DNA of 64,000 bases from Bradyrhizobium sp. WSM471 (GTDB taxonomy: Bacteria > Pseudomonadota > Alphaproteobacteria > Rhizobiales > Xanthobacteraceae): positions 248,001 through 312,000 of the forward strand of contig NZ_CM001442.1 of NCBI RefSeq assembly GCF_000244915.1. Reading direction: 5' to 3'. The position numbers were made by a program, and so were the translations under genes. Positions 1 to 64,000 of the stretch are shown piece after piece. Position 1 is the first letter of the stretch. Every line of letters starts with the position of its first letter. Under the pieces are notes generated by a model, which was not told the origin of the DNA, made no database searches, and saw nothing but the letters and a program-made list of their open reading frames with translations.

Positions 1-60
1 TAGCCCTATGTTAGCCAACCGCCGCGAAATTCAGCCCCAATCGGGTAAGGAGACACTCTT

Positions 61-543
61 ATGACCAACGGTAACGGCACCCCTCCCGAGGCGGCCCAGG
101 CTCCCCAGCTCAACGTCCTGGCGCAATATACCAAGGACCTCTCGTTCGAAAATCCGAACGCGCCCAGCTCGCTCCAGCAGCAGAGCCAGCCGCCCCAGAT
201 CAACATCCAGATCAATGTCAGCGCCAACAACCTCAGCGAACAGGAGTTCGAGGTAACGCTGTCGGTCGAGGGCAAAGCCGAGACCGCCGGCAAGATCATG
301 TTCTCGTTCGAGCTCGCTTATGCCGGCGTGTTCCGCATCTCCAACGTGCCGAAGGACAATTTGCATCCGCTGGTCATGATCGAATGCCCGCGCCTGCTGT
401 TCCCGTTCGCCCGTGAGATCATCGCCACTGCCGTGCGCGACGGCGGGTTCCCGCCTTTGATGCTCGACCCGGTCGACTTCGTCGGGCTCTATCGTCAGAA
501 CATGGAGCGGCAAATGGCCGCTCAGCCGAGCGGCCAGGCTTAA
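61..543 (+). CDS. secB: Protein-export chaperone SecB
   Basis: Cytosolic tetrameric chaperone that keeps preproteins unfolded and delivers them to SecA at the Sec translocon. The 160-aa length fits the family (about 155 aa). Visible family features are [10 protein letters not shown] near residues 23-32, the [12 protein letters not shown] block near 108-119 and [13 protein letters not shown] after it. The start is supported by AAGGAG at 47-52, nine bases before the ATG. Its TAA stop overlaps the stop of the convergent dnaQ gene. The 60 bases before it show only the ribosome binding site. SecB beside dnaQ and coaE is the usual origin-proximal order in alphaproteobacteria. Confidence 0.96.
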
Positions 544-1256
544 CCAGCCGAAGGGGCGGCTGGAGCGGGCAAGAACTCGTTCCAGATCGCCTTGTCGCCG
601 AGCGTTGCGATGAAGGCCCGGTGGGCCTCGCGCTCGGCGTCTGAAATCCGCGGCGTGAGCGGCGCCGGCCGCTGCCGCCGCGGCGCATCGGCAGCTCCAT
701 TGGCACGAGTTTCCTCGGATTCTGAAGCCAGCAGCAGCTGCGATTGCCGCGCCCCGACCAGATCCACATAGACTTCCGCAAGCAACTCGGCGTCGAGCAA
801 TGCGCCGTGTTTGGTGCGGCGTGAATTGTCGATCGCATAGCGCGAGCAGAGATCGTCGAGCCGGTTCGACACGCCGGGATGCTTGCGCCGTGCCAGCAGC
901 AGCGTATCGACCAGCCGCTCACGCGGGATTCCCGGGCGCTTGATCCGGTCGAGCTCGGCATTGATGAAGCTGATGTCGAACGAGGCATTGTGGATCACCA
1001 GCGGCGCGTCGCCGATGAACTCCAGAAAATCGTCGACGACCTCGTGAAACAGCTGCTTCGTCGCCAGAAACTCGGCCGACAGCCCGTGCACCGCAAAGGC
1101 TTCCGCCGGCATGTCCCTTTCGGGATTGATGTAGACGTGGAAACTCTGTCCCGTCGGCATGCGATTGAGCATCTCGACGCAGCCGATTTCGACCAGGCGG
1201 TCTCCCCGCAGCGGATCGAGGCCGGTGGTTTCGGTGTCGAGAACGATTTCGCGCAT
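540..1256 (-). CDS. dnaQ: DNA polymerase III epsilon subunit (3'-5' proofreading exonuclease)
   Basis: Removes misincorporated nucleotides as part of the Pol III core. All exonuclease motifs of the DEDDh type are visible: ExoI DTETTG at residues 7-12, ExoII HNASFD at 89-94, and ExoIII with His150 and Asp155 in HGALLD. The 238-aa length is normal. The reading frame stays open further upstream, but [12 protein letters not shown] is the expected N-terminus, so the ATG at 1256 was chosen. It is the last gene of a probable minus-strand operon ppsR-maf-coaE-dnaQ and converges on secB. Confidence 0.95.
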
Positions 1257-1284
1257 GATCCAAGAAGCCGTGTCAGGCGGCGAA

Positions 1285-1884
1285 TCAGGCGCGCCGCTGC
1301 GGCATCTTAACGACCTCGGCCAGGATGTGCGCGATTTGGGCGCGCACCGGCTCGAGTCCATGCGACGTATCCACCACGAAATCAGCACGCTTGCGCTTTT
1401 CCGCGTCGGGGGTCTGCTTGGCGATGATGGCGTCGAGCTTGGCCTCGTCCATCGTGCCGCGCGCCAGCACCCGCTCGCGCTGCAGTTCCGGAGACGTCGT
1501 CACGACGACCACGGCATCGACCCGCGTCTGGCCGCCCGTCTCGAACAGCAGCGGAATGTCCAGCACCACGACCGGCGTGTTGGCGGCTTCTGCGTCGGCG
1601 AAGAATTTTTTCCGGGAAGCACCGAGCATCGGATGGACGATCTGCTCGAGCTGCTTGATGGCGGCAGCATCGTGCACCACACGCGCCGACAGTTTTGGCC
1701 GATCGACCTTGCCGTTGGCAGTGGTGCCGGGGAAGGCGGCCTCGATCGCGGGTGCAGCCTCGCCCTCATAGAGCTGATGGACGGCGGCATCGGCATCGTA
1801 GACAGGGACGCCGGCCTCCGCGAATAGTTTCGCAGTGGTGGATTTGCCCATCCCGATCGAGCCGGTCAGTCCCAGGATCCGCAT
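1285..1884 (-). CDS. coaE: Dephospho-CoA kinase
   Basis: Catalyses the last step of coenzyme A synthesis, ATP-dependent phosphorylation of the ribose 3'-hydroxyl of dephospho-CoA. The N-terminus [16 protein letters not shown] contains the Walker A P-loop (GSIGMGKST, residues 8-16), followed by the family's [16 protein letters not shown] substrate region. The product is 199 aa, normal for the family. An upstream in-frame ATG at 1911 would add nine residues and overlap maf, so the ATG at 1884 is preferred. Only 28 bp separate it from dnaQ and 23 bp from maf, consistent with one operon. Confidence 0.94.
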
Positions 1885-1907
1885 CAACGCCCAGCCATCT
1901 CTGCCAT

Positions 1908-2516
1908 TCACACCGCAACTAGCCGCTCGCGCCGCAGGAATGCAAGCAGCGGCAGCAACGGCAAGCCGAGGATGGTGAAGTGGTCACCCTCGATACGCTC
2001 GAACAAATGGATACCCAGACTTTCGAGCTGATAACCGCCGACGCTGGTAGTGACGGCATCGCCGGCGGTGTCGAGATAGGCCGAAAGCTCGGCGTCGGTC
2101 ATCTGCCGCATGGTGAGGCGGGCGACGGAGACGTCCTCGAAGATGATCTCACCGTCGCGTGCTATCGCCACGGCGGAATTCAGCTCATGGCTATGTCCGG
2201 AGAGATCGCGCAGTTGCGCCAGCGCCTCGGCGCGGCCCGCGGGCTTGTTGAAGAGGCGATCGCCAAGCGCCAGCGTTTGATCCGCACCGATGACGGTGCT
2301 TCCGGCGTGATGGGCCGAGACTGCCTTGGCCTTTTCGCGCGCCAGCAGCAGGGCTATCTCGCGCGGGTTCGAAAGTCCGGAGGCGGCCTGGATACCGCGC
2401 TCGTCGATATCAGCCGTGATCGCCTTGAACTCGAGCCCGGCATTGGCCAGCAGCATCTTTCGCGCGTTGCTCTGCGAGGCCAGGATCAACGAAGATTTGC
2501 CGAGCCAGAGACCCAT
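1908..2516 (-). CDS. maf: Maf/HAM1-like nucleoside triphosphate pyrophosphatase
   Basis: Maf proteins hydrolyse nucleoside triphosphates, including modified ones, to monophosphates, a housekeeping role. The 202-aa protein shows the N-terminal [18 protein letters not shown] segment, [16 protein letters not shown] and the [14 protein letters not shown] block. The usual S-x-SPRR signature is replaced here by SQSNARK, so one normally conserved basic position is shifted in character. The family assignment is firm, but the exact nucleotide preference cannot be read. It lies 7 bp downstream of ppsR on the same strand. Confidence 0.9.
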
Positions 2517-2523
2517 CGCGAAA

Positions 2524-3363
2524 CTATTCAGAAGGCCGGTTACGCTGGCGATCGCTGTAGAGTTTCATGATCGCCGCGGCGGTTTCCTCGATCGAGCGCC
2601 GCGTGACGTCGAGCAGTGGCCAATCGTGCTTGGCGCTCAGCTTGCGGGCAAATGCGACCTCCTCGGCAACCGACTGCTTGTCGGTATAGGTGTCGCTGCT
2701 GGAATCGGCGCCCATGGAGAGCAGGCGGTTCGTGCGCACCTGGATCAAGCGTTCCGGCGTCGCATGCAAGCTCACCACCAGCGGTCGCGTCAACGTTTCC
2801 AGTTGCGACGGCACCGGAATGCCGGGAACCAGCGGCACGTTGGCGGTGCGGATGCCCCGGTTGGCAAGGTAGATCGACGTCGGGGTCTTGGAGGTGCGGG
2901 AGACACCGACGAGCACCACATCCGCATCGTCCAGCCCTTCGACATGCTGGCCGTCATCATGGATCATCGTGTAGTTCAACGCGTCGATGCGCTTGAAGTA
3001 TTCGGCATTGAGCACGTGCTGGGCACCGACCCGGCCGGTCGTGGCGGCTCCGAGATACGCCTCGAACAACTGCATCACCGGCCCAATGATCGACAGGCTC
3101 GGAACATTGATCCCCTTGCACTTGTCCTCGAGCCTGGAAACCAGATCCTTCTCGAGCAGCGTGAACAGCACGATTCCCGGTGCTTCCTCGATCTCGTCGA
3201 GCACGCGATCGAGCTGTTTCTGGCTGCGCACCAGCGGATAGACGTGCTCGACCGGTGTCACGTTGGCGTACTGGGCGGCAACGGCGCGGGCGACCGTGAT
3301 CAGCGTCTCACCGGTGGAGTCGGACACGAGGTGCAGATGGAAATAATTGCTCGAGGTCGGCAC
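2524..3363 (-). CDS. ppsR: Pyruvate,phosphate dikinase regulatory protein (DUF299 kinase/pyrophosphorylase)
   Basis: Bifunctional serine/threonine kinase and phosphorylase family acting on pyruvate,phosphate dikinase or PEP synthase. The protein is 279 aa, begins with the family's [12 protein letters not shown] segment and carries a P-loop-like [11 protein letters not shown] at about residues 153-163. It is the first gene of the minus-strand operon and reads away from the gene-free stretch proposed here as oriC. In Caulobacter and Rickettsia this same family borders the origin, from established knowledge of those genomes. Confidence 0.93.
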
Positions 3364-3666
3364 AAAAGCCCTTTGTATGAAACCGGTTTGGTTTGTGGAT
3401 TTCTGTGGACCTTAACCGCTCGGAAAGGGATGTGCGACACCGGGGGCGGGACAAGTGCCAATTTTCTTCACACCACTGCCCTTGAGAACAAGTTCGGCGG
3501 CCTGCCGAAAGGGAAACGGGATTGTGCCGATAACCCTCTTGATAAGCTGCCGACAGAAACGCGCAAGCCTTTGAAGCTGACCGGCTTATCGAAAGCGGCC
3601 AGAGCTATCAGAGGATATGTTGATGGATGTGAACAAGCGCGTGTGAACGGGCGGACGGAAATGTGT

Positions 3667-3718
3667 GAGTCCAATTCACCGTCACATAGACTCAAACCTT
3701 AAGAATCTAAGATTCTTA
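3667..3718. promoter_or_regulatory. Cluster of four GANTC (CcrM-type) methylation sites with an AT-rich inverted repeat
   Basis: GAGTC (3667-3671), GACTC (3689-3693), GAATC (3703-3707) and GATTC (3711-3715) lie within 49 bp, one of each possible GANTC form. The last two are inside a perfect inverted repeat with 8-bp arms, TAAGAATC and GATTCTTA, at 3700-3707 and 3711-3718, with a TAA spacer. GANTC is the target of CcrM, the cell-cycle methyltransferase of alphaproteobacteria. The methylation role is inferred. Confidence 0.6.
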
Positions 3719-3761
3719 TTGGAGAAGGGCGCTACGGACGGATATGTGTGCAGGTAAGACC

Positions 3762-3776
3762 TTAACGAGTTCTTAC
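3762..3776 (+). promoter_or_regulatory. CtrA-like binding site
   Basis: TTAA, seven bases, then TTAC, matching the CtrA consensus TTAA-N7-TTAA at seven of eight fixed positions. It lies 47 bp upstream of hemJ inside the proposed origin, where CtrA sites occur in Caulobacter. A single near-match could be chance. Confidence 0.35.
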
Positions 3777-3822
3777 TATCCCCAGCGTTCCCTTCGGCTG
3801 GGCGGCAATCCGGACCCCAGAC

Positions 3823-4257
3823 ATGTTTGAAGACGTCTATCTCTGGATCAAGGCGTTGCATGTAATCGCCGTCATCTCCTGGATGGCGGGCATGCTCTAT
3901 TTGCCCCGACTGTTCGTTTATCATTGCGAGGCCGAAATCGGCTCGAAGCAGTCGGAAACGTTCAAGATCATGGAACGGCGGCTGTTCAAGGCGATCATCA
4001 ACCCCGCCATGATCGTGACCTGGCTCGCTGGGCTCTATCTCGCTTGGGCTGGACACTGGTTCACTTTCGGCTGGCTGCACGTAAAACTGGCACTGGTCCT
4101 GGCGATGTCGGCGGTCCACGGCTTTTTTTCGCGCTGGTTGAAGGATTTCGCGGCGGACCGGCGCCCCCGGAGCCAGAAATTCTATCGGATTATCAATGAG
4201 GTACCTACTGCCTTGATGATTCTGATCGTCATCATGGTGATCGTGAAGCCGTTCTAG
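3823..4257 (+). CDS. hemJ: Protoporphyrinogen IX oxidase HemJ
   Basis: Integral membrane enzyme that oxidises protoporphyrinogen IX to protoporphyrin IX in haem synthesis. The 144-aa protein has about four hydrophobic segments and the family N-terminus with conserved histidines His13 (ALHVIAVISWMAGM) and His34 (YLPRLFVYH), plus the basic C-terminal half ending in IIMVIVKPF. It is the first rightward gene from the proposed origin. HemE, commonly upstream of it in alphaproteobacteria, is not present here. The 247 bases after it before rho contain no further gene and probably hold the rho leader and promoter. Confidence 0.92.
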   Translation: MFEDVYLWIKALHVIAVISWMAGMLYLPRLFVYHCEAEIGSKQSETFKIMERRLFKAIINPAMIVTWLAGLYLAWAGHWFTFGWLHVKLALVLAMSAVHGFFSRWLKDFAADRRPRSQKFYRIINEVPTALMILIVIMVIVKPF

Positions 4258-4504
4258 GCAGGGGTCGCGAACAATCGCTCAGTGCTTCTGCTTGCGGAGT
4301 GAGAGGCGATTTTCTATATTAGCAATATCCCACCCAACGCAGGCGGATGTGGTCGTGTCTGAGCTTTCCAGAGGCCGGACACCCCATCAGGTTTGAAGCC
4401 TCACCGGCGCTCTCCTTGCCAGACCTGCGGACCTTACCTTTTCGCGTCCGCATTTCAGAGCCTCCTCGCACCCCCCTCCCAGGTTACCCCACAGGACCAC
4501 CCCA

Positions 4505-5770
4505 ATGCGGGAAATCAAACTTCAGGACCTCAAGTCGAAGACGCCGGCCGAGCTCGTCTCGTTCGCGGAAGAGAACGGGGTCGAGAATGCCAGCACCATG
4601 CGCAAGCAGGAGCTGCTGTTCGCCATCCTCAAGCAGCTTGCGCTCGCCGAAACCGACATCGTCGGCGAAGGCGTCGTCGAGGTTCTCTCCGACGGCTTCG
4701 GCTTCCTCCGCTCGCCCGATGCGAATTATCTGCCGGGCCCGGACGATATCTACGTTTCGCCCTCGCAGATCCGCCGTTTTGGCCTGCGCACCGGCGACAC
4801 CATCGAAGGCCACATCCGCAGCCCGAAGGAGGGCGAGCGCTATTTCGCACTGCTGAAGGTCAACACGCTCAATTTCGAGGACCCAGAAAAGGCCAAGCAC
4901 AAGGTCAATTTCGACAACCTCACGCCGCTGTTTCCGAATCAGCGCTTCCGCATGGAAATCGACGATCCGACGCGGAAAGACCTGTCTGCAAGGGTGATCG
5001 ACATCGTCGCGCCTATCGGCAAGGGCCAGCGCGCTCTGATCGTCGCGCCGCCGCGCACGGGTAAAACCGTGCTGATGCAGAACATCGCGCACTCGATCGC
5101 GCATAATCATCCCGAGTGCTATCTGATCGTGCTCCTGATCGACGAACGTCCGGAAGAAGTCACGGACATGCAGCGCTCGGTGAAGGGCGAGGTCGTCTCC
5201 TCGACCTTCGACGAGCCGGCGGTGCGCCATGTCCAGGTCGCCGAGATGGTGATCGAGAAGGCCAAGCGTCTGGTCGAGCATGGCCGCGACGTCGTGATCC
5301 TGCTCGACTCCATCACGCGCCTCGGCCGCGCCTACAACACCGTGGTCCCGTCATCGGGCAAGGTGCTGACCGGCGGTGTCGATGCCAACGCGCTGCAGCG
5401 GCCGAAGAGGTTCTTCGGCGCCGCCCGCAACATCGAAGAGGGCGGCTCGCTGACGATCATCGCGACCGCGCTGGTCGATACCGGCAGCCGCATGGACGAA
5501 GTGATCTTCGAAGAGTTCAAGGGCACCGGTAACTCCGAGCTGATCCTCGATCGCAAGGTTTCGGACAAGCGGACCTTCCCGGCGATCGACATTTCGCGCT
5601 CCGGCACCCGCAAGGAAGAGCTGATCACCGATCCGGTAGTCCTGAAGAAAATGTACGTGCTCCGCCGCATCCTGAATCCGATGGGAACGATGGACGGAAT
5701 CGACTTCCTGCTCGACAAACTGCGCTCGACCAAGAGCAATTCCGAGTTCTTCGACTCGATGAACACCTGA
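4505..5770 (+). CDS. rho: Transcription termination factor Rho
   Basis: Hexameric RNA-dependent ATPase and helicase that terminates transcription. The 421-aa protein has the Rho N-terminal helical domain (about 1-45), an RNA-binding cold-shock-like fold with DGFGFLRS at 63-70, Walker A APPRTGKT at 181-188, LLDSITR as Walker B, and the Q/R-loop region [15 protein letters not shown]. It ends in FFDSMNT, as expected. The start [10 protein letters not shown] matches the family. An intrinsic terminator hairpin follows about 20 bp after the stop. Confidence 0.98.
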
Positions 5771-5790
5771 TTGCAGTGCAGCATGATCAA

Positions 5791-5817
5791 AGGGCGCCTT
5801 CGGGCGCCCTTTTCTTT
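5791..5817 (+). terminator. Rho-independent terminator after rho
   Basis: Perfect 8-bp stem AGGGCGCC/GGCGCCCT with a TTCG tetraloop (5791-5810), followed by TTTCTTT. It lies 20 bp after the rho stop. Beyond it, to the mnmE promoter, I see no gene. Confidence 0.9.
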
Positions 5818-5990
5818 GTGCGGCTTTGTTGCAGCGGAGCTGCAGCATGGCGCGGCGTTTGTCGTCTGGAGTAGGGGCCGTATAAGCCTTTGATATTATT
5901 TATGAATATATGGGCCGAGGGACGCCGCTCATTCCGTTGGAAGTGCTTTTTGCAGCAGACGCTCGCGAGTTTATTGCATCGCACTATAGG

Positions 5991-6019
5991 TTTTGCTGCG
6001 GGAATCGGTGCAGTATAAT
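5991..6019 (+). promoter_or_regulatory. Possible sigma-70-type promoter for mnmE
   Basis: A perfect TATAAT occurs at 6014-6019, with a weak -35 candidate TTTTGC at 5991-5996 (17-bp spacing). A 12-bp palindrome AATCGCGCGATT (6017-6028) overlaps the -10 and predicted start and could bind a regulator. The leader to the mnmE ATG would be about 55 nt. High-GC alphaproteobacteria often have degenerate promoters, so this is tentative. Confidence 0.4.
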
Positions 6020-6080
6020 CGCGCGATTTGTCAGCCGAAACGGATGTTTGCCTTTTCCCTTTCAGCCGGACAAATAGGCC

Positions 6081-7439
6081 ATGCATCCGCGAGACCAGAC
6101 CATCTTTGCGCTGTCGTCCGGCCGTCCGCCGAGCGCGCTCGCGGTGGTGCGCGTCTCCGGGCCAGGCGCCAGCCTGGTGCTGACGACGCTGGCAGGCAAG
6201 CTGCCGGCGCCGAGGCAGGCCAGTCGCCGACTCCTTCATGACGGCGCGGGCCAGCCGATCGACGATTCGGTGGTGCTGTGGTTTCCGGGGCCCGCCAGCG
6301 CGACCGGCGAGGACGTCGCCGAATTTCATGTCCATGGCGGCCGCGCGGTGCTGGCCGCACTCTTCGCCGCAATTTCCATAATTCCGAATATGCGCGCCGC
6401 CGAGCCCGGCGAATTCACGCGGCGCGCCTTCGAGAACGGCAAGCTCGACCTGACCGAGGCGGAGGGCCTCGACGATCTCATTCACGCCGACACCGACCGC
6501 CAGCGCCGCCAGGCGTTGCGGCAGTTGCAGGGTCTCCTCGGCGATCGCGCGCGCGACTGGCGCGAGCGCATCATCGAGGCTTCGGCCTTGATCGAGGCCG
6601 GCATCGATTTCTCCGATGAGGGCGATGTGCCCGCCGAGTTGATGGCGCCTGCGGTCAAGGCGATCAGTGCGCTGCATGACGAAATAGCAGAAGTCCTTGC
6701 GGCACAGGGACAGGCTGAACGCTTGCGCGACGGCCTGGTAGTAGCGATCGCGGGCGAGCCGAATGTCGGCAAATCGACGCTGATCAACCAGCTCGCGCGC
6801 CGCGACGTCGCAATCGTCTCGCCGCATGCCGGCACGACACGCGATGTGATTGAGGTGCAGCTCGATCTCGACGGCTATCCCGTCACGGTGATCGACACCG
6901 CCGGCATTCGCGAGACCGACGATCCGGTCGAGCAGGAGGGTGTACGCAGGGCGCGAGCCCGAGCCGAAGATGCCGACCTCGTGTTGTGGCTGGTGGAGGC
7001 GGGGCGCGCTGTCGATCCGGCCGCGATACCGTCGCTGGGGAAGTCCGGCAACGCAGGCAGTCGTTCCGGCGGCTCGGTCTGGATCGTGCGCAACAAGATC
7101 GATCTCAGCGGGGTCGGGGACGTGGGGCCCCGAGATGAGTTCGGAATCGCAGCGAGCCGGGGCGACGGCATTCCCGAACTGGTCGATGCGCTCGTGAAAT
7201 TCGCCGCCGAGTTTTTCGGAACGATCGAGGGGGCGTTGGTGACCCGGGCCCGGCAGCGGGATCTGCTGCGCCGGGCATCGGACAGCTTGCGTCGGAGTCT
7301 GGAGCTTGTAGAACACGGCGAGGAGCTTGCCGCCGAGGAGCTGCGGGCTGCCGCCTATGCCTTGGGCCGTCTGCTGGGTCGGGTGGATGTCGAGGACGTC
7401 CTAGGGGCCATTTTCCAGAAATTCTGTGTTGGAAAGTAG
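6081..7439 (+). CDS. mnmE: tRNA uridine-5-carboxymethylaminomethyl(34) synthesis GTPase MnmE
   Basis: With MnmG, modifies the wobble uridine (U34) of certain tRNAs, using GTP hydrolysis and a folate one-carbon unit. The 452-aa protein has the N-terminal folate-binding domain (about 1-120), a helical domain interrupted by a Ras-like G domain with P-loop GEPNVGKS at 225-232 and [10 protein letters not shown] as switch II, and the diagnostic C-terminal Cys motif CVGK at 449-452. It is first in the run mnmE-mnmG-rsmG-parA-parB. The 433-bp gap to mnmG holds three parS sites and a dispersed repeat. Confidence 0.97.
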
Positions 7440-7482
7440 CGCTAGTTCTTCATTGTAGAACTAGCCTTTGTTCCACTTCTTC

Positions 7483-7498
7483 CGTTTCACGTGAAACA
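7483..7498. promoter_or_regulatory. parS centromere site 1
   Basis: CGTTTCACGTGAAACA, containing the perfect 14-bp palindrome GTTTCACGTGAAAC, 15 of 16 to the universal parS consensus. It is the chromosomal ParB loading site. It lies in the mnmE-mnmG gap, about 4 kb from parB. Confidence 0.93.
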
Positions 7499-7516
7499 GG
7501 GCAGGTCGTTCCCAGA

Positions 7517-7532
7517 TGTTTCACGTGAAACG
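7517..7532. promoter_or_regulatory. parS centromere site 2
   Basis: TGTTTCACGTGAAACG, with a perfect 14-bp core and 15 of 16 to consensus, 34 bp from site 1 (about three helical turns). Confidence 0.93.
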
Positions 7533-7746
7533 TCTCCATCACCCAATTTCTCCGGCCTGAAACGTAGCAGCTAAGGAGCGGGTGAGCGGAGAGATCCGGA
7601 TCAATCCTCTCGCGCTGATAGGGGTATGCCGCTGCCATCGCTTCGGAGACCGGCCTGTATCTGGGCATTACGACCTCCGGTCGATGCCCTTATCCTTCGA
7701 GAGCCCCGTTTTCTCTCACTGAAAACCGTAATCTTTCCAAGGGCCA

Positions 7747-7774
7747 TTCTACTGTGCATGGGGTTGTTTTCGCG
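7747..7774 (+). repeat. 28-bp dispersed repeat, copy 1
   Basis: The sequence starting TTCTACTGTGCATGGGGTTG and ending TTTTCGCG is identical over 28 bp to 44973-45000 in the same orientation. Both copies are intergenic. This one lies between parS sites 2 and 3 upstream of mnmG. Its function is unknown. Confidence 0.85.
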
Positions 7775-7800
7775 GAAAATACTTGGGCTTCGCCTTGCCC

Positions 7801-7816
7801 CGTTTCACGTGAAACA
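7801..7816. promoter_or_regulatory. parS centromere site 3
   Basis: CGTTTCACGTGAAACA, with a perfect 14-bp core, 57 bp before the mnmG start. ParB bound here could also affect mnmG transcription. Confidence 0.93.
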
Positions 7817-7872
7817 ACCGCCCCCTCCAGTTTCCACTTCCGGCTTCCCCGCCTCTGAGTTAGAAGTCCGCC

Positions 7873-9753
7873 ATGCGAACAGAGCGAGAGAGCTTCGACG
7901 TCATCGTGATTGGCGGCGGCCACGCCGGCTGTGAGGCCGCGGCCGCGGCCGCTCGGGTGGGTGCAGCGACCGCTCTGGTGACGCACCGATTCTCCACGGT
8001 CGGCGCGATGTCCTGCAATCCCGCCATTGGCGGTCTCGGCAAGGGCCATCTGGTTCGCGAGGTTGACGCGCTCGATGGTCTGATGGGCCGGGTCGGCGAC
8101 GCCGGCGGCATCCAGTTCCGCGTCCTCAATCGTCGTAAGGGCCCGGCGGTGCGCGGTCCGCGGGCCCAGGCCGACCGGAAGCTCTATGCTGCCGCGATGC
8201 AGGCGGCGATCCGGGAGACCGACGGTCTTTCCGTCGTCGAAGGCGAGGCCGACGAGCTGATCGTGGCCGAGGGACGGGTGATCGGCCTGCGGCTGGCAGA
8301 TGGCCGCGAACTTCGGGCAGGGGCTGTCGTCGTCACCACCGGCACCTTCCTCCGCGGCCTGATCCATCTTGGAGAGAAGAACTGGCCGGCCGGCAGGGTT
8401 GGCGAGGCGCCGGCAATAGGCCTTTCGACCTCTTTCGAGCGTGCCGGCTTCACTCTTGGACGGCTCAAGACAGGGACTCCGCCGCGTCTGGACGGCACGA
8501 CGATCGACTGGTCGGCGGTCGAAATGCAGCCGGGGGACGAGCCTCCGGAGCCGTTTTCGGTGATGACCGAGCGGATCACGACGCCGCAGATCCAGTGCGG
8601 GATCACCCGGACCACGCCTGCGACCCACGACGTGATCAGGGCCAATGTCCATCGCTCTCCGATGTACTCCGGCCAGATCAAGAGCTCCGGACCGCGCTAT
8701 TGCCCCTCCATCGAGGACAAGATCGTTCGCTTCGGCGATCGCGACGGTCACCAGATCTTTCTGGAGCCGGAAGGGCTCGACGACAGCACTGTCTATCCCA
8801 ACGGCATCTCGACCTCGCTGCCGGAGGACGTTCAGCTCGCCATCCTCGCAACCATTCCCGGCCTGGAGCGAGTGAAGATGGTCCGGCCGGGCTATGCCAT
8901 CGAATACGACCACGTCGATCCCCGTGAGCTCGATCCGACCCTCCAGACCAAGCGTTTGCGCGGCCTGTTCCTGGCTGGCCAGATCAACGGCACGACCGGA
9001 TACGAGGAAGCTGCCGGCCAGGGCATCGTGGCAGGGCTGAACGCGGCATTGGCTGCGAGCGGTGCCGCACTGACGGTGTTCGACCGGGCGGATGGCTATC
9101 TCGGCGTGATGATCGACGACCTCGTCACCCGAGGCATCAGCGAGCCCTATCGGATGTTCACCTCCAGGGCCGAGTACCGGCTGACATTGCGGGCAGACAA
9201 TGCCGATCAGCGTTTGACCGAGAAGGGCATCGCCCTGGGATGCGTTGGCAGCGCCCGCACCCAGCATCATCGCGCCAAGATGGTCGCCCTGAATGCGGCT
9301 CGATCGCTGTCGAAGTCGCTCACGATCACCCCGAACGAGGCCATCAAGCAGGGTCTCACCCTGAACCGGGACGGCCAGCGGCGGTCGGCCTTCGAGCTGA
9401 TGGCCTATCCCGACATCGGCTGGAGCCAGGTCCGCGCGATCTGGCCGGAGCTCTCGGCCATTGATCCCGTCATTGCCACCCATCTCGAGATCGACGCGAA
9501 GTACGATGTCTATCTGGAGCGCCAGAGCGCCGATGTCGAAGCCTTCAGGCGAGACGAGGGGATGGTGTTGTCGGACGTCGATTACCAGCAGGTCCCCGGT
9601 CTCTCCAATGAGGTGAGAGCCAAGTTGGAGAAGGCGCGGCCGTTCACCGTTGGCCAGGCCGGTCGAATCGACGGCATGACGCCGGCCGCGCTGGGTATCC
9701 TTGCGGCCTATCTCCGCCGCGAAGCGCGGAAGACTTCCAAAGCGATCGCATAG
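7873..9753 (+). CDS. mnmG: tRNA uridine-5-carboxymethylaminomethyl(34) synthesis enzyme MnmG
   Basis: FAD-dependent partner of MnmE in U34 modification. The 626-aa protein shows the Rossmann dinucleotide-binding motif [10 protein letters not shown] at residues 14-23, the family's [28 protein letters not shown] region in the first 70 residues, and the second signature [21 protein letters not shown]. The C-terminal helical MnmE-binding domain ends in [14 protein letters not shown]. Its stop codon (9751-9753) abuts a parS site, and an rsmG frame may begin inside its 3' end. Confidence 0.97.
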
Positions 9754-9768
9754 GTTTCACGTGAAACA
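9753..9768. promoter_or_regulatory. parS centromere site 4
   Basis: GGTTTCACGTGAAACA, with a perfect 14-bp core, starting on the last base of the mnmG stop codon. The GTG used here as the rsmG start lies inside it. Confidence 0.92.
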
Positions 9769-10534
9769 GCGCGGGCCGGCCGGCGGCAGACCGTCATCAG
9801 CAAAACCTTCGGCGGGGGAGGGTGCCGGTGTTCGCTCCGAACCGGCGCCGACCAAGCCGAAGATCGACAAGGCCAGTGCCAACGATCGATCTTTGGACGC
9901 CATCATTGCAGCCGACAAGGTTGCGGCGCTCAAGCTCGCACCCGTTTCATGTGAAACCGAAGCCCGGCTCGATCGCTACATCGCACTGCTGCGGGAGTGG
10001 CAGGCCAAGACCAATCTCGTCGCGCCCTCGACATTGCCGCATCTCTGGACCCGGCACATCGCCGATTCGCTTCAGCTCGTCGCTCTCGCCCCGTCGGCCA
10101 AACGCTGGGCTGATCTCGGCAGCGGCGGCGGCTTCCCCGGCGTAGTGCTGGCTTGCGCTATGGCGGGGACGGCCGGGGCCAGCGTCCACCTGGTCGAGCG
10201 AATCGCCAAGAAAGCGGCCTTCCTGCGCGAAGCCATCCGCATAACTACATCCCCGGGAGTCGTACATCTCGCTGAGATCGGGGATAATGTGGATAGAATC
10301 ACCGGCCCGGTCGATTGCGTCACCGCGCGTGCGCTGGCTCCGCTACATCAACTCATCGGCTTTGCGGAGCCGCTGATGCGCCAAGGCGCAAAGGCGTTAT
10401 TTCTCAAGGGTCAAGATGTAGAGTCTGAATTGACCGAAGCTACTAAATATTGGAATATTCAGCCGCAGCTCCACCAAAGCCGGACAGGCGACGGTTGGAT
10501 CGTTGAGCTGGCTTCCGTCGAGCGGCGCGGGTGA
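9761..10534 (+). CDS. rsmG: 16S rRNA (guanine(527)-N(7))-methyltransferase RsmG
   Basis: Methylates G527 of 16S rRNA with SAM. The SAM-binding motif WADLGSGGGFPGVVLA and the family segment TNLVAPSTLPHLWTRHIADSLQL are clear. The start is uncertain. The frame is open from an ATG at 9701 inside mnmG. The GTG at 9761 (257 aa) lies within a parS site. A TTG at 9893 would give 213 aa, nearest to the usual family length, and leave out a low-complexity Pro/Ala/Lys-rich N-terminus. None has a clear ribosome binding site. A parS-like sequence is embedded at 9943-9958. Confidence 0.92.
   Translation: MKQRGPAGGRPSSAKPSAGEGAGVRSEPAPTKPKIDKASANDRSLDAIIAADKVAALKLAPVSCETEARLDRYIALLREWQAKTNLVAPSTLPHLWTRHIADSLQLVALAPSAKRWADLGSGGGFPGVVLACAMAGTAGASVHLVERIAKKAAFLREAIRITTSPGVVHLAEIGDNVDRITGPVDCVTARALAPLHQLIGFAEPLMRQGAKALFLKGQDVESELTEATKYWNIQPQLHQSRTGDGWIVELASVERRG
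9943..9958. promoter_or_regulatory. Degenerate parS-like site inside rsmG
   Basis: CGTTTCATGTGAAACC differs from the 14-bp parS core by one base (T for the central C). It lies within coding sequence for the residues APVSCETEA. It may be a weaker ParB site or a decayed copy. Confidence 0.6.
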
Positions 10535-10563
10535 GGCGTCAGGGGCCAAGTGGGGAATTTGCG

Positions 10564-11418
10564 ATGAGCGTGATTGACGAACCGCAGCAAGAACAGACCG
10601 CTGCCGTCCCGCAGGGCCATCCGCGCATCCTGGCGCTGGCGAATCAGAAGGGCGGCGTGGGAAAAACAACCACGGCGATCAATCTCGGCACGGCGCTCGC
10701 TGCGATCGGCGAACGCGTCCTGATCGTCGATCTCGATCCGCAGGGCAACGCCTCGACCGGACTCGGCATCGATCGCCGCAACCGCTCCTGCTCGACCTAT
10801 GACGTTCTGGTGGGCGAGGCGAGCCTGCGGGAAGCGGTGGTGTCGACGGCGGTGCCGCGACTGCATATCGCGCCCTCGACCATGGATCTCTCCGGCCTCG
10901 AACTCGAACTCGGCACCACGCCCGGTCGTGCGTACAAGTTGCGTGACGCGATCAGCGCGCTCAACAACAACGTCTCGCCCGACGCCGATTACACTTACGT
11001 GCTGATCGACTGTCCGCCCTCGCTCAATCTGATCACCGTGAACGCGATGGCGGCTTCCGACGCGATCCTGGTGCCGCTGCAGTGCGAGTTCTTCGCGCTC
11101 GAAGGTCTGTCGCAATTGCTGCAAACGGTGGAGCAGGTGCGCTCGACGCTCAATCCGAACCTGTCGATCCACGGCATCGTGCTGACCATGTTCGACTCGC
11201 GCAACAATCTCTCGAACCAGGTCGTTGCCGACGTTCGGCAGTTCATGGGCGAGAAGGTCTACAAGACCATGATCCCGCGCAACGTGCGCATCTCGGAGGC
11301 GCCGTCCTACGGCAAGCCGGTGCTGGTCTACGATCTCAAATGCGTCGGCAGCGAAGCTTATCTGCGGCTCGCCACCGAAGTGATCCAGCGCGAACGCGAG
11401 CTGCGGACGACGCATTGA
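10564..11418 (+). CDS. parA: Chromosome partitioning ATPase ParA
   Basis: Walker-type ATPase that drives segregation of ParB-parS complexes along the nucleoid. The deviant Walker A KGGVGKTT is at residues 29-36, preceded by ILALANQ, with LIVDLDPQGNAST and the Walker B segment LIDCPPSLNLITVNA. The chosen ATG (284 aa, MSVIDEPQQEQ) is preceded by GGGGAATTTGCG. An upstream ATG at 10531 would overlap rsmG by 4 bp. A 117-bp palindromic element separates it from parB. Confidence 0.97.
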   Translation: MSVIDEPQQEQTAAVPQGHPRILALANQKGGVGKTTTAINLGTALAAIGERVLIVDLDPQGNASTGLGIDRRNRSCSTYDVLVGEASLREAVVSTAVPRLHIAPSTMDLSGLELELGTTPGRAYKLRDAISALNNNVSPDADYTYVLIDCPPSLNLITVNAMAASDAILVPLQCEFFALEGLSQLLQTVEQVRSTLNPNLSIHGIVLTMFDSRNNLSNQVVADVRQFMGEKVYKTMIPRNVRISEAPSYGKPVLVYDLKCVGSEAYLRLATEVIQRERELRTTH

Positions 11419-11424
11419 AGTTGC

Positions 11425-11541
11425 CGTAGGGTGGGTTAGCCGAAGGCGTAACCCACCACGGTCGATCTTCGCGGAAACAGAAGAGGTGGGTTACGCCGAG
11501 CAGATACGCTTCGCACATCTGCAGGGCTAACCCACCCTACG
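11425..11541. repeat. Palindromic repeat element, family A, between parA and parB
   Basis: 117 bp bounded by perfect 16-bp inverted repeats, CGTAGGGTGGGTTAGC and GCTAACCCACCCTACG. Internal copies of the GGGTTA/TAACCC motif allow further pairing. A 90-bp relative with identical ends lies at 24498-24587. It would form a strong hairpin in the parA-parB transcript. Confidence 0.88.
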
Positions 11542-11592
11542 ATTCGAAATTCAGGTTTGGAGTGCTGCACGTTGAATCCAAGGGAGCTGGCG

Positions 11593-12477
11593 ATGGCCGA
11601 CGAAGCGCGTTCGCGATTGGGCCGGGGTCTTGCGAGTCTGATCGGTGACGTCGGCGGCGAGGCTCAGCATGTCGATCGTCCGCGCGCGCAACGCAAGGTG
11701 CCGATCGAGTTCATCAAGCCCAATCCGCGCAACCCGCGCCGGACCTTTTCGGAAAGCGAGCTCAGGGAGCTCAGCGATTCCATCAGGCAGCACGGCGTGA
11801 TCCAGCCGATCGTGGTGCGACCGGTGAAGGGCGCGCAAGACCGCTTCGAGATCATCGCCGGCGAGCGGCGCTGGCGCGCGTCGCAAATGGCCGGCCTGCA
11901 CGAAGTGCCGATCGTCCCCGTCGACATCAGCGACAGCGATGCGCTGGAGTTCGCGATCGTCGAGAACGTGCAGCGCGAAGACCTCAACCCCATGGAAGAG
12001 GCGCTCGGCTATCACGCGCTCGCCAACGAGTTCAAACGCAGCCAGGACGACATCGCCAAAGTCGTCGGCAAGAGCCGCAGCCACATCGCCAATATGATGC
12101 GGCTGACGAAGCTTCCCTCTGAGGTGCAAGCCTTGATCACGAGCGGCGAGCTGACCGCCGGTCACGCCCGCGCGCTGATCGGCGTGCCTGATCCGATCGC
12201 GGCTGCCAAGCGCATCGTCGAAGAAGGCCTCAACGTCCGCCAGACCGAGGCGCTGGCGCATGAAGAGGGCGTGCCGGAGCGCAAGCCGCAGAAGGCGCGC
12301 ACGGGGGCGAAGGAAAAGGACCCTGACACGGTCGACCTGGAGAAGCGCGTTAGCGACGCGCTCGGGCTCAAGGTCACGGTGAGCCACCGCGATCCCGGCG
12401 GCTCGGTCCAGATCAACTACCGCAACCTCGATCAGCTCGACGAGGTGATGCGGCGGCTGGCGAAGGGCGCGATCTAG
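11593..12477 (+). CDS. parB: Chromosome partitioning protein ParB
   Basis: CTP-binding DNA clamp that loads at parS and spreads. The 294-aa protein has an N-terminal ParA-stimulating peptide (RLGRGLASLIGD, residues 8-19), the Srx-like domain with GERRWRA at 90-96 and ENVQREDLNP at 124-133, a helix-turn-helix around 150-171 (SQDDIAKVVGKSRSHIANMM), and a C-terminal dimerisation region with NLDQLDEVMRRL. The ATG was chosen because GGGAG precedes it. A longer frame from 11557 would add 12 residues without family support. Confidence 0.97.
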   Translation: MADEARSRLGRGLASLIGDVGGEAQHVDRPRAQRKVPIEFIKPNPRNPRRTFSESELRELSDSIRQHGVIQPIVVRPVKGAQDRFEIIAGERRWRASQMAGLHEVPIVPVDISDSDALEFAIVENVQREDLNPMEEALGYHALANEFKRSQDDIAKVVGKSRSHIANMMRLTKLPSEVQALITSGELTAGHARALIGVPDPIAAAKRIVEEGLNVRQTEALAHEEGVPERKPQKARTGAKEKDPDTVDLEKRVSDALGLKVTVSHRDPGGSVQINYRNLDQLDEVMRRLAKGAI

Positions 12478-12488
12478 ACGCACCCTCG

Positions 12489-12619
12489 ATGTCGTCCTGG
12501 CGAAGGCCAGGACCCATACCGCGTGATGTCTCGATTGGAGCTGGTCGCAATACCGGACTACGAATCTTCCCCAAACCTCTCCTTGGGGTAATGGGTCCTG
12601 GCTTTCGCCAGGACGACAT
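12489..12619. repeat. Palindromic repeat element, family B, parB/holA junction
   Basis: The arms ATGTCGTCCTGGCGAAGGCC... (12489-12517) and its near-perfect inverse (12591-12619) end in GACGACAT. Each arm is itself a hairpin (CCTGGCgaagGCCAGG). It lies between convergent 3' ends. Related copies occur at 20627, 39044, 47373, 48480 and 55576. Confidence 0.85.
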
Positions 12620-12627
12620 TGGGAGAC

Positions 12628-13656
12628 TCAGCTCCGCCGCTTCGCGTTCGCGGCGATCGCCATCAGTGTGCGCTGGGCGATAGCCGCGGCGAGGGTGGAT
12701 TGCTTGCGGGTGTCGAGCGCGGCGGTCGCGAGCTGCTCGATGATGGCGGCGAGCCGCGCCACGCTGAAATTGCGCAGTGCGGTTTCGACAGCGGGCTTCC
12801 GCGAAAAATGCAGGCGCGGATAGCCGCTGTCGAGCACGGCGGAAGCGGGCGTGCCGTCGGCGATTGCGAGCGCCGATTTGTGCAGCCACGCCGCCTGACG
12901 CTGCGCCGCAGAGATGATCACGCCGGGGTAGGTGCCGGCGATCATGGCTTTGGCAAACTCGTTTTCGACGATCTCGGGCCGGCCGGCGAAGGCGCCATCG
13001 ACGATCGGATCGAGTTTCAGCTCCGAGGCATCGGCGACGACAGCCATCACGTCATCCAGCGTGATCTCGCCCTTGCCATGGGCATAGAGCGTGAGCTTGC
13101 GCAGCTCGTTGCGGGACGCCTGCCGGTCCCCGCCGAGGAACGACATCAGCGCGGCGCGGGCATCCTGCGCGATGCGCAAATTGGCGATGCGGAGCTCGTC
13201 TTCCATCAGCTTGGCGAGGTCGCGCTCGGTATCGGGATAGCAAGCGATCGCGACGGCCGTCTTGGCGCGTTCGCAGGCCTTGCGCAGTGGCGATTCCGGG
13301 CGCAGCTCGCCGGCCTCGATCACGATGCGGCAATCCTTCACGCCCATCTCCGCCAGCGTGTCGATAGCGCTGGCAAAGCTGCGCGAGCCGGCGCGCACGC
13401 GGATGGCGCGGCGGCCACCGAACAGCGGCACCGTCATGGCCTCGTCGACGAGGCGCGACGGCTCGGCGGAGAGCTCGTCGCCGTCGACCTTGACCAGCGA
13501 GAAGGGATCGTTGGGATCGTCGACGCCGGAGGCGATCAGCGCATCCGCGCGTTCGCGGACTAGGCCGGCGTCGGGACCGTAGAGCAGGATGATCGGACGG
13601 CCCGCATCGGGGCGGGCGAGAAAGGCGTCGATCTCTTTTCCGCGCAGCGCGACCAT
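12628..13656 (-). CDS. holA: DNA polymerase III delta subunit
   Basis: Clamp-loader subunit that opens the beta sliding clamp. The 342-aa length and the start MVALRGKEIDAFLARPDAGRPIILLYGPDAGLVRERADALI match the alphaproteobacterial HolA family. The middle shows FGGRRAIRVRAG and ALMSFLGGDRQASRNELRKLTLYA, typical of delta's domain II-III region. It is the last gene of leuS-lptE-holA on the minus strand. LptE-holA is a conserved pair in proteobacteria. Confidence 0.92.
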   Translation of the reverse strand: MVALRGKEIDAFLARPDAGRPIILLYGPDAGLVRERADALIASGVDDPNDPFSLVKVDGDELSAEPSRLVDEAMTVPLFGGRRAIRVRAGSRSFASAIDTLAEMGVKDCRIVIEAGELRPESPLRKACERAKTAVAIACYPDTERDLAKLMEDELRIANLRIAQDARAALMSFLGGDRQASRNELRKLTLYAHGKGEITLDDVMAVVADASELKLDPIVDGAFAGRPEIVENEFAKAMIAGTYPGVIISAAQRQAAWLHKSALAIADGTPASAVLDSGYPRLHFSRKPAVETALRNFSVARLAAIIEQLATAALDTRKQSTLAAAIAQRTLMAIAANAKRRS

Positions 13657-13703
13657 GGTGCCTGGGATTCGTCAGTCCGGGCGAACCGGGGTGACGGGAC
13701 GAA

Positions 13704-14255
13704 TTAAGTGCCCGCGGTGAAGAACGAGGCGAGGCGAGTCGTGATGTTCTCGGCGATCTCGTTGGCGGCACGATCCTCGGCATCACGTATCGCGCGGTTG
13801 CGGCTGAAACGTTGATAGGAGCCGGGCATGTCGTAGGACACGCGGGAGAACGTGGTGCCGGTCATCACCGACTTGCCGCTGACGACCTCGATCAGATTGT
13901 ACTGGGCGTCGAGACCGTAGTTTTCGCTGCTCGGCAGGCCGGTGTTGGGATCGACGATCAGCGACGTCTTGCTGCTTGAGAAGCGGATCTCCAGGCGGTG
14001 CGTCGGCGGCATGCCGGTGGCGGTGCCATAGAGCTTGAACGCCAGCGCGTTGCGGACCTCGACGCCGACGCGGGCCTCGCGCGAGGCATTGGCCTTGGCG
14101 ATCGGGGGCAGATCGACCCCCATCAGCTTCTCGCGCAGGCCGGGGGTGCCGTCGGTGTGCTCGGCATACATCGGATGGAAGCAGCCGGCCGTCATGGCCG
14201 CCAGTGCGGCGACCGCCAGCAAGCGGGCTGCGATGCGGATCCTAGCCGACAACAT
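13704..14255 (-). CDS. lptE: LPS-assembly lipoprotein LptE
   Basis: Outer-membrane lipoprotein plugging the LptD barrel for lipopolysaccharide insertion. The 183-aa protein begins with a signal peptide and lipobox ending at Cys25 ([11 protein letters not shown]). The rest is a small beta-rich domain with LRERSS-type family features replaced by [14 protein letters not shown] and [34 protein letters not shown]. The start overlaps the 3' end of leuS by 14 bp, and holA follows 47 bp downstream, so translational coupling is likely. Confidence 0.85.
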
Positions 14256-16866
14256 TCACGATCCTCTTGGGAACGATAATCACCTTGCGGACGGGCTTGC
14301 CGTCCAGGGCCAGTTTTACCGCATCGAGGGCCAAAACGGCAGCCTCGATTTCCGGATTCTCGGCCGCTGTTGCAACTGTGACCTCGCCCCGCTTCTTGCC
14401 GTTGACCTGGACCACCAGGGTCACACTGTCTTCAACCAGCAAATCGCGTTCGATTTGGGGCCAATTGGCCTCGGAAACCAGCCCGCTCTGGCCCAGAACC
14501 TGCCAACACTCCTCGGCCAAATGCGGCATCATCGGGGAGAACAGCTGGACCAGGATCTGACTGGCCTCCCGGATCGCCCAGGCCAAATCTGGAGCCGGCT
14601 GGCCGGCACGCTGCAAGATCTCCGCAAACGCATTGGTGAATTCGCGGATATGGGCGAGGCAGACGTTGAAGTGCAGCCGCTCGATCCCGGTGGTGACCTT
14701 GTCCAGCGCGCCATGGGCTGCCTTGCGCAAGGCGGTGGCGTCCGGGCCGAAGCTGGCGGGCCGGGCCGCCGGCGCGGCCTTGCCGGCTTCGACAGAGTCG
14801 TTCACCAGCCGCCACAGCCGCTGCACGAAGCGCGAGGCGCCCTGGACGCGCTCATCGCTCCAGATCACGTCGCGCTCGGGCGGGGAGTCCGACAGCATGA
14901 ACCAGCGGGCGACGTCGGCGCCGTAGGTCTCGATGATGTCGTCGGGGTCGACCGTGTTCTTCTTCGACTTCGACATCTTCTCGATCGGGCCGATCTGGAT
15001 GTCTTCGCCTGACGTCAGCAGCGTGGCGCGGCGGCCGTTGGCGCCGGTCTCGACCTTCACCTCGACCGGCTGGACATAGGTGCCGTCGGCCTTCTGGTAG
15101 GTCTCGTGCACCACCATGCCCTGCGTGAACATGCCGGCGAACGGCTCGTCCAGTGCGATGTGCCCGGTCGCCTTCATGGCGCGCGTGAAGAAGCGGCTGT
15201 AGAGCAGATGCAGGATCGCGTGCTCGACGCCGCCGATATACTGATCGACCGGCAGCATCCGGTTGGCGACCTCTGGCGTCGTTGGCGCGTTCTCGTTCCA
15301 GGGATCGGTGAAACGCGCGAAGTACCAGGACGAATCCACGAAGGTGTCCATGGTGTCGGTTTCACGCTGAGCCTTGCCGCCGCATTGCGGACAGGTCACG
15401 TGCTTCCAGGTCGGGTGATGATCGAGCGCGTTGCCCGGCTTGTCGAAGGTCGCATCGTCCGGCAGCTTCACCGGCAGGTCGGCGTCAGGCACCGGCACGA
15501 CATCGCATTTCGGGCAATGGATGACGGGGATCGGACAGCCCCAATAGCGCTGGCGCGAAATACCCCAGTCGCGCAGGCGGAAATTGACCTGGCGCTCGCC
15601 GACCGGCGCGTTGCCGCGCAGCTCGGTCTCGAGACGCTTCGCCACCTCGTCCTTGGCCTGATCGATGGTCATGCCGTCGAGGAAACGCGAATTGATCATG
15701 CGGCCGTCACCGTCATAGGCGGTATCGGTGATGACAAAGGTCTTGGGATCCTGGCCCTCAGGGCACACCACCGGCGTATTGCCGAGAGCGTACTTATTGA
15801 CGAAATCGAGGTCGCGCTGGTCGTGTGCGGGACAGCCGAAAATGGCGCCGGTGCCGTATTCCATCAGCACGAAATTGGCGACATAGACCGGCAGCTTCCA
15901 GCTCGGATCGAACGGGTGAACCGCGCGGATGCCGGTATCGAATCCCTGCTTCTCGGCGGTGTCGATGATCTCCTGCGCCGTGCCCATCCGCTTGATCTCG
16001 CCGATGAACTCGGCGAGCGCAGGGTTTTTGGCGGCGGCGGCCTGCGCCAGCGGATGATCGGCCGAGATCGCCATGAACTTCGCGCCGAACAACGTGTCCG
16101 GGCGCGTCGTGAAAATCTTCAGCTCGCTCTCACCGGCCGGTGTTGTCGCCGTATCGAGCGCGAAGCGGATCAGCAGCCCCTCGGACCGGCCGATCCAGTT
16201 GCGCTGCATCAGCCGCACCTTGTCGGGCCAGCGATCCAGCGTATCCAGTGCCGACAGCAGCTCCTGCGAGTACTTCGTGATCTTGAAGACCCACTGGTTC
16301 ATTTCCCGTTGTTCGACAACGGCACCCGAACGCCAGCCTTTCCCGTCGATCACCTGCTCGTTGGCGAGCACGGTCATGTCGACGGGGTCCCAGTTCACTT
16401 TGCGCTTCTCGCGCTCGGCGAGGCCTTCGCGCAGGAAGTCCAGAAACATCTTCTGCTGGTGCTTGTAATAGGACGGATCGCAGGTCGCGATCTCACGGCT
16501 CCAGTCCAGCGACAGCCCGATCGAACGGAGCTGCTTCTTCATCGCGGCGATGTTGTCGTAGGTCCAGGCCTTCGGTGCGACCTTGCGCTCGATCGCTGCG
16601 TTCTCGGCCGGCAGGCCGAAAGCGTCCCAGCCCATCGGGTGCAGTACGTTGAAACCCTTGGCGCGCATGAAGCGGGCCAGTACGTCGCCAAGCGTGTAAT
16701 TGCGGACATGGCCGATATGGATGCGCCCCGACGGGTAGGGGAACATCTCAAGCACATAATATTTCGGCCGCGGATCGTCGTTCTTGGAGACGAAGATCGC
16801 CTGTTGGTCCCAGGCGGCTTGCCAGCGCGGTTCGGCGTCGCGGGCGTTATAGCGTTCGGAGGTCAT
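14242..16866 (-). CDS. leuS: Leucyl-tRNA synthetase
   Basis: Charges tRNA-Leu, with editing of mischarged isoleucine-type residues. The 874-aa length is normal. Class I signatures are visible: HIGH at residues 50-53 ([12 protein letters not shown]) and KMSKS at 630-634. The CP1 editing domain lies between, and a Cys-rich zinc segment ([17 protein letters not shown]) is present. It is the first gene of leuS-lptE-holA. A short hairpin in its leader (GCCGTCT/AGACGGC at 16894-16909) has no clear role. Confidence 0.98.
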
Positions 16867-17056
16867 GGAATCGTTGGGTTTTCGTGGATCTGGGCCGTCT
16901 AAAGACGGCGGACTAGGCCATAGAAGTCCTCAAGGGGTCAATGGGTTGCCGCAATTTGGGAACCTTCGGCGCTGCACCGCATAACTACTGAGGCCGCGTT
17001 GGGGCGTGATTAAGGGGTCGATGCGAGTTTGCGACTGACCAGAACTCTCAAGATTT

Positions 17057-18106
17057 GTGATGGACGCCAGCTTCGACGATCCCGATTACGACTATGCCGC
17101 GTCCGTTGCCGAACGGGCGATGCGGAGCATGGCCGAACAGCGGATCCCTGCCACGCCGGCCAATTTCGCCGTCTGGTTTCGCTATTTCGCGGGAAGCCAT
17201 GACGATCTGCGCAACGCCATCGACCTCCTGATCGATCATAGCCGTCCCTTCGACGTCAGGACCAATCAGGATCTGTTCGAGACCTATGTCGCGCCCAAGG
17301 GGGGCGCTATCGTCTCGGAGACATCGGAGCGGCTGCATGCCCTCATGGGTGCGGCGAAGGATTTTCTGGCAACTGCGATCGCCGACAACCACTCCCAGAT
17401 GCAGGCGATCAACGAGGTTGCCGACCAGGGCGAGGCCGGTGTCGACCCCAAAGCGTTGGTCGCCCAGCTCATGAACGAGTTGAGCCGCGCCGCCGCCCGC
17501 GCGACGCGGCTCGAGGCAGGCTTTGCGGAAAAGACCCGCGAGCTCGACGTGATCCGCGCCTCCCTCTCCAAATCCGAGGAGCGTGCCCGGACCGATACCC
17601 TCACAGGCCTCGCCAACCGCCGGGCGCTCGACGAATTCCTGCGCAAGGCGCAGACAACTGCGGAGTGGGGCGAGCCGCTCAGCGTGCTGATGCTCGACAT
17701 CGACCATTTCAAAACCTTCAACGACAGTTTCGGCCATGGCGTCGGCGACCAGGTGCTGCGCCTGATGGCCAAGGTGCTGCGCGAAAAGGTCCGCGAGCAG
17801 GACCTGTCGGCCCGCTATGGCGGCGAGGAGTTGATCGCGGTGTTGCCGGATGCCGATCTGGCCGCCTGCGCCGAGGTCGCCGAACGCATCAGGCACGCGA
17901 TCGCGGAATGCACCATCACGCGTCGCTCGACCGGCGAGGTCCTGCCCCATATCAGCGTGTCGATCGGTGTTGCGCAGTACCGGACCGGCGAAGCGATCAC
18001 CGATCTCATCGAGCGCTGCGATCGCGCGCTCTATCTCGCCAAGAACAGCGGCCGCAATCGCGTGGTCACCGAGAGCGAGCTCGATGGCGCCGGGGCTGCG
18101 GGTTAG
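17057..18106 (+). CDS. GGDEF diguanylate cyclase
   Basis: Soluble enzyme predicted to make cyclic di-GMP from two GTP. The C-terminal GGDEF domain carries the active-site signature as GGEEL at residues 255-259. It also has an RxxD inhibitory site (REQD, 246-249) at the canonical five-residue distance, so product feedback is expected. The N-terminal 160 residues have no recognised sensor fold and begin with an Asp-rich segment. No signal peptide or membrane segment is seen. The start is GTG 17057 or the adjacent ATG 17060. Its stop lies 3 bp from that of the next, convergent cyclase. Confidence 0.93.
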   Translation: MMDASFDDPDYDYAASVAERAMRSMAEQRIPATPANFAVWFRYFAGSHDDLRNAIDLLIDHSRPFDVRTNQDLFETYVAPKGGAIVSETSERLHALMGAAKDFLATAIADNHSQMQAINEVADQGEAGVDPKALVAQLMNELSRAAARATRLEAGFAEKTRELDVIRASLSKSEERARTDTLTGLANRRALDEFLRKAQTTAEWGEPLSVLMLDIDHFKTFNDSFGHGVGDQVLRLMAKVLREKVREQDLSARYGGEELIAVLPDADLAACAEVAERIRHAIAECTITRRSTGEVLPHISVSIGVAQYRTGEAITDLIERCDRALYLAKNSGRNRVVTESELDGAGAAG

Positions 18107-18109
18107 CCC

Positions 18110-19807
18110 TCAACCCGCCATCATCATTTCCGCCGCGCCGTTGTCGATCACCGTGATGCCGTGCTCGACGACGTTGTTGCGACCGCGGTGCTTGGCGGCG
18201 TAGAGCGCGGCGTCGGCGGCTTCGATCAAATCGCCCGGACGCAAGCTCTCGTTGGGCTTTGTCGCGGCAACACCGATCGAGACGGTGACGATCATGTGGT
18301 CGGAGGTGATGTGCGGCAGGCACAGCTTCAGCACGGCCGCGCGCGCCTGTTCGCCGATCTCGACGGCGCGCGCCACGTCGGTGTTCGGCAGCAACAGGCA
18401 GAATTCCTCGCCGCCATAGCGGGCCGCGAAACCCATCGTGTCGGCGGCGATGCCGGACAGCGACTCGCCGAGCCTGGTCAGGCAGGAATCGCCTTCGAGA
18501 TGGCCATAGGTGTCGTTGAACAGCTTGAAATGGTCGACGTCGATCATCAGAAGCGCGAGATCGCTGCCATATTGCTGCGCGCGCATCCATTCGAAGTCGA
18601 GGCGGCTCTGGAAGCCGCGGCGGTTGGCAAGCCCTGACAACATGTCGATCGAGGCCATTACCGTGAGGCGGTCATTGCTCGCCATCAGCTCGCGTTCGCG
18701 CTGGCTGAGCTGCGCGGCCATCGCGTTGAACGCGCGGGCCAGCGGCACGAACTCGGCCGGCAGGCGATTGCGCGCGGCGCGCGCCGAGAGGTCGCCCTCG
18801 CCCAGCCGCTTGGCCATGTCGGCGAGCATTCTGATCGGCTTGATCACCAGTTTCTCGGCTGCGATCAGCGCGCCGAGCAACACGAATACGACGACGAAAG
18901 CAAGCTGGAGATAGGCGGTGCGGATGTCGCGGCTCACGGCCGCGGATACCTTGTCCTCGTCGATACTGGCGATCAGGCGGGCATTGGTCCCGGCGATGCG
19001 GATAAAGCTGACCGCGCGGCGGGAGCCGTCCGCGGCGAGGAAAGAGAGTGAGCCTTCGTCCTGGTCAGACCTCAGCGCCTTGTCGGCGATCGCGGACATC
19101 AGCGGCAGATTGTCGAGCGGACGGCCGATCGCGCTGTGCTGGTCGGCCGGTGCCGCCAGCACGGTACCGGCGCTGTCGACCAGCACGGCCGTGATGCCGG
19201 CGCGACCACCCAGATTGCTCATGACCTTCGACATCCAGTCGAGGTTGACGGTGGCGAGCACGACGGCATCAGCTGCGCCGCTGAAGGCGGATACCGGGTA
19301 AACCGCCATGACGGTCGGTGTCGGCACCGGGCGCGACATGATGAAGTCGCTCAGCACGAAGCGGCCGGTTTCCTGCGCCTGCTGGAAGTACGGCCGGTCA
19401 CTGAGGTCGAGGCCGACATACATGTTGTTGGTGGCGCACTGGATGCGTCCGTCCTGGCCGGCAATTAGAAGCGTACGGATCCAGGGGAGATTCGACGGCA
19501 GGCTCGCGCGCAGCACGTCACAGCTCTTGCTGATGCCGCCGGCGGAGGCGCGGATGAAAGCTTCCGATTTCAGGATGGTCTCGACCGACGAGATCACCTC
19601 GCGCTGCGCATCGGCGCTGTGTCGTGCGACGGTGGTGAATTCGGCCGTGGCCTGCGCGATCTGCCGCGTGCGCGTGTCTTCGAGCGAACGGATGCGCTCG
19701 AACATCAAAGGCGTCACCAGAATCACAGCGAGCAACGCAAGCCGCGCCCGGATTCCGAGAACCTGCTTGAGTTTCGCTCGTTTGCGGTTGAAACTGACGT
19801 TTGACAT
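18110..19807 (-). CDS. Membrane diguanylate cyclase with periplasmic Cache sensor, HAMP and GGDEF domains
   Basis: 565 aa. A membrane segment near residues 18-36 is followed by a periplasmic region of about 260 residues with dCache-like features (SDRPYFQQAQETGRFVLSDF, VDSAGTVLAAP). A second membrane segment (LQLAFVVVFVLLGALIAAEKL), a HAMP linker and a GGDEF domain with intact GGEEF at 465-469 come next. The RxxD inhibitory motif is absent (sequence before GGEEF is DTMGFAARY). The start at 19807 was preferred to 19825 because MSNVSFNRKRAKLK gives a normal cytoplasmic N-terminus. Confidence 0.92.
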   Translation of the reverse strand: MSNVSFNRKRAKLKQVLGIRARLALLAVILVTPLMFERIRSLEDTRTRQIAQATAEFTTVARHSADAQREVISSVETILKSEAFIRASAGGISKSCDVLRASLPSNLPWIRTLLIAGQDGRIQCATNNMYVGLDLSDRPYFQQAQETGRFVLSDFIMSRPVPTPTVMAVYPVSAFSGAADAVVLATVNLDWMSKVMSNLGGRAGITAVLVDSAGTVLAAPADQHSAIGRPLDNLPLMSAIADKALRSDQDEGSLSFLAADGSRRAVSFIRIAGTNARLIASIDEDKVSAAVSRDIRTAYLQLAFVVVFVLLGALIAAEKLVIKPIRMLADMAKRLGEGDLSARAARNRLPAEFVPLARAFNAMAAQLSQRERELMASNDRLTVMASIDMLSGLANRRGFQSRLDFEWMRAQQYGSDLALLMIDVDHFKLFNDTYGHLEGDSCLTRLGESLSGIAADTMGFAARYGGEEFCLLLPNTDVARAVEIGEQARAAVLKLCLPHITSDHMIVTVSIGVAATKPNESLRPGDLIEAADAALYAAKHRGRNNVVEHGITVIDNGAAEMMMAG

Positions 19808-19915
19808 CTTCGCTGCCCACCCCACGGCTAAGGTAAAGCGAAGGGTTCAAAAACTCTTTCTTGAACTCGGTAAAATTAGAACTACCTCCGCAACAATCAG
19901 CTCCGATGCGACATC

Positions 19916-20605
19916 ATGACTGAAGCCAACGCCGCACCGCTAACCGGCCATTCACCAAACGCGCTCGCCGCGGTCGAAGCCGAAATCGCGCGCGCCTGCA
20001 AGGATGCGCGGCGCGAACGTGGCTCCGTGACGCTGATCGCGGTCTCGAAAACTTTCGCCGCGGATGCAATTACCCCGGTCATCGACGCCGGACAGCGCGT
20101 ATTCGGGGAGAATCGCGTGCAGGAGGCCAAAGGCAAGTGGCCTGCGTTAACTTCTGTTTACCCCGATATCGCGCTGCATCTGATCGGGCCGCTGCAATCC
20201 AACAAGGCGAAAGAGGCGGTCGCGCTGTTCGATGCCATCCACTCGGTCGACCGCCCGAGCATTTGCCAGGCGTTAGCCAAGGAAATCGAATCCCAGAACA
20301 AGCACCCGGAATTGTTCGTCCAGATCAATATCGGTGAGGAGCCGCAAAAGGCGGGCATCGCGCCCGGCGAGGCCGATGCTTTCATCGCGAGCTGCCGCGA
20401 CACCTATGGTCTGACGATCTCGGGCTTGATGTGCATCCCGCCGGTAGACGAGCCGCCGGCGGCGCATTTCGCGCTGACCGCCAAGATCGCCGCGCGCAAT
20501 GGATTGAAGAAGCTCTCGATGGGCATGAGCGCGGATTATGCGACCGCGATCATGCTCGGCGCCACCCATGTGCGCGTGGGAAGTGCGATCTTCGGGCACC
20601 GGTGA
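19916..20605 (+). CDS. YggS-family pyridoxal 5'-phosphate homeostasis protein
   Basis: Single-domain TIM-barrel PLP-binding protein of the YggS/PROSC family, involved in vitamin B6 and amino-acid homeostasis. The Schiff-base lysine is Lys45 in LIAVSKTFAAD. Other family blocks are FGENRVQEAKGKW, HLIGPLQSNK and LSMGMSADYATAI. Length is 229 aa, normal. It is divergent from the membrane diguanylate cyclase and convergent with the hydratase, with a palindromic element after its stop. Confidence 0.93.
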   Translation: MTEANAAPLTGHSPNALAAVEAEIARACKDARRERGSVTLIAVSKTFAADAITPVIDAGQRVFGENRVQEAKGKWPALTSVYPDIALHLIGPLQSNKAKEAVALFDAIHSVDRPSICQALAKEIESQNKHPELFVQINIGEEPQKAGIAPGEADAFIASCRDTYGLTISGLMCIPPVDEPPAAHFALTAKIAARNGLKKLSMGMSADYATAIMLGATHVRVGSAIFGHR

Positions 20606-20626
20606 TCATAGGCGAATTTGTTTTTG

Positions 20627-20766
20627 GTCGTCCTGGCCTAGTGCGCAATGCGCACCGGAGCCAGGACCCATTACCCCGATAGTCTGTTTGTCGAAGACCG
20701 CGGCAACGACCGTTCTGCCCTTTGCGTAGATCACGCGGTATGGGTCCTGGCTTTCGCCAGGACGAC
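20627..20766. repeat. Palindromic repeat element, family B
   Basis: Starts GTCGTCCTGGC and ends in the inverse GCCAGGACGAC, with inner CAGGACCCAT and ATGGGTCCTGG arms as in the parB/holA copy. The left arm has an altered loop (CTAGTGCGCAATGCGCACCGGAG). It sits between convergent genes. Confidence 0.82.
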
Positions 20767-20779
20767 GATGGGGATGAGC

Positions 20780-21553
20780 CTAGTCAAACCCCACCGACAC
20801 CGTCCCCAGCACGCCGAAATCCGCCGCGAAATGATCACCCGCCTGGATCGGCAGCGGCGGATGGCACGTGCCCGTGGTCACCACCTCTCCTGCCCGCAAG
20901 GCAATGCCGAGGCCACGCAGCTCGTTGGCCAACCAGACCATGGCAATTCGGGGATCGCCGAGCACATTCTTGCCGTGGCCGAGATAGCGCTGGCCGCGCA
21001 ACGTGATCTGCGGCCGCTGCTCGACGAGATCCATGGCGCGCCAGTTCGCACGCGTCGCTGCGCCCAGCACGAACAGATGCGCACAGGCGTTGTCGGCGAT
21101 GAGCTGCGCCTCGCCGGCGCTGGCAAAATCGGCAAAGCGCGAATCGGGAATCTCGATCGCGGGATGCAAGCTGTCCACCGCGGAGAGCACCTCCTCGACA
21201 GTATACGGAGCCGTGCGCGGCGGCAGATCGCGTCCCATGCGGAAAGCGAACTCGGGTTCGCCGACGCGCATCGCGTTGCCCTTCATCGAGGCAGTGCCGC
21301 CATCGGCGATCACGGTGTCGCTCATGATCCGGCCGGCCAGCGGTCCCGCGACATTGATGTGCTTCTGCCCGGACTCGCTCGTCGCCGCGATCTTCCAGCC
21401 GAACAATGTCCCGCTGAGTGCTGCCTGCACGGCGTAACCCTCGGCGCGGCTCTGTGGCCGCAACCGTGGCTCCAGTGCGTCAATCTTGGTGCCGTCGCGC
21501 CAATGTTTGGCCAGGACCTGCGATGCGGCGGCGATCTGATCCCTGTCGAGCAT
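20780..21553 (-). CDS. 2-keto-4-pentenoate hydratase-like protein (FAH superfamily)
   Basis: Predicted hydratase/decarboxylase related to MhpD/HpaH. The 257-aa protein has the family layout: an N-terminal helical region, FGWKIAATSESGQKHINV, GEPEFAFRMGRDLP and VDSLHPAIEIPDSRF with likely metal-binding Glu/Asp residues, and GKNVLGDPRIAMVWLANELRGLGIALRAGEVVTTGT, which is close to the MhpD signature. No other aromatic meta-cleavage genes are nearby, so the in vivo substrate is unknown. It starts 6 bp after the L,D-transpeptidase stop. Confidence 0.82.
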   Translation of the reverse strand: MLDRDQIAAASQVLAKHWRDGTKIDALEPRLRPQSRAEGYAVQAALSGTLFGWKIAATSESGQKHINVAGPLAGRIMSDTVIADGGTASMKGNAMRVGEPEFAFRMGRDLPPRTAPYTVEEVLSAVDSLHPAIEIPDSRFADFASAGEAQLIADNACAHLFVLGAATRANWRAMDLVEQRPQITLRGQRYLGHGKNVLGDPRIAMVWLANELRGLGIALRAGEVVTTGTCHPPLPIQAGDHFAADFGVLGTVSVGFD

Positions 21554-21559
21554 GTGTCC

Positions 21560-22129
21560 TCACCCGATGATGATTTTTGTTTTTGGTCCAAGCCGCCGCA
21601 GCAATTGTCGCATCGCCGCTTTGCTCATCGAGACGCAGCCTGCGGTCGGGCCGAAATTGTCGCGGGCCAGATGCAAAAACACCGCGCTGCCGCGGCCGGC
21701 GATCCGCGGCCTCGTATTGTGGTCGATTTCGATGATGAAGTCATAGAGATGGTCGGCCCGCGTGAGCCGGTCACCGCCCTGCCCTTCGCCGAGGCGGATT
21801 CCCTGATTGTAGTGACGGTCCTTGGGATCCTCGCACCAGGCGTCCTCGCCCGTGATGATCCGGGCCGGCAGGAAGGTCTGCGGCCGGCTGTGCCGGTCGC
21901 CCCGCCACCACAATCGCCTGGGACGGAAGCTGCCCCTCGGGGTGCCGCCATCGCCCTCGCGCTTGTTCGCCAGAATGCCGCCGCGCCCAAGGGCCACGGG
22001 AATCGTCAGCGCTCCCGCAGTCAGCCAGCCCCGGCGCGGATTCCCGGCGGCAGGCTTAACGCGGATCGCCGACAGCGGCCCGGCGCTTCGGTTCGAGGTG
22101 TAACTAGCTGAAGCAGCTTTATTTTTCAT
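21560..22129 (-). CDS. L,D-transpeptidase (YkuD) family protein
   Basis: The C-terminal half contains the YkuD catalytic signature FLHLARDNFGPTAGCVSMS, with His and the nucleophilic Cys in AGCVS. Such enzymes crosslink peptidoglycan or attach proteins to it. The N-terminal region has PRGSFRPRRLWWRGDRHSRP, typical of the short YkuD subgroup (often annotated DUF). No clear signal peptide is seen, although a weakly hydrophobic stretch (GWLTAGALTIPVALGRGGIL) is present. The start is uncertain. An ATG at 22153 would add eight residues. It is upstream of the hydratase on the same strand. Confidence 0.8.
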   Translation of the reverse strand: MKNKAASASYTSNRSAGPLSAIRVKPAAGNPRRGWLTAGALTIPVALGRGGILANKREGDGGTPRGSFRPRRLWWRGDRHSRPQTFLPARIITGEDAWCEDPKDRHYNQGIRLGEGQGGDRLTRADHLYDFIIEIDHNTRPRIAGRGSAVFLHLARDNFGPTAGCVSMSKAAMRQLLRRLGPKTKIIIG

Positions 22130-22331
22130 GTGAACGTGCGATGTCGAATTCATTACAGGACATTCATCAAAACGGCCTGCTATTCTGGGTTAGAGTGGTT
22201 CTGGCTTGTGAATCGGTAACAGCCCACTACTTCAAGACGAACAATAATAATAACGGCGACCCCTAAACTTCCCTCTCGGCCGGGTGCAGCATGGATGCGC
22301 GCCGTGCCGGACCCCAAAAGGATGACCCCCT

Positions 22332-23018
22332 ATGGCCAATGCCCGCAAGATCCTGATCGTGGATGACGATACCGATCTGCGCGATACGTTGGTGGAGCAA
22401 TTGTCGCTGCACGAAGAATTTGAAGCCTCCGCGGTCGATACCGGCGCCAAGGGCGCGAGCGCCGCGAAGGCCAATGCCCCCGATCTCGTCCTGATGGATG
22501 TTGGCCTGCCCGACACCGACGGCCGCGAAGTGGTCCGTTCCTTACGCAAGGGCGGGTTCAAGGCTCCGATCATCATGCTCACCGGGCATGACACCGATTC
22601 CGACACGATTTTGGGGCTGGAATCCGGCGCCAACGACTATGTCGCAAAACCCTTCCGCTTCGCCGTGCTGCTGGCGCGCATCCGCGCCCAGCTCCGGCAG
22701 CACGAAGCCAGCGAGGACGCGGTGTTCTCGGTCGGCCCCTACTCTTTCCGGCCCGGCTCCAAGATGCTGACCGCCGCCAACGCGCGCAAGGTCCGGCTGA
22801 CGGAGAAGGAAACCGCGATCCTCCGCTTCCTCTACCGGGCCGGCCAGATGCCGGTCTCGCGCGAGACCCTGCTCCAGGAGGTCTGGGGCTACAATTCCGG
22901 CGTCACCACCCACACGCTGGAAACCCATATCTACCGGCTTCGCCAGAAGATCGAGAAGGACGCCGCCAACCCGGAAATCCTGGTCACGGAAGCCGGTGGC
23001 TACAAGCTGGTGCCGTGA
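22332..23018 (+). CDS. OmpR/PhoB-type response regulator
   Basis: Two-component DNA-binding regulator, 228 aa. The receiver domain (about 5-120) has the acidic pocket DDD at 11-13, phosphoacceptor Asp56 (LVLMDVGLPDTDG), Thr84 and Lys106 (NDYVAKPF). The C-terminal winged helix (about 130-228) ends TEAGGYKLVP with RLRQKIEKD as recognition region. No histidine kinase is adjacent. Position beside a cyclic-nucleotide-binding protein and xth is shared by a regulator often called CenR in other alphaproteobacteria, but I cannot confirm that identity. Confidence 0.92.
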   Translation: MANARKILIVDDDTDLRDTLVEQLSLHEEFEASAVDTGAKGASAAKANAPDLVLMDVGLPDTDGREVVRSLRKGGFKAPIIMLTGHDTDSDTILGLESGANDYVAKPFRFAVLLARIRAQLRQHEASEDAVFSVGPYSFRPGSKMLTAANARKVRLTEKETAILRFLYRAGQMPVSRETLLQEVWGYNSGVTTHTLETHIYRLRQKIEKDAANPEILVTEAGGYKLVP

Positions 23019-23076
23019 TACGCTTCAGGGGTGTGCGAATCGTTTTAGATTGCGTGCCCTTGAGCCCCGGACCTGA

Positions 23077-23520
23077 ATGTCAATCGACGACGATGTAGCG
23101 CTTCTCGAGCGTGTCCCGACACTGCGCCTGTTGGGAGACACTTCGTTGCGCATGCTGGCGATCGGCTCCGAGCAGCGTGACTTCGTCCGCGGCGACGTCT
23201 TGTTCAATCTCGGCGACGATGCCGATGCCGGCTTCGTGGTCCAGCGCGGCGCCTTCCGGGTCGACGACGGCGCCGGCGCGGAGATGATCGCAAGTCCCGG
23301 TGCGCTGATCGGCGAGCTCGCGCTGATCGTGCCGATGAAGCGGCCGTCGAGCGCGATCGCGATCGAACACGCCTCCGTCATCCGCGTCGCGCGCAGCCTG
23401 TTTCAGCGCGTGCTCGAAAGCGACCCTGCCGCGGCCGTCCGCCTTCGCGACGAATTCGCGGTGCGCTCCAGCCAGATCGCCAGCGATATATTGATGGCCG
23501 GTGCGAAGTTGACGAGTTGA
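23077..23520 (+). CDS. Cyclic-nucleotide-binding (CRP-like) domain protein
   Basis: 147-aa stand-alone cNMP-binding fold with no DNA-binding domain. A beta-roll pattern is visible: RGDVLFNLGDDADAGFVVQRGAFRV, then the phosphate-binding-cassette position reads SPGALIGELALIVPMKRPSSAIA, close to the classical GExxLL...RxA motif. The C-terminal helix is short. It follows the response regulator by 58 bp on the same strand, probably as one transcript, which suggests a shared signalling role. The ligand is unknown. Confidence 0.88.
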   Translation: MSIDDDVALLERVPTLRLLGDTSLRMLAIGSEQRDFVRGDVLFNLGDDADAGFVVQRGAFRVDDGAGAEMIASPGALIGELALIVPMKRPSSAIAIEHASVIRVARSLFQRVLESDPAAAVRLRDEFAVRSSQIASDILMAGAKLTS

Positions 23521-23533
23521 GTGCCGTAGCTTC

Positions 23534-23618
23534 GTAGCCCGGATGGAGCGAAGCGTAATCCGGGATTCGTGCCTCCGGAAAAACTGCCCCGGATTTCGCT
23601 GCGCTCCATCCGGGCTAC
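23534..23618. repeat. Palindromic repeat element, family C
   Basis: 85 bp bounded by perfect 17-bp inverted repeats GTAGCCCGGATGGAGCG and CGCTCCATCCGGGCTAC, with inner ATCCGGGATT-type arms. It lies between the convergent ends of the cyclic-nucleotide-binding gene and xth. Confidence 0.88.
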
Positions 23619-23622
23619 AAGA

Positions 23623-24438
23623 TCACACCTCCAGCGTCACCGTAACCGGCACATGGTCCGACGGGCGCTCCCAGCTCCGCGCATCGCGCAAAATCTTGAA
23701 ATCACTGACCGCATCTTTCAGCGTGCGCGAGACCCAGATGTGGTCGAGCCTGCGGCCGCGGTCGCCGACGGTCCAATCGGCGGAGCGGTAGCTCCACCAC
23801 GTGTAGACCTTTTCCGACATCGGAATGCGCTCGCGCGCGACGTCGACCCACTCGCCGGCGGCGAGCGCGGCCTGCAGCTTCTCGGTTTCGACGGGCGTGT
23901 GCGAGACCACTTTCAGAAGCTGCTTGTGCGACCAGACGTCGTTCTCATGCGGGGCGACGTTGAGATCGCCGACCAGAATGTGGCGATCCTCGCCGCGCGG
24001 ATGCAACGGCTCGCACGCCTTCATCTCGTCGAGGAAGCGGAGCTTGTGATCGAATTTCTCGTTCAGCGCGGGATCGGGAATGTCGCCGCCGGCCGGCACG
24101 TAGAAATTATGCACCACCAGCGGTTTTGCGATCCCAGCCTTCTCACCGAACGATACCGAGATGTGGCGTGAATCCACCTTGTCGCAAAAGGTGCGGATGT
24201 CCTTTGACTCGAACGGTATCTTCGAGACGATGGCGACGCCGTGATAACCCTTCTGGCCGTTCAACGCGACATGCTCGTAGCCGAGCCGCTTGAAGCGCTT
24301 CAGCGGAAAGGCGTCGTCGATGCACTTGGTCTCCTGGAGACACAGCACGTCCGGCCGCGCGCTCTTGAGAAATTTTGCGACCAGATCGATGCGCAGCCGC
24401 ACCGAATTGATGTTCCAGGTTGTCAGGGAAAAACGCAT
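23623..24438 (-). CDS. xth: Exodeoxyribonuclease III
   Basis: AP endonuclease and 3'-5' exonuclease of base excision repair. The 271-aa protein begins MRFSLTTWNINSVR, with LCLQETKC (metal-binding Glu), GYHGVAIVSK, ILVGDLNVAPHENDVW (Asp/Asn catalytic pair), and ends in RPSDHVPVTVTLEV with the catalytic Asp-His. It lies downstream of lolA and ftsK on the minus strand, separated from lolA by a family A palindromic element. Confidence 0.95.
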   Translation of the reverse strand: MRFSLTTWNINSVRLRIDLVAKFLKSARPDVLCLQETKCIDDAFPLKRFKRLGYEHVALNGQKGYHGVAIVSKIPFESKDIRTFCDKVDSRHISVSFGEKAGIAKPLVVHNFYVPAGGDIPDPALNEKFDHKLRFLDEMKACEPLHPRGEDRHILVGDLNVAPHENDVWSHKQLLKVVSHTPVETEKLQAALAAGEWVDVARERIPMSEKVYTWWSYRSADWTVGDRGRRLDHIWVSRTLKDAVSDFKILRDARSWERPSDHVPVTVTLEV

Positions 24439-24497
24439 GAGGGATGCGTCTTAGCATGGATTGGCGTGGGGAAAATGCTTGTCCACAGGGGCGGAAT

Positions 24498-24587
24498 CGT
24501 AGGGTGGGTTAGCGCAGCGTAACCCACCATGCTTCCACATTTGCGGACCGAGAGGGTGGGTTACGCCTTCGGCTAACCCACCCTACG
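24498..24587. repeat. Palindromic repeat element, family A
   Basis: 90 bp with the same perfect 16-bp ends as the parA-parB element (CGTAGGGTGGGTTAGC / GCTAACCCACCCTACG), but a shorter and different centre. It lies between lolA and xth, which are co-directional. Confidence 0.88.
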
Positions 24588-24592
24588 CACCG

Positions 24593-25405
24593 TCAGCCCG
24601 GCGACGGGCCGTAATTGGTGAAATCGATCTTGAACATGCCGGGATCGAGCTTCTTGCTCGTGTCCAGATTATAGACCGCGATCGTGGTGTCGTAGCCTTG
24701 CGGGTCGGTGACGGTCCATTGCTTCAACTGGCCGTCCTTGGCGCCGAACATCAGCATCAGGCGGCTGGTGCCGACCAGCGCCTGCTTCTCCTCGATGGTG
24801 ACGCTGACGAAGACGTCGTCGGCCGAGACGTTGACGACGTTGGTGTCCTTCATCAGGTCGATGCGGTCGGACAGCAGGAAACGCAGCGGCGTCTGCGACA
24901 GCGGATAGACGTCCTGCGTCGCGAGCTTGCGGTCGCGCACCACCAGCGACGATCCGTCGGCGACAATGTCGATCGGGCTCGGCGCGTCATATTCAAAGCG
25001 CACCTTGCCCGGCTTCTGGATGTAGAAGTCGCCTTGCGTCTTGCTGCCGTCGGGGCCGACCTGGACGAAATTTCCGACCAGCGTCGACAATGACGACAAA
25101 TAGGCGCTGACCTTGGCGGCCTGCGCCTTCTGGTTCGCATCGAAGGTCTGGAAGATGCTGCTCGGCACGTTGCGGCGCGGATCCGGGATCACCGGATTCG
25201 GCGGCGTCTGGGTCGCGCCGGTGACCGCGGGCCCTCCACCGGCCGGACCGCCATCGCGGCCCTTCGGTGCGGGCTTCGGCACGGGAACCGTCTGCGCGAA
25301 TGACGCCGTGATCACCATCGCGGCGGTGACGAGAACCACGCCGGCCATGCGCGCGCTTCGCGCGGCGACGATGGCAACGAATCGAATGTTCGGATGTCTG
25401 ATCAA
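24593..25405 (-). CDS. lolA: Outer-membrane lipoprotein carrier protein LolA-like
   Basis: Periplasmic carrier that shuttles lipoproteins from LolCDE to LolB. After a signal peptide (AGVVLVTAAMVITASFAQ) and a Pro/Gly-rich linker, the LolA fold appears as LSTLVGNFVQVGPDGSKTQGDFYIQKPGKVRFEYD, SSLVVRDRKLATQDVYPLSQTPLRFLL and DPQGYDTTIAVYNL. A TTG start at 25405 is preferred because AGGA lies 7 bp upstream. The ATG at 25348 (251 aa) has no ribosome binding site. It is downstream of ftsK in a conserved alphaproteobacterial order. Confidence 0.88.
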   Translation of the reverse strand: MIRHPNIRFVAIVAARSARMAGVVLVTAAMVITASFAQTVPVPKPAPKGRDGGPAGGGPAVTGATQTPPNPVIPDPRRNVPSSIFQTFDANQKAQAAKVSAYLSSLSTLVGNFVQVGPDGSKTQGDFYIQKPGKVRFEYDAPSPIDIVADGSSLVVRDRKLATQDVYPLSQTPLRFLLSDRIDLMKDTNVVNVSADDVFVSVTIEEKQALVGTSRLMLMFGAKDGQLKQWTVTDPQGYDTTIAVYNLDTSKKLDPGMFKIDFTNYGPSPG

Positions 25406-25500
25406 CGCGTCGTCCTGTGTGGCTGGGCGCCCTTTTAGCGTGATTTCGGCCAAAAGCAGATAACGTTTTTGCGTGAAATGGTGGTCTGAGTCGGCTCGCC

Positions 25501-27984
25501 TCACATATGGCTGTCTTCTTCCTCGACCAGGATCTCGCGCTTGCCGGCGTGGTTGGCGGGTCCGACGATCCCTTCGAGTTCCATGCGCTCCATCAAGGAT
25601 GCGGCGCGGTTATAGCCGATCTGCAGGCGACGCTGGATGTAGCTGGTCGAGGCCTTGCGGTCGCGTTTGACGATCGCAACGGCCTGCGAGAACAAATCGC
25701 CGCCGCCATCCGCGCCCATGGCGGACGCGTCGAACACCGCGCCGTCCTCGTCCTCGCTGGGTTCTTCGGCTGTGACGGCTTCGAGATATTCGGGCTGTCC
25801 CTGCGTCTTGAGGTGGCGCACCACCTTCTCGACTTCCTCGTCCGACGCGAAAGGTCCGTGCACGCGGCTGATGCGACCGCCGCCGGCCATGTAGAGCATG
25901 TCGCCCTGGCCGAGCAGCTGCTCGGCGCCCATTTCGCCGAGAATCGTGCGGCTGTCGATCTTGGACGTCACCTGGAAGGCGATGCGGGTCGGGAAGTTCG
26001 CCTTGATGGTGCCGGTGATGACGTCGACCGATGGACGCTGCGTTGCGAGGATCACGTGCAGGCCGGCGGCGCGCGCCATCTGCGCGAGGCGCTGCACCGC
26101 GCCTTCGATGTCCTTGCCGGCGACCATCATCAGGTCGGCCATTTCGTCGACGATGATGACGATGTAGGGCAGCGGATCGAGCGAGAGCTTCTCTTCCTCG
26201 TAGATCGCCTTGCCGGTTTCCTTGTCGAAGCCGGTGTGCACCGTGCGCGTCGGCTCTTCGCCCTTGGCCTTCAATTCGAGCAAGCGCGTGTTGTAACCGT
26301 CGATGTTGCGCACACCGAGCTTGGCCATGTTCTTGTAGCGCTCTTCCATCTCGCGCACGGCCCATTTCAGCGCGACCACTGCCTTCTTCGGGTCGGTCAC
26401 GACGGGCGTGAGCAGATGGGGAATGCCGTCATAGACGGAGAGTTCGAGCATCTTCGGATCGACCATGATCAGGCGGCACTGGTCCGGGCGCAGCCGGTAG
26501 ACCAGGCTGAGGATCATGGTGTTGATGGCGACCGACTTGCCGGAGCCGGTGGTACCGGCGATCAGCATGTGCGGTGTGCGTGCGAGGTCGATGATGACGG
26601 GATCACCGCCGATGGTCTTGCCGAGGCAGAGCGGCAGTTTCGCAACCGAATCGACGGTCTCCTTGGCGACCAGCAGCTCGCGCAGATAGACCTTTTCGCG
26701 ATGGGCGTTCGGCAGCTCGATGCCGATGGCGTTGCGGCCGGGCACGACGGCGACGCGCGCCGACAGCGCACTCATCGAACGCGCGATGTCGTCGGATAAT
26801 CCGATCACGCGCGACGATTTGATACCCGGCGCCGGCTCCAGCTCGTACAGCGTGACCACGGGACCCGGATGGGCCTTCACGATCTCGCCGCGAACGCCGA
26901 AATCCTGCAGCACGCCTTCGAGCGCGCGCGAATTGGTTTCCAGCTCGGCCTTGCTGAGCGGCTGGCGATCGCCGGCCTTCGGAGCGGCCAGCACCGACAC
27001 GGACGGAAGCTCGAACTTGTCGGAGGATTTCTTGGAAGCGGCTTTCGGAGCAGCCTTCTTGCGCGGGGCGCGCGCGGCCGGCTCCTCCTCCTCCTCTTCT
27101 TCCTCGTCTTCCTCGACCTCTTCGTGCTCGTCTTCGTAGTCCTCGTCCTGGGCCTGCGGCGAGATCGAAGGCGCGGCGCGGCCGCCACCGAGCTTCGGCT
27201 CCTGGCGGCTGAATGCAACGGCCTTGGTCTTCGGTCCGCTTGAGACCAGCGAGCGGTAGGCAGCGCCAAGCAACCAGATCAGCCGTGCCTTCGTGCTCAT
27301 CAAGGCGTGGAACAGCCAGCCCAGCGATACCGAACCGCGATCGCTCTCATCGTCCTGGTCGAGCGGCTTGTCGTCGTCCTCGATCTCCGCGAGCTCGTCG
27401 TCATGCTCGCGTGCGCCAAGCCCGCAGGCGATCAGGAAGGTCGCCGCCATCGCCGCGAACAGGATCGTGCCCAGTACTATGCGATAGATCATGCCCGGCG
27501 GTCCGAAGATCACCGCGGGCGCGCGGACCAAGGCATCGCCGACCACGCCGCCGAGCCCGGTCGGCAGCGGCCAGGCGCCGCCATGCGGCCAGCAGCTGAC
27601 GAAGCCCGCCGCGATCACCGTGCAGAGAATCCAGCAGCCGAGCCGCAGCGCCTCGCGGTCGAACGGGCGATGGGTCAGCATGCGCCAGCCCCAGACCGCG
27701 ACCGTCAGGACCAGCATGATCGCGCCGAGCCCGAGGATCTGCATGGCAAGGTCGGCGCCGATCGCGCCGGCATAGCCGAGAATGTTGCGGATTGGCCGCG
27801 ACGTTGCGTGGCTGAGGCTGGGATCCTGCACCGACCAGGTCATCAGCGCCGCCGAGGCGACGCCCGACAATGCGATCAGGCCGAGACCGCTGAGCTCGCG
27901 CATGCGCCGCGCCAGCCCCTCGCGGATCGAGGGCGGCAGATGGCCGACCAAGGGAATGACACGTTCGATTGTCGACATGCTCAC
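25501..27984 (-). CDS. ftsK: DNA translocase FtsK
   Basis: Septal DNA pump that clears chromosome termini and activates XerCD at dif. The 827-aa protein has about four membrane segments in the first 190 residues, then an acidic linker with Glu-rich runs around residues 280-300 followed by Ala/Lys. The motor follows with Walker A GTTGSGKS at 477-484 and [11 protein letters not shown] as Walker B. The C-terminal winged-helix gamma domain ([28 protein letters not shown]) reads KOPS. It starts 9 bp after the upstream aminotransferase stop. Confidence 0.96.
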
Positions 27985-27993
27985 GGGCCCCGC

Positions 27994-29208
27994 CTAACCC
28001 AGAGTCTCGACCAGGCGGTGCAGCGCCTGCGCCGTGGTCTCGCCATCCTGCACCAGCGCAAGGCGAATGTAGCCTGCGCCGGGATTGAAGCCGTCGGGCT
28101 GGAGCCGCGCCAGGTAGCTGCCGGGCACCACGCGCACGCCTGCTTCCGTGAAGAGCTTCAGGCACACAGACACGTCGTCGCCGATTTTCGAAGTATTGAG
28201 CCAGACACAAAAGCCGGCATCTGGCCGGCGATAGCCGTAACGATCGCCGATGATCTGATCGGCAAGATCGAACTTGATGCGGTAGAGCCTGCGATTCTCC
28301 TCGACATGCGCCTCGTCGCCATAGGCTACGGTTGCGACATGCTGGAGCGGGACCGGCACCTGCGGCGCCGCGATGTTGCGCAGCTCGAGGAACATGCCGA
28401 TGAGTTTTTTGTCGCCGGCGGCGAAGCCGACGCGCAGGCCCGGCAGGTTCGAGCGCTTCGACAGCGATTGAAACGCGACCACGCGGGTGAAATCAGGGCC
28501 GGCGCATTCGAGCGCGCTGCCCGGCGCTTCGCGGGTGTAGATCTCCGAGTAGCATTCGTCGCTGAGGACCACGAAGCCGTAGCGGTCGGCGAGCTGCTTC
28601 AGGCGCGAGAAATAATCGCGCGAGGCGACCGAGCCCTGCGGGTTGGCGGGCGAGGCCAGATAGAACGCCACCGTGCGCGCCAGCGTCGCCTCGTCGATGG
28701 CGTCGAGATCGGGCAGGAAGCCGTTCTCCGCCGTAGTCGGCAGGTAGACCGGCTCGCAAGCGGCAGCGCGGGCGCCGGCGCCATAGACCGGATAGAACGG
28801 GTTCGGCATCAGGATCGCGGGCTTGCCGGGACGCGGGCCGACGTAGCGCGCGGCCGCGATCGCGGCGAGGAACAGCCCCTCGCGGCTGCCATTGAGGACG
28901 AGAATCTCGCTCTCGGGATCGAGAGCGCGCGGCAGCTTGAAACGCGACGACAGCCAGGCGCCCGCGGCCTTGCGGAACGGGTCGGTGCCCTTGTTCGCGG
29001 GGTAACGGCCGAAATCGGCGATGTGTTTGGCCAGCACCGGGCCGACGAAGTCGGGCACGGGATGCTGCGGCTCGCCGACGGCAAGCGAAATCAAAGGCTT
29101 GCCGGGCTGATGCGGCGCCAGCAGCTCGTTGAGCCGGACGAAGGGAGAGCGTTCGCTACCGGAGCTTCCACTGTCCTGCGGCGCACGGGATGAAGCGGTC
29201 ATAGCCAT
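27994..29208 (-). CDS. Class I/II PLP-dependent aminotransferase (DapC-like)
   Basis: 404-aa fold-type I aminotransferase. The PLP lysine is in AFQSLSKRSNLPGLRVGF, with ASPANPQGSVASRDYF and VVLSDECYSEIYTRE as the cofactor-binding NP and D-x-x-Y motifs. Similarity to the succinyldiaminopimelate transaminase (DapC) group is suggested by ISLAVGEPQHPVPDFV and the N-terminal FVRLNELLAPHQPGKPLISL. The substrate is not proven by sequence. The start was set at MAMTASS, though an ATG at 29250 is also open. It precedes ftsK, the common gene order in Rhizobiales. Confidence 0.88.
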   Translation of the reverse strand: MAMTASSRAPQDSGSSGSERSPFVRLNELLAPHQPGKPLISLAVGEPQHPVPDFVGPVLAKHIADFGRYPANKGTDPFRKAAGAWLSSRFKLPRALDPESEILVLNGSREGLFLAAIAAARYVGPRPGKPAILMPNPFYPVYGAGARAAACEPVYLPTTAENGFLPDLDAIDEATLARTVAFYLASPANPQGSVASRDYFSRLKQLADRYGFVVLSDECYSEIYTREAPGSALECAGPDFTRVVAFQSLSKRSNLPGLRVGFAAGDKKLIGMFLELRNIAAPQVPVPLQHVATVAYGDEAHVEENRRLYRIKFDLADQIIGDRYGYRRPDAGFCVWLNTSKIGDDVSVCLKLFTEAGVRVVPGSYLARLQPDGFNPGAGYIRLALVQDGETTAQALHRLVETLG

Positions 29209-29380
29209 TCTGGACGCCAGCACTCTTGGAACAGCCGGTCGCTCTACCAAAAGCGCCAGCGGGAAGCGGTTCAGTTCACCATAGATAGGGCGAGGTTAAG
29301 ACGCGATTAACCATCGGCCGCCGCCTCCGTCCAGAGCAGGAATAATGAGGCCGGATAACCGGGATGGCTGCGGCGGTTCT

Positions 29381-29500
29381 TACCTCTCCCGCTTGCGGGA
29401 GAGGTTGCGCCGGAGGCGCGACTGAGGGCTCTCTCCACCCAGGAATTTTCCCGATGTTGAGACACCCTCTCCCCAGCCCTCCCCGCATGCGGGGGAGGGA
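29381..29500. repeat. Palindromic repeat element, family D
   Basis: Two hairpins, CTCTCCCGCTTGCGGGAGAG (29384-29403) and CCCTCCCCGCATGCGGGGGAGGG near 29477-29499, bracket a spacer and can also pair with each other. A relative lies at 41666-41783. It fills most of the 311-bp gap between the aminotransferase start and the GFA-family stop, and I see no gene in the rest. Confidence 0.8.
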
Positions 29501-29519
29501 GCCCGCCGTCATCGCGGTT

Positions 29520-29924
29520 CTAGTGCGCCGGCAGCTTTTCGAAGGTCGCCATGCCCGCGGGGATCGCGTGGAAGTCCTGCTTGTCGCAGGTGTAGATCGC
29601 CATCTGCGGATGGAACTGCGCAGGCTCGTCCAGCGTGCCGACCTTCAGGATCGCGGCCGGCAGTCCGGGAACCTTGGTCACCAGATGGGTGCCGCATTCG
29701 CCGCAGAACTCGCGCGTGACAGCGCGTTCGAGGTCCTTGCGCGTGAATTGCTTGGGCTGCCCGGTGATGTAGCTGAAGCCGGCCGCCGGCATCGCGATGA
29801 AGGTGTTGGGCGCGCCGCCCGAAATGTACTGGCACTCGCGGCAATGACACTGCGCCTGCATCATCGGGTCGCCCTCGGCGACATAGCGCACTTCGCCGCA
29901 ATAGCATCCGCCTTCCAAACGCAT
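29520..29924 (-). CDS. GFA-family (glutathione-dependent formaldehyde-activating-like) zinc protein
   Basis: 134-aa protein of the GFA/CENP-V fold. Zinc-binding cysteines are visible as CYCGEVRY near residue 8, CHCRECQY near 27-34 and FCGECGTHL near 75-83. The glutathione-adduct enzyme Gfa gave the family its name, but most members have unknown substrates. The ATG at 29924 was chosen because MRLEGGCYCGEVRY is the family N-terminus. It sits downstream of amtB, separated by a terminator. Confidence 0.87.
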   Translation of the reverse strand: MRLEGGCYCGEVRYVAEGDPMMQAQCHCRECQYISGGAPNTFIAMPAAGFSYITGQPKQFTRKDLERAVTREFCGECGTHLVTKVPGLPAAILKVGTLDEPAQFHPQMAIYTCDKQDFHAIPAGMATFEKLPAH

Positions 29925-30020
29925 GACGACCTCCCTTTTGTTGTTTGTTGTGGTCGATATTTCTGCGCAGGTTGTCCGGAATGGCAATCCTTTTCTTCGC
30001 GTTTCTTTCCGCTCAGCCGG

Positions 30021-30058
30021 ACAAAAAGAAAGGGGCTCCAACTTGCGCTGGAGCCCCT
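30021..30058 (-). terminator. Rho-independent terminator after amtB
   Basis: Perfect 10-bp stem AGGGGCTCCA/TGGAGCCCCT (30031-30058) with an 8-nt loop. On the minus strand it is followed by TTTCTTTTTGT. It lies about 80 bp after the amtB stop. Confidence 0.9.
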
Positions 30059-30141
30059 CAACGGTCGGGACATTGCCGGGTATGTGCCCCAAACCGTAGT
30101 TGTGAGCGCGACCTCCGAGGAGGTCGCGCCCGGGAGAAGAC

Positions 30142-31590
30142 TTACATGTTGTAGGCGCGCTCGGTGTGCTCGGTGATGTCGAGGCCTTCACGCTCGCTCT
30201 CGACATTGGCGCGGAGGCCAACGATCACATCAACGACCTTGTAGAGGATCGCCGAACCGATACCCGACCACACCAGCGTGGTGCCGACGCCCCAGACCTG
30301 GGAGATCATCTGCGCTGCGAAGTCGTAATCGGCAACCTTCGGCGGGATCGCGGTGTAGTCGATGATGCCCGCACCACCCAACGCCGGATTGACGAGGATG
30401 CCGGTGCCGAGGGCGCCGATGATGCCGCCGACGCAGTGCACGCCGAACACGTCGAGGGAGTCGTCGTAGCCGAGCGCGTTCTTCACGACGGTGCAGAAGA
30501 ACAGGCAGACCACGCCGACCACGAGGCCGAGGACGATCGCACCCATCACGCCGGAGAAGCCGGCGGCAGGCGTGACGGCCACGAGGCCCGCGACAGCGCC
30601 GGAGATGACGCCGAGCACCGACGGGTGACCCTTGATGATCCACTCCGCGAACATCCACGACAGCGCGGCGGCTGCGGTGGCGACGAAGGAGTTGGTCATG
30701 GCCAGGGCCGCGCCGCCGTTGGCTTCGAGGTTGGAGCCGGCGTTGAAGCCGAACCAGCCAACCCAGAGCAGCGAGGCGCCGATCATCGACATGGTCAGCG
30801 AGTGCGGAGCCATCAGCTCCTTGCCGTAACCGACGCGCTTGCCGATCAGGAGAGCACCGACCAGGCCTGCGATGCCGGCGTTGATGTGCACCACGGTGCC
30901 GCCTGCGAAGTCGATCGCGCCCTTCTTGAAGATCCAGCCTGCGTCGGCGTTGATCTCGTCGAGCTTGGCCTGCGCCGCGGTCTTCGCCGCGCCATCAGCC
31001 GCAGCAGCCAGAGCCTTGGCTGCGTCCTGGATCATGTCCGGGCCGGGCCAGTACCAGACCATGTGCGCGATCGGGAAGTAGATCAGCGTGACCCAGAGCG
31101 GAACGAAGAGCGCGAGCGCCGCGAACTTCATGCGCTCGGCGAAGGCGCCGACGATGAGGGCGGGCGTGATCGCCGCGAAGGTCATCTGGAAGCACATATA
31201 GATGAGCTCCGAGATGTTGGCGTCGACCGAGAAGGTCGCGGCCTTCGAGTCGGTGGTGATGCCCATCATGAAGGCCTTGGAGAAGCCGCCGATGAAGTCG
31301 GAGCCGCCGGTGAAGGCGAGGCTGTAGCCGTACACGGCCCAGATCACGGTGACGACGCAGACGGTGTAGAACACCTGCATCAGGACCGAGAGCATGTTCT
31401 TGGAGCGGACGAGGCCGCCGTAGAAAAGCGCGAGGCCGGGGATCGTCATCAACAGCACGAGCACTGTCGATGTCAGCATCCAGGCGTTGTCTCCCTTGTT
31501 GACCGTTGGCTCGGCGTAGGCTGCGGTCGCAGCGAACAGGCCGACTGCGAGAGCCGCCAATCCCGCGCCATAGGGACGCTTAAACGTCAT
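30142..31590 (-). CDS. amtB: Ammonium transporter (Amt family), copy 1
   Basis: Trimeric membrane channel for ammonium, regulated by direct P-II binding. The 482-aa protein begins with a cleavable-type signal peptide ending at AAYA, followed by about eleven membrane helices. Family blocks include IPGLALFYGGLVRSKNMLSV, IAHMVWYWPG (first pore-region His), FAGGTVVHINAGIAGLVGALLIGKR and DVFGVHCVGGIIGALGTGI (second His). It carries an insert AAADGAAKTAAQAKLDEIN in a loop. The ATG was set at MTFKRPYG, whereas 31632 is the longest frame. It follows glnK by 38 bp, forming the classical glnK-amtB operon. Confidence 0.96.
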   Translation of the reverse strand: MTFKRPYGAGLAALAVGLFAATAAYAEPTVNKGDNAWMLTSTVLVLLMTIPGLALFYGGLVRSKNMLSVLMQVFYTVCVVTVIWAVYGYSLAFTGGSDFIGGFSKAFMMGITTDSKAATFSVDANISELIYMCFQMTFAAITPALIVGAFAERMKFAALALFVPLWVTLIYFPIAHMVWYWPGPDMIQDAAKALAAAADGAAKTAAQAKLDEINADAGWIFKKGAIDFAGGTVVHINAGIAGLVGALLIGKRVGYGKELMAPHSLTMSMIGASLLWVGWFGFNAGSNLEANGGAALAMTNSFVATAAAALSWMFAEWIIKGHPSVLGVISGAVAGLVAVTPAAGFSGVMGAIVLGLVVGVVCLFFCTVVKNALGYDDSLDVFGVHCVGGIIGALGTGILVNPALGGAGIIDYTAIPPKVADYDFAAQMISQVWGVGTTLVWSGIGSAILYKVVDVIVGLRANVESEREGLDITEHTERAYNM

Positions 31591-31628
31591 TTCATTTACT
31601 CCTGATTGAATTTTGATTGAGCGCGAAA

Positions 31629-31967
31629 TCAAAGGGCCGCAGCATCGGCCTCGCCGGTGCGGATGCGAACCGCATGGTCGAGATTGATGACGAAGATCTT
31701 GCCGTCGCCGATCTGTCCGGTTTTCGCGGCGGTCGTGATGGCGTCGATGGTCTTGTCGACCTGGTCGGAGGCGACAGCGACCTCGATCTTGATCTTGGGC
31801 AGGAAGCTCACGGCATATTCGGCGCCGCGATAGATTTCCGTATGGCCCTTCTGGCGGCCATATCCCTTGACTTCCGTCACCGTGAGACCGTGAACGCCGA
31901 TGGCGGTCAGGGCGTCACGGACTTCTTCCAGCTTGAATGGCTTAATAATCGCCATAACAATTTTCAT
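31629..31967 (-). CDS. glnK: Nitrogen regulatory P-II protein (GlnK-type), copy 1
   Basis: 112-aa trimeric signal protein that senses 2-oxoglutarate and ATP/ADP and blocks AmtB when nitrogen is ample. The T-loop with the uridylylation site Tyr51 is intact ([12 protein letters not shown], residues 41-51 ending at Tyr51), as is the C-terminal GKIFVINLDHAVRIRTGEADAAAL. The start [16 protein letters not shown] is the family N-terminus. It is upstream of amtB on the same strand, with a sigma-54-like promoter about 110 bp before it. Confidence 0.96.
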   Translation of the reverse strand: MKIVMAIIKPFKLEEVRDALTAIGVHGLTVTEVKGYGRQKGHTEIYRGAEYAVSFLPKIKIEVAVASDQVDKTIDAITTAAKTGQIGDGKIFVINLDHAVRIRTGEADAAAL

Positions 31968-32073
31968 GGGTCCTATCCCCGCTTGGGCCCGGTCCGGACG
32001 TGGCCGGGCGTTTCTCGACTGGTTCGCCACGAGGGAGAAAGTTCACTACGCGGGCACAGCCAGGACCCATAGA

Positions 32074-32091
32074 ATCAAATGCCGTGCCAGA
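32074..32091 (-). promoter_or_regulatory. Sigma-54-like promoter for glnK-amtB
   Basis: On the minus strand it reads TCTGGCACGGCATTTGAT. This fits the RpoN consensus TGGCACG-N4-TTGCW at all positions except A for C at -12. Predicted transcription starts near 32063, leaving a 96-nt leader. A GGTGCA half-site (forward strand, near 32151) lies upstream and could be part of an NtrC enhancer, but no full palindrome is seen. The rest of the 436-bp gap (31968-32403) shows nothing I can support. Confidence 0.5.
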
Positions 32092-32403
32092 TCGGGCGTG
32101 TTGCCTAACGGACTATGAAAACGGGTGTTTTCGCGTTTGACGCGTATTGCGGTGCAGTGCGCCATTACGCCGCGCTCAATACCTGACCATGCCTGATTAA
32201 AATAAAGGCACGTCAAGCTGCCGACACATTGGTGCTCACGCGTCGGGCAGTGGAAAGGTAATTTAGTAGGCCGAACGCCTGTTGCAGGGCCGTTCGTGCT
32301 GCGAAATATCGGGCCCCCCGTACTTCTGCTCACGGAATGCGCGCAACCGGCCAACCGGCTTGATCAGGGGCGAGGCCTGCCGAGCGGTCGCCGGCAGAGA
32401 CCG

Positions 32404-33006
32404 TCAGGCGGCGCTGCGTTCCGCGAACACCCGGTCGATCAGCCCCCAGTCGACCGCCTGCTGTGCGGTCATGAAGTGGTCGCGGTCCAGGGTCCGTTCC
32501 ACGTCCTGCTCGGGGCGCCCGCAATGTTTTGCATAGAGCCGGATGAGGCGCCGCTTGGTTTCCTGCATTTCGGTGGCGTGGATCAGGATGTCGGACGCCT
32601 GGCCTTGAAAGCCGCCGAGCGGCTGATGCACGTGAAGGCTCGCATTGGGCAGGGCGGCGCGGTGACCGGGCTCGCCGGCCATCAGCAGGAACGAGCCCAT
32701 CGAGCGCGCGGTGCCCATGCACAGCGTATGCACCGGCGCCTTGATGAATTGCATGGTGTCGTACATCGCGAGGCCGCTGGTGACCACGCCGCCATAGGAA
32801 TTGATGTAGAGATTGATCGGCTTGTTCGGATTCTCCGCCTCCAGAAACAAGAGCTGCGCGCAGACCAGTCCGGACATCGCATCATTGACCTCGCCGTTGA
32901 GGAAGATGATGCGCTCGCGCAACAGGCGCGAATAGATGTCGAAGGATCGTTCGCCACGGGCGGATTGTTCGACGACCATAGGGACGAGCTGAAGCATGTC
33001 GCGCAT
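32404..33006 (-). CDS. clpP: ClpP-family ATP-dependent protease subunit (orphan paralogue)
   Basis: 200-aa serine protease subunit that works with ClpX or ClpA. The catalytic Ser is in [11 protein letters not shown], the His in [10 protein letters not shown] and the Asp in LDRDHFMTA. Family blocks [11 protein letters not shown] and [22 protein letters not shown] are intact. It differs from canonical ClpP at GTARSMG (usual GQAASMG) and has no clpX, lon or tig neighbour, so it is likely an additional paralogue of the kind common in Bradyrhizobium. It sits between the two glnK-amtB units. Confidence 0.9.
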
Positions 33007-33047
33007 CGGCGACCTCCATGTCTGCGGGTGATGAAGTGGTGTCGGTG

Positions 33048-33404
33048 TTAGGCGGCCGCGCGCATCAGGCAGCCATTGCTGTTGGCCGGCTGCGGCAGCT
33101 TCATGCCGATCTCGCAGGCCTGCTGGATGATGCGGAAGCGGGTGCCGCCGTCTTCGTTCGGCTCGATCCGGAAGATGACATGGCTTTCGCGAAACGGCGG
33201 TTCGGAATCGCGAAGCCGGTAGCGCACCTCTTGGCCCGGGATCGATGTCTCAGGCTCGGCGCCCGCAAGTTCGCAATCCGGCAGCCAGCGCTCGCGCAAA
33301 GCCGGAATGGTCACCGCGCGCCAGACCTTGGCCGGCGGCGCATCGAATTCATATTCGAGCACGAGAGCTGGGTCGGAGGGATCAGGCTTCACGGCGTCGG
33401 TCAT
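33048..33404 (-). CDS. SRPBCC/AHSA1-like domain protein
   Basis: 118-aa START-like fold protein, possibly a small-ligand binder. The family segments are [34 protein letters not shown] and [22 protein letters not shown]. The start [11 protein letters not shown] overlaps the ArsR stop by 4 bp (ATGA), a strong sign of translational coupling. ArsR-SRPBCC pairs are common, with the regulator repressing the pair until an unidentified signal is present. The ligand and process are unknown. Confidence 0.85.
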
Positions 33405-33715
33405 TGATCCATCTCCTTCAAGAGATCGGCAAGGGCGTCCATGCGTTTCGGCCAATAGGCGCGATAGCGCGCAAGCCAGGTCCCGATGGCGGCGATTCCT
33501 TCGGGATCGACTTCGTAATTTACAAAGCGGCCCTGCCGCTGTTCGCGCACCAGGCCTGCCCCGCGCAGCACCGCGAGATGCTGCGACATCGCCGGTTGGC
33601 TGATCTCCAGTCCGTCGCGCAAGGCGCTGGCATTCAGGCTTCCGCCGGCAAGCTTCTCAAAGACCTTGCGGCGGGTCGGGTCGGCCAGCGCCTTGAAGAT
33701 GTCGGCTTCGATCAT
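33401..33715 (-). CDS. ArsR-family winged-helix repressor
   Basis: 104-aa regulator. The helix-turn-helix is ALRDGLEISQPAMSQHLAVLRGAGLVREQRQGRFVNYEV. The CxC metal motif of arsenic/cadmium sensors is missing, and no cysteine is present, so it is not a classical metal sensor. It lies only 2 bp from a long palindrome that would cover its own ribosome binding site. It is translationally coupled to the SRPBCC gene and lies downstream of amtB copy 2 on the same strand. Confidence 0.92.
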   Translation of the reverse strand: MIEADIFKALADPTRRKVFEKLAGGSLNASALRDGLEISQPAMSQHLAVLRGAGLVREQRQGRFVNYEVDPEGIAAIGTWLARYRAYWPKRMDALADLLKEMDQ

Positions 33716-33716
33716 A

Positions 33717-33746
33717 GCAACACATAAGCATGTGCTTATGTGTTGC
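33717..33746. promoter_or_regulatory. ArsR operator candidate (30-bp palindrome)
   Basis: GCAACACATAAGCA-TG-TGCTTATGTGTTGC, with perfect 14-bp arms and a 2-bp centre. It ends 2 bp before the arsR start codon and occupies most of the 41-bp gap after amtB copy 2. No Shine-Dalgarno sequence fits in between, so arsR may be read from a leaderless or coupled transcript. The lack of a T-run speaks against a terminator. Confidence 0.75.
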
Positions 33747-33756
33747 GCAAGCCCAA

Positions 33757-35058
33757 TTACTGCAACGCCTCGCCGTGCTGCGAGATATCCAGCCCTTCGA
33801 GCTCGTGCTCACGCGAGACGCGCAAGGGCACGAACAGGCCGACCAGCTTGAGCAGGACGAAGCTCACGCCTGCCGACCAGACGAAGGTGACGGCGACCCC
33901 GTAGAGCTGGATCAGAAGCTGCTGCGGATGGCCTTCGAGCAGGCCGGCGGTGCCGCCGATCGCGCTGGTTGCGAACACGCCGGCCAGCAGGGTGCCGGTC
34001 AGCCCACCGATGCCGTGGACGCCGAACACGTCGAGCGAATCGTCATAGTCGAAGCGGTGCTTCAGCCAGGTGCAGGCCCAGTAACAGACGAGGCCCGCGA
34101 TCACGCCGATGACGATACCGTGCCAGGGCGCCACGAAGCCCGAGGCCGGCGTGATGGTGCCGAGGCCGGCGACCGCGCCGGAGATCATGCCGAGCACGGA
34201 TGGCTTGCGCCGCGTCGACCATTCGATCGCGCCCCAGGTCAGCGCGCCGGAGCAGGCGGCGAGATGGGTCGCGATGATCGCCAGCACCGCGCGCGAATTG
34301 GCTGCACCCGCCGAGCCGCCGTTGAAGCCGAACCAGCCGACCCACAACAGGCCGGTGCCCATCACCGCAAGCGACAGATCGAACGGCGAGAGATTTTCGA
34401 TGCCGTAGCCGTGACGGCGTCCCATCACCTTCGCCGCGACGAGGCCGGCGGTGCCGGCCGACAGATGCACCACGAGGCCGCCAGCGAAATCCAGCACGCC
34501 CATGCTGGCGAGGAAGCCGCCGCCCCAGACCCAATGCGCCAGCGGAATGTAGACGAAGATGAACCAGGCGACCGAGAAGAGGAGATAGGCCGAGAACCGC
34601 ATCCGGTCGGCCACCGCGCCCGCGACCAGCGCCACCGTGATGATCGCAAACGTCATCTGGTACAGCATGAACAGCGCTTCCGGGATCGTCTTCGCGGCCG
34701 GGTTGACGCTGTCCATGGTCATGCCGGCGAGGAACCAGCGGTCGAGCGTGCCGATCCACGGGCCGTCGCCGACGAAGCACAGCGAATAGCCGAACGCGAC
34801 CCAGAGAATGGAGATGATCGTCACCGCGGCCAGGCTCTGCGCCATGGTGGCGAGCACGTTCTTCTTGCGCACCATGCCGGAATAGAACAGCGCGAGCCCC
34901 GGGATCGTCATCATCAGCACCAGCGCGGTGGCGACAATCATCCAGGCGGTGTCGGCGGTGTTGATCTCGGAGCCCGCGGCACGCGCCGGCGAAGCCATGA
35001 TCGAGACAAGCCCGATCGGCGCAGCCATAGCAGCCGCGCGGCGCAACAATCCCGCCAT
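33757..35058 (-). CDS. amtB: Ammonium transporter (Amt family), copy 2
   Basis: 433-aa Amt channel with a signal peptide (MAGLLRRAAAMAAPIGLVSIMASPARAAG) and about eleven membrane helices. It contains IPGLALFYSGMVRKKNVLATM, FVYIPLAHWVWGGGFLASMGVLDFAGG (first His) and DVFGVHGIGGLTGTLLAGVF (second His). It lacks the long insert of copy 1. It is downstream of the second P-II gene (233-bp gap with a palindromic repeat), repeating the glnK-amtB layout. The ATG at 35058 was chosen because the signal peptide starts there. Confidence 0.95.
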   Translation of the reverse strand: MAGLLRRAAAMAAPIGLVSIMASPARAAGSEINTADTAWMIVATALVLMMTIPGLALFYSGMVRKKNVLATMAQSLAAVTIISILWVAFGYSLCFVGDGPWIGTLDRWFLAGMTMDSVNPAAKTIPEALFMLYQMTFAIITVALVAGAVADRMRFSAYLLFSVAWFIFVYIPLAHWVWGGGFLASMGVLDFAGGLVVHLSAGTAGLVAAKVMGRRHGYGIENLSPFDLSLAVMGTGLLWVGWFGFNGGSAGAANSRAVLAIIATHLAACSGALTWGAIEWSTRRKPSVLGMISGAVAGLGTITPASGFVAPWHGIVIGVIAGLVCYWACTWLKHRFDYDDSLDVFGVHGIGGLTGTLLAGVFATSAIGGTAGLLEGHPQQLLIQLYGVAVTFVWSAGVSFVLLKLVGLFVPLRVSREHELEGLDISQHGEALQ

Positions 35059-35151
35059 GTCGTTTCCCCCAGCTATTGATTGCGTCGCACGCTGTGGCGC
35101 CATTGCCCGGTGCGATTTAGATAAGAATTAGTCCGTGCCTCACCGCACTCC

Positions 35152-35284
35152 ACCCTCAACCCGAGGAGCCCGCGACAAGCGGGCGTCTCGAGGATGGCCG
35201 CGGGCGAGAGCCGGGCCTCCATGGTTCGCCCGGCAATGCAAAGCATCGTCCGGAAACGCGTTCCGCGCTCCTCACCACGAGGGT
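35152..35284. repeat. Palindromic repeat element, family E
   Basis: The ends ACCCTC-N5-GAGGAGC and GCTCCTC-N5-GAGGGT are inverse to each other, and an inner hairpin GCCCGCGACAAGCGGGC follows the left end. It lies between glnK copy 2 and amtB copy 2, inside a probable operon. Confidence 0.75.
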
Positions 35285-35291
35285 CTTGAAT

Positions 35292-35786
<495 letters not shown>

Positions 35787-35869
35787 TCCTCCACAATGCG
35801 TTTTTGGAATGGATGCGATGAACCCAAGCGTCGCGGCGGGTACAAAACTATGTTCGAGGGGGACGTTTC

Positions 35870-36760
35870 ATGGCGAGTTGGTTCTACGCATCCGAGGGTA
35901 AGCAGCAGGGACCCTATCAGGAAGGACAATTCCGCGACCTCGTTGCCCAGGGAGTCGTGCGTCCGGATACGCTGGTGTGGTCGGAGGGCATGGCCGGCTG
36001 GCAGAAGGCCGCCGAAATCCCCGGCCTGATCGGCGGCGGCGGTGCGCCCCCGATGATGCCGGCTGGCGGCCCGCCGATGATGGGCTCCGGAGGCTATGGC
36101 GGCGGTGGCGCCGGAGGATCGCTGGCGGTCGATTTCGGCATCCTCGAGTTCACCTGGCGCAGCATCGTGATGCTGATCGGCATGTGCTTCATCATCCCGG
36201 TGCCGTGGGTGTTCGTCTGGTACACGAAATGGATCGTGTCCTGCGTGAAGGTCCCCGGACGGCCCAATCTCAGCTTCACCGGCAATGCGATGGCGCTGGT
36301 GCCCTGGTATTTCGGCTTCATCGTACTGGCGGTCGTGATCGGCTACATCGGCGTCCCCTTGCTGAGCAATTTGCTGTTCATCGCCCAAATCGTTCTGTAC
36401 TGGCTCCTGATCAAATGGATGGTCGCGAACCTCGCCTCCAACGGCCAGCCGCTCGGCCTGAGCTTCACCGGCACGGTCTGGGCCTATGTCGGCTGGAGCC
36501 TGCTGTTCGCGATTTCCATCATCACCATCATCGGCTGGGCCTGGGTCGCCGCAGCTCAGATGCGCTGGTTCTGCCGCAGCATCGAAGGCACGCGGCGCGA
36601 GATCGTCTTCAACGGCAGCGGTCTCGGCATTCTCTGGCGGGGCATCGTGGCCGCATTCCTTTGCGGCTTCATCATCCCGATCCCGTGGGTGTATCGCTGG
36701 ATCATGAACTGGTTCGCGTCGGAGACCGTCCTGGCTCCGCGAGGATCGCTCCGGGCATGA
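35870..36760 (+). CDS. GYF_2-domain membrane protein with DUF898-like core
   Basis: 296 aa. A GYF_2 domain occupies residues 1-55 (WFYASEGKQQGPYQEGQFRDLVAQGVVRPDTLVWSEGMAGWQKA), followed by a Gly/Pro-rich linker to about 85. About four to five hydrophobic helices resembling the YjgN/DUF898 fold follow, with recurrent W and FxxR/FTG motifs (NLSFTGNAMALVPW, GLSFTGTVWAYVGWS, EIVFNGSGLGILW), suggesting three internal repeats. It ends in a short tail. The function is unknown. GYF domains usually bind proline-rich peptides. Confidence 0.85.
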   Translation: MASWFYASEGKQQGPYQEGQFRDLVAQGVVRPDTLVWSEGMAGWQKAAEIPGLIGGGGAPPMMPAGGPPMMGSGGYGGGGAGGSLAVDFGILEFTWRSIVMLIGMCFIIPVPWVFVWYTKWIVSCVKVPGRPNLSFTGNAMALVPWYFGFIVLAVVIGYIGVPLLSNLLFIAQIVLYWLLIKWMVANLASNGQPLGLSFTGTVWAYVGWSLLFAISIITIIGWAWVAAAQMRWFCRSIEGTRREIVFNGSGLGILWRGIVAAFLCGFIIPIPWVYRWIMNWFASETVLAPRGSLRA

Positions 36761-36800
36761 CCTCGAGAGGCATCAGCGCTATCGATCGTGCTTATGCCTC

Positions 36801-37664
36801 CTAGGCTCTCCGCTCGCGTACCGAGCCTTCTTGCGCGACGGAAGCCACCAGTGTGCCGTCAGGCTTGAAGATCGAGCCGCGGGTCAAGCCGCGGCCGCTT
36901 CGGGCGCTCGGCGAATCCTGTGCGTAGAGCAGCCATTCGTCGGCGCGGAACGGGCGGTGAAACCACATCGCGTGGTCGAGGCTCGCCGGCATCATGCGCT
37001 TGTCGAACAGGGTGCGGCCGTAGCGCGCCATGATCGCATCGAGCAGCGAGAAGTCGGACGCGTAGGCCAGCGCGCACATGTGCAGCGCCGGATCGTCCGG
37101 CAGCGTTGCCGCGGTCTTGATCCAGACATGGATGCGGCCGTCCTCGATCTTTTGGCCGAAATAGCGGCCGAGCTCGACCGGGCGCAGCTCGATCGGACGG
37201 TCGGATTCATAGTAGCGGCGGATGAACTCCGGCATCTCCTTGAACATCGGCTGCTTCGCCACCTCCTCCGCCGTCAGCTTTTCCGGCGGCGGCACGTCGG
37301 GCATCTTGTCCTGGTGATCGAACGCGCTCTCCTCCTCGGCATGGAAAGACACCATGATCGAGAAGATCGCGTTGCCGTGCTGAATCGCGGTGACGCGTCG
37401 CGTCGAGTAGCTCTTGCCATCGCGCAGGCGCTCGACCTGGTAGATGATCGGGATCTGCGGATCGCCGGGCAGGATGAAATAGCAATGCAGCGAATGCGGC
37501 AGCCGGCCCTCGACGGTGCGGCACGCTGCAACCATCGCCTGCCCGATCACCTGGCCGCCGAACACCCGTTGCCAGCTGGTCTTCGGACTGTTGCCGCGGA
37601 ACAGATTCACCTCGAGCTGTTCGAGGTCGAGGATCGAGATGAGGTCGATCAGGCTCTTGGACAT
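36801..37664 (-). CDS. tesB: Acyl-CoA thioesterase II
   Basis: 287-aa double hot-dog thioesterase hydrolysing medium/long acyl-CoA (E. coli TesB is 286 aa). The catalytic Asp is in MPASLDHAMWFHRPF, the Thr/Ser in RGLTRGSIFKPDG and the Gln in LVASVAQEGSVRERR. The substrate-side blocks WQRVFGGQVIGQAMVAA and HCYFILPGD are present. The ATG at 37664 (MSKSLIDLISILDLEQLE) is the family start. It is divergent from the ubiquinone hydroxylase. Confidence 0.94.
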   Translation of the reverse strand: MSKSLIDLISILDLEQLEVNLFRGNSPKTSWQRVFGGQVIGQAMVAACRTVEGRLPHSLHCYFILPGDPQIPIIYQVERLRDGKSYSTRRVTAIQHGNAIFSIMVSFHAEEESAFDHQDKMPDVPPPEKLTAEEVAKQPMFKEMPEFIRRYYESDRPIELRPVELGRYFGQKIEDGRIHVWIKTAATLPDDPALHMCALAYASDFSLLDAIMARYGRTLFDKRMMPASLDHAMWFHRPFRADEWLLYAQDSPSARSGRGLTRGSIFKPDGTLVASVAQEGSVRERRA

Positions 37665-37813
37665 GGAATTCAGCTTTCGCCTTGCCGCTCCGGCTACGCT
37701 GCTCCGGAATGACACAATGGGGGCTTACCGCCCTTGTTTCACCGCACTGTTTCGCCCACCTCAAGTCTGCTAGCAAGACCAAGAAAACGCGAAGACTTAG
37801 CCGGGAATTGGGT

Positions 37814-39034
37814 ATGTCGGTACAGGGTAGCATTGTCATCGGTGGCGGCGCGTTTGCGGGCCTGGCGCTGGCCCTGGCGCTGCGCCAGGGGCTCGGCCCC
37901 GAGATCCCCGTCATCGTCGCCGACCCCGCGCTCTCCACACGTCCGAGCCGGGACCCGCGCGCCACCGCGATCGTGGCCGCCTGCCGCCGCCTGTTCGAGG
38001 CGATCGGCGCCTGGGATGACGTCAGGGGCGAGGCGCAGCCGATCCTCGACATGATCGTCACCGATTCCAAGCTGGAAGACGCCACCCGCCCGGCGTTCCT
38101 CAACTTTGCCGGCGATGTCGCGCCGGGCGAGCCCTTCGCGCATATGGTCGAGAACCGCCGCCTGATCGATGCGCTGGTGGTGCGCGCCGAGGCCGAGGGC
38201 ATCGATCTCCGCGCGACCACCGTATCGTCTTACGACGCGCGGGCCGAAGGTATCGACGTGACGCTCGGTGACGGCAGTGTGATTGCAGCGAGCCTGCTGG
38301 TCGCGGCCGACGGCGCGAAGTCGAAACTGCGTGAGCGCGCCGGCATCGCCACCCATGGCTGGGAATATGATCAGTCCGGTATCGTCGTCACCGTCGGCCA
38401 TGAGCGCGATCACGAGGGCCGCGCCGAAGAGCATTTTCTGCCGGCGGGTCCGTTCGCGATCCTGCCGCTTTCGGGCAAGCGCTCCTCGCTGGTATGGACC
38501 GAGCGACGCAGCGAAGCCGCGCGTATCGTTGCGTTGAGCGATGAGGAATTTCACGGCGAGCTCGAGCAACGCTTCGGCCTGCATCTCGGCGAGGTGAAGG
38601 CGCTCGACAAGCCGCGCGCGTTTCCGCTGTCCTATTTCGTCGCGCGCTCCTTCATCGCCCAGCGTCTCGCGCTGGTCGGCGATTCCGCCCACGTCATCCA
38701 CCCCATCGCGGGCCAGGGTCTCAACATGGGGCTGAAGGATGTTGCCGCGCTGGCCGAAGTCGTGGTCGATGCCGCCAGGCTCGGCATGGATCTCGGCGCC
38801 GCCGACGTGCTCGAACGTTACCAGCGCTGGCGCCGCTTCGACACCATGGCCATGGGCGTTGCCACCAACTCGCTGAACTTCCTGTTCTCCAACCAGTCGA
38901 CCTTGCTGCGCACGGTCCGCGACATCGGCCTCGGCCTCGTCGACCGCGCCCCGCCGCTGAAGAACCTGTTCATCCGCCAGGCCGCGGGTTTGACCGGTGA
39001 GATACCGCGTTTGTTGAAGGGCGAGGCGCTGTAG
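37814..39034 (+). CDS. UbiH/UbiF-family FAD-dependent ubiquinone hydroxylase
   Basis: 406-aa flavoprotein monooxygenase of the UbiH/COQ6 group that adds ring hydroxyls in ubiquinone biosynthesis. The N-terminal FAD motif is IVIGGGAFAGLALALALR. The DG motif is VAADGAKSKLRERAG. The second FAD motif is ALVGDSAHVIHPIAGQGLNMGLKDV. Which ring position it hydroxylates cannot be told. The start MSVQGSIVIGG was used. Longer frames run upstream into tesB's leader and read as non-family sequence. Confidence 0.92.
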   Translation: MSVQGSIVIGGGAFAGLALALALRQGLGPEIPVIVADPALSTRPSRDPRATAIVAACRRLFEAIGAWDDVRGEAQPILDMIVTDSKLEDATRPAFLNFAGDVAPGEPFAHMVENRRLIDALVVRAEAEGIDLRATTVSSYDARAEGIDVTLGDGSVIAASLLVAADGAKSKLRERAGIATHGWEYDQSGIVVTVGHERDHEGRAEEHFLPAGPFAILPLSGKRSSLVWTERRSEAARIVALSDEEFHGELEQRFGLHLGEVKALDKPRAFPLSYFVARSFIAQRLALVGDSAHVIHPIAGQGLNMGLKDVAALAEVVVDAARLGMDLGAADVLERYQRWRRFDTMAMGVATNSLNFLFSNQSTLLRTVRDIGLGLVDRAPPLKNLFIRQAAGLTGEIPRLLKGEAL

Positions 39035-39043
39035 GATTTTCCT

Positions 39044-39185
39044 GTCGTCCCGGACAAGCGCGCCTCAGGCGCGCGCAGATCCGGGACCCATACGCCGCAG
39101 CAAAAGTTTTGCGAAGACTCGGAGTGACCAGCTCGCGCAACAACCCAATTCGGTGGCTATGGGTCCTGGCCTTCGCCAGGACGAC
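39044..39185. repeat. Palindromic repeat element, family B
   Basis: Begins GTCGTCCCGG, has GATCCGGGACCCAT and ATGGGTCCTGG arms, and ends CAGGACGAC. The left half is a diverged form (CCCGGACAAG). It lies between the convergent ubiquinone hydroxylase and the Trm112-like gene. Confidence 0.78.
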
Positions 39186-39236
39186 ACCTGGGGTGTGGAG
39201 CGGTCATCGCGCCATTCTGCGCGCACAACCTCAACC

Positions 39237-39434
39237 TCAATCGATCTTGCGGGCCTCTTCCGGCAGCATGATCGGGATGCCGTCGCGGATCGGATAAGCG
39301 AGCTTGGCGCTGCGCGAGATCAGTTCCTGCTTTGCAGAATCGAACTCCAGCGGACCCTTGGTCAGCGGGCAGACCAGAATCTCCAGCAATTTGGGATCGA
39401 CGCTGGCTTCGGGGCGTTCGGTGGGCGCGTTCAT
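39237..39434 (-). CDS. Trm112-family protein (UPF0434)
   Basis: 65-aa small protein of the YcaR/Trm112 fold, whose eukaryotic relatives activate methyltransferases. The core is [17 protein letters not shown], followed by [24 protein letters not shown]. Only one cysteine remains, so zinc is unlikely to be bound as in full Trm112. No neighbouring methyltransferase is seen, and the role is unknown. Confidence 0.9.
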
Positions 39435-39495
39435 GTGGATCTCCGGCGGTCGGTTGCCTCTAGCATGAAAAATCGCAGGAGCCCATCGCGTCGCC

Positions 39496-40026
39496 TCAAG
39501 CGGAAACCATCCGCAGGATCTCGTCGAGCAGGCCCTCGAGCCGCGCGGCGGGCGATGGAGGGCCCGACAGGGCGAAGCCGAGGAACGTCCAGTACAGGAT
39601 TTGCGCGCGGGCTCGCGCCGTCGCCGCCTCGAACCCGCGCTTCTTCAGCAGCTCCTCGATATAGTCGAGCCTGCGCCGGTCGATGGCACGCACCGCCGTT
39701 TGTGCCGCTGCATCGAAGGCCGCCCAGTTCCGCACCGCGCGCTCGAGGTCGAGCCGCGCGCCAAAAGTCCTGCGCAGCAGCGCTTTCAGCGGATCGTCGC
39801 TGTCCGCCTCGACATCGGCGATGATCTGCTCGGCCGCGATCTCGCGCCAGCGCTTCAAGAGAGCGGCATGGAACGCGCCGAGATCGGCGAAATGCCAATA
39901 AAAGCTGCCGCGCGAGACCCCCGTGGCTTTCGCCAGCGGATCGGCCTTCAGCGCGGTGAAGCCGTCTCTCGCGAGCGCCTTCAGGCCCTGCTTGATCCAG
40001 TCGTCGGCGTTCAGCGTTTCGGCCAT
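39496..40026 (-). CDS. TetR/AcrR-family repressor
   Basis: 176-aa regulator. The N-terminal helix-turn-helix is at about residues 8-50 ([45 protein letters not shown]). The rest is a helical ligand-binding domain. It is divergent from the small membrane protein at 40131, and their shared 104-bp gap carries two copies of ATACA-N4-TGTAT, predicted to be its operators. The ligand is unknown. Confidence 0.93.
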
Positions 40027-40046
40027 GTCGGGTTCCGGATTCGACC

Positions 40047-40060
40047 ATACACTAGTGTAT
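40047..40060. promoter_or_regulatory. TetR operator O1
   Basis: ATACACTAGTGTAT, a perfect 14-bp palindrome of the form ATACA-N4-TGTAT. It overlaps the first base of a TTGACA -35 element. Confidence 0.8.
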
Positions 40061-40088
40061 TGACAGCCGGCACGCCAGCGCCTATCTC
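40060..40088 (+). promoter_or_regulatory. Promoter for the TetR-controlled membrane-protein gene
   Basis: Perfect -35 TTGACA (40060-40065), a 17-bp spacer and -10-like TATCTC (40083-40088). Predicted start is near 40095, inside operator O2. The -10 is weak. Confidence 0.5.
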
Positions 40089-40089
40089 A

Positions 40090-40107
40090 CCATACAGGAC
40101 TGTATGG
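40090..40107. promoter_or_regulatory. TetR operator O2
   Basis: CCATACAG-GA-CTGTATGG, with 8-bp arms and the same ATACA-N4-TGTAT core as O1. Its centre is 45 bp from O1. It covers the predicted transcription start. Confidence 0.8.
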
Positions 40108-40130
40108 AAAAATTTTCAGGAGTTTTGACG

Positions 40131-40481
40131 ATGCGTGATCTCTTGCTCCAGTGTGCCGGGGGCGTGACCATTGTCGTGGCCCTCATCCATGGCATTCTCG
40201 GCGAGACCAAGGTCTTTGCCCGCGCCCGCATCGAGCCGGAGCGGCTTCGCACCCTGATCCGCCTGGTCTGGCAGGCCTCGACCGTCGCCTGGTTCGGCGG
40301 GGGTGTGCTCCTGATCGCGGCACCCTGGCTGCAATCGGAGCCGGCACGGCACTGGATCGTCGTCACCATGGCCTGTGTGTTCGGCTTCGCCGCTCTCGCC
40401 AACGCATGGGCGACGCGCGGTCGGCACTTCGGCTGGATGGCGCTCAGTGCTGTCGTCGCGATGGCGGCTGCCGGCTACTAG
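40131..40481 (+). CDS. Small integral membrane protein, probable TetR target
   Basis: 116-aa protein with about four hydrophobic helices (QCAGGVTIVVALIHGILG, VWQASTVAWFGGGVLLIAA, HWIVVTMACVFGFAALANAWA, GWMALSAVVAMAAAGY) and a basic loop. I do not recognise a family. The ATG was chosen because AGGAG lies 13 bases upstream, while an ATG at 40104 falls inside operator O2. It has no partner genes beyond the divergent repressor. Confidence 0.75.
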   Translation: MRDLLLQCAGGVTIVVALIHGILGETKVFARARIEPERLRTLIRLVWQASTVAWFGGGVLLIAAPWLQSEPARHWIVVTMACVFGFAALANAWATRGRHFGWMALSAVVAMAAAGY

Positions 40482-40696
40482 GCGCCGCATATTGCAGTCA
40501 TGCCTGTTGTGAGGCGTAAGGCCGCATCGACGCGCCAAATGCACGTTGCGCACGGAGGGCGCTGTGCTTTTTCGGATCGTTAGAATATCTCTAAAGGCTT
40601 CCGCCGTAGCTGCGGATTGACTTCATCATGTGCTTTGCTTCCTTCGGTCCCGCTTCGCCTTGGGGCGTAGCGCCCACGACAGAAGAGGAGACGTTC

Positions 40697-40975
40697 GTGA
40701 AGGTTATTCGTGTTGTTGCCGTTGCATTGACGATCGGGATTGGCATGGGATCGGCGGCCTTGGCCGATGGTTTCAAGGACTGCACCAAGCTCGACAAGGC
40801 GTCGTGGAAGCCGGCGAGCGAAGCCGAAACCAAGGCCAAGGCGCTCGGCTACGAGGTGCGGCGCTCCAAGATCGAAGGCTCGTGCTACGAGGTCTACGGC
40901 GTCAAGGAAGGCAAGCTTTACGAGCTGTTCTACAGCCCCGAAGATCTCAGCCTGAAGCACACGATTGCAAAGTAG
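40697..40975 (+). CDS. Secreted PepSY-like small protein
   Basis: 92-aa protein with a signal peptide (VKVIRVVAVALTIGIGMGSAALA, GTG start), then a PepSY_2-like segment: WKPASEAETKAKALGYEVRRSKIEGSCYEVYGVKEGKLYELFYSPEDLSL. Such proteins are periplasmic and often accompany membrane cytochromes or metal systems. AGAGGAG seven bases before the GTG supports the start; an upstream in-frame ATG would add a non-signal extension. It lies 39 bp before the cytochrome b gene. Confidence 0.75.
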   Translation: MKVIRVVAVALTIGIGMGSAALADGFKDCTKLDKASWKPASEAETKAKALGYEVRRSKIEGSCYEVYGVKEGKLYELFYSPEDLSLKHTIAK

Positions 40976-41014
40976 GCCGCGCGATGGTCTGCGCGCAAAC
41001 GTCTGCGCAAAGTC

Positions 41015-41629
41015 ATGCCTGAGGGTGGTCCTCGCTTGATCGAAGAAACGGTACCGCACGCACGCGGGGAGTCCAACCGGACCCCCGCGGATCGAACCGC
41101 TTCGCGGACAGTCGCGGTCTGGGACCTTCCGCTGCGGCTCTGGCACTGGACGCTCGCGGCTTGCGTTCTGGCCGCGTGGTTCACGCCGACCGTCTATGAC
41201 GGACTTCACCGCATCGTCGGTTATACCGTACTCGGGCTTGTTGCGTTCCGTCTGGTCTGGGGTCTTTGGGGAAGCCGCTATTCGCGCTTCCGCATGGTCG
41301 GCGTCAGGCTTCGGGCCGCGCCAGGTTATCTCTGGAATCTGCGCCGCGGCATCACCGGCCGCTATATCGGGCTCAATCCCGCCGGCACGTTGATGCTGGT
41401 GGCGCTGCTGGTCTCGCTCGCGGTCTCGACGATATCAGGCGCGATGTCGGTGACGGTGACCTTTTTCGGCGTCTGGTGGGTCGAGGACACCCACCACTAT
41501 TCGTCGGACGCGGTCATCGTCCTGGTCGTGCTGCACGTCCTGGGCGTGCTGATGATGGGACGTCTCCAGCGCGAGAACCTGATCAGCGCGATGATCACCG
41601 GCCGCAAGCGCATCCGGCATCACTCGTAG
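41015..41629 (+). CDS. Cytochrome b561-type membrane protein
   Basis: 204-aa four-helix dihaem cytochrome b family. Likely haem-ligand histidines lie in LRLWHWTLAACVLAAWF, DGLHRIVGYTVLGLVAFRLVWGLWGSRYSRF and VIVLVVLHVLGVLMMG. It would pass electrons between quinone or a periplasmic partner and acceptors. It pairs with the preceding PepSY-like secreted protein on the same strand, a recurrent arrangement. The first 30 residues are Pro/Arg-rich and could be a longer frame than the real start. Confidence 0.87.
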   Translation: MPEGGPRLIEETVPHARGESNRTPADRTASRTVAVWDLPLRLWHWTLAACVLAAWFTPTVYDGLHRIVGYTVLGLVAFRLVWGLWGSRYSRFRMVGVRLRAAPGYLWNLRRGITGRYIGLNPAGTLMLVALLVSLAVSTISGAMSVTVTFFGVWWVEDTHHYSSDAVIVLVVLHVLGVLMMGRLQRENLISAMITGRKRIRHHS

Positions 41630-41665
41630 GATTGAGTCGGCACAATCTGGCCGCGGGCTCGGTCA

Positions 41666-41783
41666 ACCTCGCCCGCTTGCGGGAGAGGTCGGCGCGAAGC
41701 GCCGGGTGAGGGTTTTCTCCTCTTCGGGGTTCTCGCTTGGGGCAGCACCCTCTCCCCGACCCTCTCCCGCAAGCGGGAGAGGG
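41666..41783. repeat. Palindromic repeat element, family D
   Basis: CCTCGCCCGCTTGCGGGAGAGG at the left and CCCTCTCCCGCAAGCGGGAGAGGG at the right are inverse to each other, with internal GCGCGAAGCGCC. It is related to 29381-29500. It lies between convergent cytochrome b and Lon-N-domain genes. Confidence 0.83.
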
Positions 41784-41816
41784 AGCGCACTGTGGAGGCG
41801 GAAGCTTAGTCGCCCC

Positions 41817-42494
41817 TCACTGCAGCGGTGGATCGCCGCTGGTGCGCTTCTTGGCGAGATCCATCTCGGTCACCGCGACCAGGATTTCAGCGCGGGTCTT
41901 CAGGTCGGGCGCTTCCAGCATCGCTTGCTTCTCGGCCACGCCATAGGGCGACATCATCGCCAGTGCGTTGACGAGCGCTTCGTTGGGGGCGGTCTCGACG
42001 CCCTCCCAGTCGACCTTGAGGTTGTTGGCCTTCAAGAAATCCGCCAGAACCGTCAGCAGTGCCTCGCGATCGACCTCGTCCTCGCCCATGCGCGGCGTAA
42101 AGTCGTCGACGAAGGCGAAGAAATCCACCTTGCACTGACGGTAGGCGGTGAGCACTTCGAGCTCCTCGAGCACCTTGAAGCGCGAGACGCCGGTGAGCTC
42201 GAGGATGTAGCGGCCGTCGCCGGATTCGGCGAGCTGGGTGATGCGGCCGACACAGCCGACACGGAACAGCGCCGGCTTGTCGGAATTCTTGGGCGAGTGC
42301 GCGATGTCGGGCTGGATCATGCCGACCAGGCGATGACCGTCGCGGAAGGCATCGTCGATCATCGCGAGGTAGCGCGGCTCGAAGATGTTGAGCGGCATCT
42401 GCCCGCGCGGCAGCAGCAACGCGCCCGGCAGCGGAAACACCGGAAGGATCTCCGGAAGGTCGGCGGGCCCGCGATATTCGATGTTGATCGGCAT
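41817..42494 (-). CDS. Lon N-terminal (LON substrate-binding) domain protein
   Basis: 225-aa stand-alone relative of the Lon protease N-domain without ATPase or protease domains. The diagnostic start is LPVFPLPGALLLPRGQMPLNIFEPRYLAMI, with RVGCVGRITQL and ELTGVSRFKV following. Its role is unknown. It may be an adaptor or ubiquitin-like substrate receptor. It is downstream of the CnoX-like gene on the minus strand. Confidence 0.88.
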   Translation of the reverse strand: MPINIEYRGPADLPEILPVFPLPGALLLPRGQMPLNIFEPRYLAMIDDAFRDGHRLVGMIQPDIAHSPKNSDKPALFRVGCVGRITQLAESGDGRYILELTGVSRFKVLEELEVLTAYRQCKVDFFAFVDDFTPRMGEDEVDREALLTVLADFLKANNLKVDWEGVETAPNEALVNALAMMSPYGVAEKQAMLEAPDLKTRAEILVAVTEMDLAKKRTSGDPPLQ

Positions 42495-42562
42495 CTGGTC
42501 CCCATTGTCCGCATCAAGTCACGATGCCTAACGCTCCGCCGGCGGCGATGGATCAATCATCG

Positions 42563-43486
42563 TCAGGAAAACAGGATGATCGACAGGCGCTTGCGTCCCT
42601 CGACAGTTGCATCGTCCGTGCCGCCCCAGGCCTCGAAGAACTGCACCAGCTGCTTGCGGGCGCCGTCGTCATTCCATTTGCGGTCGCGCTTGATGATCGC
42701 GAGCAGCTGCTCGGTGGCCGCTGCCCGGTTGCCTTGCGCGTTGAGCGCGATCGCCAGGTCGAATCGGGCCTGATGATCGAGCGGGTCTGCGGCGACTTTC
42801 TGTTCCAGCTCGGCGACGGGCCCGAGCTGCTCGGCCTGCTCGGCCAGATCGATCGCGGTCTGCACGGCTTTCACAGCGGGGTCGTTGCGCTTCGATTCCG
42901 GGACCATGGCGAGCGTCTGCTTGGCCTGCTCCATTGCGCCGGAGACGGCGTAGCATTTCGCGAGCCCGGCGAGGGCTGCGATGTTGGTCGATTCGAGCTG
43001 CAGCACTTCCGCGTAGATCTGGGCGGCCGCGGCGGCATCGCCCTCGCCGAGCACCGCCTCGGCTTCCTGGAGGATCTCTGCGACATTCGGCTCACCCGGC
43101 GCGGTCACGCCCTTGGTCAGCTTTTCGATGAAGGCGTTGAGCTGGCTCTCCGGGACCGCACCCATGAAGCCGTCGGCCGGCTGGCCGTTGACGAAGGCGA
43201 TCACCGCCGGAATCGACTGGATGCCCATCTGGCCCGGGATCGCCGGGTGCTGGTCGATGTTCATCTTGACCAGCTTGACCTTGCCCTTGGCGGCCTTGAC
43301 CGCCTTTTCCAGCAAAGGCGTGAGCTGCTTGCAGGGGCCACACCACTCCGCCCAGAAGTCGATCAGCACCGGCTGGCGCTTCGATTCCTCGATGACGTCC
43401 TTCACGAAGGTCTGGGTGGTCGTGTCCTTGATCAGATCGGCGGCAGCCGGGCCCGCTGCTCCGTTACCCTGGTCGATGATCGTCAC
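42563..43486 (-). CDS. CnoX/YbbN-type thioredoxin with TPR-like C-terminus
   Basis: 307-aa chaperone-redox protein. The N-terminal thioredoxin fold has an active-site CGPC at residues 49-52 (DFWAEWCGPCKQL), unlike E. coli YbbN, where one cysteine is replaced. The C-terminal half (about 135-307) is an Ala-rich helical TPR-like region. A GTG start preceded by GAGGGG was chosen; a longer ATG frame lacks support. It is upstream of the Lon-N gene, so they may be co-transcribed. Confidence 0.9.
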   Translation of the reverse strand: MTIIDQGNGAAGPAAADLIKDTTTQTFVKDVIEESKRQPVLIDFWAEWCGPCKQLTPLLEKAVKAAKGKVKLVKMNIDQHPAIPGQMGIQSIPAVIAFVNGQPADGFMGAVPESQLNAFIEKLTKGVTAPGEPNVAEILQEAEAVLGEGDAAAAAQIYAEVLQLESTNIAALAGLAKCYAVSGAMEQAKQTLAMVPESKRNDPAVKAVQTAIDLAEQAEQLGPVAELEQKVAADPLDHQARFDLAIALNAQGNRAAATEQLLAIIKRDRKWNDDGARKQLVQFFEAWGGTDDATVEGRKRLSIILFS

Positions 43487-43761
43487 GGCATCCCCTCGTC
43501 TGATGTCTGGAATTGGCGGGTCTTTAGCACGTCGCCAATTCATATGCTTCGCTGTTGGCCCTAAATTGGGCCGGGACGGCCGAATTTCAATCCATGCGGG
43601 CCGATTCGCCGGTTCCGGGGCCTTTTTGGGTCATTTGGCCGCGTTCGGGTCGATATCGGGCCTCCGATTGCAAATCTAGGCCGCCGGTAGCTGTTGCATT
43701 CCCCTCCCGCTTTTGGCATACGACAGCCGTTGCCGGCGCAGTCATGCGACCGACACAGGAT

Positions 43762-43836
<75 letters not shown>

Positions 43837-43911
43837 ATTTTTCCCAAAGCATCCAGCCGGACCGGACGGGCACGTGGTTTCCACGCCGCTGGCGGCTGTA
43901 TTGGGTCTCGA

Positions 43912-44898
43912 ATGACAATTTTGGTCACAGGCAGCGCGGGCCATCTCGGCGAGGGCCTTCTCCGCACGCTCCGCGGGCGCGGTTCGCCTGCGCGTGGCAT
44001 CGACCTGAAGCCATCGCTCTTCACCGATGCTGTCGGCTCGATCGTCGATCCCGACTTCGTGCGGGGCCAGATGGACGGCGTCACCGCCGTGATCCACACC
44101 GCGACGCTGCACAAGCCGCATGTGGCGACCCACAGCAAACAGGACTTTGTCGACACCAATGTCACCGGCACGCTCAACCTGCTTGAAGCGGCCGTGGCCG
44201 CCGGCGTGCGTAGCTTTGTCTTCACCAGCACCACCAGCGCGTTCGGCTCGCAGCTTCGCTCCGAGGCGGGCCGGGCCGCAGTGTGGGTCACCGAGGATCT
44301 GCCACCGACTCCGAAGAACATCTACGGCACGACCAAGCTGATGGCCGAAACTCTCTGCGAGCTGTTCTGTCGCGAGCGCGGCCTGCCCGTCGTGGTCTTG
44401 AGGACCTCGCGCTTCTTCCCGGAAGACGATGACGATCCGGCGATGCGGTCGGCTTACGCGCCGGAGAATGCGCGGGCCAACGAGCTGCTCTATCGCCGGC
44501 TGGATATCGCGGACGCGGTGAGCGCCCATCTGCTCGCCGCCGAGCGCGCGCCGAACATCGGGTTTGCCCGCGCCATCGTGTCGGCGACGAGTCCGTTCGA
44601 GCAGCGCCACCTGACTGCGCTGGCGCGCGACGCGGCCGGTGTGGTGCGCGAGCTCTATCCGGAGTGTGCGGAGCTCTATGCTGCGCGCGGCTGGCGGCTG
44701 TTTCCCGCGATCGACCGCGTCTATGTCAACGAGCGCGCGCGGCGCGAACTGGGCTGGCGGCCCGAATTCGACTTCGCGCATGTCCTGAAGTGTCTTCGCG
44801 ACGGCCGCGATTTTCGCAGCACGCTGGCGCGCGATGTCGGGTCGAAAGGCTATCATGAGACGATTTTCGACGACAGTCCCTACCCCGTCGCCCCGTAG
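43912..44898 (+). CDS. NAD(P)-dependent epimerase/dehydratase family protein
   Basis: 328-aa extended short-chain dehydrogenase fold. The N-terminal nucleotide motif is LVTGSAGHLGEG, and the active-site YxxxK is YGTTKLMAE at about residues 142-150, with SSS-type region replaced by FTSTTSAFG. The substrate is unknown; relatives act on nucleotide sugars. The start was taken at MTILVTG, 75 bp after the tRNA. It stands alone between tRNA-Gly and the long intergenic region. Confidence 0.9.
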   Translation: MTILVTGSAGHLGEGLLRTLRGRGSPARGIDLKPSLFTDAVGSIVDPDFVRGQMDGVTAVIHTATLHKPHVATHSKQDFVDTNVTGTLNLLEAAVAAGVRSFVFTSTTSAFGSQLRSEAGRAAVWVTEDLPPTPKNIYGTTKLMAETLCELFCRERGLPVVVLRTSRFFPEDDDDPAMRSAYAPENARANELLYRRLDIADAVSAHLLAAERAPNIGFARAIVSATSPFEQRHLTALARDAAGVVRELYPECAELYAARGWRLFPAIDRVYVNERARRELGWRPEFDFAHVLKCLRDGRDFRSTLARDVGSKGYHETIFDDSPYPVAP

Positions 44899-45276
44899 CC
44901 GCCGCTTTTGCTAATTCGCTCGACGCGTCAGATGTCTACCTGGAGTCACCGGCAGCAAGATGGCCTCCGCCGTTCTACTGTGCATGGGGTTGTTTTCGCG
45001 TTTTTTTGTTCCGGGCCCTCATGCTGCCTGCAAATTAGCCGCGCGCGACAATGATTCCGCGCTGCAGCGAGAGCGTTGCCCTCGCGGCATTCGCCATCAT
45101 TGACTTTCCGTCTCAATTTTTACCGAGCGCTATGCAGCTCACGCGGCGCGCTTCTCACCGCTCGCAGATGTGCTAACCTTCTGCGTCTGTCCTCTCGACA
45201 GAGTCCGAACTTCGCCTCTCGACTAGCAAAACAAAATAACGTGCAGCCCTGATGGCTGCCTTAGGGGAGTGACGCG
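44899..45276. other. Gene-free leader region before the sugar-dehydrogenase-like gene
   Basis: 378 bp without a supportable gene. It holds copy 2 of the 28-bp repeat and, close to the next start, a hairpin GCAGCC-CTGAT-GGCTGC (45243-45259) immediately before the ribosome binding site AGGGGAG. No convincing -35/-10 pair is seen. Confidence 0.6.
44973..45000 (+). repeat. 28-bp dispersed repeat, copy 2
   Basis: Identical over 28 bases, same orientation, to 7747-7774. It is followed here by a run of seven T. Confidence 0.85.
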
Positions 45277-46557
45277 ATGAAATTCCATCGATCCGTCTTT
45301 CAATCCATCCTGGCGCTTGCAGCGGTTGCCCTTCTCGCGGGGACAAGCGTCGGTCACGCGCAGCAGCAGGACAAGAACAAGCCGCTGAAGAAATACGAAT
45401 CCGGTACCAAGGAGTTCTGGACCCATCCGCCGGACGACTGGTTTCTCGGCGACGAGACCGAGGCGCAGAAGGGACTGGCGCCGCCGTCGGGTCCGCCGAC
45501 CGGCGCGTCCGATGCCGAACTCGCGAACATCGTCAAGAAGGTCAAGCTGCCAGCGGGCTTCAAGATGGAGGTCTACGCCTCCGGCGTGCTGGCCGCGCGG
45601 CAGATGGCCTGGGGTGACAAGGGCACGCTGTTCGTCGGCTCGTTCGGCCTCGGCAACGTCTATGCCATCAAGGACAACAACGGAAAGAAAGAGGTCAAGA
45701 CCATCCTCAAGGGGCTGAACATGCCCACCGGTCTGGCCGTCAAGGACGGTGCGCTCTACGTCATCGCCGTCGACAAGCTGATCCGCTACGACGACATCGA
45801 AAACAAGCTCGACAGTCCCGGCGAGGGCAAGGTCGTATATGACGACATGCCGTCCTACGCCGCGCATGGCTGGAAATACATCGCGGTCGACAAGGAAGGC
45901 TGGTTCTACATTCCATTCGGACCGCCCTTCAACATCGGCGTTCCCCCGACCAGCGTGTCGCAGATCCGCCGCGTCGATCCCAAGACCGGCAATGCGGAGA
46001 TCTACGCGCTCGGCGTTCGCAACTCGGTCGGCGGCGACGTCGATCCGCGCACCGGCAAGTTCTGGTTCACCGAGAACGCCCGCGACTGGATCAGCGACGA
46101 TCTGCCCTCGGACAAGCTGAACATGATCAGCAAGATCGGCGAGCACTTCGGCTATCCCTACTGCCACCAGGGTGACCTGCCGGATACCAAGTTCGCGATG
46201 GGCCACAAGTGCTCCGAGTTCACGCCGCCCGTGCTGAACCTCGGCGCTCACGTCGCTCCGCTCGGCATGAAGTTCTATACCGGCGACCAATTTCCGGCCG
46301 AGTACAAGAACAACATCCTGATCGCCGAGCACGGCTCCTGGAATCGTCACAAGTACCAGGGCGGCCGCATCATGCGCGTGATCGTCGGTCCAGACGGCAA
46401 GAACGCCAAGCAGGAGGTGTTTGCCTCCGGCTGGATCGAGGGCGACCAGGGCTATCTCGGCCGTCCCGACGACATCATCCTCGCCAAGGACGGCTCGATC
46501 CTCGTCGCCGACGATTGGGCCGGCGCGATCTACCGCATCAGCTACAGCAAGAAGTAG
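45277..46557 (+). CDS. Secreted sorbosone/glucose dehydrogenase-like (GSDH) beta-propeller protein
   Basis: 426-aa protein with a Sec signal peptide (residues 1-28, ...LAGTSVGHA), then a six-bladed propeller of the PQQ-type soluble glucose/sorbosone dehydrogenase family. Blocks include MAWGDKGTLFVGSFGLGNVYAI, GLNMPTGLAVKDGALYV, ALGVRNSVGGDVDPRTGKFWFTEN and DDIILAKDGSILVADDWAGAIYRI. The substrate is unknown. The neighbouring cytochrome c, 194 bp downstream, could accept its electrons. A strong terminator follows, so they are probably separate transcripts. Confidence 0.87.
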   Translation: MKFHRSVFQSILALAAVALLAGTSVGHAQQQDKNKPLKKYESGTKEFWTHPPDDWFLGDETEAQKGLAPPSGPPTGASDAELANIVKKVKLPAGFKMEVYASGVLAARQMAWGDKGTLFVGSFGLGNVYAIKDNNGKKEVKTILKGLNMPTGLAVKDGALYVIAVDKLIRYDDIENKLDSPGEGKVVYDDMPSYAAHGWKYIAVDKEGWFYIPFGPPFNIGVPPTSVSQIRRVDPKTGNAEIYALGVRNSVGGDVDPRTGKFWFTENARDWISDDLPSDKLNMISKIGEHFGYPYCHQGDLPDTKFAMGHKCSEFTPPVLNLGAHVAPLGMKFYTGDQFPAEYKNNILIAEHGSWNRHKYQGGRIMRVIVGPDGKNAKQEVFASGWIEGDQGYLGRPDDIILAKDGSILVADDWAGAIYRISYSKK

Positions 46558-46572
46558 TGTAAGACGACGCGA

Positions 46573-46604
46573 GGCTGCGGTGCCGAGGGGCACCGCAGCC
46601 TTTT
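46573..46604 (+). terminator. Rho-independent terminator after the GSDH-like gene
   Basis: Perfect 12-bp stem GGCTGCGGTGCC/GGCACCGCAGCC with a GAGG loop, followed by TTTT, 15 bp after the stop. Confidence 0.92.
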
Positions 46605-46751
46605 CATTTCAATTTCGCACGCTGTCGTTCCTGATCGCGCGCCGCCTGCGCGCAAGTCCGGAACCCTTGGCCACGAACGCGGGTTATGAATCTCCGGGCT
46701 CGCGCCGCCGCGTGTCGGGAATGACGCGTTCGATAGATCGGAATTCCAATC

Positions 46752-47345
46752 ATGCGCCGGCAGTTCATCTCACACGCAATCAGCGCGGTTGCGCTTCTCG
46801 CGCTCGGGTCTCTCCCGACAAGCGCTGCCGACAATGCCGCGGTCAAGGAGAAGGCCGCCGTCTGCGCCGGCTGTCATGGCGAGAACGGCATCTCGCAGAC
46901 CGAGAACATTCCTTCGCTGGCCGGCCAGCCCGATCAATTCCTGCAATGGCAGCTCGTGTTTTTCCGCGCCGGCTCGCGCAAGAACGACCAGATGCAGCCG
47001 ATCGCCGAGGAAATCACCAACGAGGACGTCCGCAATCTCGGCGCCTATTTCGCCGCGCTGACGCCGCCGACAGCGGCGGAGGACAAGGATCCGGAGCTGT
47101 CGAAAAAGGGCGCGCAAGTTGCCGCCGGCCGCCGCTGCGCCTCATGTCATACGGATAGCTTTGCCGGCACCAAGGCCGTTGCGCGGCTCGCTGGCCAGCG
47201 CGAGGAATACCTCGTCAAGGCGCTGCACGACTACAAGAGCAGCCAGCGCGTCGGCGGCGGTGGCGCCGCGATGGCCGATGTCGCCTACCACATGAGCGAT
47301 GAGGAAATCACCGCCGTCTCGCACTATCTCGCGTATTTCAAATAG
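46752..47345 (+). CDS. Dihaem cytochrome c (c4-like)
   Basis: 197-aa periplasmic cytochrome with a signal peptide (to about residue 25, ...LPTSA). Two haem-binding CXXCH motifs are present: CAGCH at residues 38-42 and CASCH at 129-133. Each half resembles a class I cytochrome (NIPSLAGQPDQFLQWQLVFFRAGSR and VARLAGQREEYLVKALHDYKSSQR), the signature of cytochrome c4. It likely shuttles electrons from periplasmic dehydrogenases, perhaps the upstream propeller protein. Confidence 0.93.
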   Translation: MRRQFISHAISAVALLALGSLPTSAADNAAVKEKAAVCAGCHGENGISQTENIPSLAGQPDQFLQWQLVFFRAGSRKNDQMQPIAEEITNEDVRNLGAYFAALTPPTAAEDKDPELSKKGAQVAAGRRCASCHTDSFAGTKAVARLAGQREEYLVKALHDYKSSQRVGGGGAAMADVAYHMSDEEITAVSHYLAYFK

Positions 47346-47372
47346 CGCCCGATGTAGCTGCAAAACTCCACT

Positions 47373-47518
47373 GTCGTCCCGGACAAGCGAAGCGCAGATC
47401 CGGGACCCATAACCACAGGGAGTGGTTTGGCGAAGATTCGTCGTGACAAGCTCGGTTCATAACCACGGACTGTGGTTATGGATCCCGGATTCGCGCTATG
47501 CGCGCCCCGGGATGACGA
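47373..47518. repeat. Palindromic repeat element, family B (diverged)
   Basis: Begins GTCGTCCCGGACAAGCG, has GATCCGGGACCCATAACCAC repeated in inverse as TGGTTATGGATCCCGGAT, and ends CCGGGATGACG. It lies between convergent cytochrome c and the ketopantoate-reductase-like gene. Confidence 0.75.
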
Positions 47519-47531
47519 TCTAGCGAGCGGC

Positions 47532-48454
47532 TTACCCCGCCCGCTGCTTCTCATATGCCTTCAAATGGGTGTACGCGATGCGTAGCTTCGGCACCGGCAC
47601 CTTGGCGGCATCGGCACGCGCGATGAGGTCGCCGATGACGTGATCGGCCTCGACCGGCAGGCCCGCCTTGACGTCGCGGAACATTGAGGCCGTCATCGGC
47701 GAGCCCTCGGTGGTGAGGTTGCCCTTCACGCGCTCGAAGAACGGCCCGCCCGGCGTGTAGCCCGACGCGGCGGCGATCGCGCTGGTCTCGTCCAGCATGC
47801 CGAGCAGGAAGTCCCTGCCGCCGGGAGCGGCAAGAATATTACCGACAGAGGTGCGCATCAGGCTGGTGGACGCCGCCAGCGAGGACAGGAATACCCATTT
47901 CTCCCACATGTCCTGCATGATGTTCTGGCTGGCGGTGGCCCCAACGATGCCGCTCTTGAAGGCCTCGTCGATCGCCTTGACCCGATCCGACAGCGTGCCA
48001 TCGCGCTCGCCGTAATTGATCGACTGCATCGGCTGGAGCTGCACCACCTCGCGCTTCTCGTTGAGCGTCGCGGCGATGGCGCAGAGGCCACCGAGCACGC
48101 GCTCCTGGCCGAACTTGTCGTCGAGGATGTCGAGATGCTTCATGCCGTTGAGCATCGGGATGATCGCGGTATTCGGCCCGACTGCTGCCGCGAACGAGTT
48201 GATGGCGTCCTCGAGATCGAAGGCCTTGCAGCTGAGCAGCACGACATCGAACTTGTCCTTGAGCGCGTCGGCCTGAACGGTCGGCGGATTCTTCAAGGTC
48301 ACGTCGCCGTTCGGGCTCTTGATGACGAGGCCGGCGCTCGCGAGCTCGCTGGCGCGCCGCGGCCGGACCAGGAAGGTGACGTCGCGGCCCGCCTGCACAG
48401 CCTGCCACCAAAATAGCCGCCGATGGCGCCAGCGCCGACCACGAGGATACGCAT
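47532..48454 (-). pseudogene. 2-dehydropantoate 2-reductase-like gene, frameshifted near its start
   Basis: Family of ApbA/PanE NADPH-dependent ketopantoate reductases. The main frame reads AGRDVTFLVRPRRASELASAG through a full C-terminus ending KAYEKQRAG. The expected start, MRILVVGAGAIGGYFGGRL, with the GxGxxG NADPH motif, is in another frame at 48454-48400. One base is missing at 48397-48402: CTG-TG-CAG stands where CTG-CTG-CAG would restore GGRLLQAGRD. This is a recent single-base deletion or a sequencing error. Everything else in the gene is intact. Confidence 0.8.
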
Positions 48455-48479
48455 GGGATCGTCCTTGTTGTTTCTTGCC

Positions 48480-48599
48480 GTCGTCCTGGCGAAAGCCAGG
48501 ACCCATTACCCCGACTGCCTGTTGTCGGACAAGTCGGAGCCCCAGCTTATCGCCAAACGCGATTCGGTGGTTATGGGTCCTGGCCTTCGCCAGGACGAC
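48480..48599. repeat. Palindromic repeat element, family B
   Basis: GTCGTCCTGGCGAAAGCCAG... to ...GCCAGGACGAC, 120 bp, with ATGGGTCC/GGACCCAT inner arms. Co-directional genes flank it here. Confidence 0.85.
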
Positions 48600-48636
48600 C
48601 TTGAGGAGATTGCTCGGTTTCCCTACTTCGAGAAAA

Positions 48637-49251
48637 TCACTTCCCCGACACCATCTCCTCGACTTCGCGCAACTGCTCCTTGCCGAAGAACATCTCGTCA
48701 CCGACGAAGAAGGTCGGCGAGCCGAACGCGCCGCGCGCGACAGCCTCCTCGGTGTTCTTGATCAGTCTGCCCTTCACCTCAGGTTCCCCGGCGCGGGTGA
48801 ACAGCTTTTGCGCGTCGAGGCCGGAGGACGCCAGCGCCTTGGCCGCGACTTCCGGATCGTCCATCTTCTTCGGCTCGCGCCACATGTGGTGGAATGCGGC
48901 CTCGACATATGTCTCGAACACGCCTTCGAGCTGCGCCGCGATCGCCGCGCGCATCAGGTTCAGCGTGTTGACGGGGAAGAATGGATTCATGACGTAGGGT
49001 TGAACCTTGAAGCGCTTGACGAAGCGCTCGGTCTCGACCGCCTGGAATTCCCGCTTGTTCTTGATGCCGGCAAGCGTCTCGGCCGGCGACTTGTTGTTGG
49101 TCGACTTGAAGATGCCGCCGAGCAGGATCGGCACATATTCGAATTTGACGCCGATGCGCTGCTCGATGGCGGGTATCGCGAGATGGCTGAGATAGGCGTT
49201 CGGGCTGCCGAAATCGAACAGGAATTGCGGGGCTGTGCGGGTCAAAATCAT
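48637..49251 (-). CDS. 2-hydroxychromene-2-carboxylate isomerase family protein
   Basis: 204-aa DsbA-fold, glutathione-dependent isomerase relative. The start is MILTRTAPQFLFDFGSPNAYLSHLAI, where Ser16 in FGSPN corresponds to the catalytic serine of the naphthalene-pathway enzyme. It ends RGAFGSPTFFVGDEMFFGKEQLREVEEM, the usual C-terminal block. No other naphthalene genes are nearby, so the substrate is open. Confidence 0.88.
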   Translation of the reverse strand: MILTRTAPQFLFDFGSPNAYLSHLAIPAIEQRIGVKFEYVPILLGGIFKSTNNKSPAETLAGIKNKREFQAVETERFVKRFKVQPYVMNPFFPVNTLNLMRAAIAAQLEGVFETYVEAAFHHMWREPKKMDDPEVAAKALASSGLDAQKLFTRAGEPEVKGRLIKNTEEAVARGAFGSPTFFVGDEMFFGKEQLREVEEMVSGK

Positions 49252-49344
49252 CCTCCCTGACGTCGCTTTTCCGCATTGTGGCGCAGCGCACGCCGCCGGT
49301 CCACCTTTTAATGACGGTCATAATCTCTTGATGATGTCGTCAGG

Positions 49345-50688
49345 TCAGACGCGGATCGCCCGTTTGCGCCACACCAGAAGGTAATAGCCCATCTGCAAAA
49401 GGAACATGACGCAGAACACGATCGGATAGGCGGCCCACACACCCTCAAGGCCGATCGTGCGGCTCAGGATCACTGCGGACGGCAGCTCGATTGCACCAAT
49501 GGCGAAGATCGCGAGCAGCATTGGCGTCAGCGCCACGCCGGCAGCGCGCATCGCCCCGGAAAACACCGTCGCCAGGCCGAACGGCACCGAGCTCCACAGC
49601 GCGATGTGGAGCAAGCCCTTCGCCAGCTCGAGCACGGTGTCTTCGGTGATGAAGATACCGAGCACGGCGCGCGGCGCGAGATAGATCATCGCCACCAGCC
49701 CGCCCGTCAGGACGATGTTGAACGCAAGTCCGGTGCGCACAATGCCGTCGAGCCCCGCTCGGTCGCCGCGGCCGACCGCCTGGGCACCGAGGATCGAGAC
49801 CGCGATTGAAATCGACATCGCCGTGAACTGCGTGTAGCCCATCACCTGGTTGACCGCGCCATAGGCTGCGGTTGCGTTCGAGCCGAAGCCGTTGACAAGG
49901 CCGAGCAGCACCAGCTCGGCGATCGCCATCACCACCATGCCGATCGCGCTCGGCAGTCCAATGCCGAGGACTTGTCCCAGCACCACACGATTGAGCCGCA
50001 GATGGCGCAGCAGTGCAGCGTCCGGTGCCAACGCATGTTTCCCCCGCAGCAGATAGGCGGCCAGCGCGACCAGCGTCAACGCGTTGGCGATCGCCGCCGC
50101 CCAGGCCGGACTGGTGATGCCGGCCGCGGGCAATCCGAACGACCCCCGGATCAGAATCGGCGTCAGGATCAAGCCGATCGCGGTCGACAACGCCAGCGCC
50201 AGCAGAGGCGTCAGCGCGTCACCGACGCCGCGGATCATCGCCGTCATCAGCAGGAAGGCGAAGCCGAGCGGCATGGTGAGCAGCATGATGCGGGCATAGG
50301 CGCTGGCCTGGTCGAGAATGTCCGCGGGCGTTGCGAGCATCATCATCAATTGCCGGCTGAAGATGCCGCCGATCAGTGCAATTGAAATCGAGAGCAGCAG
50401 GCCGATTGCGAGCGTCGTGCCCACGATGAGCTTGATCCGGCCCTGCTCGCCCGCACCATAGGCCTGGCCGATCAGCACCGTGGCGCCGGTGCTTAGCCCG
50501 ATGACGAAGGCGAACAGGAAGAAGAACACCGGAAAGAACACCGAGACCGACGCGAGCGCGTCGACCCCGATCATCTGGCCGAGATAGACGTTACTGAGGG
50601 TGCCGAACAGCGATTGCAGCGCATTGCTCAGCATCAACGGCGCGAGGAAGCGCAGAAAACTTTTCCAGAGCGGCTTGGCGGCGGACAT
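49345..50688 (-). CDS. MATE-family efflux transporter
   Basis: 447-aa protein with about twelve membrane helices and the two-fold repeat of MATE multidrug/Na+ antiporters. Visible segments are LMLSNALQSLFGTLSNVYLGQMIG and AVSILGAQAVGRGDRAGLDGIVRTG. The substrate is unknown. The ATG at 50688 has AAAGG upstream; ATGs at 50703 and 50727 are also in frame. It stands downstream of the DUF2239 gene on the same strand. Confidence 0.92.
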   Translation of the reverse strand: MSAAKPLWKSFLRFLAPLMLSNALQSLFGTLSNVYLGQMIGVDALASVSVFFPVFFFLFAFVIGLSTGATVLIGQAYGAGEQGRIKLIVGTTLAIGLLLSISIALIGGIFSRQLMMMLATPADILDQASAYARIMLLTMPLGFAFLLMTAMIRGVGDALTPLLALALSTAIGLILTPILIRGSFGLPAAGITSPAWAAAIANALTLVALAAYLLRGKHALAPDAALLRHLRLNRVVLGQVLGIGLPSAIGMVVMAIAELVLLGLVNGFGSNATAAYGAVNQVMGYTQFTAMSISIAVSILGAQAVGRGDRAGLDGIVRTGLAFNIVLTGGLVAMIYLAPRAVLGIFITEDTVLELAKGLLHIALWSSVPFGLATVFSGAMRAAGVALTPMLLAIFAIGAIELPSAVILSRTIGLEGVWAAYPIVFCVMFLLQMGYYLLVWRKRAIRV

Positions 50689-50777
50689 GGATTGGCCTTT
50701 CATCAGGGCGTGCGGAACCGTCGCCACGCGAAGTGCGCGTGGCTCGGCCGTCGATAGGGTTGTGTGAAGGCGCGCGC

Positions 50778-51368
50778 CTAGGCGCGGTCGCTATAGGCGA
50801 GCTTGACGATGTGGTCGCGGATGTCGGCGGGCCAATCTGCGATCAGCCCGGTGAAACGCCGCCGGTCATCCGCAAACAACGCGCGGGAAGCTTCCTCGAA
50901 CTGCGGCAGATTGCCGGCCATGGTCGACATGAAGTGATAGGCCGCATCGCGGGCCTGCCGTTCGCGGTCCTTGTCGCCGCTGGCACGGCGCGCCTCTTCG
51001 ACAAGTTTCCGTAGTGCGACCGAGGCGCCGCCTGCTTGCGCGCTGAGCCACTCCCAGTGCCGCGGCAGCAGCGTCACCTCGCGCGCGACCACGCCGAGCT
51101 TCGGCCGGCCGCGGCCGCGCGGCTCGCTCGGCGATGCGGTCTCCTCAACCGGGGGCGGCACAAGCTTCGCCAGCCGCGCCAGCACCTCGCGGTCTCCGCC
51201 GCGCAGATCGAAGTCGATCGATCGGCCCGTGGCGTCCTCGAAGATGATGATGGGCTCGTCCGGCCGCTCCGCCATCCGCTTGACGACCAGCGCAACCTCT
51301 CCTGCCGGCCCGGAGACCAGACTGCGATGCCCTTGGAAAGCGGTGAAAGTCTTCTGCATTGGAATCAT
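50778..51368 (-). CDS. DUF2239 family protein
   Basis: 196-aa protein of unknown function. Residues 1-75 are KTFTAFQGHRSLVSGPAGEVALVVK and IIIFEDATGRSIDFDLRGGDREVLARL. A Pro/Arg linker with GRGRPKLGVVAREVTLLPRHWEWL follows, the latter resembling a ribbon or HTH-like DNA-binding part. The C-terminal helices contain DAAYHFMSTMAGNLPQFEEASRALFADD. Start ATG at 51368 or 51359 is uncertain. It has two TACCCGG-type boxes upstream and is divergent from a GST. Confidence 0.83.
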   Translation of the reverse strand: MIPMQKTFTAFQGHRSLVSGPAGEVALVVKRMAERPDEPIIIFEDATGRSIDFDLRGGDREVLARLAKLVPPPVEETASPSEPRGRGRPKLGVVAREVTLLPRHWEWLSAQAGGASVALRKLVEEARRASGDKDRERQARDAAYHFMSTMAGNLPQFEEASRALFADDRRRFTGLIADWPADIRDHIVKLAYSDRA

Positions 51369-51397
51369 TGCCATATCCGTCGCGATAGCAGCTTTAA

Positions 51398-51444
51398 TAC
51401 CCGGGTAAATTGCAAAGGTCAATATACCCGGATAAAAATATCCG
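51398..51444. promoter_or_regulatory. Two operator-like boxes upstream of the DUF2239 gene
   Basis: TACCCGGGTA (51398-51407, perfect palindrome) and TACCCGGATA (51425-51434, one mismatch) are in direct line 27 bp apart. The second overlaps an inverted repeat CGGATA-AAAA-TATCCG at 51429-51444. They lie 30-75 bp upstream of the DUF2239 start and could be bound by the DUF2239 protein itself, or by another regulator. Confidence 0.55.
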
Positions 51445-51524
51445 TCCGGATGGCTCGACATTGCGTTCCCGGGCTGGCAGGAACGCGCGGCCGATCGCCC
51501 ATGCCTAGCCTCGGGGACCACGCG

Positions 51525-52190
51525 ATGCTGACCGTTCACCACCTCAACAATTCCCGCTCGCAGCGCGTACTGTGGTTGCTTGAGGAATTGGGCGTGCCCT
51601 ACGAGATCGTACGCTATCAGCGCCAGCCGGACATGCGCGCGCCGAAGGAGCTCCGGGCCATCCATCCGCTCGGCAAGTCGCCCGTCATCACCGACAACGG
51701 CAACACCATCGCCGAATCAGGCGCGATCATCGAATATCTCATCGCCACCTACGGCAACGGCCGGCTGGTCCCGCCGCCGAACACGCCTGAGCGGCTGCGC
51801 TTCACCTATTGGCTGCACTATGCGGAAGGCTCGGCGATGCAGCCGCTGCTGCTCAAGCTGCTGTTCACGCTGATGCCGAAGCGCGCGCCGGCGTTGCTGC
51901 GCCCGCTCGTGCGCAAGGTCTCGAACCAGGCGCTCACCGCGCTGGTCAATCCGCAGCTCAAGCAGCACATGGACTATTGGGAAGGCGAACTCGCGAAGAG
52001 CGAGTGGTTCGCCGGCGACGAGTTCACCGCCGCCGATATCCAGATGAGCTTTCCGCTCGAAGCGGCCCAGGCGCGCGGCGGGCTCGAGCTCGGCCATCCC
52101 AAGGCGATGGCGTTTCTGGAGCGCATTCATGCACGGCCGGCGTACAGCCGCGCCCTCGAAAAGGGCGGGCCGTATCAGGTGGGGCGGTAA
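51525..52190 (+). CDS. Glutathione S-transferase
   Basis: 221-aa cytosolic GST. The N-terminal thioredoxin-like glutathione site is MLTVHHLNNSRSQRVLWLLEELGVPYEIVRYQR, with the LGKSPVITDNGNTIAESGAIIEYL glutathione-binding segment (Pro/Ser-Glu). The C-terminal helical domain ends FLERIHARPAYSRALEKGG. The ATG at 51525 has GGGGA eight bases upstream. Longer frames run through the divergent operator region. Convergent with the gamma-glutamyltransferase gene. Confidence 0.93.
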   Translation: MLTVHHLNNSRSQRVLWLLEELGVPYEIVRYQRQPDMRAPKELRAIHPLGKSPVITDNGNTIAESGAIIEYLIATYGNGRLVPPPNTPERLRFTYWLHYAEGSAMQPLLLKLLFTLMPKRAPALLRPLVRKVSNQALTALVNPQLKQHMDYWEGELAKSEWFAGDEFTAADIQMSFPLEAAQARGGLELGHPKAMAFLERIHARPAYSRALEKGGPYQVGR

Positions 52191-52334
52191 GTTTCTCACT
52201 GCGCCCTGCGTGACAGTGCCCGCCAGTCCGCATGCAATACGCGTCCGCGCGTCTCTGGCAGTTTCTCTCGCCTCGCGGTGGTTGCACGCGCGGCGTCGCG
52301 CGCAAGCCGGCCTTCGCGCCATGCAAGGACAGAG

Positions 52335-54089
52335 TTACTGCCCCGCTGCTTCCGCGCCCCGGGTGCGTGGATCGGGCGCGCCGAGCGGACCGTTGGCGGT
52401 CACCGCGATCGAATTCGCCGATGTCTGCCCCATCGGTATGACGATGAGATGATCCATCGCCTTCAGCTCGAGCAGCACATCATTCGGGAAGCCGCTCTCG
52501 ACCCGGACCTCGTCGGGCAGCCATTGGTGATGCAGCCGCGGTGCGGCCACGGCGGCCGCGACGTCCATCTTGTAATCGAGGACGTTGACGATCACCTGGA
52601 GCACGGTCGAGATGATGCGGCTGCCGCCCGGCGAGCCCGTCACCAGAACCGGCTTGCCGTCCTTCAGCACGATGGTCGGCGACATCGACGACAGCGGCCG
52701 CTTGCCCGGCCCGGGCAAATTGGCCTCGAAGCCGACGAGGCCGTAGGCATTGGAAGCGCCGACCGCTGCGGTGAAATCGTCGAGCTCGTTGTTGAGCAGC
52801 ACGCCGGTGCCGTCGGCGACGAGACCGACCCCGTAACTGAAGTTCAGAGTATAGGTGTTGCTGACGGCGTTGCCGCTGCCGTCGACGACGGAAAAATGCG
52901 TGGTGTTGCTACCCTCATGCGGTGAGGTCGCGGTGGACACGAGCTGTTTCGACGGCGTGGCGCGATCGGCGGAGATGGTTGCGCGCAGCTTGGCGGCGTA
53001 GTCCTTGGCGGTGAGTGTCTCGATCGGTGCGTTGACGAAGGCGGGATCGCCGAGATAGCGCGCACGGTCCGCATAGGCGCGCTTCATGGCCTCAATCAAC
53101 AGATGCAGCGAGGCCGGCGATCCCTGCTTCAGATCGGCGAGCTGAAAACCTTCGAGGATATTGAGCGTCTCCACCAGCACCACGCCGCCCGACGACGGCA
53201 ACGGCATCGACACGATGTCATAGCCGCGATAGGTGCCGCGCACCGGGGCGCGGATCACCGCCCGATAGGATTTCAAATCGGCTGGCGTCATGATGCCGCC
53301 CGCGTCAGCCACGGCCTTGGCGAGTTTCTCCGCGACCGGCCCCTCATAGAAACCGCGCGGGCCCTGTGCGGCGACAGCCGACAGCGTTTCGGCGAGATCG
53401 CTCTGCACCAGCCTGTCGCCTTCACCGAGCGGCGTACCATCGGGCCGCGAGAAAATCCTGGCCGAGGAGGGCCAGCGCACCAGCCGCTCGTGCCAGCCCG
53501 GCAGCGTGTCGGCAATGTCGTCGCCGACGAGGAAGCCATCGCGCGCAAGCGTGATCGCGGGCTCGAGCAGTTGCGCCAGCGTGAACCGGCCCGAGCCATA
53601 TTTTTCCAGGGCCAGCGCAAGACCCGCGACGGTGCCGGGCACGCCGACGCCGAGCGCGGAATCCCGCGACTTCGCTACATCCGGCTTGCCGTCGGCACCG
53701 AGGAAGATCTGCGGCGTGGTCGCAGCCGGCGCGGTCTCGCGATAATCGATCGTGATGTCTTCGTTACGCTCGGTGGAGTGAATCACCATGAAGCCACCGC
53801 CGCCGATATTGCCAGCGCGCGGATAAGTCACGGCCATCGCAAAGCCGGTCGCGACCGCGGCATCGACGGCATTGCCGCCGCGCCGCAGGATGTCGGCGCC
53901 GACGTGCGCGGATATTTTCTCCTGCGCCACCACCATGCCGTGCTCGGCGGGAACGGCATGCACCGTGTCGAGCGCGGGCGGCACATAGGCCCGCCGCGCA
54001 TCCTGCGCGGTCGCGGCCGGAAGTCCGAACGCCAGAGTGGCAAGGAAGGCGAAAAATGTCCGCCGTGTCGAAAAAGACGACATCATCAA
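52335..54089 (-). CDS. ggt: Gamma-glutamyltransferase
   Basis: 584-aa periplasmic N-terminal-nucleophile hydrolase that transfers the glutamyl group from glutathione. The signal peptide begins MMMSSFSTRRTFFAFLATLAFG, with a twin arginine (TRRTFF) that makes Tat export possible. The autocatalytic cleavage site is HEGSNTTHFSVVD with nucleophile Thr397. The PLSSMSPTIVL and SPGGSRII blocks, which bind substrate, are intact. With the neighbouring GST it may serve glutathione turnover, but they are convergent rather than co-transcribed. Confidence 0.96.
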   Translation of the reverse strand: MMMSSFSTRRTFFAFLATLAFGLPAATAQDARRAYVPPALDTVHAVPAEHGMVVAQEKISAHVGADILRRGGNAVDAAVATGFAMAVTYPRAGNIGGGGFMVIHSTERNEDITIDYRETAPAATTPQIFLGADGKPDVAKSRDSALGVGVPGTVAGLALALEKYGSGRFTLAQLLEPAITLARDGFLVGDDIADTLPGWHERLVRWPSSARIFSRPDGTPLGEGDRLVQSDLAETLSAVAAQGPRGFYEGPVAEKLAKAVADAGGIMTPADLKSYRAVIRAPVRGTYRGYDIVSMPLPSSGGVVLVETLNILEGFQLADLKQGSPASLHLLIEAMKRAYADRARYLGDPAFVNAPIETLTAKDYAAKLRATISADRATPSKQLVSTATSPHEGSNTTHFSVVDGSGNAVSNTYTLNFSYGVGLVADGTGVLLNNELDDFTAAVGASNAYGLVGFEANLPGPGKRPLSSMSPTIVLKDGKPVLVTGSPGGSRIISTVLQVIVNVLDYKMDVAAAVAAPRLHHQWLPDEVRVESGFPNDVLLELKAMDHLIVIPMGQTSANSIAVTANGPLGAPDPRTRGAEAAGQ

Positions 54090-54185
54090 ACTTCCGCAAA
54101 GGCCATGGGCAGTTCACATGCAGCGCTGCAATGCTATACGGTTTGCCCCGACAGAGGCAAAACTGTTCGTGATGAGGATGATGGA

Positions 54186-55574
54186 GTGACGACGATCGCC
54201 CCGGATGCGCGTATCGCCGGCGCGCCGCGGATCTATCCGCCGCGTGCCGCCGTCGTCAGCTGGATCTTCTTCGACTGGGCTGCGCAGCCTTATTTCACGC
54301 TGATCACGACCTTCGTGTTCGCGCCCTATTTCGCCACCGGCATTGCGCCGAATCCCGCCACCGGGCAATCGCTGTGGGGCTTTGCGATGGCTGCCGCGGG
54401 CCTCGCGATCGCGCTGATGTCGCCGGTGCTGGGGGCTATCGCCGATGCTTCGGGCCGCAGGAAGCCATGGATCGCCGGATTCGGCGCAGTGCTGGTGCTG
54501 GCATCCTGCACGCTGTGGATCGGCAAGCCGGGCGATCCCTCGATCATTCCGCCGCTGCTCACCGCGGTCGCGCTCGCCAGCGTCGGCGCGGAATTCGCCA
54601 CTCTCTTCAACAATGCAATGATGCCGACCTTGGTGCCGCCGGATCGCATCGGCCGGCTCTCCGGCACCGGCTGGGCGACGGGGTATGTCGGCGGCATCGT
54701 CAGCCTGATCATCGTGCTCGGCTTGCTCGCCGCGAATCCCGAGACCGGCCGCACGCTGCTCGGGCTCACACCTCTGTTCGGGCTCGATCCCGTCAGCCAT
54801 CAGGGCGACCGCGCCGCCGGACCGTTGACCGGGCTTTGGTTCATCGTTTTCGTGACGCCGATGTTCCTGTTCACGCCGGACTATCCGGCGAAGCGCCCGG
54901 TGCGCGAGGCGCTGCACGAAGGCCTGTCGGAGCTGAAGCAATCGATCAAGGGTCTGCCGCAGCAGAAATCGCTCGCGGCGTTTCTGCTCGCCAACATGAT
55001 CTACACCGACGGTCTGGTGTCGCTGTTTGCCTTCGGCGGCATCTATGCGGCGGGCACGTTCGGCTGGCACACGATCCAGATCGGCACGTTTGGCATCATG
55101 CTCGCGATCGCCGGCGCGTTCGGCGCGTGGTTTGGTGGCAAGCTGGACGATCGCTTCGGGCCGAAGCGCGTGATCGCCGGCAGCATGCTGGTCCTGCTGC
55201 TGGCGCTGGCGGCGATCCTGCTGGTCGACAAGAATTCGATCTTCTTCATGAAGGTCGCGCCGCCCGCGCCTGGCGGTGCAATGTTCGCCGCTGCGGCCGA
55301 GCGCGCTTATCTGGTGCTGGGCTGCCTGATCGGTGCAGCCGGTGGTCCGCTGCAAGCCGCCTCACGCACGCTCCTGATCCGTCTCGCACCGAAGGACCGC
55401 ATCGCGCAGTATTTCGGTCTGTTCGCACTGACGGGGAAAGTGACGTCCTTCATCGGCCCGCTCCTGATCGGCGTGATCACCGCGGTGACGGCGAGCCAGA
55501 AGGCCGGCATGGCCGTGCTGGTGGTGTTCTTCGTCGCGGGGCTGGCGCTGTTGATGCGGGTGCGGGAAAATTAG
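54186..55574 (+). CDS. MFS transporter, UMF1/Atg22-like
   Basis: 462-aa permease with about twelve hydrophobic helices. The first helix starts with SWIFFDWAAQPYFTLITTFVFAPYF, the hallmark of the UMF1 family, and a cytoplasmic block DASGRRKPWIAG follows helix 3. GTG start, with GAGGA upstream. A much longer frame runs upstream to 53103 but overlaps ggt in antisense and is not coding. The substrate is unknown. Confidence 0.9.
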   Translation: MTTIAPDARIAGAPRIYPPRAAVVSWIFFDWAAQPYFTLITTFVFAPYFATGIAPNPATGQSLWGFAMAAAGLAIALMSPVLGAIADASGRRKPWIAGFGAVLVLASCTLWIGKPGDPSIIPPLLTAVALASVGAEFATLFNNAMMPTLVPPDRIGRLSGTGWATGYVGGIVSLIIVLGLLAANPETGRTLLGLTPLFGLDPVSHQGDRAAGPLTGLWFIVFVTPMFLFTPDYPAKRPVREALHEGLSELKQSIKGLPQQKSLAAFLLANMIYTDGLVSLFAFGGIYAAGTFGWHTIQIGTFGIMLAIAGAFGAWFGGKLDDRFGPKRVIAGSMLVLLLALAAILLVDKNSIFFMKVAPPAPGGAMFAAAAERAYLVLGCLIGAAGGPLQAASRTLLIRLAPKDRIAQYFGLFALTGKVTSFIGPLLIGVITAVTASQKAGMAVLVVFFVAGLALLMRVREN

Positions 55575-55575
55575 T

Positions 55576-55691
55576 GTCGTCCAGGCGAAGGCCGGTACCC
55601 ATACCGCGTGATTTGTCGTTGCCGCGACGCGGCTAGGACCGCACGCCAAACTACTTCCTGGGCTATGGGTCCCGGCCTTCGCCGGGACGAC
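55576..55691. repeat. Palindromic repeat element, family B
   Basis: Begins GTCGTCCAGGCGAAGGCCGG, ends CCGGCCTTCGCCGGGACGAC, with ATGGGTCCCGG and ACCCAT arms. It lies between convergent MFS and purH genes. Confidence 0.85.
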
Positions 55692-55718
55692 CCGTTAAGA
55701 GTTTAGTACACGACAGAT

Positions 55719-57311
55719 CTAGTGCCTGAAGTGCCGCGTGCCCGTGAACACCATGGCGATGCCGTGCTCGTCGGCGGCCGTGATGACCTCGTCGTCGCGC
55801 ATGGAGCCGCCGGGCTGCACCACGGCGGTGGCGCCGGCCTCGATGCAGGCGAGCATGCCGTCGGCGAACGGGAAGAACGCATCCGACGCCACCACCGAGC
55901 CCTTGGTGAGCGGTTCGGCGAGCTTCAGCTCGGCGGCCGCATCCTGAGCCTTGCGTGCCGCGATCCGCGCTGAATCGACCCGGCTCATCTGGCCGGCGCC
56001 GATGCCGACCGTGGCGAGATCCTTGGCATAGATGATGGTGTTGGACTTGACGTGTTTTGCGACACGGAAGGCAAACTTCAGGTCGCGCATCTCGGCATCA
56101 GTGGGCGCGCGCTTCGTGACAACCTTGAAGGTCATGTCGTCGACCACCGCGTTGTCGCGGCTCTGCACCAGCAGGCCGCCCGCCACCGTCTTGGCGGTGA
56201 GGCCCGGTGCGCGCGGATTGGGCAGGCTGCCGGCGAGCAGAAGTCGCAGGTTCTTGCGCGCGCCGATGATGGCGATCGCTTCCTCGCTTGCGTCGGGCGC
56301 GATGATCACCTCGGTGAAGATTTTCGTGATCTCGCGCGCGGTGTCGGCATCGAGCGCGCGGTTCATCGCGATGATGCCGCCGAAGGCCGAGGTGGAATCG
56401 CAGGCCAGCGCCTTGCGATAGGCGCTGACGAGGTCGGAGCCCTCCGCGACGCCGCAGGGATTGGCATGCTTGACGATGACGCAGGCCGCGGTGCGCTTGG
56501 CGTCGAACTCGCCGATGCATTCATAGGCCGCATCGGTGTCGTTGATGTTGTTGTAGGAGAGCTCCTTGCCCTGGAGCTGCCGCGCGGTCGAGACGCCCGG
56601 CCGCTTGTCGGGGGTCGCATAGAACGCCGCGGTCTGGTGCGGGTTCTCGCCATAGCGCAGCGACTGGATCAGCCTGCCGCCGAAGGCACGGAAATCGGGC
56701 GCGTCGATCTCGAGCTGGCGGTTGAACCAGTTCGAGATCGCGGCGTCATAGGCGGCAGTGCGCGCGTAAGCCTTGGCGGCAAGGCGCCGGCGCAACTTCA
56801 GCGTGGTTGCACCGCTGTTGGCAGCGAGCTCATCGAGCACGGCCTGATAGTCTTGCGCCTCGACCACGACGGCGACGTCATCATGGTTCTTCGCGGCGGC
56901 GCGGATCATCGCGGGGCCGCCGATATCGATGTTCTCGATGCAATCCTCGAAGCCCGCGCCTTTGTCGACGGTCGCTTCGAACGGATAGAGATTGACGACG
57001 AGCAGATCAATCGGCGCGATGCCATGCGCCGTCATCGCATCCGCATGGTCCTTGTTGTCGCGGATCGCGAGCAGGCCGCCATGCACCTTCGGATGCAGCG
57101 TCTTGACGCGGCCATCCATCATTTCGGGGAAGCCGGTCAGCTCGGAGACGTCCTTCACCTCAAGGCCGGCCGCGGCGATCGCCTTTGCGGTGCCGCCGGT
57201 CGAGATCAGTTCGACATCGTGCGCGGCAAGCGCCTTTGCGAAGTCGATCAGGCCGGTCTTGTCGGAAACGGAGAGAAGGGCGCGAGTGACGCGGCGGGGA
57301 TGGTCAGTCAT
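55719..57311 (-). CDS. purH: Bifunctional AICAR transformylase/IMP cyclohydrolase
   Basis: Last two steps of purine synthesis. The 530-aa protein has an N-terminal IMP cyclohydrolase/MGS-like domain (about 1-150, [19 protein letters not shown] and [13 protein letters not shown]) and a C-terminal AICAR transformylase with the catalytic K-H in [14 protein letters not shown] and the DAFFPFADG block near the end. The ATG at 57311 ([15 protein letters not shown]) is preferred over 57389. Its upstream 164-bp gap leads to the heparinase-like gene. Confidence 0.97.
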
Positions 57312-57475
57312 GAGCAAGATCCTCTGTCTTGAAGGAGTAATGCCCAGGCGCGCGGCAGCTATGTCCCGCGCTTCCCGATGGTGCTCCATCCAAGGTCGCC
57401 AGTCGCGCGAGCGAGGGCTCGATAGCAGTTTTCGGTCGTTTTCACAACGATCAGATCGGGCCGAATCACATGCGT

Positions 57476-59233
57476 CTACAGCGGAAGTTCCGGCTCCCGC
57501 CGCGCATTTCTGCGGGCATTCGTGATCGCCGGCGAAGCGGTGGAGCGGACAAAACTCCAGCGGATCGAGGGCGCCTGCCGCGCATCCTGGCGGATCACGA
57601 TCTGAGCGGTGCGGCGCGGGCCGTCATTGCCGGCCAGGGACACGCTGTCCTCGAGCTCCACCTTGTCGTCGAGCGCCTCGAAGGTCCAGACGTCGCGGTT
57701 CGGGAGCACCAGCATGACGCCGCGGGCATCGGATAGCCGGCTCGCCTTCACCGCCGGGTGCAGATGGAAGCGCAGCGCGAAATCGGCATCCGGACCCTTG
57801 AAACGTCCGCCTTGCGGCGGCGACAGCGTGTCCTCGCCGTCGATGCGCGCGCCGTCATTGGCGATCATCAGCACGCGGCGGTGGATCGCGCCGAATTTCG
57901 TGAGGTAACCGTCATGCGACGTCGTGAGCAGCGTGCCGTTCTGCACGATTTCGCGATAGCTCTCGACCTCGACCGGGCCGCTGGTGATCGGAGCGCCGTG
58001 CAGGAGCCGCTTCATCGCCGACATCTCCACGAACTGGCATGACGAGGTGTCGTGATAGGTCAGCGTCGAATGCGCTGCCGTGCCGCGTGCGAACGGCCGC
58101 CAATTGTCGCGGCCCGTGGTCGGCATGCCGCAATTGGTGACGATGCGGCTGATGCCGGAGGATAGTTCGAACGACAGGCAGCCGGCATGGGCGTCGTGGC
58201 TGACGCTGGCCGCCGGCGGCGGGCCGGTGTCGATGATCAGCGTGGTCTGGCCGGCATCGAGGCGCTGGAAACCGGTATGGGGCATATTCGACATCGGCGC
58301 GCCGTGGGTGTCGTCATAGGCAAGCAGCGTGGCGAGCAGATCCGAGGGCGTTGCGCTCATGCCGTTGAACAGCGCGAAATTGCCGTCGCCGTGGCGGAAG
58401 AAGCGCAGCATCGGCATCATGCGGTCGATCGCGTTGAGCAGCGCGGGCGGCGGCGCGATGTTGCGCGCGGCAAAGGTCTGCCGCAGCGGCAACAGGTCGA
58501 TCAAGAGCTCGATCAGCGCGCCCGGGTTGCGCGAGACATGCCCGCCGTCGGGCAGGATCTGCCGCTGCAATTCATCGGAGAGCTTTTTCGAGGTGCTGCG
58601 GATGTGACTTGCCTGGTTGGCGAGGCACAGCGCCGCATAGCACAGCGCGATCAGCACCTGGAGCTTCGGCACTCCGTCGGGAATGTTGACCATGGTGTAG
58701 CGCAGCAAGCGGATTTCGCGCGCCAGCGCGCGCAGATAGCGGCGGTAGAATTTGTTGTCGGTGTCGTTGAGCACCAGCGGCGCCTGCGACAGCAGGGAGA
58801 TCACGCGTCGCGCAAGTACGTCGGCGCGTCGCGCGACGGGACGGCGCTTGCTGGCAGGGTTGGCGATCCAGTCCTCGATCAGCGAGCGCGCATTCGCGCG
58901 CGTCAGCGCGGTGTCGGCGGCGCGCAAATGGCGCAGCCAGCCGAAGCCGAGCAGCGCAACCTCCCAATCCTCCGACGGAGGCTCGAGATCGAAGATCGAA
59001 CGGCCGTGGCAATTGACGATCTTGCCGGCGAAGACGAAGCGGCCGGCATAGATCTCGGCGGCGCGGGTCGCATCCGCGGTGCGCAGATCATGCGGCGCGA
59101 TGATCAGCCGGTCGGCGCGGCCGGGCCAGACCCGCGACAGGGCGACGGAACCGCCGCTCGCGCGCGCGAGCATGTTCCGCGCGAAGCGGTTCATCACCAG
59201 CGTCGAGATACGTCTGCGTTGAGCGACCGACAC
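57476..59233 (-). CDS. Heparinase II/III-like family protein
   Basis: 585-aa protein with an N-terminal alpha/alpha toroid (about 60-330, [46 protein letters not shown]) and a C-terminal beta-sheet lyase-type domain. The latter includes [46 protein letters not shown] and [24 protein letters not shown]. Rhizobiales encode such a gene beside purH. The polysaccharide substrate is unknown; no clear signal peptide is seen. Confidence 0.88.
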
Positions 59234-59350
59234 GCCTTGCCTTGATGGGGGAGAGGATTCCGACGAATCCTTATTAATCCCAAAATCGGACGGCCGACAC
59301 CACCTTGAACGACGCGAATCAGCGCCGTGGTTGCAAAATCCAGTGCAAAA

Positions 59351-60697
59351 TCAGGATTTAACGAGCCGGGCCGCGAAAAATCCGTCGAGCCCACCGAGCT
59401 TGGGATCTGCGTTCGGCAGATGGCTGGGCAGAGTGCGCAGATCGCCCTCGGCGGTGACGATCTCGCTGAGTCCCGACACCTCGGACGCATCGATCGGAAC
59501 CCGGCGAAGCCCAGGCTCTGCGGCCAGCAGCGCGGCGACCGCATGCTCGCCCTCTTCGGGTTCCAGCGAGCAGGTACAGTAGACCAGCGTCCCGCCGGGC
59601 TTGAGCAGCGAGACCGATTTTTGCAGCAGCCGCCGCTGGAGCGCGGTCATTGCGGCGATGTCGGATTCCTGCCGAAGCCAGGATACGTCGGGGTGGCGGC
59701 GGATCGTCCCGGTCGAGGTGCAGGGCGCATCGATCAGGACGCCGTCGAAGCCCTCGGCAGGACCCGCCCATTCTGCGGCGTCGGCGACGACGGTCTCGGC
59801 CTGGAGCGACAACCGCGTCAGATTCTCGCGCAGCCGCGCCACCCGGGCGGGCGAGCGGTCGATGGCCGTGACGTGCGCACCGGCCTGCGCCAGTTGCGCG
59901 GTCTTGCCGCCGGGAGCGGCGCAGAGATCGGCGATGGATTTGCCCTTGATGTCGCCGAACAGCCGGGCCGGCAGCGCAGCGGCGGCGTCCTGCACCCACC
60001 ATTGTCCTTCGGCGAAGCCGGGAAGCGTGGTCACCGCACCGTGCAGCACCGTACGCACCGATCCGGTCGGCAGCACTTCGCCATGGAGCCGGCTCGCCCA
60101 TTGCGCGGCGTCCGACTTCACGGTGAGATCCAGCGAAGGATCGTGGCTGAGCGCGAGCGCCATGTCTCTTGCGACTGTCTCGCCGTAATGCGCGCTCCAG
60201 CGCGCGAGCATCCAGGGAGGCAGGTCCAGCGACTGCGCGGCAACCTCGTCCACCAGCGCCTTGCCCTCGCGGGCGCAGCGGCGCAGCACGGCGTTGACGA
60301 GGCCGGCATAGCGCGCGGCGCGCCGGTCGGATTGCACAAGGCGAACGGAGAGATCCACGGCCGCGTGATCGGGCACGTCCATCCAGAGGATCTGGGCGGC
60401 GCCGATCAACAGCGCGCTTTGCGCGCGCGGCGCGTCGGAGGGAATGCCTTTGTCGAGCAAGCGGGACAGCACATGGCCGAGCGTGCCGAGCCGGCGCAGC
60501 ACGGTGGCGACCAGGCGGCGCATCAGCGCGCGGTCGCGGTCGGGGAGCGTCTTCAGTCCGGGATGGGCGCCGCTGCCGTCGAGCTGCTCGTCAAGCGTGC
60601 GGTGCTTTTGCAGCACGCCGTCGACGATGTCGGCGGCAATCCGCCGCGCCGCGAGACCGGGCACTTCGGATGGAGGAGCGAAACGTTGAGAAGGCAT
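59351..60697 (-). CDS. rsmB: 16S rRNA (cytosine(967)-C5)-methyltransferase RsmB-like
   Basis: 448-aa SAM-dependent m5C methyltransferase. The N-terminal NusB-like RNA-binding domain (about 10-150) is followed by the catalytic domain with SAM motif DLCAAPGGKTAQLAQAG and the two conserved cysteine motifs, LIDAPCTSTGTIRRHPD and VYCTCSLEPEEGE. The start MPSQRFAPPSEVPGLAARRIA fits the family. RsmB upstream of the heparinase-like gene and purH is typical of the group. Confidence 0.94.
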   Translation of the reverse strand: MPSQRFAPPSEVPGLAARRIAADIVDGVLQKHRTLDEQLDGSGAHPGLKTLPDRDRALMRRLVATVLRRLGTLGHVLSRLLDKGIPSDAPRAQSALLIGAAQILWMDVPDHAAVDLSVRLVQSDRRAARYAGLVNAVLRRCAREGKALVDEVAAQSLDLPPWMLARWSAHYGETVARDMALALSHDPSLDLTVKSDAAQWASRLHGEVLPTGSVRTVLHGAVTTLPGFAEGQWWVQDAAAALPARLFGDIKGKSIADLCAAPGGKTAQLAQAGAHVTAIDRSPARVARLRENLTRLSLQAETVVADAAEWAGPAEGFDGVLIDAPCTSTGTIRRHPDVSWLRQESDIAAMTALQRRLLQKSVSLLKPGGTLVYCTCSLEPEEGEHAVAALLAAEPGLRRVPIDASEVSGLSEIVTAEGDLRTLPSHLPNADPKLGGLDGFFAARLVKS

Positions 60698-60885
60698 GCG
60701 GCTTAAGGTTCTTAGCGGGCGGCAGTTCCGCCGATACGGGCGCATGCCTTGAGAAAGCGATCTCTCGCACGCGAATATGCCAAATGTAAGAATCGCTTCC
60801 GGCTTTTTCAGCCCTCCGGGCCCGATTTCAGGAATGCGTTATTGGGCGTCGCGCTGTGCCTCGCCCTGCGCTAGAAAGCCCAGCG

Positions 60886-61095
60886 ATGAGTGACCAGCCT
60901 CCCGTTTCCGACCGCAAGCAGCTCACGCCGGCCGCCCAGCGTGCGCTGGCCGAGGCCGAAGCGCGCCGGCAGGCTGCGGCAGTCCGAGCCAAAAATGACG
61001 GCCAGGCGGCGCCAAAGGAGTTGCAGGGCCCAAAAGGACCCGAGCCGACCCGCTATGGCGATTGGGAGCGCAAAGGCATCGCTTCCGACTTCTGA
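60886..61095 (+). CDS. SdhAF4-like DUF1674 protein
   Basis: 69-aa small protein with the C-terminal signature EPTRYGDWERKGIASDF, characteristic of the SDH assembly factor 4 / DUF1674 family, which chaperones the flavinated succinate dehydrogenase subunit. The N-terminal half is Ala/Glu-rich helical. The ATG (MSDQPPVSDRK) is preferred over one ten residues upstream. The sdh genes are not here. Confidence 0.88.
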   Translation: MSDQPPVSDRKQLTPAAQRALAEAEARRQAAAVRAKNDGQAAPKELQGPKGPEPTRYGDWERKGIASDF

Positions 61096-61152
61096 AGCTT
61101 GTCTTTTGAGGCTCGCTTGCCGGACTGCCCGACTCAGCCCTAGCGTGCGCGG

Positions 61153-61740
61153 ATGTCGCGTTTCGATCCAAGCCATCCATATCGGCCTTCATACAGCGGC
61201 TCGCCATTCGGTCGCCGTTTCTCAGGCCTGTTGCCGTGGATGTTCGTGGTCGGAATCGTGGTGGCCGTGGTGTTCACGTTCCGGCACGGGATGAACTGGC
61301 CGTTCCCTCGTGCGACTGACGGTCAATCGCGGGACGCCGAAATCATCTTACAGCAGGCAAGTCCTGACGTCCGTGAGCCGGTCGAGGTCGTTCGCACCAT
61401 TGACGGCGACACCTTTCTCGCACGCGTTCGTCAGCGCAACGGCCGCGATCTCGTCGTGCGCGTTCGCCTGCGCGGCATCGATGCACCCGAGATGAAAGCC
61501 TCCTGCCAGCAGGAGCTGGACAAGGCCGAAGCCGCGGCCCGCGCATTGCGCGATCTGCTCGGGCAAGGTGGCGTGGTGATCACCAATCTCGGCTCCGATA
61601 AATATGGCCGCGTTCTCGCCGACGTCGCGACAAAACGCACGGCCAGTGTCTCGGCGGCGTTGCTCGCCGGCGGTTACGCGCGAAGCTACAATGGCGGCCA
61701 TCGCGACGGCTGGTGCACGCGGAGCTGGCGCTTCTGGTGA
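61153..61740 (+). CDS. Staphylococcal-nuclease-like (thermonuclease) family protein
   Basis: 195-aa protein with an N-terminal membrane anchor (FSGLLPWMFVVGIVVAVVFTF) and an SNase fold in the periplasm. The nuclease motifs are VVRTIDGDTFLARV (Asp), RVRLRGIDAPEM with Arg and Glu, and GSDKYGRVLADV. Whether it is an active nuclease in vivo is unknown. A terminator-like hairpin follows the stop. Confidence 0.88.
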   Translation: MSRFDPSHPYRPSYSGSPFGRRFSGLLPWMFVVGIVVAVVFTFRHGMNWPFPRATDGQSRDAEIILQQASPDVREPVEVVRTIDGDTFLARVRQRNGRDLVVRVRLRGIDAPEMKASCQQELDKAEAAARALRDLLGQGGVVITNLGSDKYGRVLADVATKRTASVSAALLAGGYARSYNGGHRDGWCTRSWRFW

Positions 61741-61741
61741 C

Positions 61742-61769
61742 AAAAAAAGCCGCGTCGAAAGACGCGGCT
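61742..61769 (-). terminator. Terminator hairpin between nuclease and L,D-transpeptidase genes
   Basis: Perfect 9-bp stem AGCCGCGTC/GACGCGGCT with a GAAA loop (61748-61769). Read on the minus strand it is followed by seven T, so it best serves the L,D-transpeptidase. It may also slow the convergent nuclease transcript. Confidence 0.8.
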
Positions 61770-61796
61770 CTTGCCGTCTCACCCCAATGCCGGCGA

Positions 61797-62312
61797 TCAG
61801 CGCGTCACGACCACCGTCGTGCCGACCGAGACGCGGCTGTAGAGATCGGTGATGTCGTCGTTGAGCATGCGGATGCAGCCATAGGAGACGAAGCCGCCGA
61901 TCGAGCCCGGCACGTTGGTCCCGTGGATGGCATATTCACCGCCGGACAGCGTCATCGCCGCGACGCCCATCGGATTGCGTGGCGAGCCGCCCGGGATGAC
62001 GTCGGGGATGGTCGGCTTGTCGCGCTTCACCTCGGCGGGCGGCGCCCAGGCCGGGTTGCGGTACTTGCCGTCGATGCGGGTGGTGCCGGCCCACTGCTTC
62101 CCGGACTTGCCGACGCCGACCGGGTAGCGCACGGCGTGGCCGCTATCGAGAACGAGATAGAGCCGACGCTCGTTGGTTTTGACCACGATGGTGCCCGGCG
62201 AATAGTCGGCCAGGTGTGTCCCCACCATTTCCGGCCGCGCCTGCGCCGCCGTCGACATCAAGACCCCAGCCCCGACGGTGGCGGCCAGCGCCACAGCAAT
62301 CCTCATCGACAT
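61797..62312 (-). CDS. L,D-transpeptidase (YkuD) with signal peptide
   Basis: 171-aa periplasmic enzyme. The signal peptide is MSMRIAVALAATVGAGVLMSTAAQA. The catalytic motif is HGTNVPGSIGGFVSYGCIRM, with the Cys nucleophile in YGCIRM, the standard YkuD signature. It forms 3-3 peptidoglycan crosslinks or attaches lipoprotein. The ATG at 62312 was chosen; a 62345 start would add eleven residues before the signal. Confidence 0.92.
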   Translation of the reverse strand: MSMRIAVALAATVGAGVLMSTAAQARPEMVGTHLADYSPGTIVVKTNERRLYLVLDSGHAVRYPVGVGKSGKQWAGTTRIDGKYRNPAWAPPAEVKRDKPTIPDVIPGGSPRNPMGVAAMTLSGGEYAIHGTNVPGSIGGFVSYGCIRMLNDDITDLYSRVSVGTTVVVTR

Positions 62313-62377
62313 CGATTTTCCCCTTGCCCCGAACGGACCGTCCAAAATTACGCAAAACCGGCAATCGCTGGCTCGCC

Positions 62378-62415
62378 AAGTCCTTGTCGCAAGTCTTGTC
62401 GCAAGTCCTTGTCAG
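62378..62415. repeat. Three tandem 12-13-bp repeats
   Basis: AAGTCCTTGTCGC, AAGTCTTGTCGC and AAGTCCTTGTCAG follow one another directly. They lie upstream of the L,D-transpeptidase start in a 458-bp gap (62313-62770) in which I find no gene. The rest of the gap holds the next palindromic element. Confidence 0.7.
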
Positions 62416-62631
62416 GCGACATTCTTAACCGCGCCTGTTAACCGGATGGTTTCCACGCACGGCCGCCAAGGGCCAGCCAGCAGGGGGAACAAAGGAAATG
62501 TTCGAAACAAAGTAAATGACCTGAAAACAACACTCGGCCGGAAAGATGCCCGGGCGCCAGGGCGCGGCCTGACAAGTGCGTGACGATGTGAACGGCCGTT
62601 GTTTCAGGGGCGGTGATGCGGGAGGCGGTCC

Positions 62632-62762
62632 GTGTCCCGGACGCGGCGCAACGCGAAGCGGTGCGACGCCGAGCCGGGACCCCGAAAGCCACAGTGTCTG
62701 CCGTTGCATGGCCCGGCTCAGCAGCGCACCGCTAAAGAGCGCTGCGCTGCGTCCGGGGCACG
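62632..62762. repeat. Palindromic repeat element, family F
   Basis: GTGTCCCGGACGCGGCGCAACGCG at the left and GCTGCGCTGCGTCCGGGGCAC at the right are inverse to each other with few mismatches. It lies just after the acs stop, on the acs downstream side. Confidence 0.65.
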
Positions 62763-62770
62763 AGACTGCC

Positions 62771-64000
<1,230 letters not shown>

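Follow-up and report, generated by a model that had tools for sequence, protein, structure and literature searches.

Where does replication begin on a Bradyrhizobium-type chromosome, given that hemE, which adjoins the experimentally identified Caulobacter origin at the equivalent gap (PMC1914354), lies elsewhere? We addressed this question in a 64,000-nucleotide stretch of DNA (the window), which covers genome positions 248,001-312,000 of a single-contig chromosome of 7,784,016 bp. A first-pass annotation had proposed a probable chromosomal origin between the DUF299 gene and hemJ. Our analysis supports this proposal through the skew interval, an order-wide enrichment of DnaA boxes at the same gap, and conservation of the boxes. 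On this sequence-based evidence, the 459-bp DUF299-hemJ gap is very probably the chromosomal replication origin.

Gene content and conservation of the DUF299-hemJ gap

The two genes diverge from a gap of 459 bases, just as first annotated, with the 5' end of DUF299 and the start of hemJ at its edges (Table 1). Beyond hemJ the order is rho, mnmE, mnmG, rsmG, parA and parB, all assigned by Pfam except rsmG, which we take to be that gene from its sequence and place. Bradyrhizobium proteins match the DUF299 protein at up to 99% identity. G+C content is 52% in the gap versus 64% across the window. The dnaA gene lies at genome position 1,429 bp, 250 kb to the left of the gap, and its product contains GGRDHTTV, presumably the standard DnaA signature. 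The sole hemE match in the genome is at 2,446,617-2,447,630, remote from the gap. A 458-aa open frame (window 2326-3702, + strand) runs antisense to DUF299 and extends into the gap; we take it to be a spurious high-G+C frame.

Table 1. Features of the candidate origin and its neighborhood (window coordinates; fractions refer to the 81 Bradyrhizobium-type loci)
Feature	Position	Strand	Evidence or remark
Candidate oriC, entire divergent intergenic region DUF299/hemJ	3364..3822		Gene calls, conservation, box enrichment, skew
DUF299 / COG1806 / PpsR (PF03618), flanking gene	2524..3363	- (5' end 3363)	Pfam
hemJ (UPF0093, PF03653), in the usual place of hemE	3823..4257	+	Pfam
DnaA-like box AAATCCACA	3394..3402	-	TCCACA core intact; identical in 72/81; GGATTCACA in 7
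DnaA-like box AGGTCCACA	3404..3412	-	Identical in 27/81; TCCACA core in 81/81
DnaA box TTCTTCACA	3464..3472	+	One mismatch from TTATNCACA; 73/81; TTGTTCACA in 7
DnaA box TTGTTCACA	3628..3636	-	One mismatch from TTATNCACA; 76/81
Four GANTC (CcrM-type) sites	3667, 3689, 3703, 3711 (3667..3715)		Kept in 80, 80, 74 and 64 of 81
AT-richest segment, likely unwinding element	3681..3720		70% A+T
Perfect dyad TAAGAATCT-A-AGATTCTTA	3700..3718		Encloses two GANTC sites
CtrA-like TTAACGAGTTCTTAC	3762..3776		One mismatch, clade-limited; weak evidence
Single TCCCCA, Caulobacter W-box consensus	3779..3784	+	Possibly chance
mnmE-mnmG (gidA) gap, three parS sites	7440..7872		Ori-Finder-type gidA flank; not the origin in our reading
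Fourth parS	9753..9768		Far side of gidA
parA (10531-11418), parB (11557-12477)	10531..12477	+	Pfam

A scan of genome contigs returned 135 stretches that encode a DUF299 relative, and the best 80 were used, 78 of them titled Bradyrhizobium and the others 'Bradyrhizobiaceae bacterium' and 'Frankia sp. RB7'. Among these best 80 of 135, hemJ faces DUF299 in every one, the gap measures 437-475 bp in 72 and 500-512 bp in eight, and its identity to the gap of the window ranges from 0.47 to 0.96. Together with the window locus they make up the 81 Bradyrhizobium-type loci. When the window was compared with seven deep-branch sequences (mean identity 0.50), eight blocks of at least 7 bp were identical throughout: CTGTGGA, TCTTCACA, ATAAGCTG, ATGTTGA, GGATGTGAACAA, AATTCAC, AGACTCAAACCTTA and CGGATATGT. 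Three of these correspond to DnaA boxes and another, with a GANTC, falls in the AT-rich segment; the remaining four (3542-3549, 3617-3623, 3673-3679 and 3739-3747) match no known box.

DnaA boxes are enriched in the gap across relatives

Boxes were counted against the reference TTATNCACA with up to one mismatch allowed, and the expectation was taken from a Markov model. No perfect TTATNCACA box is present in the gap, which holds box-like 9-mers at 3464 (+), 3628 (-), 3394 (-) and 3404 (-). The earlier annotation had listed such 9-mers, none of them perfect, and had judged them weak alone, leaning on context; both points held. Clusters of at least two one-mismatch boxes number 11 in the 1.25 Mb scanned (16% of the genome, for DnaA boxes only), with the gap among them, and the excess in this single genome is barely above chance. 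Relatives, on the other hand, are clearly enriched. We counted 166 boxes versus 15.4 expected in the gaps of the 81 Bradyrhizobium-type loci, 29 versus 4.2 in 20 loci of the family (one of which is Bradyrhizobium), 41 versus 4.6 in 20 loci of 15 other families, and 60 versus 7.6 in 20 loci of 20 further families. Pooled over the 40 other-family loci the count is 101 versus 12, and the excess across relatives amounts to 7-11 times expectation. One caveat here is that the sequences in each set are kin, and hence these counts are not independent. The 60 outside loci were chosen for long contigs and different families. Twenty were drawn from 61 family genomes, and the other 40 from the 105 order genomes (120 screened) that gave a DUF299 match. 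In eight of the 60 (L154, L158, L163, L164, L183, L185, L268 and L270), the gap has no one-mismatch box. The strict count was used alongside a PWM, which grew loose on iteration (146 sites in 20 sequences).

Neighboring gaps served as controls. Box counts were 3 versus 11.8 (n = 77), 2 versus 1.4 (17) and 0 versus 0.7 (14) for mnmE-mnmG; 4 versus 8.2 (81), 6 versus 1.4 (19), 0 versus 2.6 (19) and 2 versus 2.9 (20) for hemJ-rho; and 4 versus 14.0 (81), 0 versus 1.0 (9) and 2 versus 0.6 (8) for rho-mnmE. Ten of 11 control counts were not raised, the exception being hemJ-rho in the family set; the last rho-mnmE value (2 versus 0.6, sd 0.9) is within noise.

The individual boxes are also among the more conserved parts of the gap. 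When gap 9-mers were ranked by conservation, two boxes fell in the top 2% and the other two in the top 7% and 19%; for the 3628 box, just 0.9% of gap 9-mers are equally conserved. The CTGTGGA block of the 3404 box is identical down to the deepest Bradyrhizobium branch. The box TTCTTCACA recurs at offset 86 in eight of the 20 family loci and at offset 100 in one, and the variant AGNTCCACA is found in 74 of the 81 Bradyrhizobium-type loci.

Nucleotide skew switches near the gap

Skew was computed on stretches rather than on the whole genome, the main one being a contiguous 509 kb that contains both dnaA and the candidate. Among 20-kb samples (40 plus the window), G exceeds C in 22 of 23 on one arm (0.19 to 4.28 Mb); on the other arm (4.48 Mb round to 1 bp), 13 of 18 have C in excess and five do not. 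In the 509 kb, the cumulative GC minimum, which had been named as the check on the proposed origin, falls at 235,177, 16 kb to the left of the gap, and the keto minimum at 234,093. We obtained intervals from a two-mean changepoint with block bootstrap. The changepoint is at 234 kb, and its 95% interval is 116-348 kb by GC skew and 62-364 kb by keto skew; the gap is inside both, and the proposal thus came through this check. Placing the changepoint at the candidate costs 3.8 (GC) and 5.5 (keto) residual variances.

Four relatives were treated in the same way, and in each of them, as in this genome, the gap lies inside both the GC and the keto bootstrap intervals. In G022, which belongs to the same genus, the GC minimum is at 950.6 kb (interval 823-1,103 kb) and the keto minimum at 939.6 kb, compared to 957.3 kb for the candidate, a distance of 7-18 kb. 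The other three represent other genera of the family, in which the intervals are tighter, and one of them (G038) keeps hemE. Their GC changepoints, at 3,628 kb (3,616-3,646) in G058, 1,584 kb (1,580-1,588) in G057 and 1,921 kb (1,899-1,949) in G038, are close to the respective gaps at 3,629.6, 1,586.0 and 1,923.7 kb, and their keto changepoints are 0.4, 8 and 9 kb from the gap.

We also followed GGGCAGGG, the 8-mer with the strongest skew in the arm samples, which totals 262 forward and 225 reverse sites genome-wide. Right of the candidate to 449 kb, seven of nine sites have right-arm polarity. Near the gap, polarity was mixed in G022 (8/11 as expected on the left, 5/9 on the right) and better in G058 (6/6 and 3/4). 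The looser GGGNAGGG gave 13 to 9 right of the gap. A trained k-mer skew agreed broadly with GC skew on the position and was no more precise, and its changepoint shifted to 164 kb at k = 7 in this genome and to 851 kb at k = 8 in G022. The orientation of rRNA genes was uninformative for placing the origin. A search with the E. coli-like dif core found no match at up to three mismatches.

The alternative that fares best would put the origin 250 kb to the left, upstream of dnaA (genome positions about 50-360), and would make the gap a regulatory region. The ~1-kb stretch before dnaA (non-coding by alignment alone) has four one-mismatch boxes, the best cluster in 1.25 Mb. At genome positions 54-360 (L085), a pair at about 300 and 355 is kept in nine of 17 Bradyrhizobium genomes, and a perfect TTATCCACA is found upstream of dnaA in seven of 17. 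A box array is, however, expected there anyway for self-regulation of dnaA, and skew argues against initiation at that site: in this genome dnaA is outside the 95% interval, and a changepoint at dnaA costs 22.6 (GC) and 19.5 (keto) residual variances. Of the eight GGGCAGGG sites that lie between dnaA and the gap, six have left-arm polarity, although GGGNAGGG is even there (12 to 12) and hence uninformative. Only this genome tests dnaA directly, because the dnaA genes of G022, G058, G057 and G038, at 738, 3,418, 1,342 and 1,626 kb, are outside the stretches analyzed. Nevertheless, in G058, G057 and G038 left-arm skew persists on the dnaA side right up to the gap and switches there sharply, in stretches that stop short of dnaA, 211-297 kb away. 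We consider an origin at dnaA very unlikely.

It is slightly less likely again that the gap is only the divergent promoter region of DUF299 and hemJ, with an unrecognised origin within about 20 kb, for example near 235 kb, to the left of the window. This would account for the minima at 235 kb here and at 939-951 kb in G022 (versus 957 kb). These offsets, however, are within the noise of the skew, the GC switch is no more than 3 kb from the gap in G057, G058 and G038, and box enrichment tracks the gap whether the neighbor is hemJ or hemE.

parS sites probably explain the gidA-side motif

Perfect GTTTCACGTGAAAC core parS sites occur at 7484, 7518, 7802 and 9754, and a weaker parS at 9943. The first four are the genome's only matches to TGTTTCACGTGAAACA with no more than one mismatch, and they lie 3.7-5.9 kb to the right of the gap. 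The first-pass annotation had put a parS cluster and parAB about 4-9 kb away, and this is where they are, with parS from 7484 and the starts of parA and parB as tabulated. Marker-frequency data for Hyphomonas put the peak near hemE, with parAB some 7 kb off, and the palindrome TGTTTCACGTGAAACA was the parS sequence tested by gel shift with Hyphomonas ParB (PMC6650430).

In 2008, Ori-Finder predicted that Bradyrhizobiaceae origins adjoin gidA and took TGTTTCACG for a DnaA box specific to the family (PMC2275245). Comparison of the motifs indicates that these 'DnaA boxes' are parS half-sites, i.e. part of a ParB site, and Ori-Finder would have chosen the gidA flank because half-sites were taken for boxes. 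Least likely of all, then, is an origin in that flank, such as the mnmE-mnmG gap: skew cannot separate it from the DUF299-hemJ gap 4 kb away (its changepoint loss is 4.2 for GC and 6.9 for keto), but the palindrome is bound by ParB, parAB adjoins, and the control counts above show no enrichment of one-mismatch DnaA boxes in it.

The AT-rich segment of the gap carries a GANTC cluster

The AT-richest segment of the gap, a likely unwinding element, is matched in A+T by 0.02% of 40-bp windows in the 64 kb, and in the 80 relatives (best 80 of 135) the AT-maximum falls at gap offset 300-339. The four GANTC sites first noted in the gap were confirmed, at 3667, 3689, 3703 and 3711, and this is the only place in the 64-kb window, among 140 sites, where four lie within 49 bp. 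The 80 bp surrounding the AT-maximum contain 306 GANTC sites versus a Markov expectation of 44.5 in the 81 Bradyrhizobium-type loci, 53 versus 9.3 in the 20 family loci, and 25 versus 7.8 and 18 versus 6.0 in the two sets of 20 others. At least two sites are present there in 81/81 Bradyrhizobium-type and 20/20 family loci, compared to 7/20 and 6/20 in the other sets. The GANTC cluster is strong evidence, and it is the least expected feature of the gap. A 16-bp direct repeat, CGGACGGAWATGTGTG (94% identical), flanks the AT-rich segment at 3652-3667 and 3735-3750.

The presence of at least two GANTC sites around the AT-maximum in every Bradyrhizobium-type and family locus examined raises a tentative possibility. 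Within this family, Bradyrhizobium included, the oriC unwinding segment could itself be a CcrM target, whose methylation, full before and half after fork passage, would directly gate opening. Since exact CtrA sites are absent from the 81 Bradyrhizobium-type loci, such gating might stand in for the CtrA brake of Caulobacter. We regard this scenario as doubtful but directly testable, which makes CcrM control of origin opening accessible to experiment.

CtrA and IHF motifs in the gap

The TTAA-N7-TTAC reported by the first-pass annotation as CtrA-like is present at 3762; as origin evidence it carries little weight. It is a one-mismatch site retained in most of one clade and missing in others, and exact TTAA-N7-TTAA is found in none of the gaps of the 81 Bradyrhizobium-type loci. 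We therefore rejected it as main evidence. One-mismatch CtrA sites number 66, in 65 of the 81 loci, versus 7.9 expected. Elsewhere, 16 of the 40 other-family loci (L166, L169, L172, L174, L176, L178-L182, L263, L265, L270 and L277-L279) carry exact TTAA-N7-TTAA in this gap, which disagrees with what a review states.

For IHF, the exact motif WATCAANNNNTTR gave 1 match in the gap versus 1.4 expected. Allowing one mismatch, we counted 40 versus 20.8 in the gap and 97 versus 21.1 in the rho-mnmE control gap; the IHF signal in the gap is thus not above control gaps.

Comparison with known and predicted origins

An oriC of the hemE/COG1806 type is recognized by hemE or COG1806 nearby, DnaA boxes, CtrA sites (TTAA-N7-TTAA), IHF sites, A+T above that of the genome, and the absence of a rival gap of notable size with equally many binding sites (PMC1914354). 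COG1806/DUF299 adjoins the gap, which suffices for position without hemE, and A+T is 48% versus 36% in the window, as that origin type calls for. With respect to a rival gap, the region upstream of dnaA scores higher for DnaA boxes in the 16% of the genome scanned. The gap resembles the Caulobacter Cori and the Rickettsia type in lying beside a divergent COG1806/DUF299, in exceeding 400 bp, in being A+T-richer than its surroundings, and in having several weak DnaA boxes and parABS within 10 kb. Unlike Cori, it has lost hemE as a neighbor and is faced by hemJ, has no exact CtrA site or IHF signal above controls, lacks the Caulobacter G-box TGATCCACA, and contains one TCCCCA only, the W-box consensus of Caulobacter (PMC4285127). 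The GANTC cluster in the AT-rich segment is a feature of this gap. The CcnA RNA is known from the Caulobacter origin (PMC8959179); an Rfam search of 2500-4300 found no RNA here. One miRNA match was discarded, its score being far under the cutoff.

The position itself is not new. The 2011 USDA6 genome paper placed the B. japonicum USDA6/USDA110 origin, from skew and conservation, between bll0636 and blr0637, both listed as 'conserved hypothetical' (PMC3927601). As in our case, that gap is conserved (82% over 391 bp) and near a GC-skew shift; the section on this prediction gives position and conservation, without boxes or an unwinding segment (PMC3927601). Judging by the gene names, which point to a divergent pair, and by the matching identity, bll0636/blr0637 are probably DUF299 and hemJ, and the predicted gap is probably orthologous to this one. 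The Lb8 genome paper, relying on a GC-skew shift and Ori-Finder, puts a Bradyrhizobium origin at 17 kb (PMC7020250). Ori-Finder's Bradyrhizobiaceae oriC shares the neighborhood and skew switch with ours and differs in using the gidA flank (PMC2275245). Beyond the published placements that we found, new elements here are the box map, the use of skew to test the dnaA side, a reinterpretation of the motif beside gidA, and the AT segment rich in GANTC. Bradyrhizobium, a large genus of legume symbionts, thereby gains a candidate origin mapped to the base.

The location, conservation, box enrichment, AT-rich segment and skew switch of the gap are computational observations. As for mechanism, DnaA would bind TTGTTCACA (3628) and TTCTTCACA (3464) first and then extend to the tandem boxes at 3394/3404, which are weaker. 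Opening of the AT-rich segment (3681-3720) would let the helicase load there, forks would depart in both directions, and the parS/parAB cluster 4-9 kb away would then segregate the new origins. With four GANTC sites within or beside the segment that opens, initiation probably responds to CcrM methylation.

Gene order in other families

The gene beside the gap is hemE in 39 of 40 other-family loci, the remaining one (L271) having hemJ; among the 20 family loci it is hemJ in 13 and hemE in six, and L165, whose boxes were counted as far as rho, has neither. From this distribution we infer that hemE left the locus within the family, while the gap and its boxes stayed with DUF299. This origin type would then survive loss of its hemE neighbor. 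Fifteen of the 120 order genomes (families f5, f37, f43 and others) gave no DUF299 match at E 0.001, and in these the origin flank may have been lost or have diverged. DUF299 matches with one in-frame stop codon were seen in G087, G123, G176, G085, G121 and G070 (families f28, f26 and f11). Finally, G186 has two equal-scoring full dnaA-domain matches (C16:436620 and 1023091), a possible duplication or assembly artefact.
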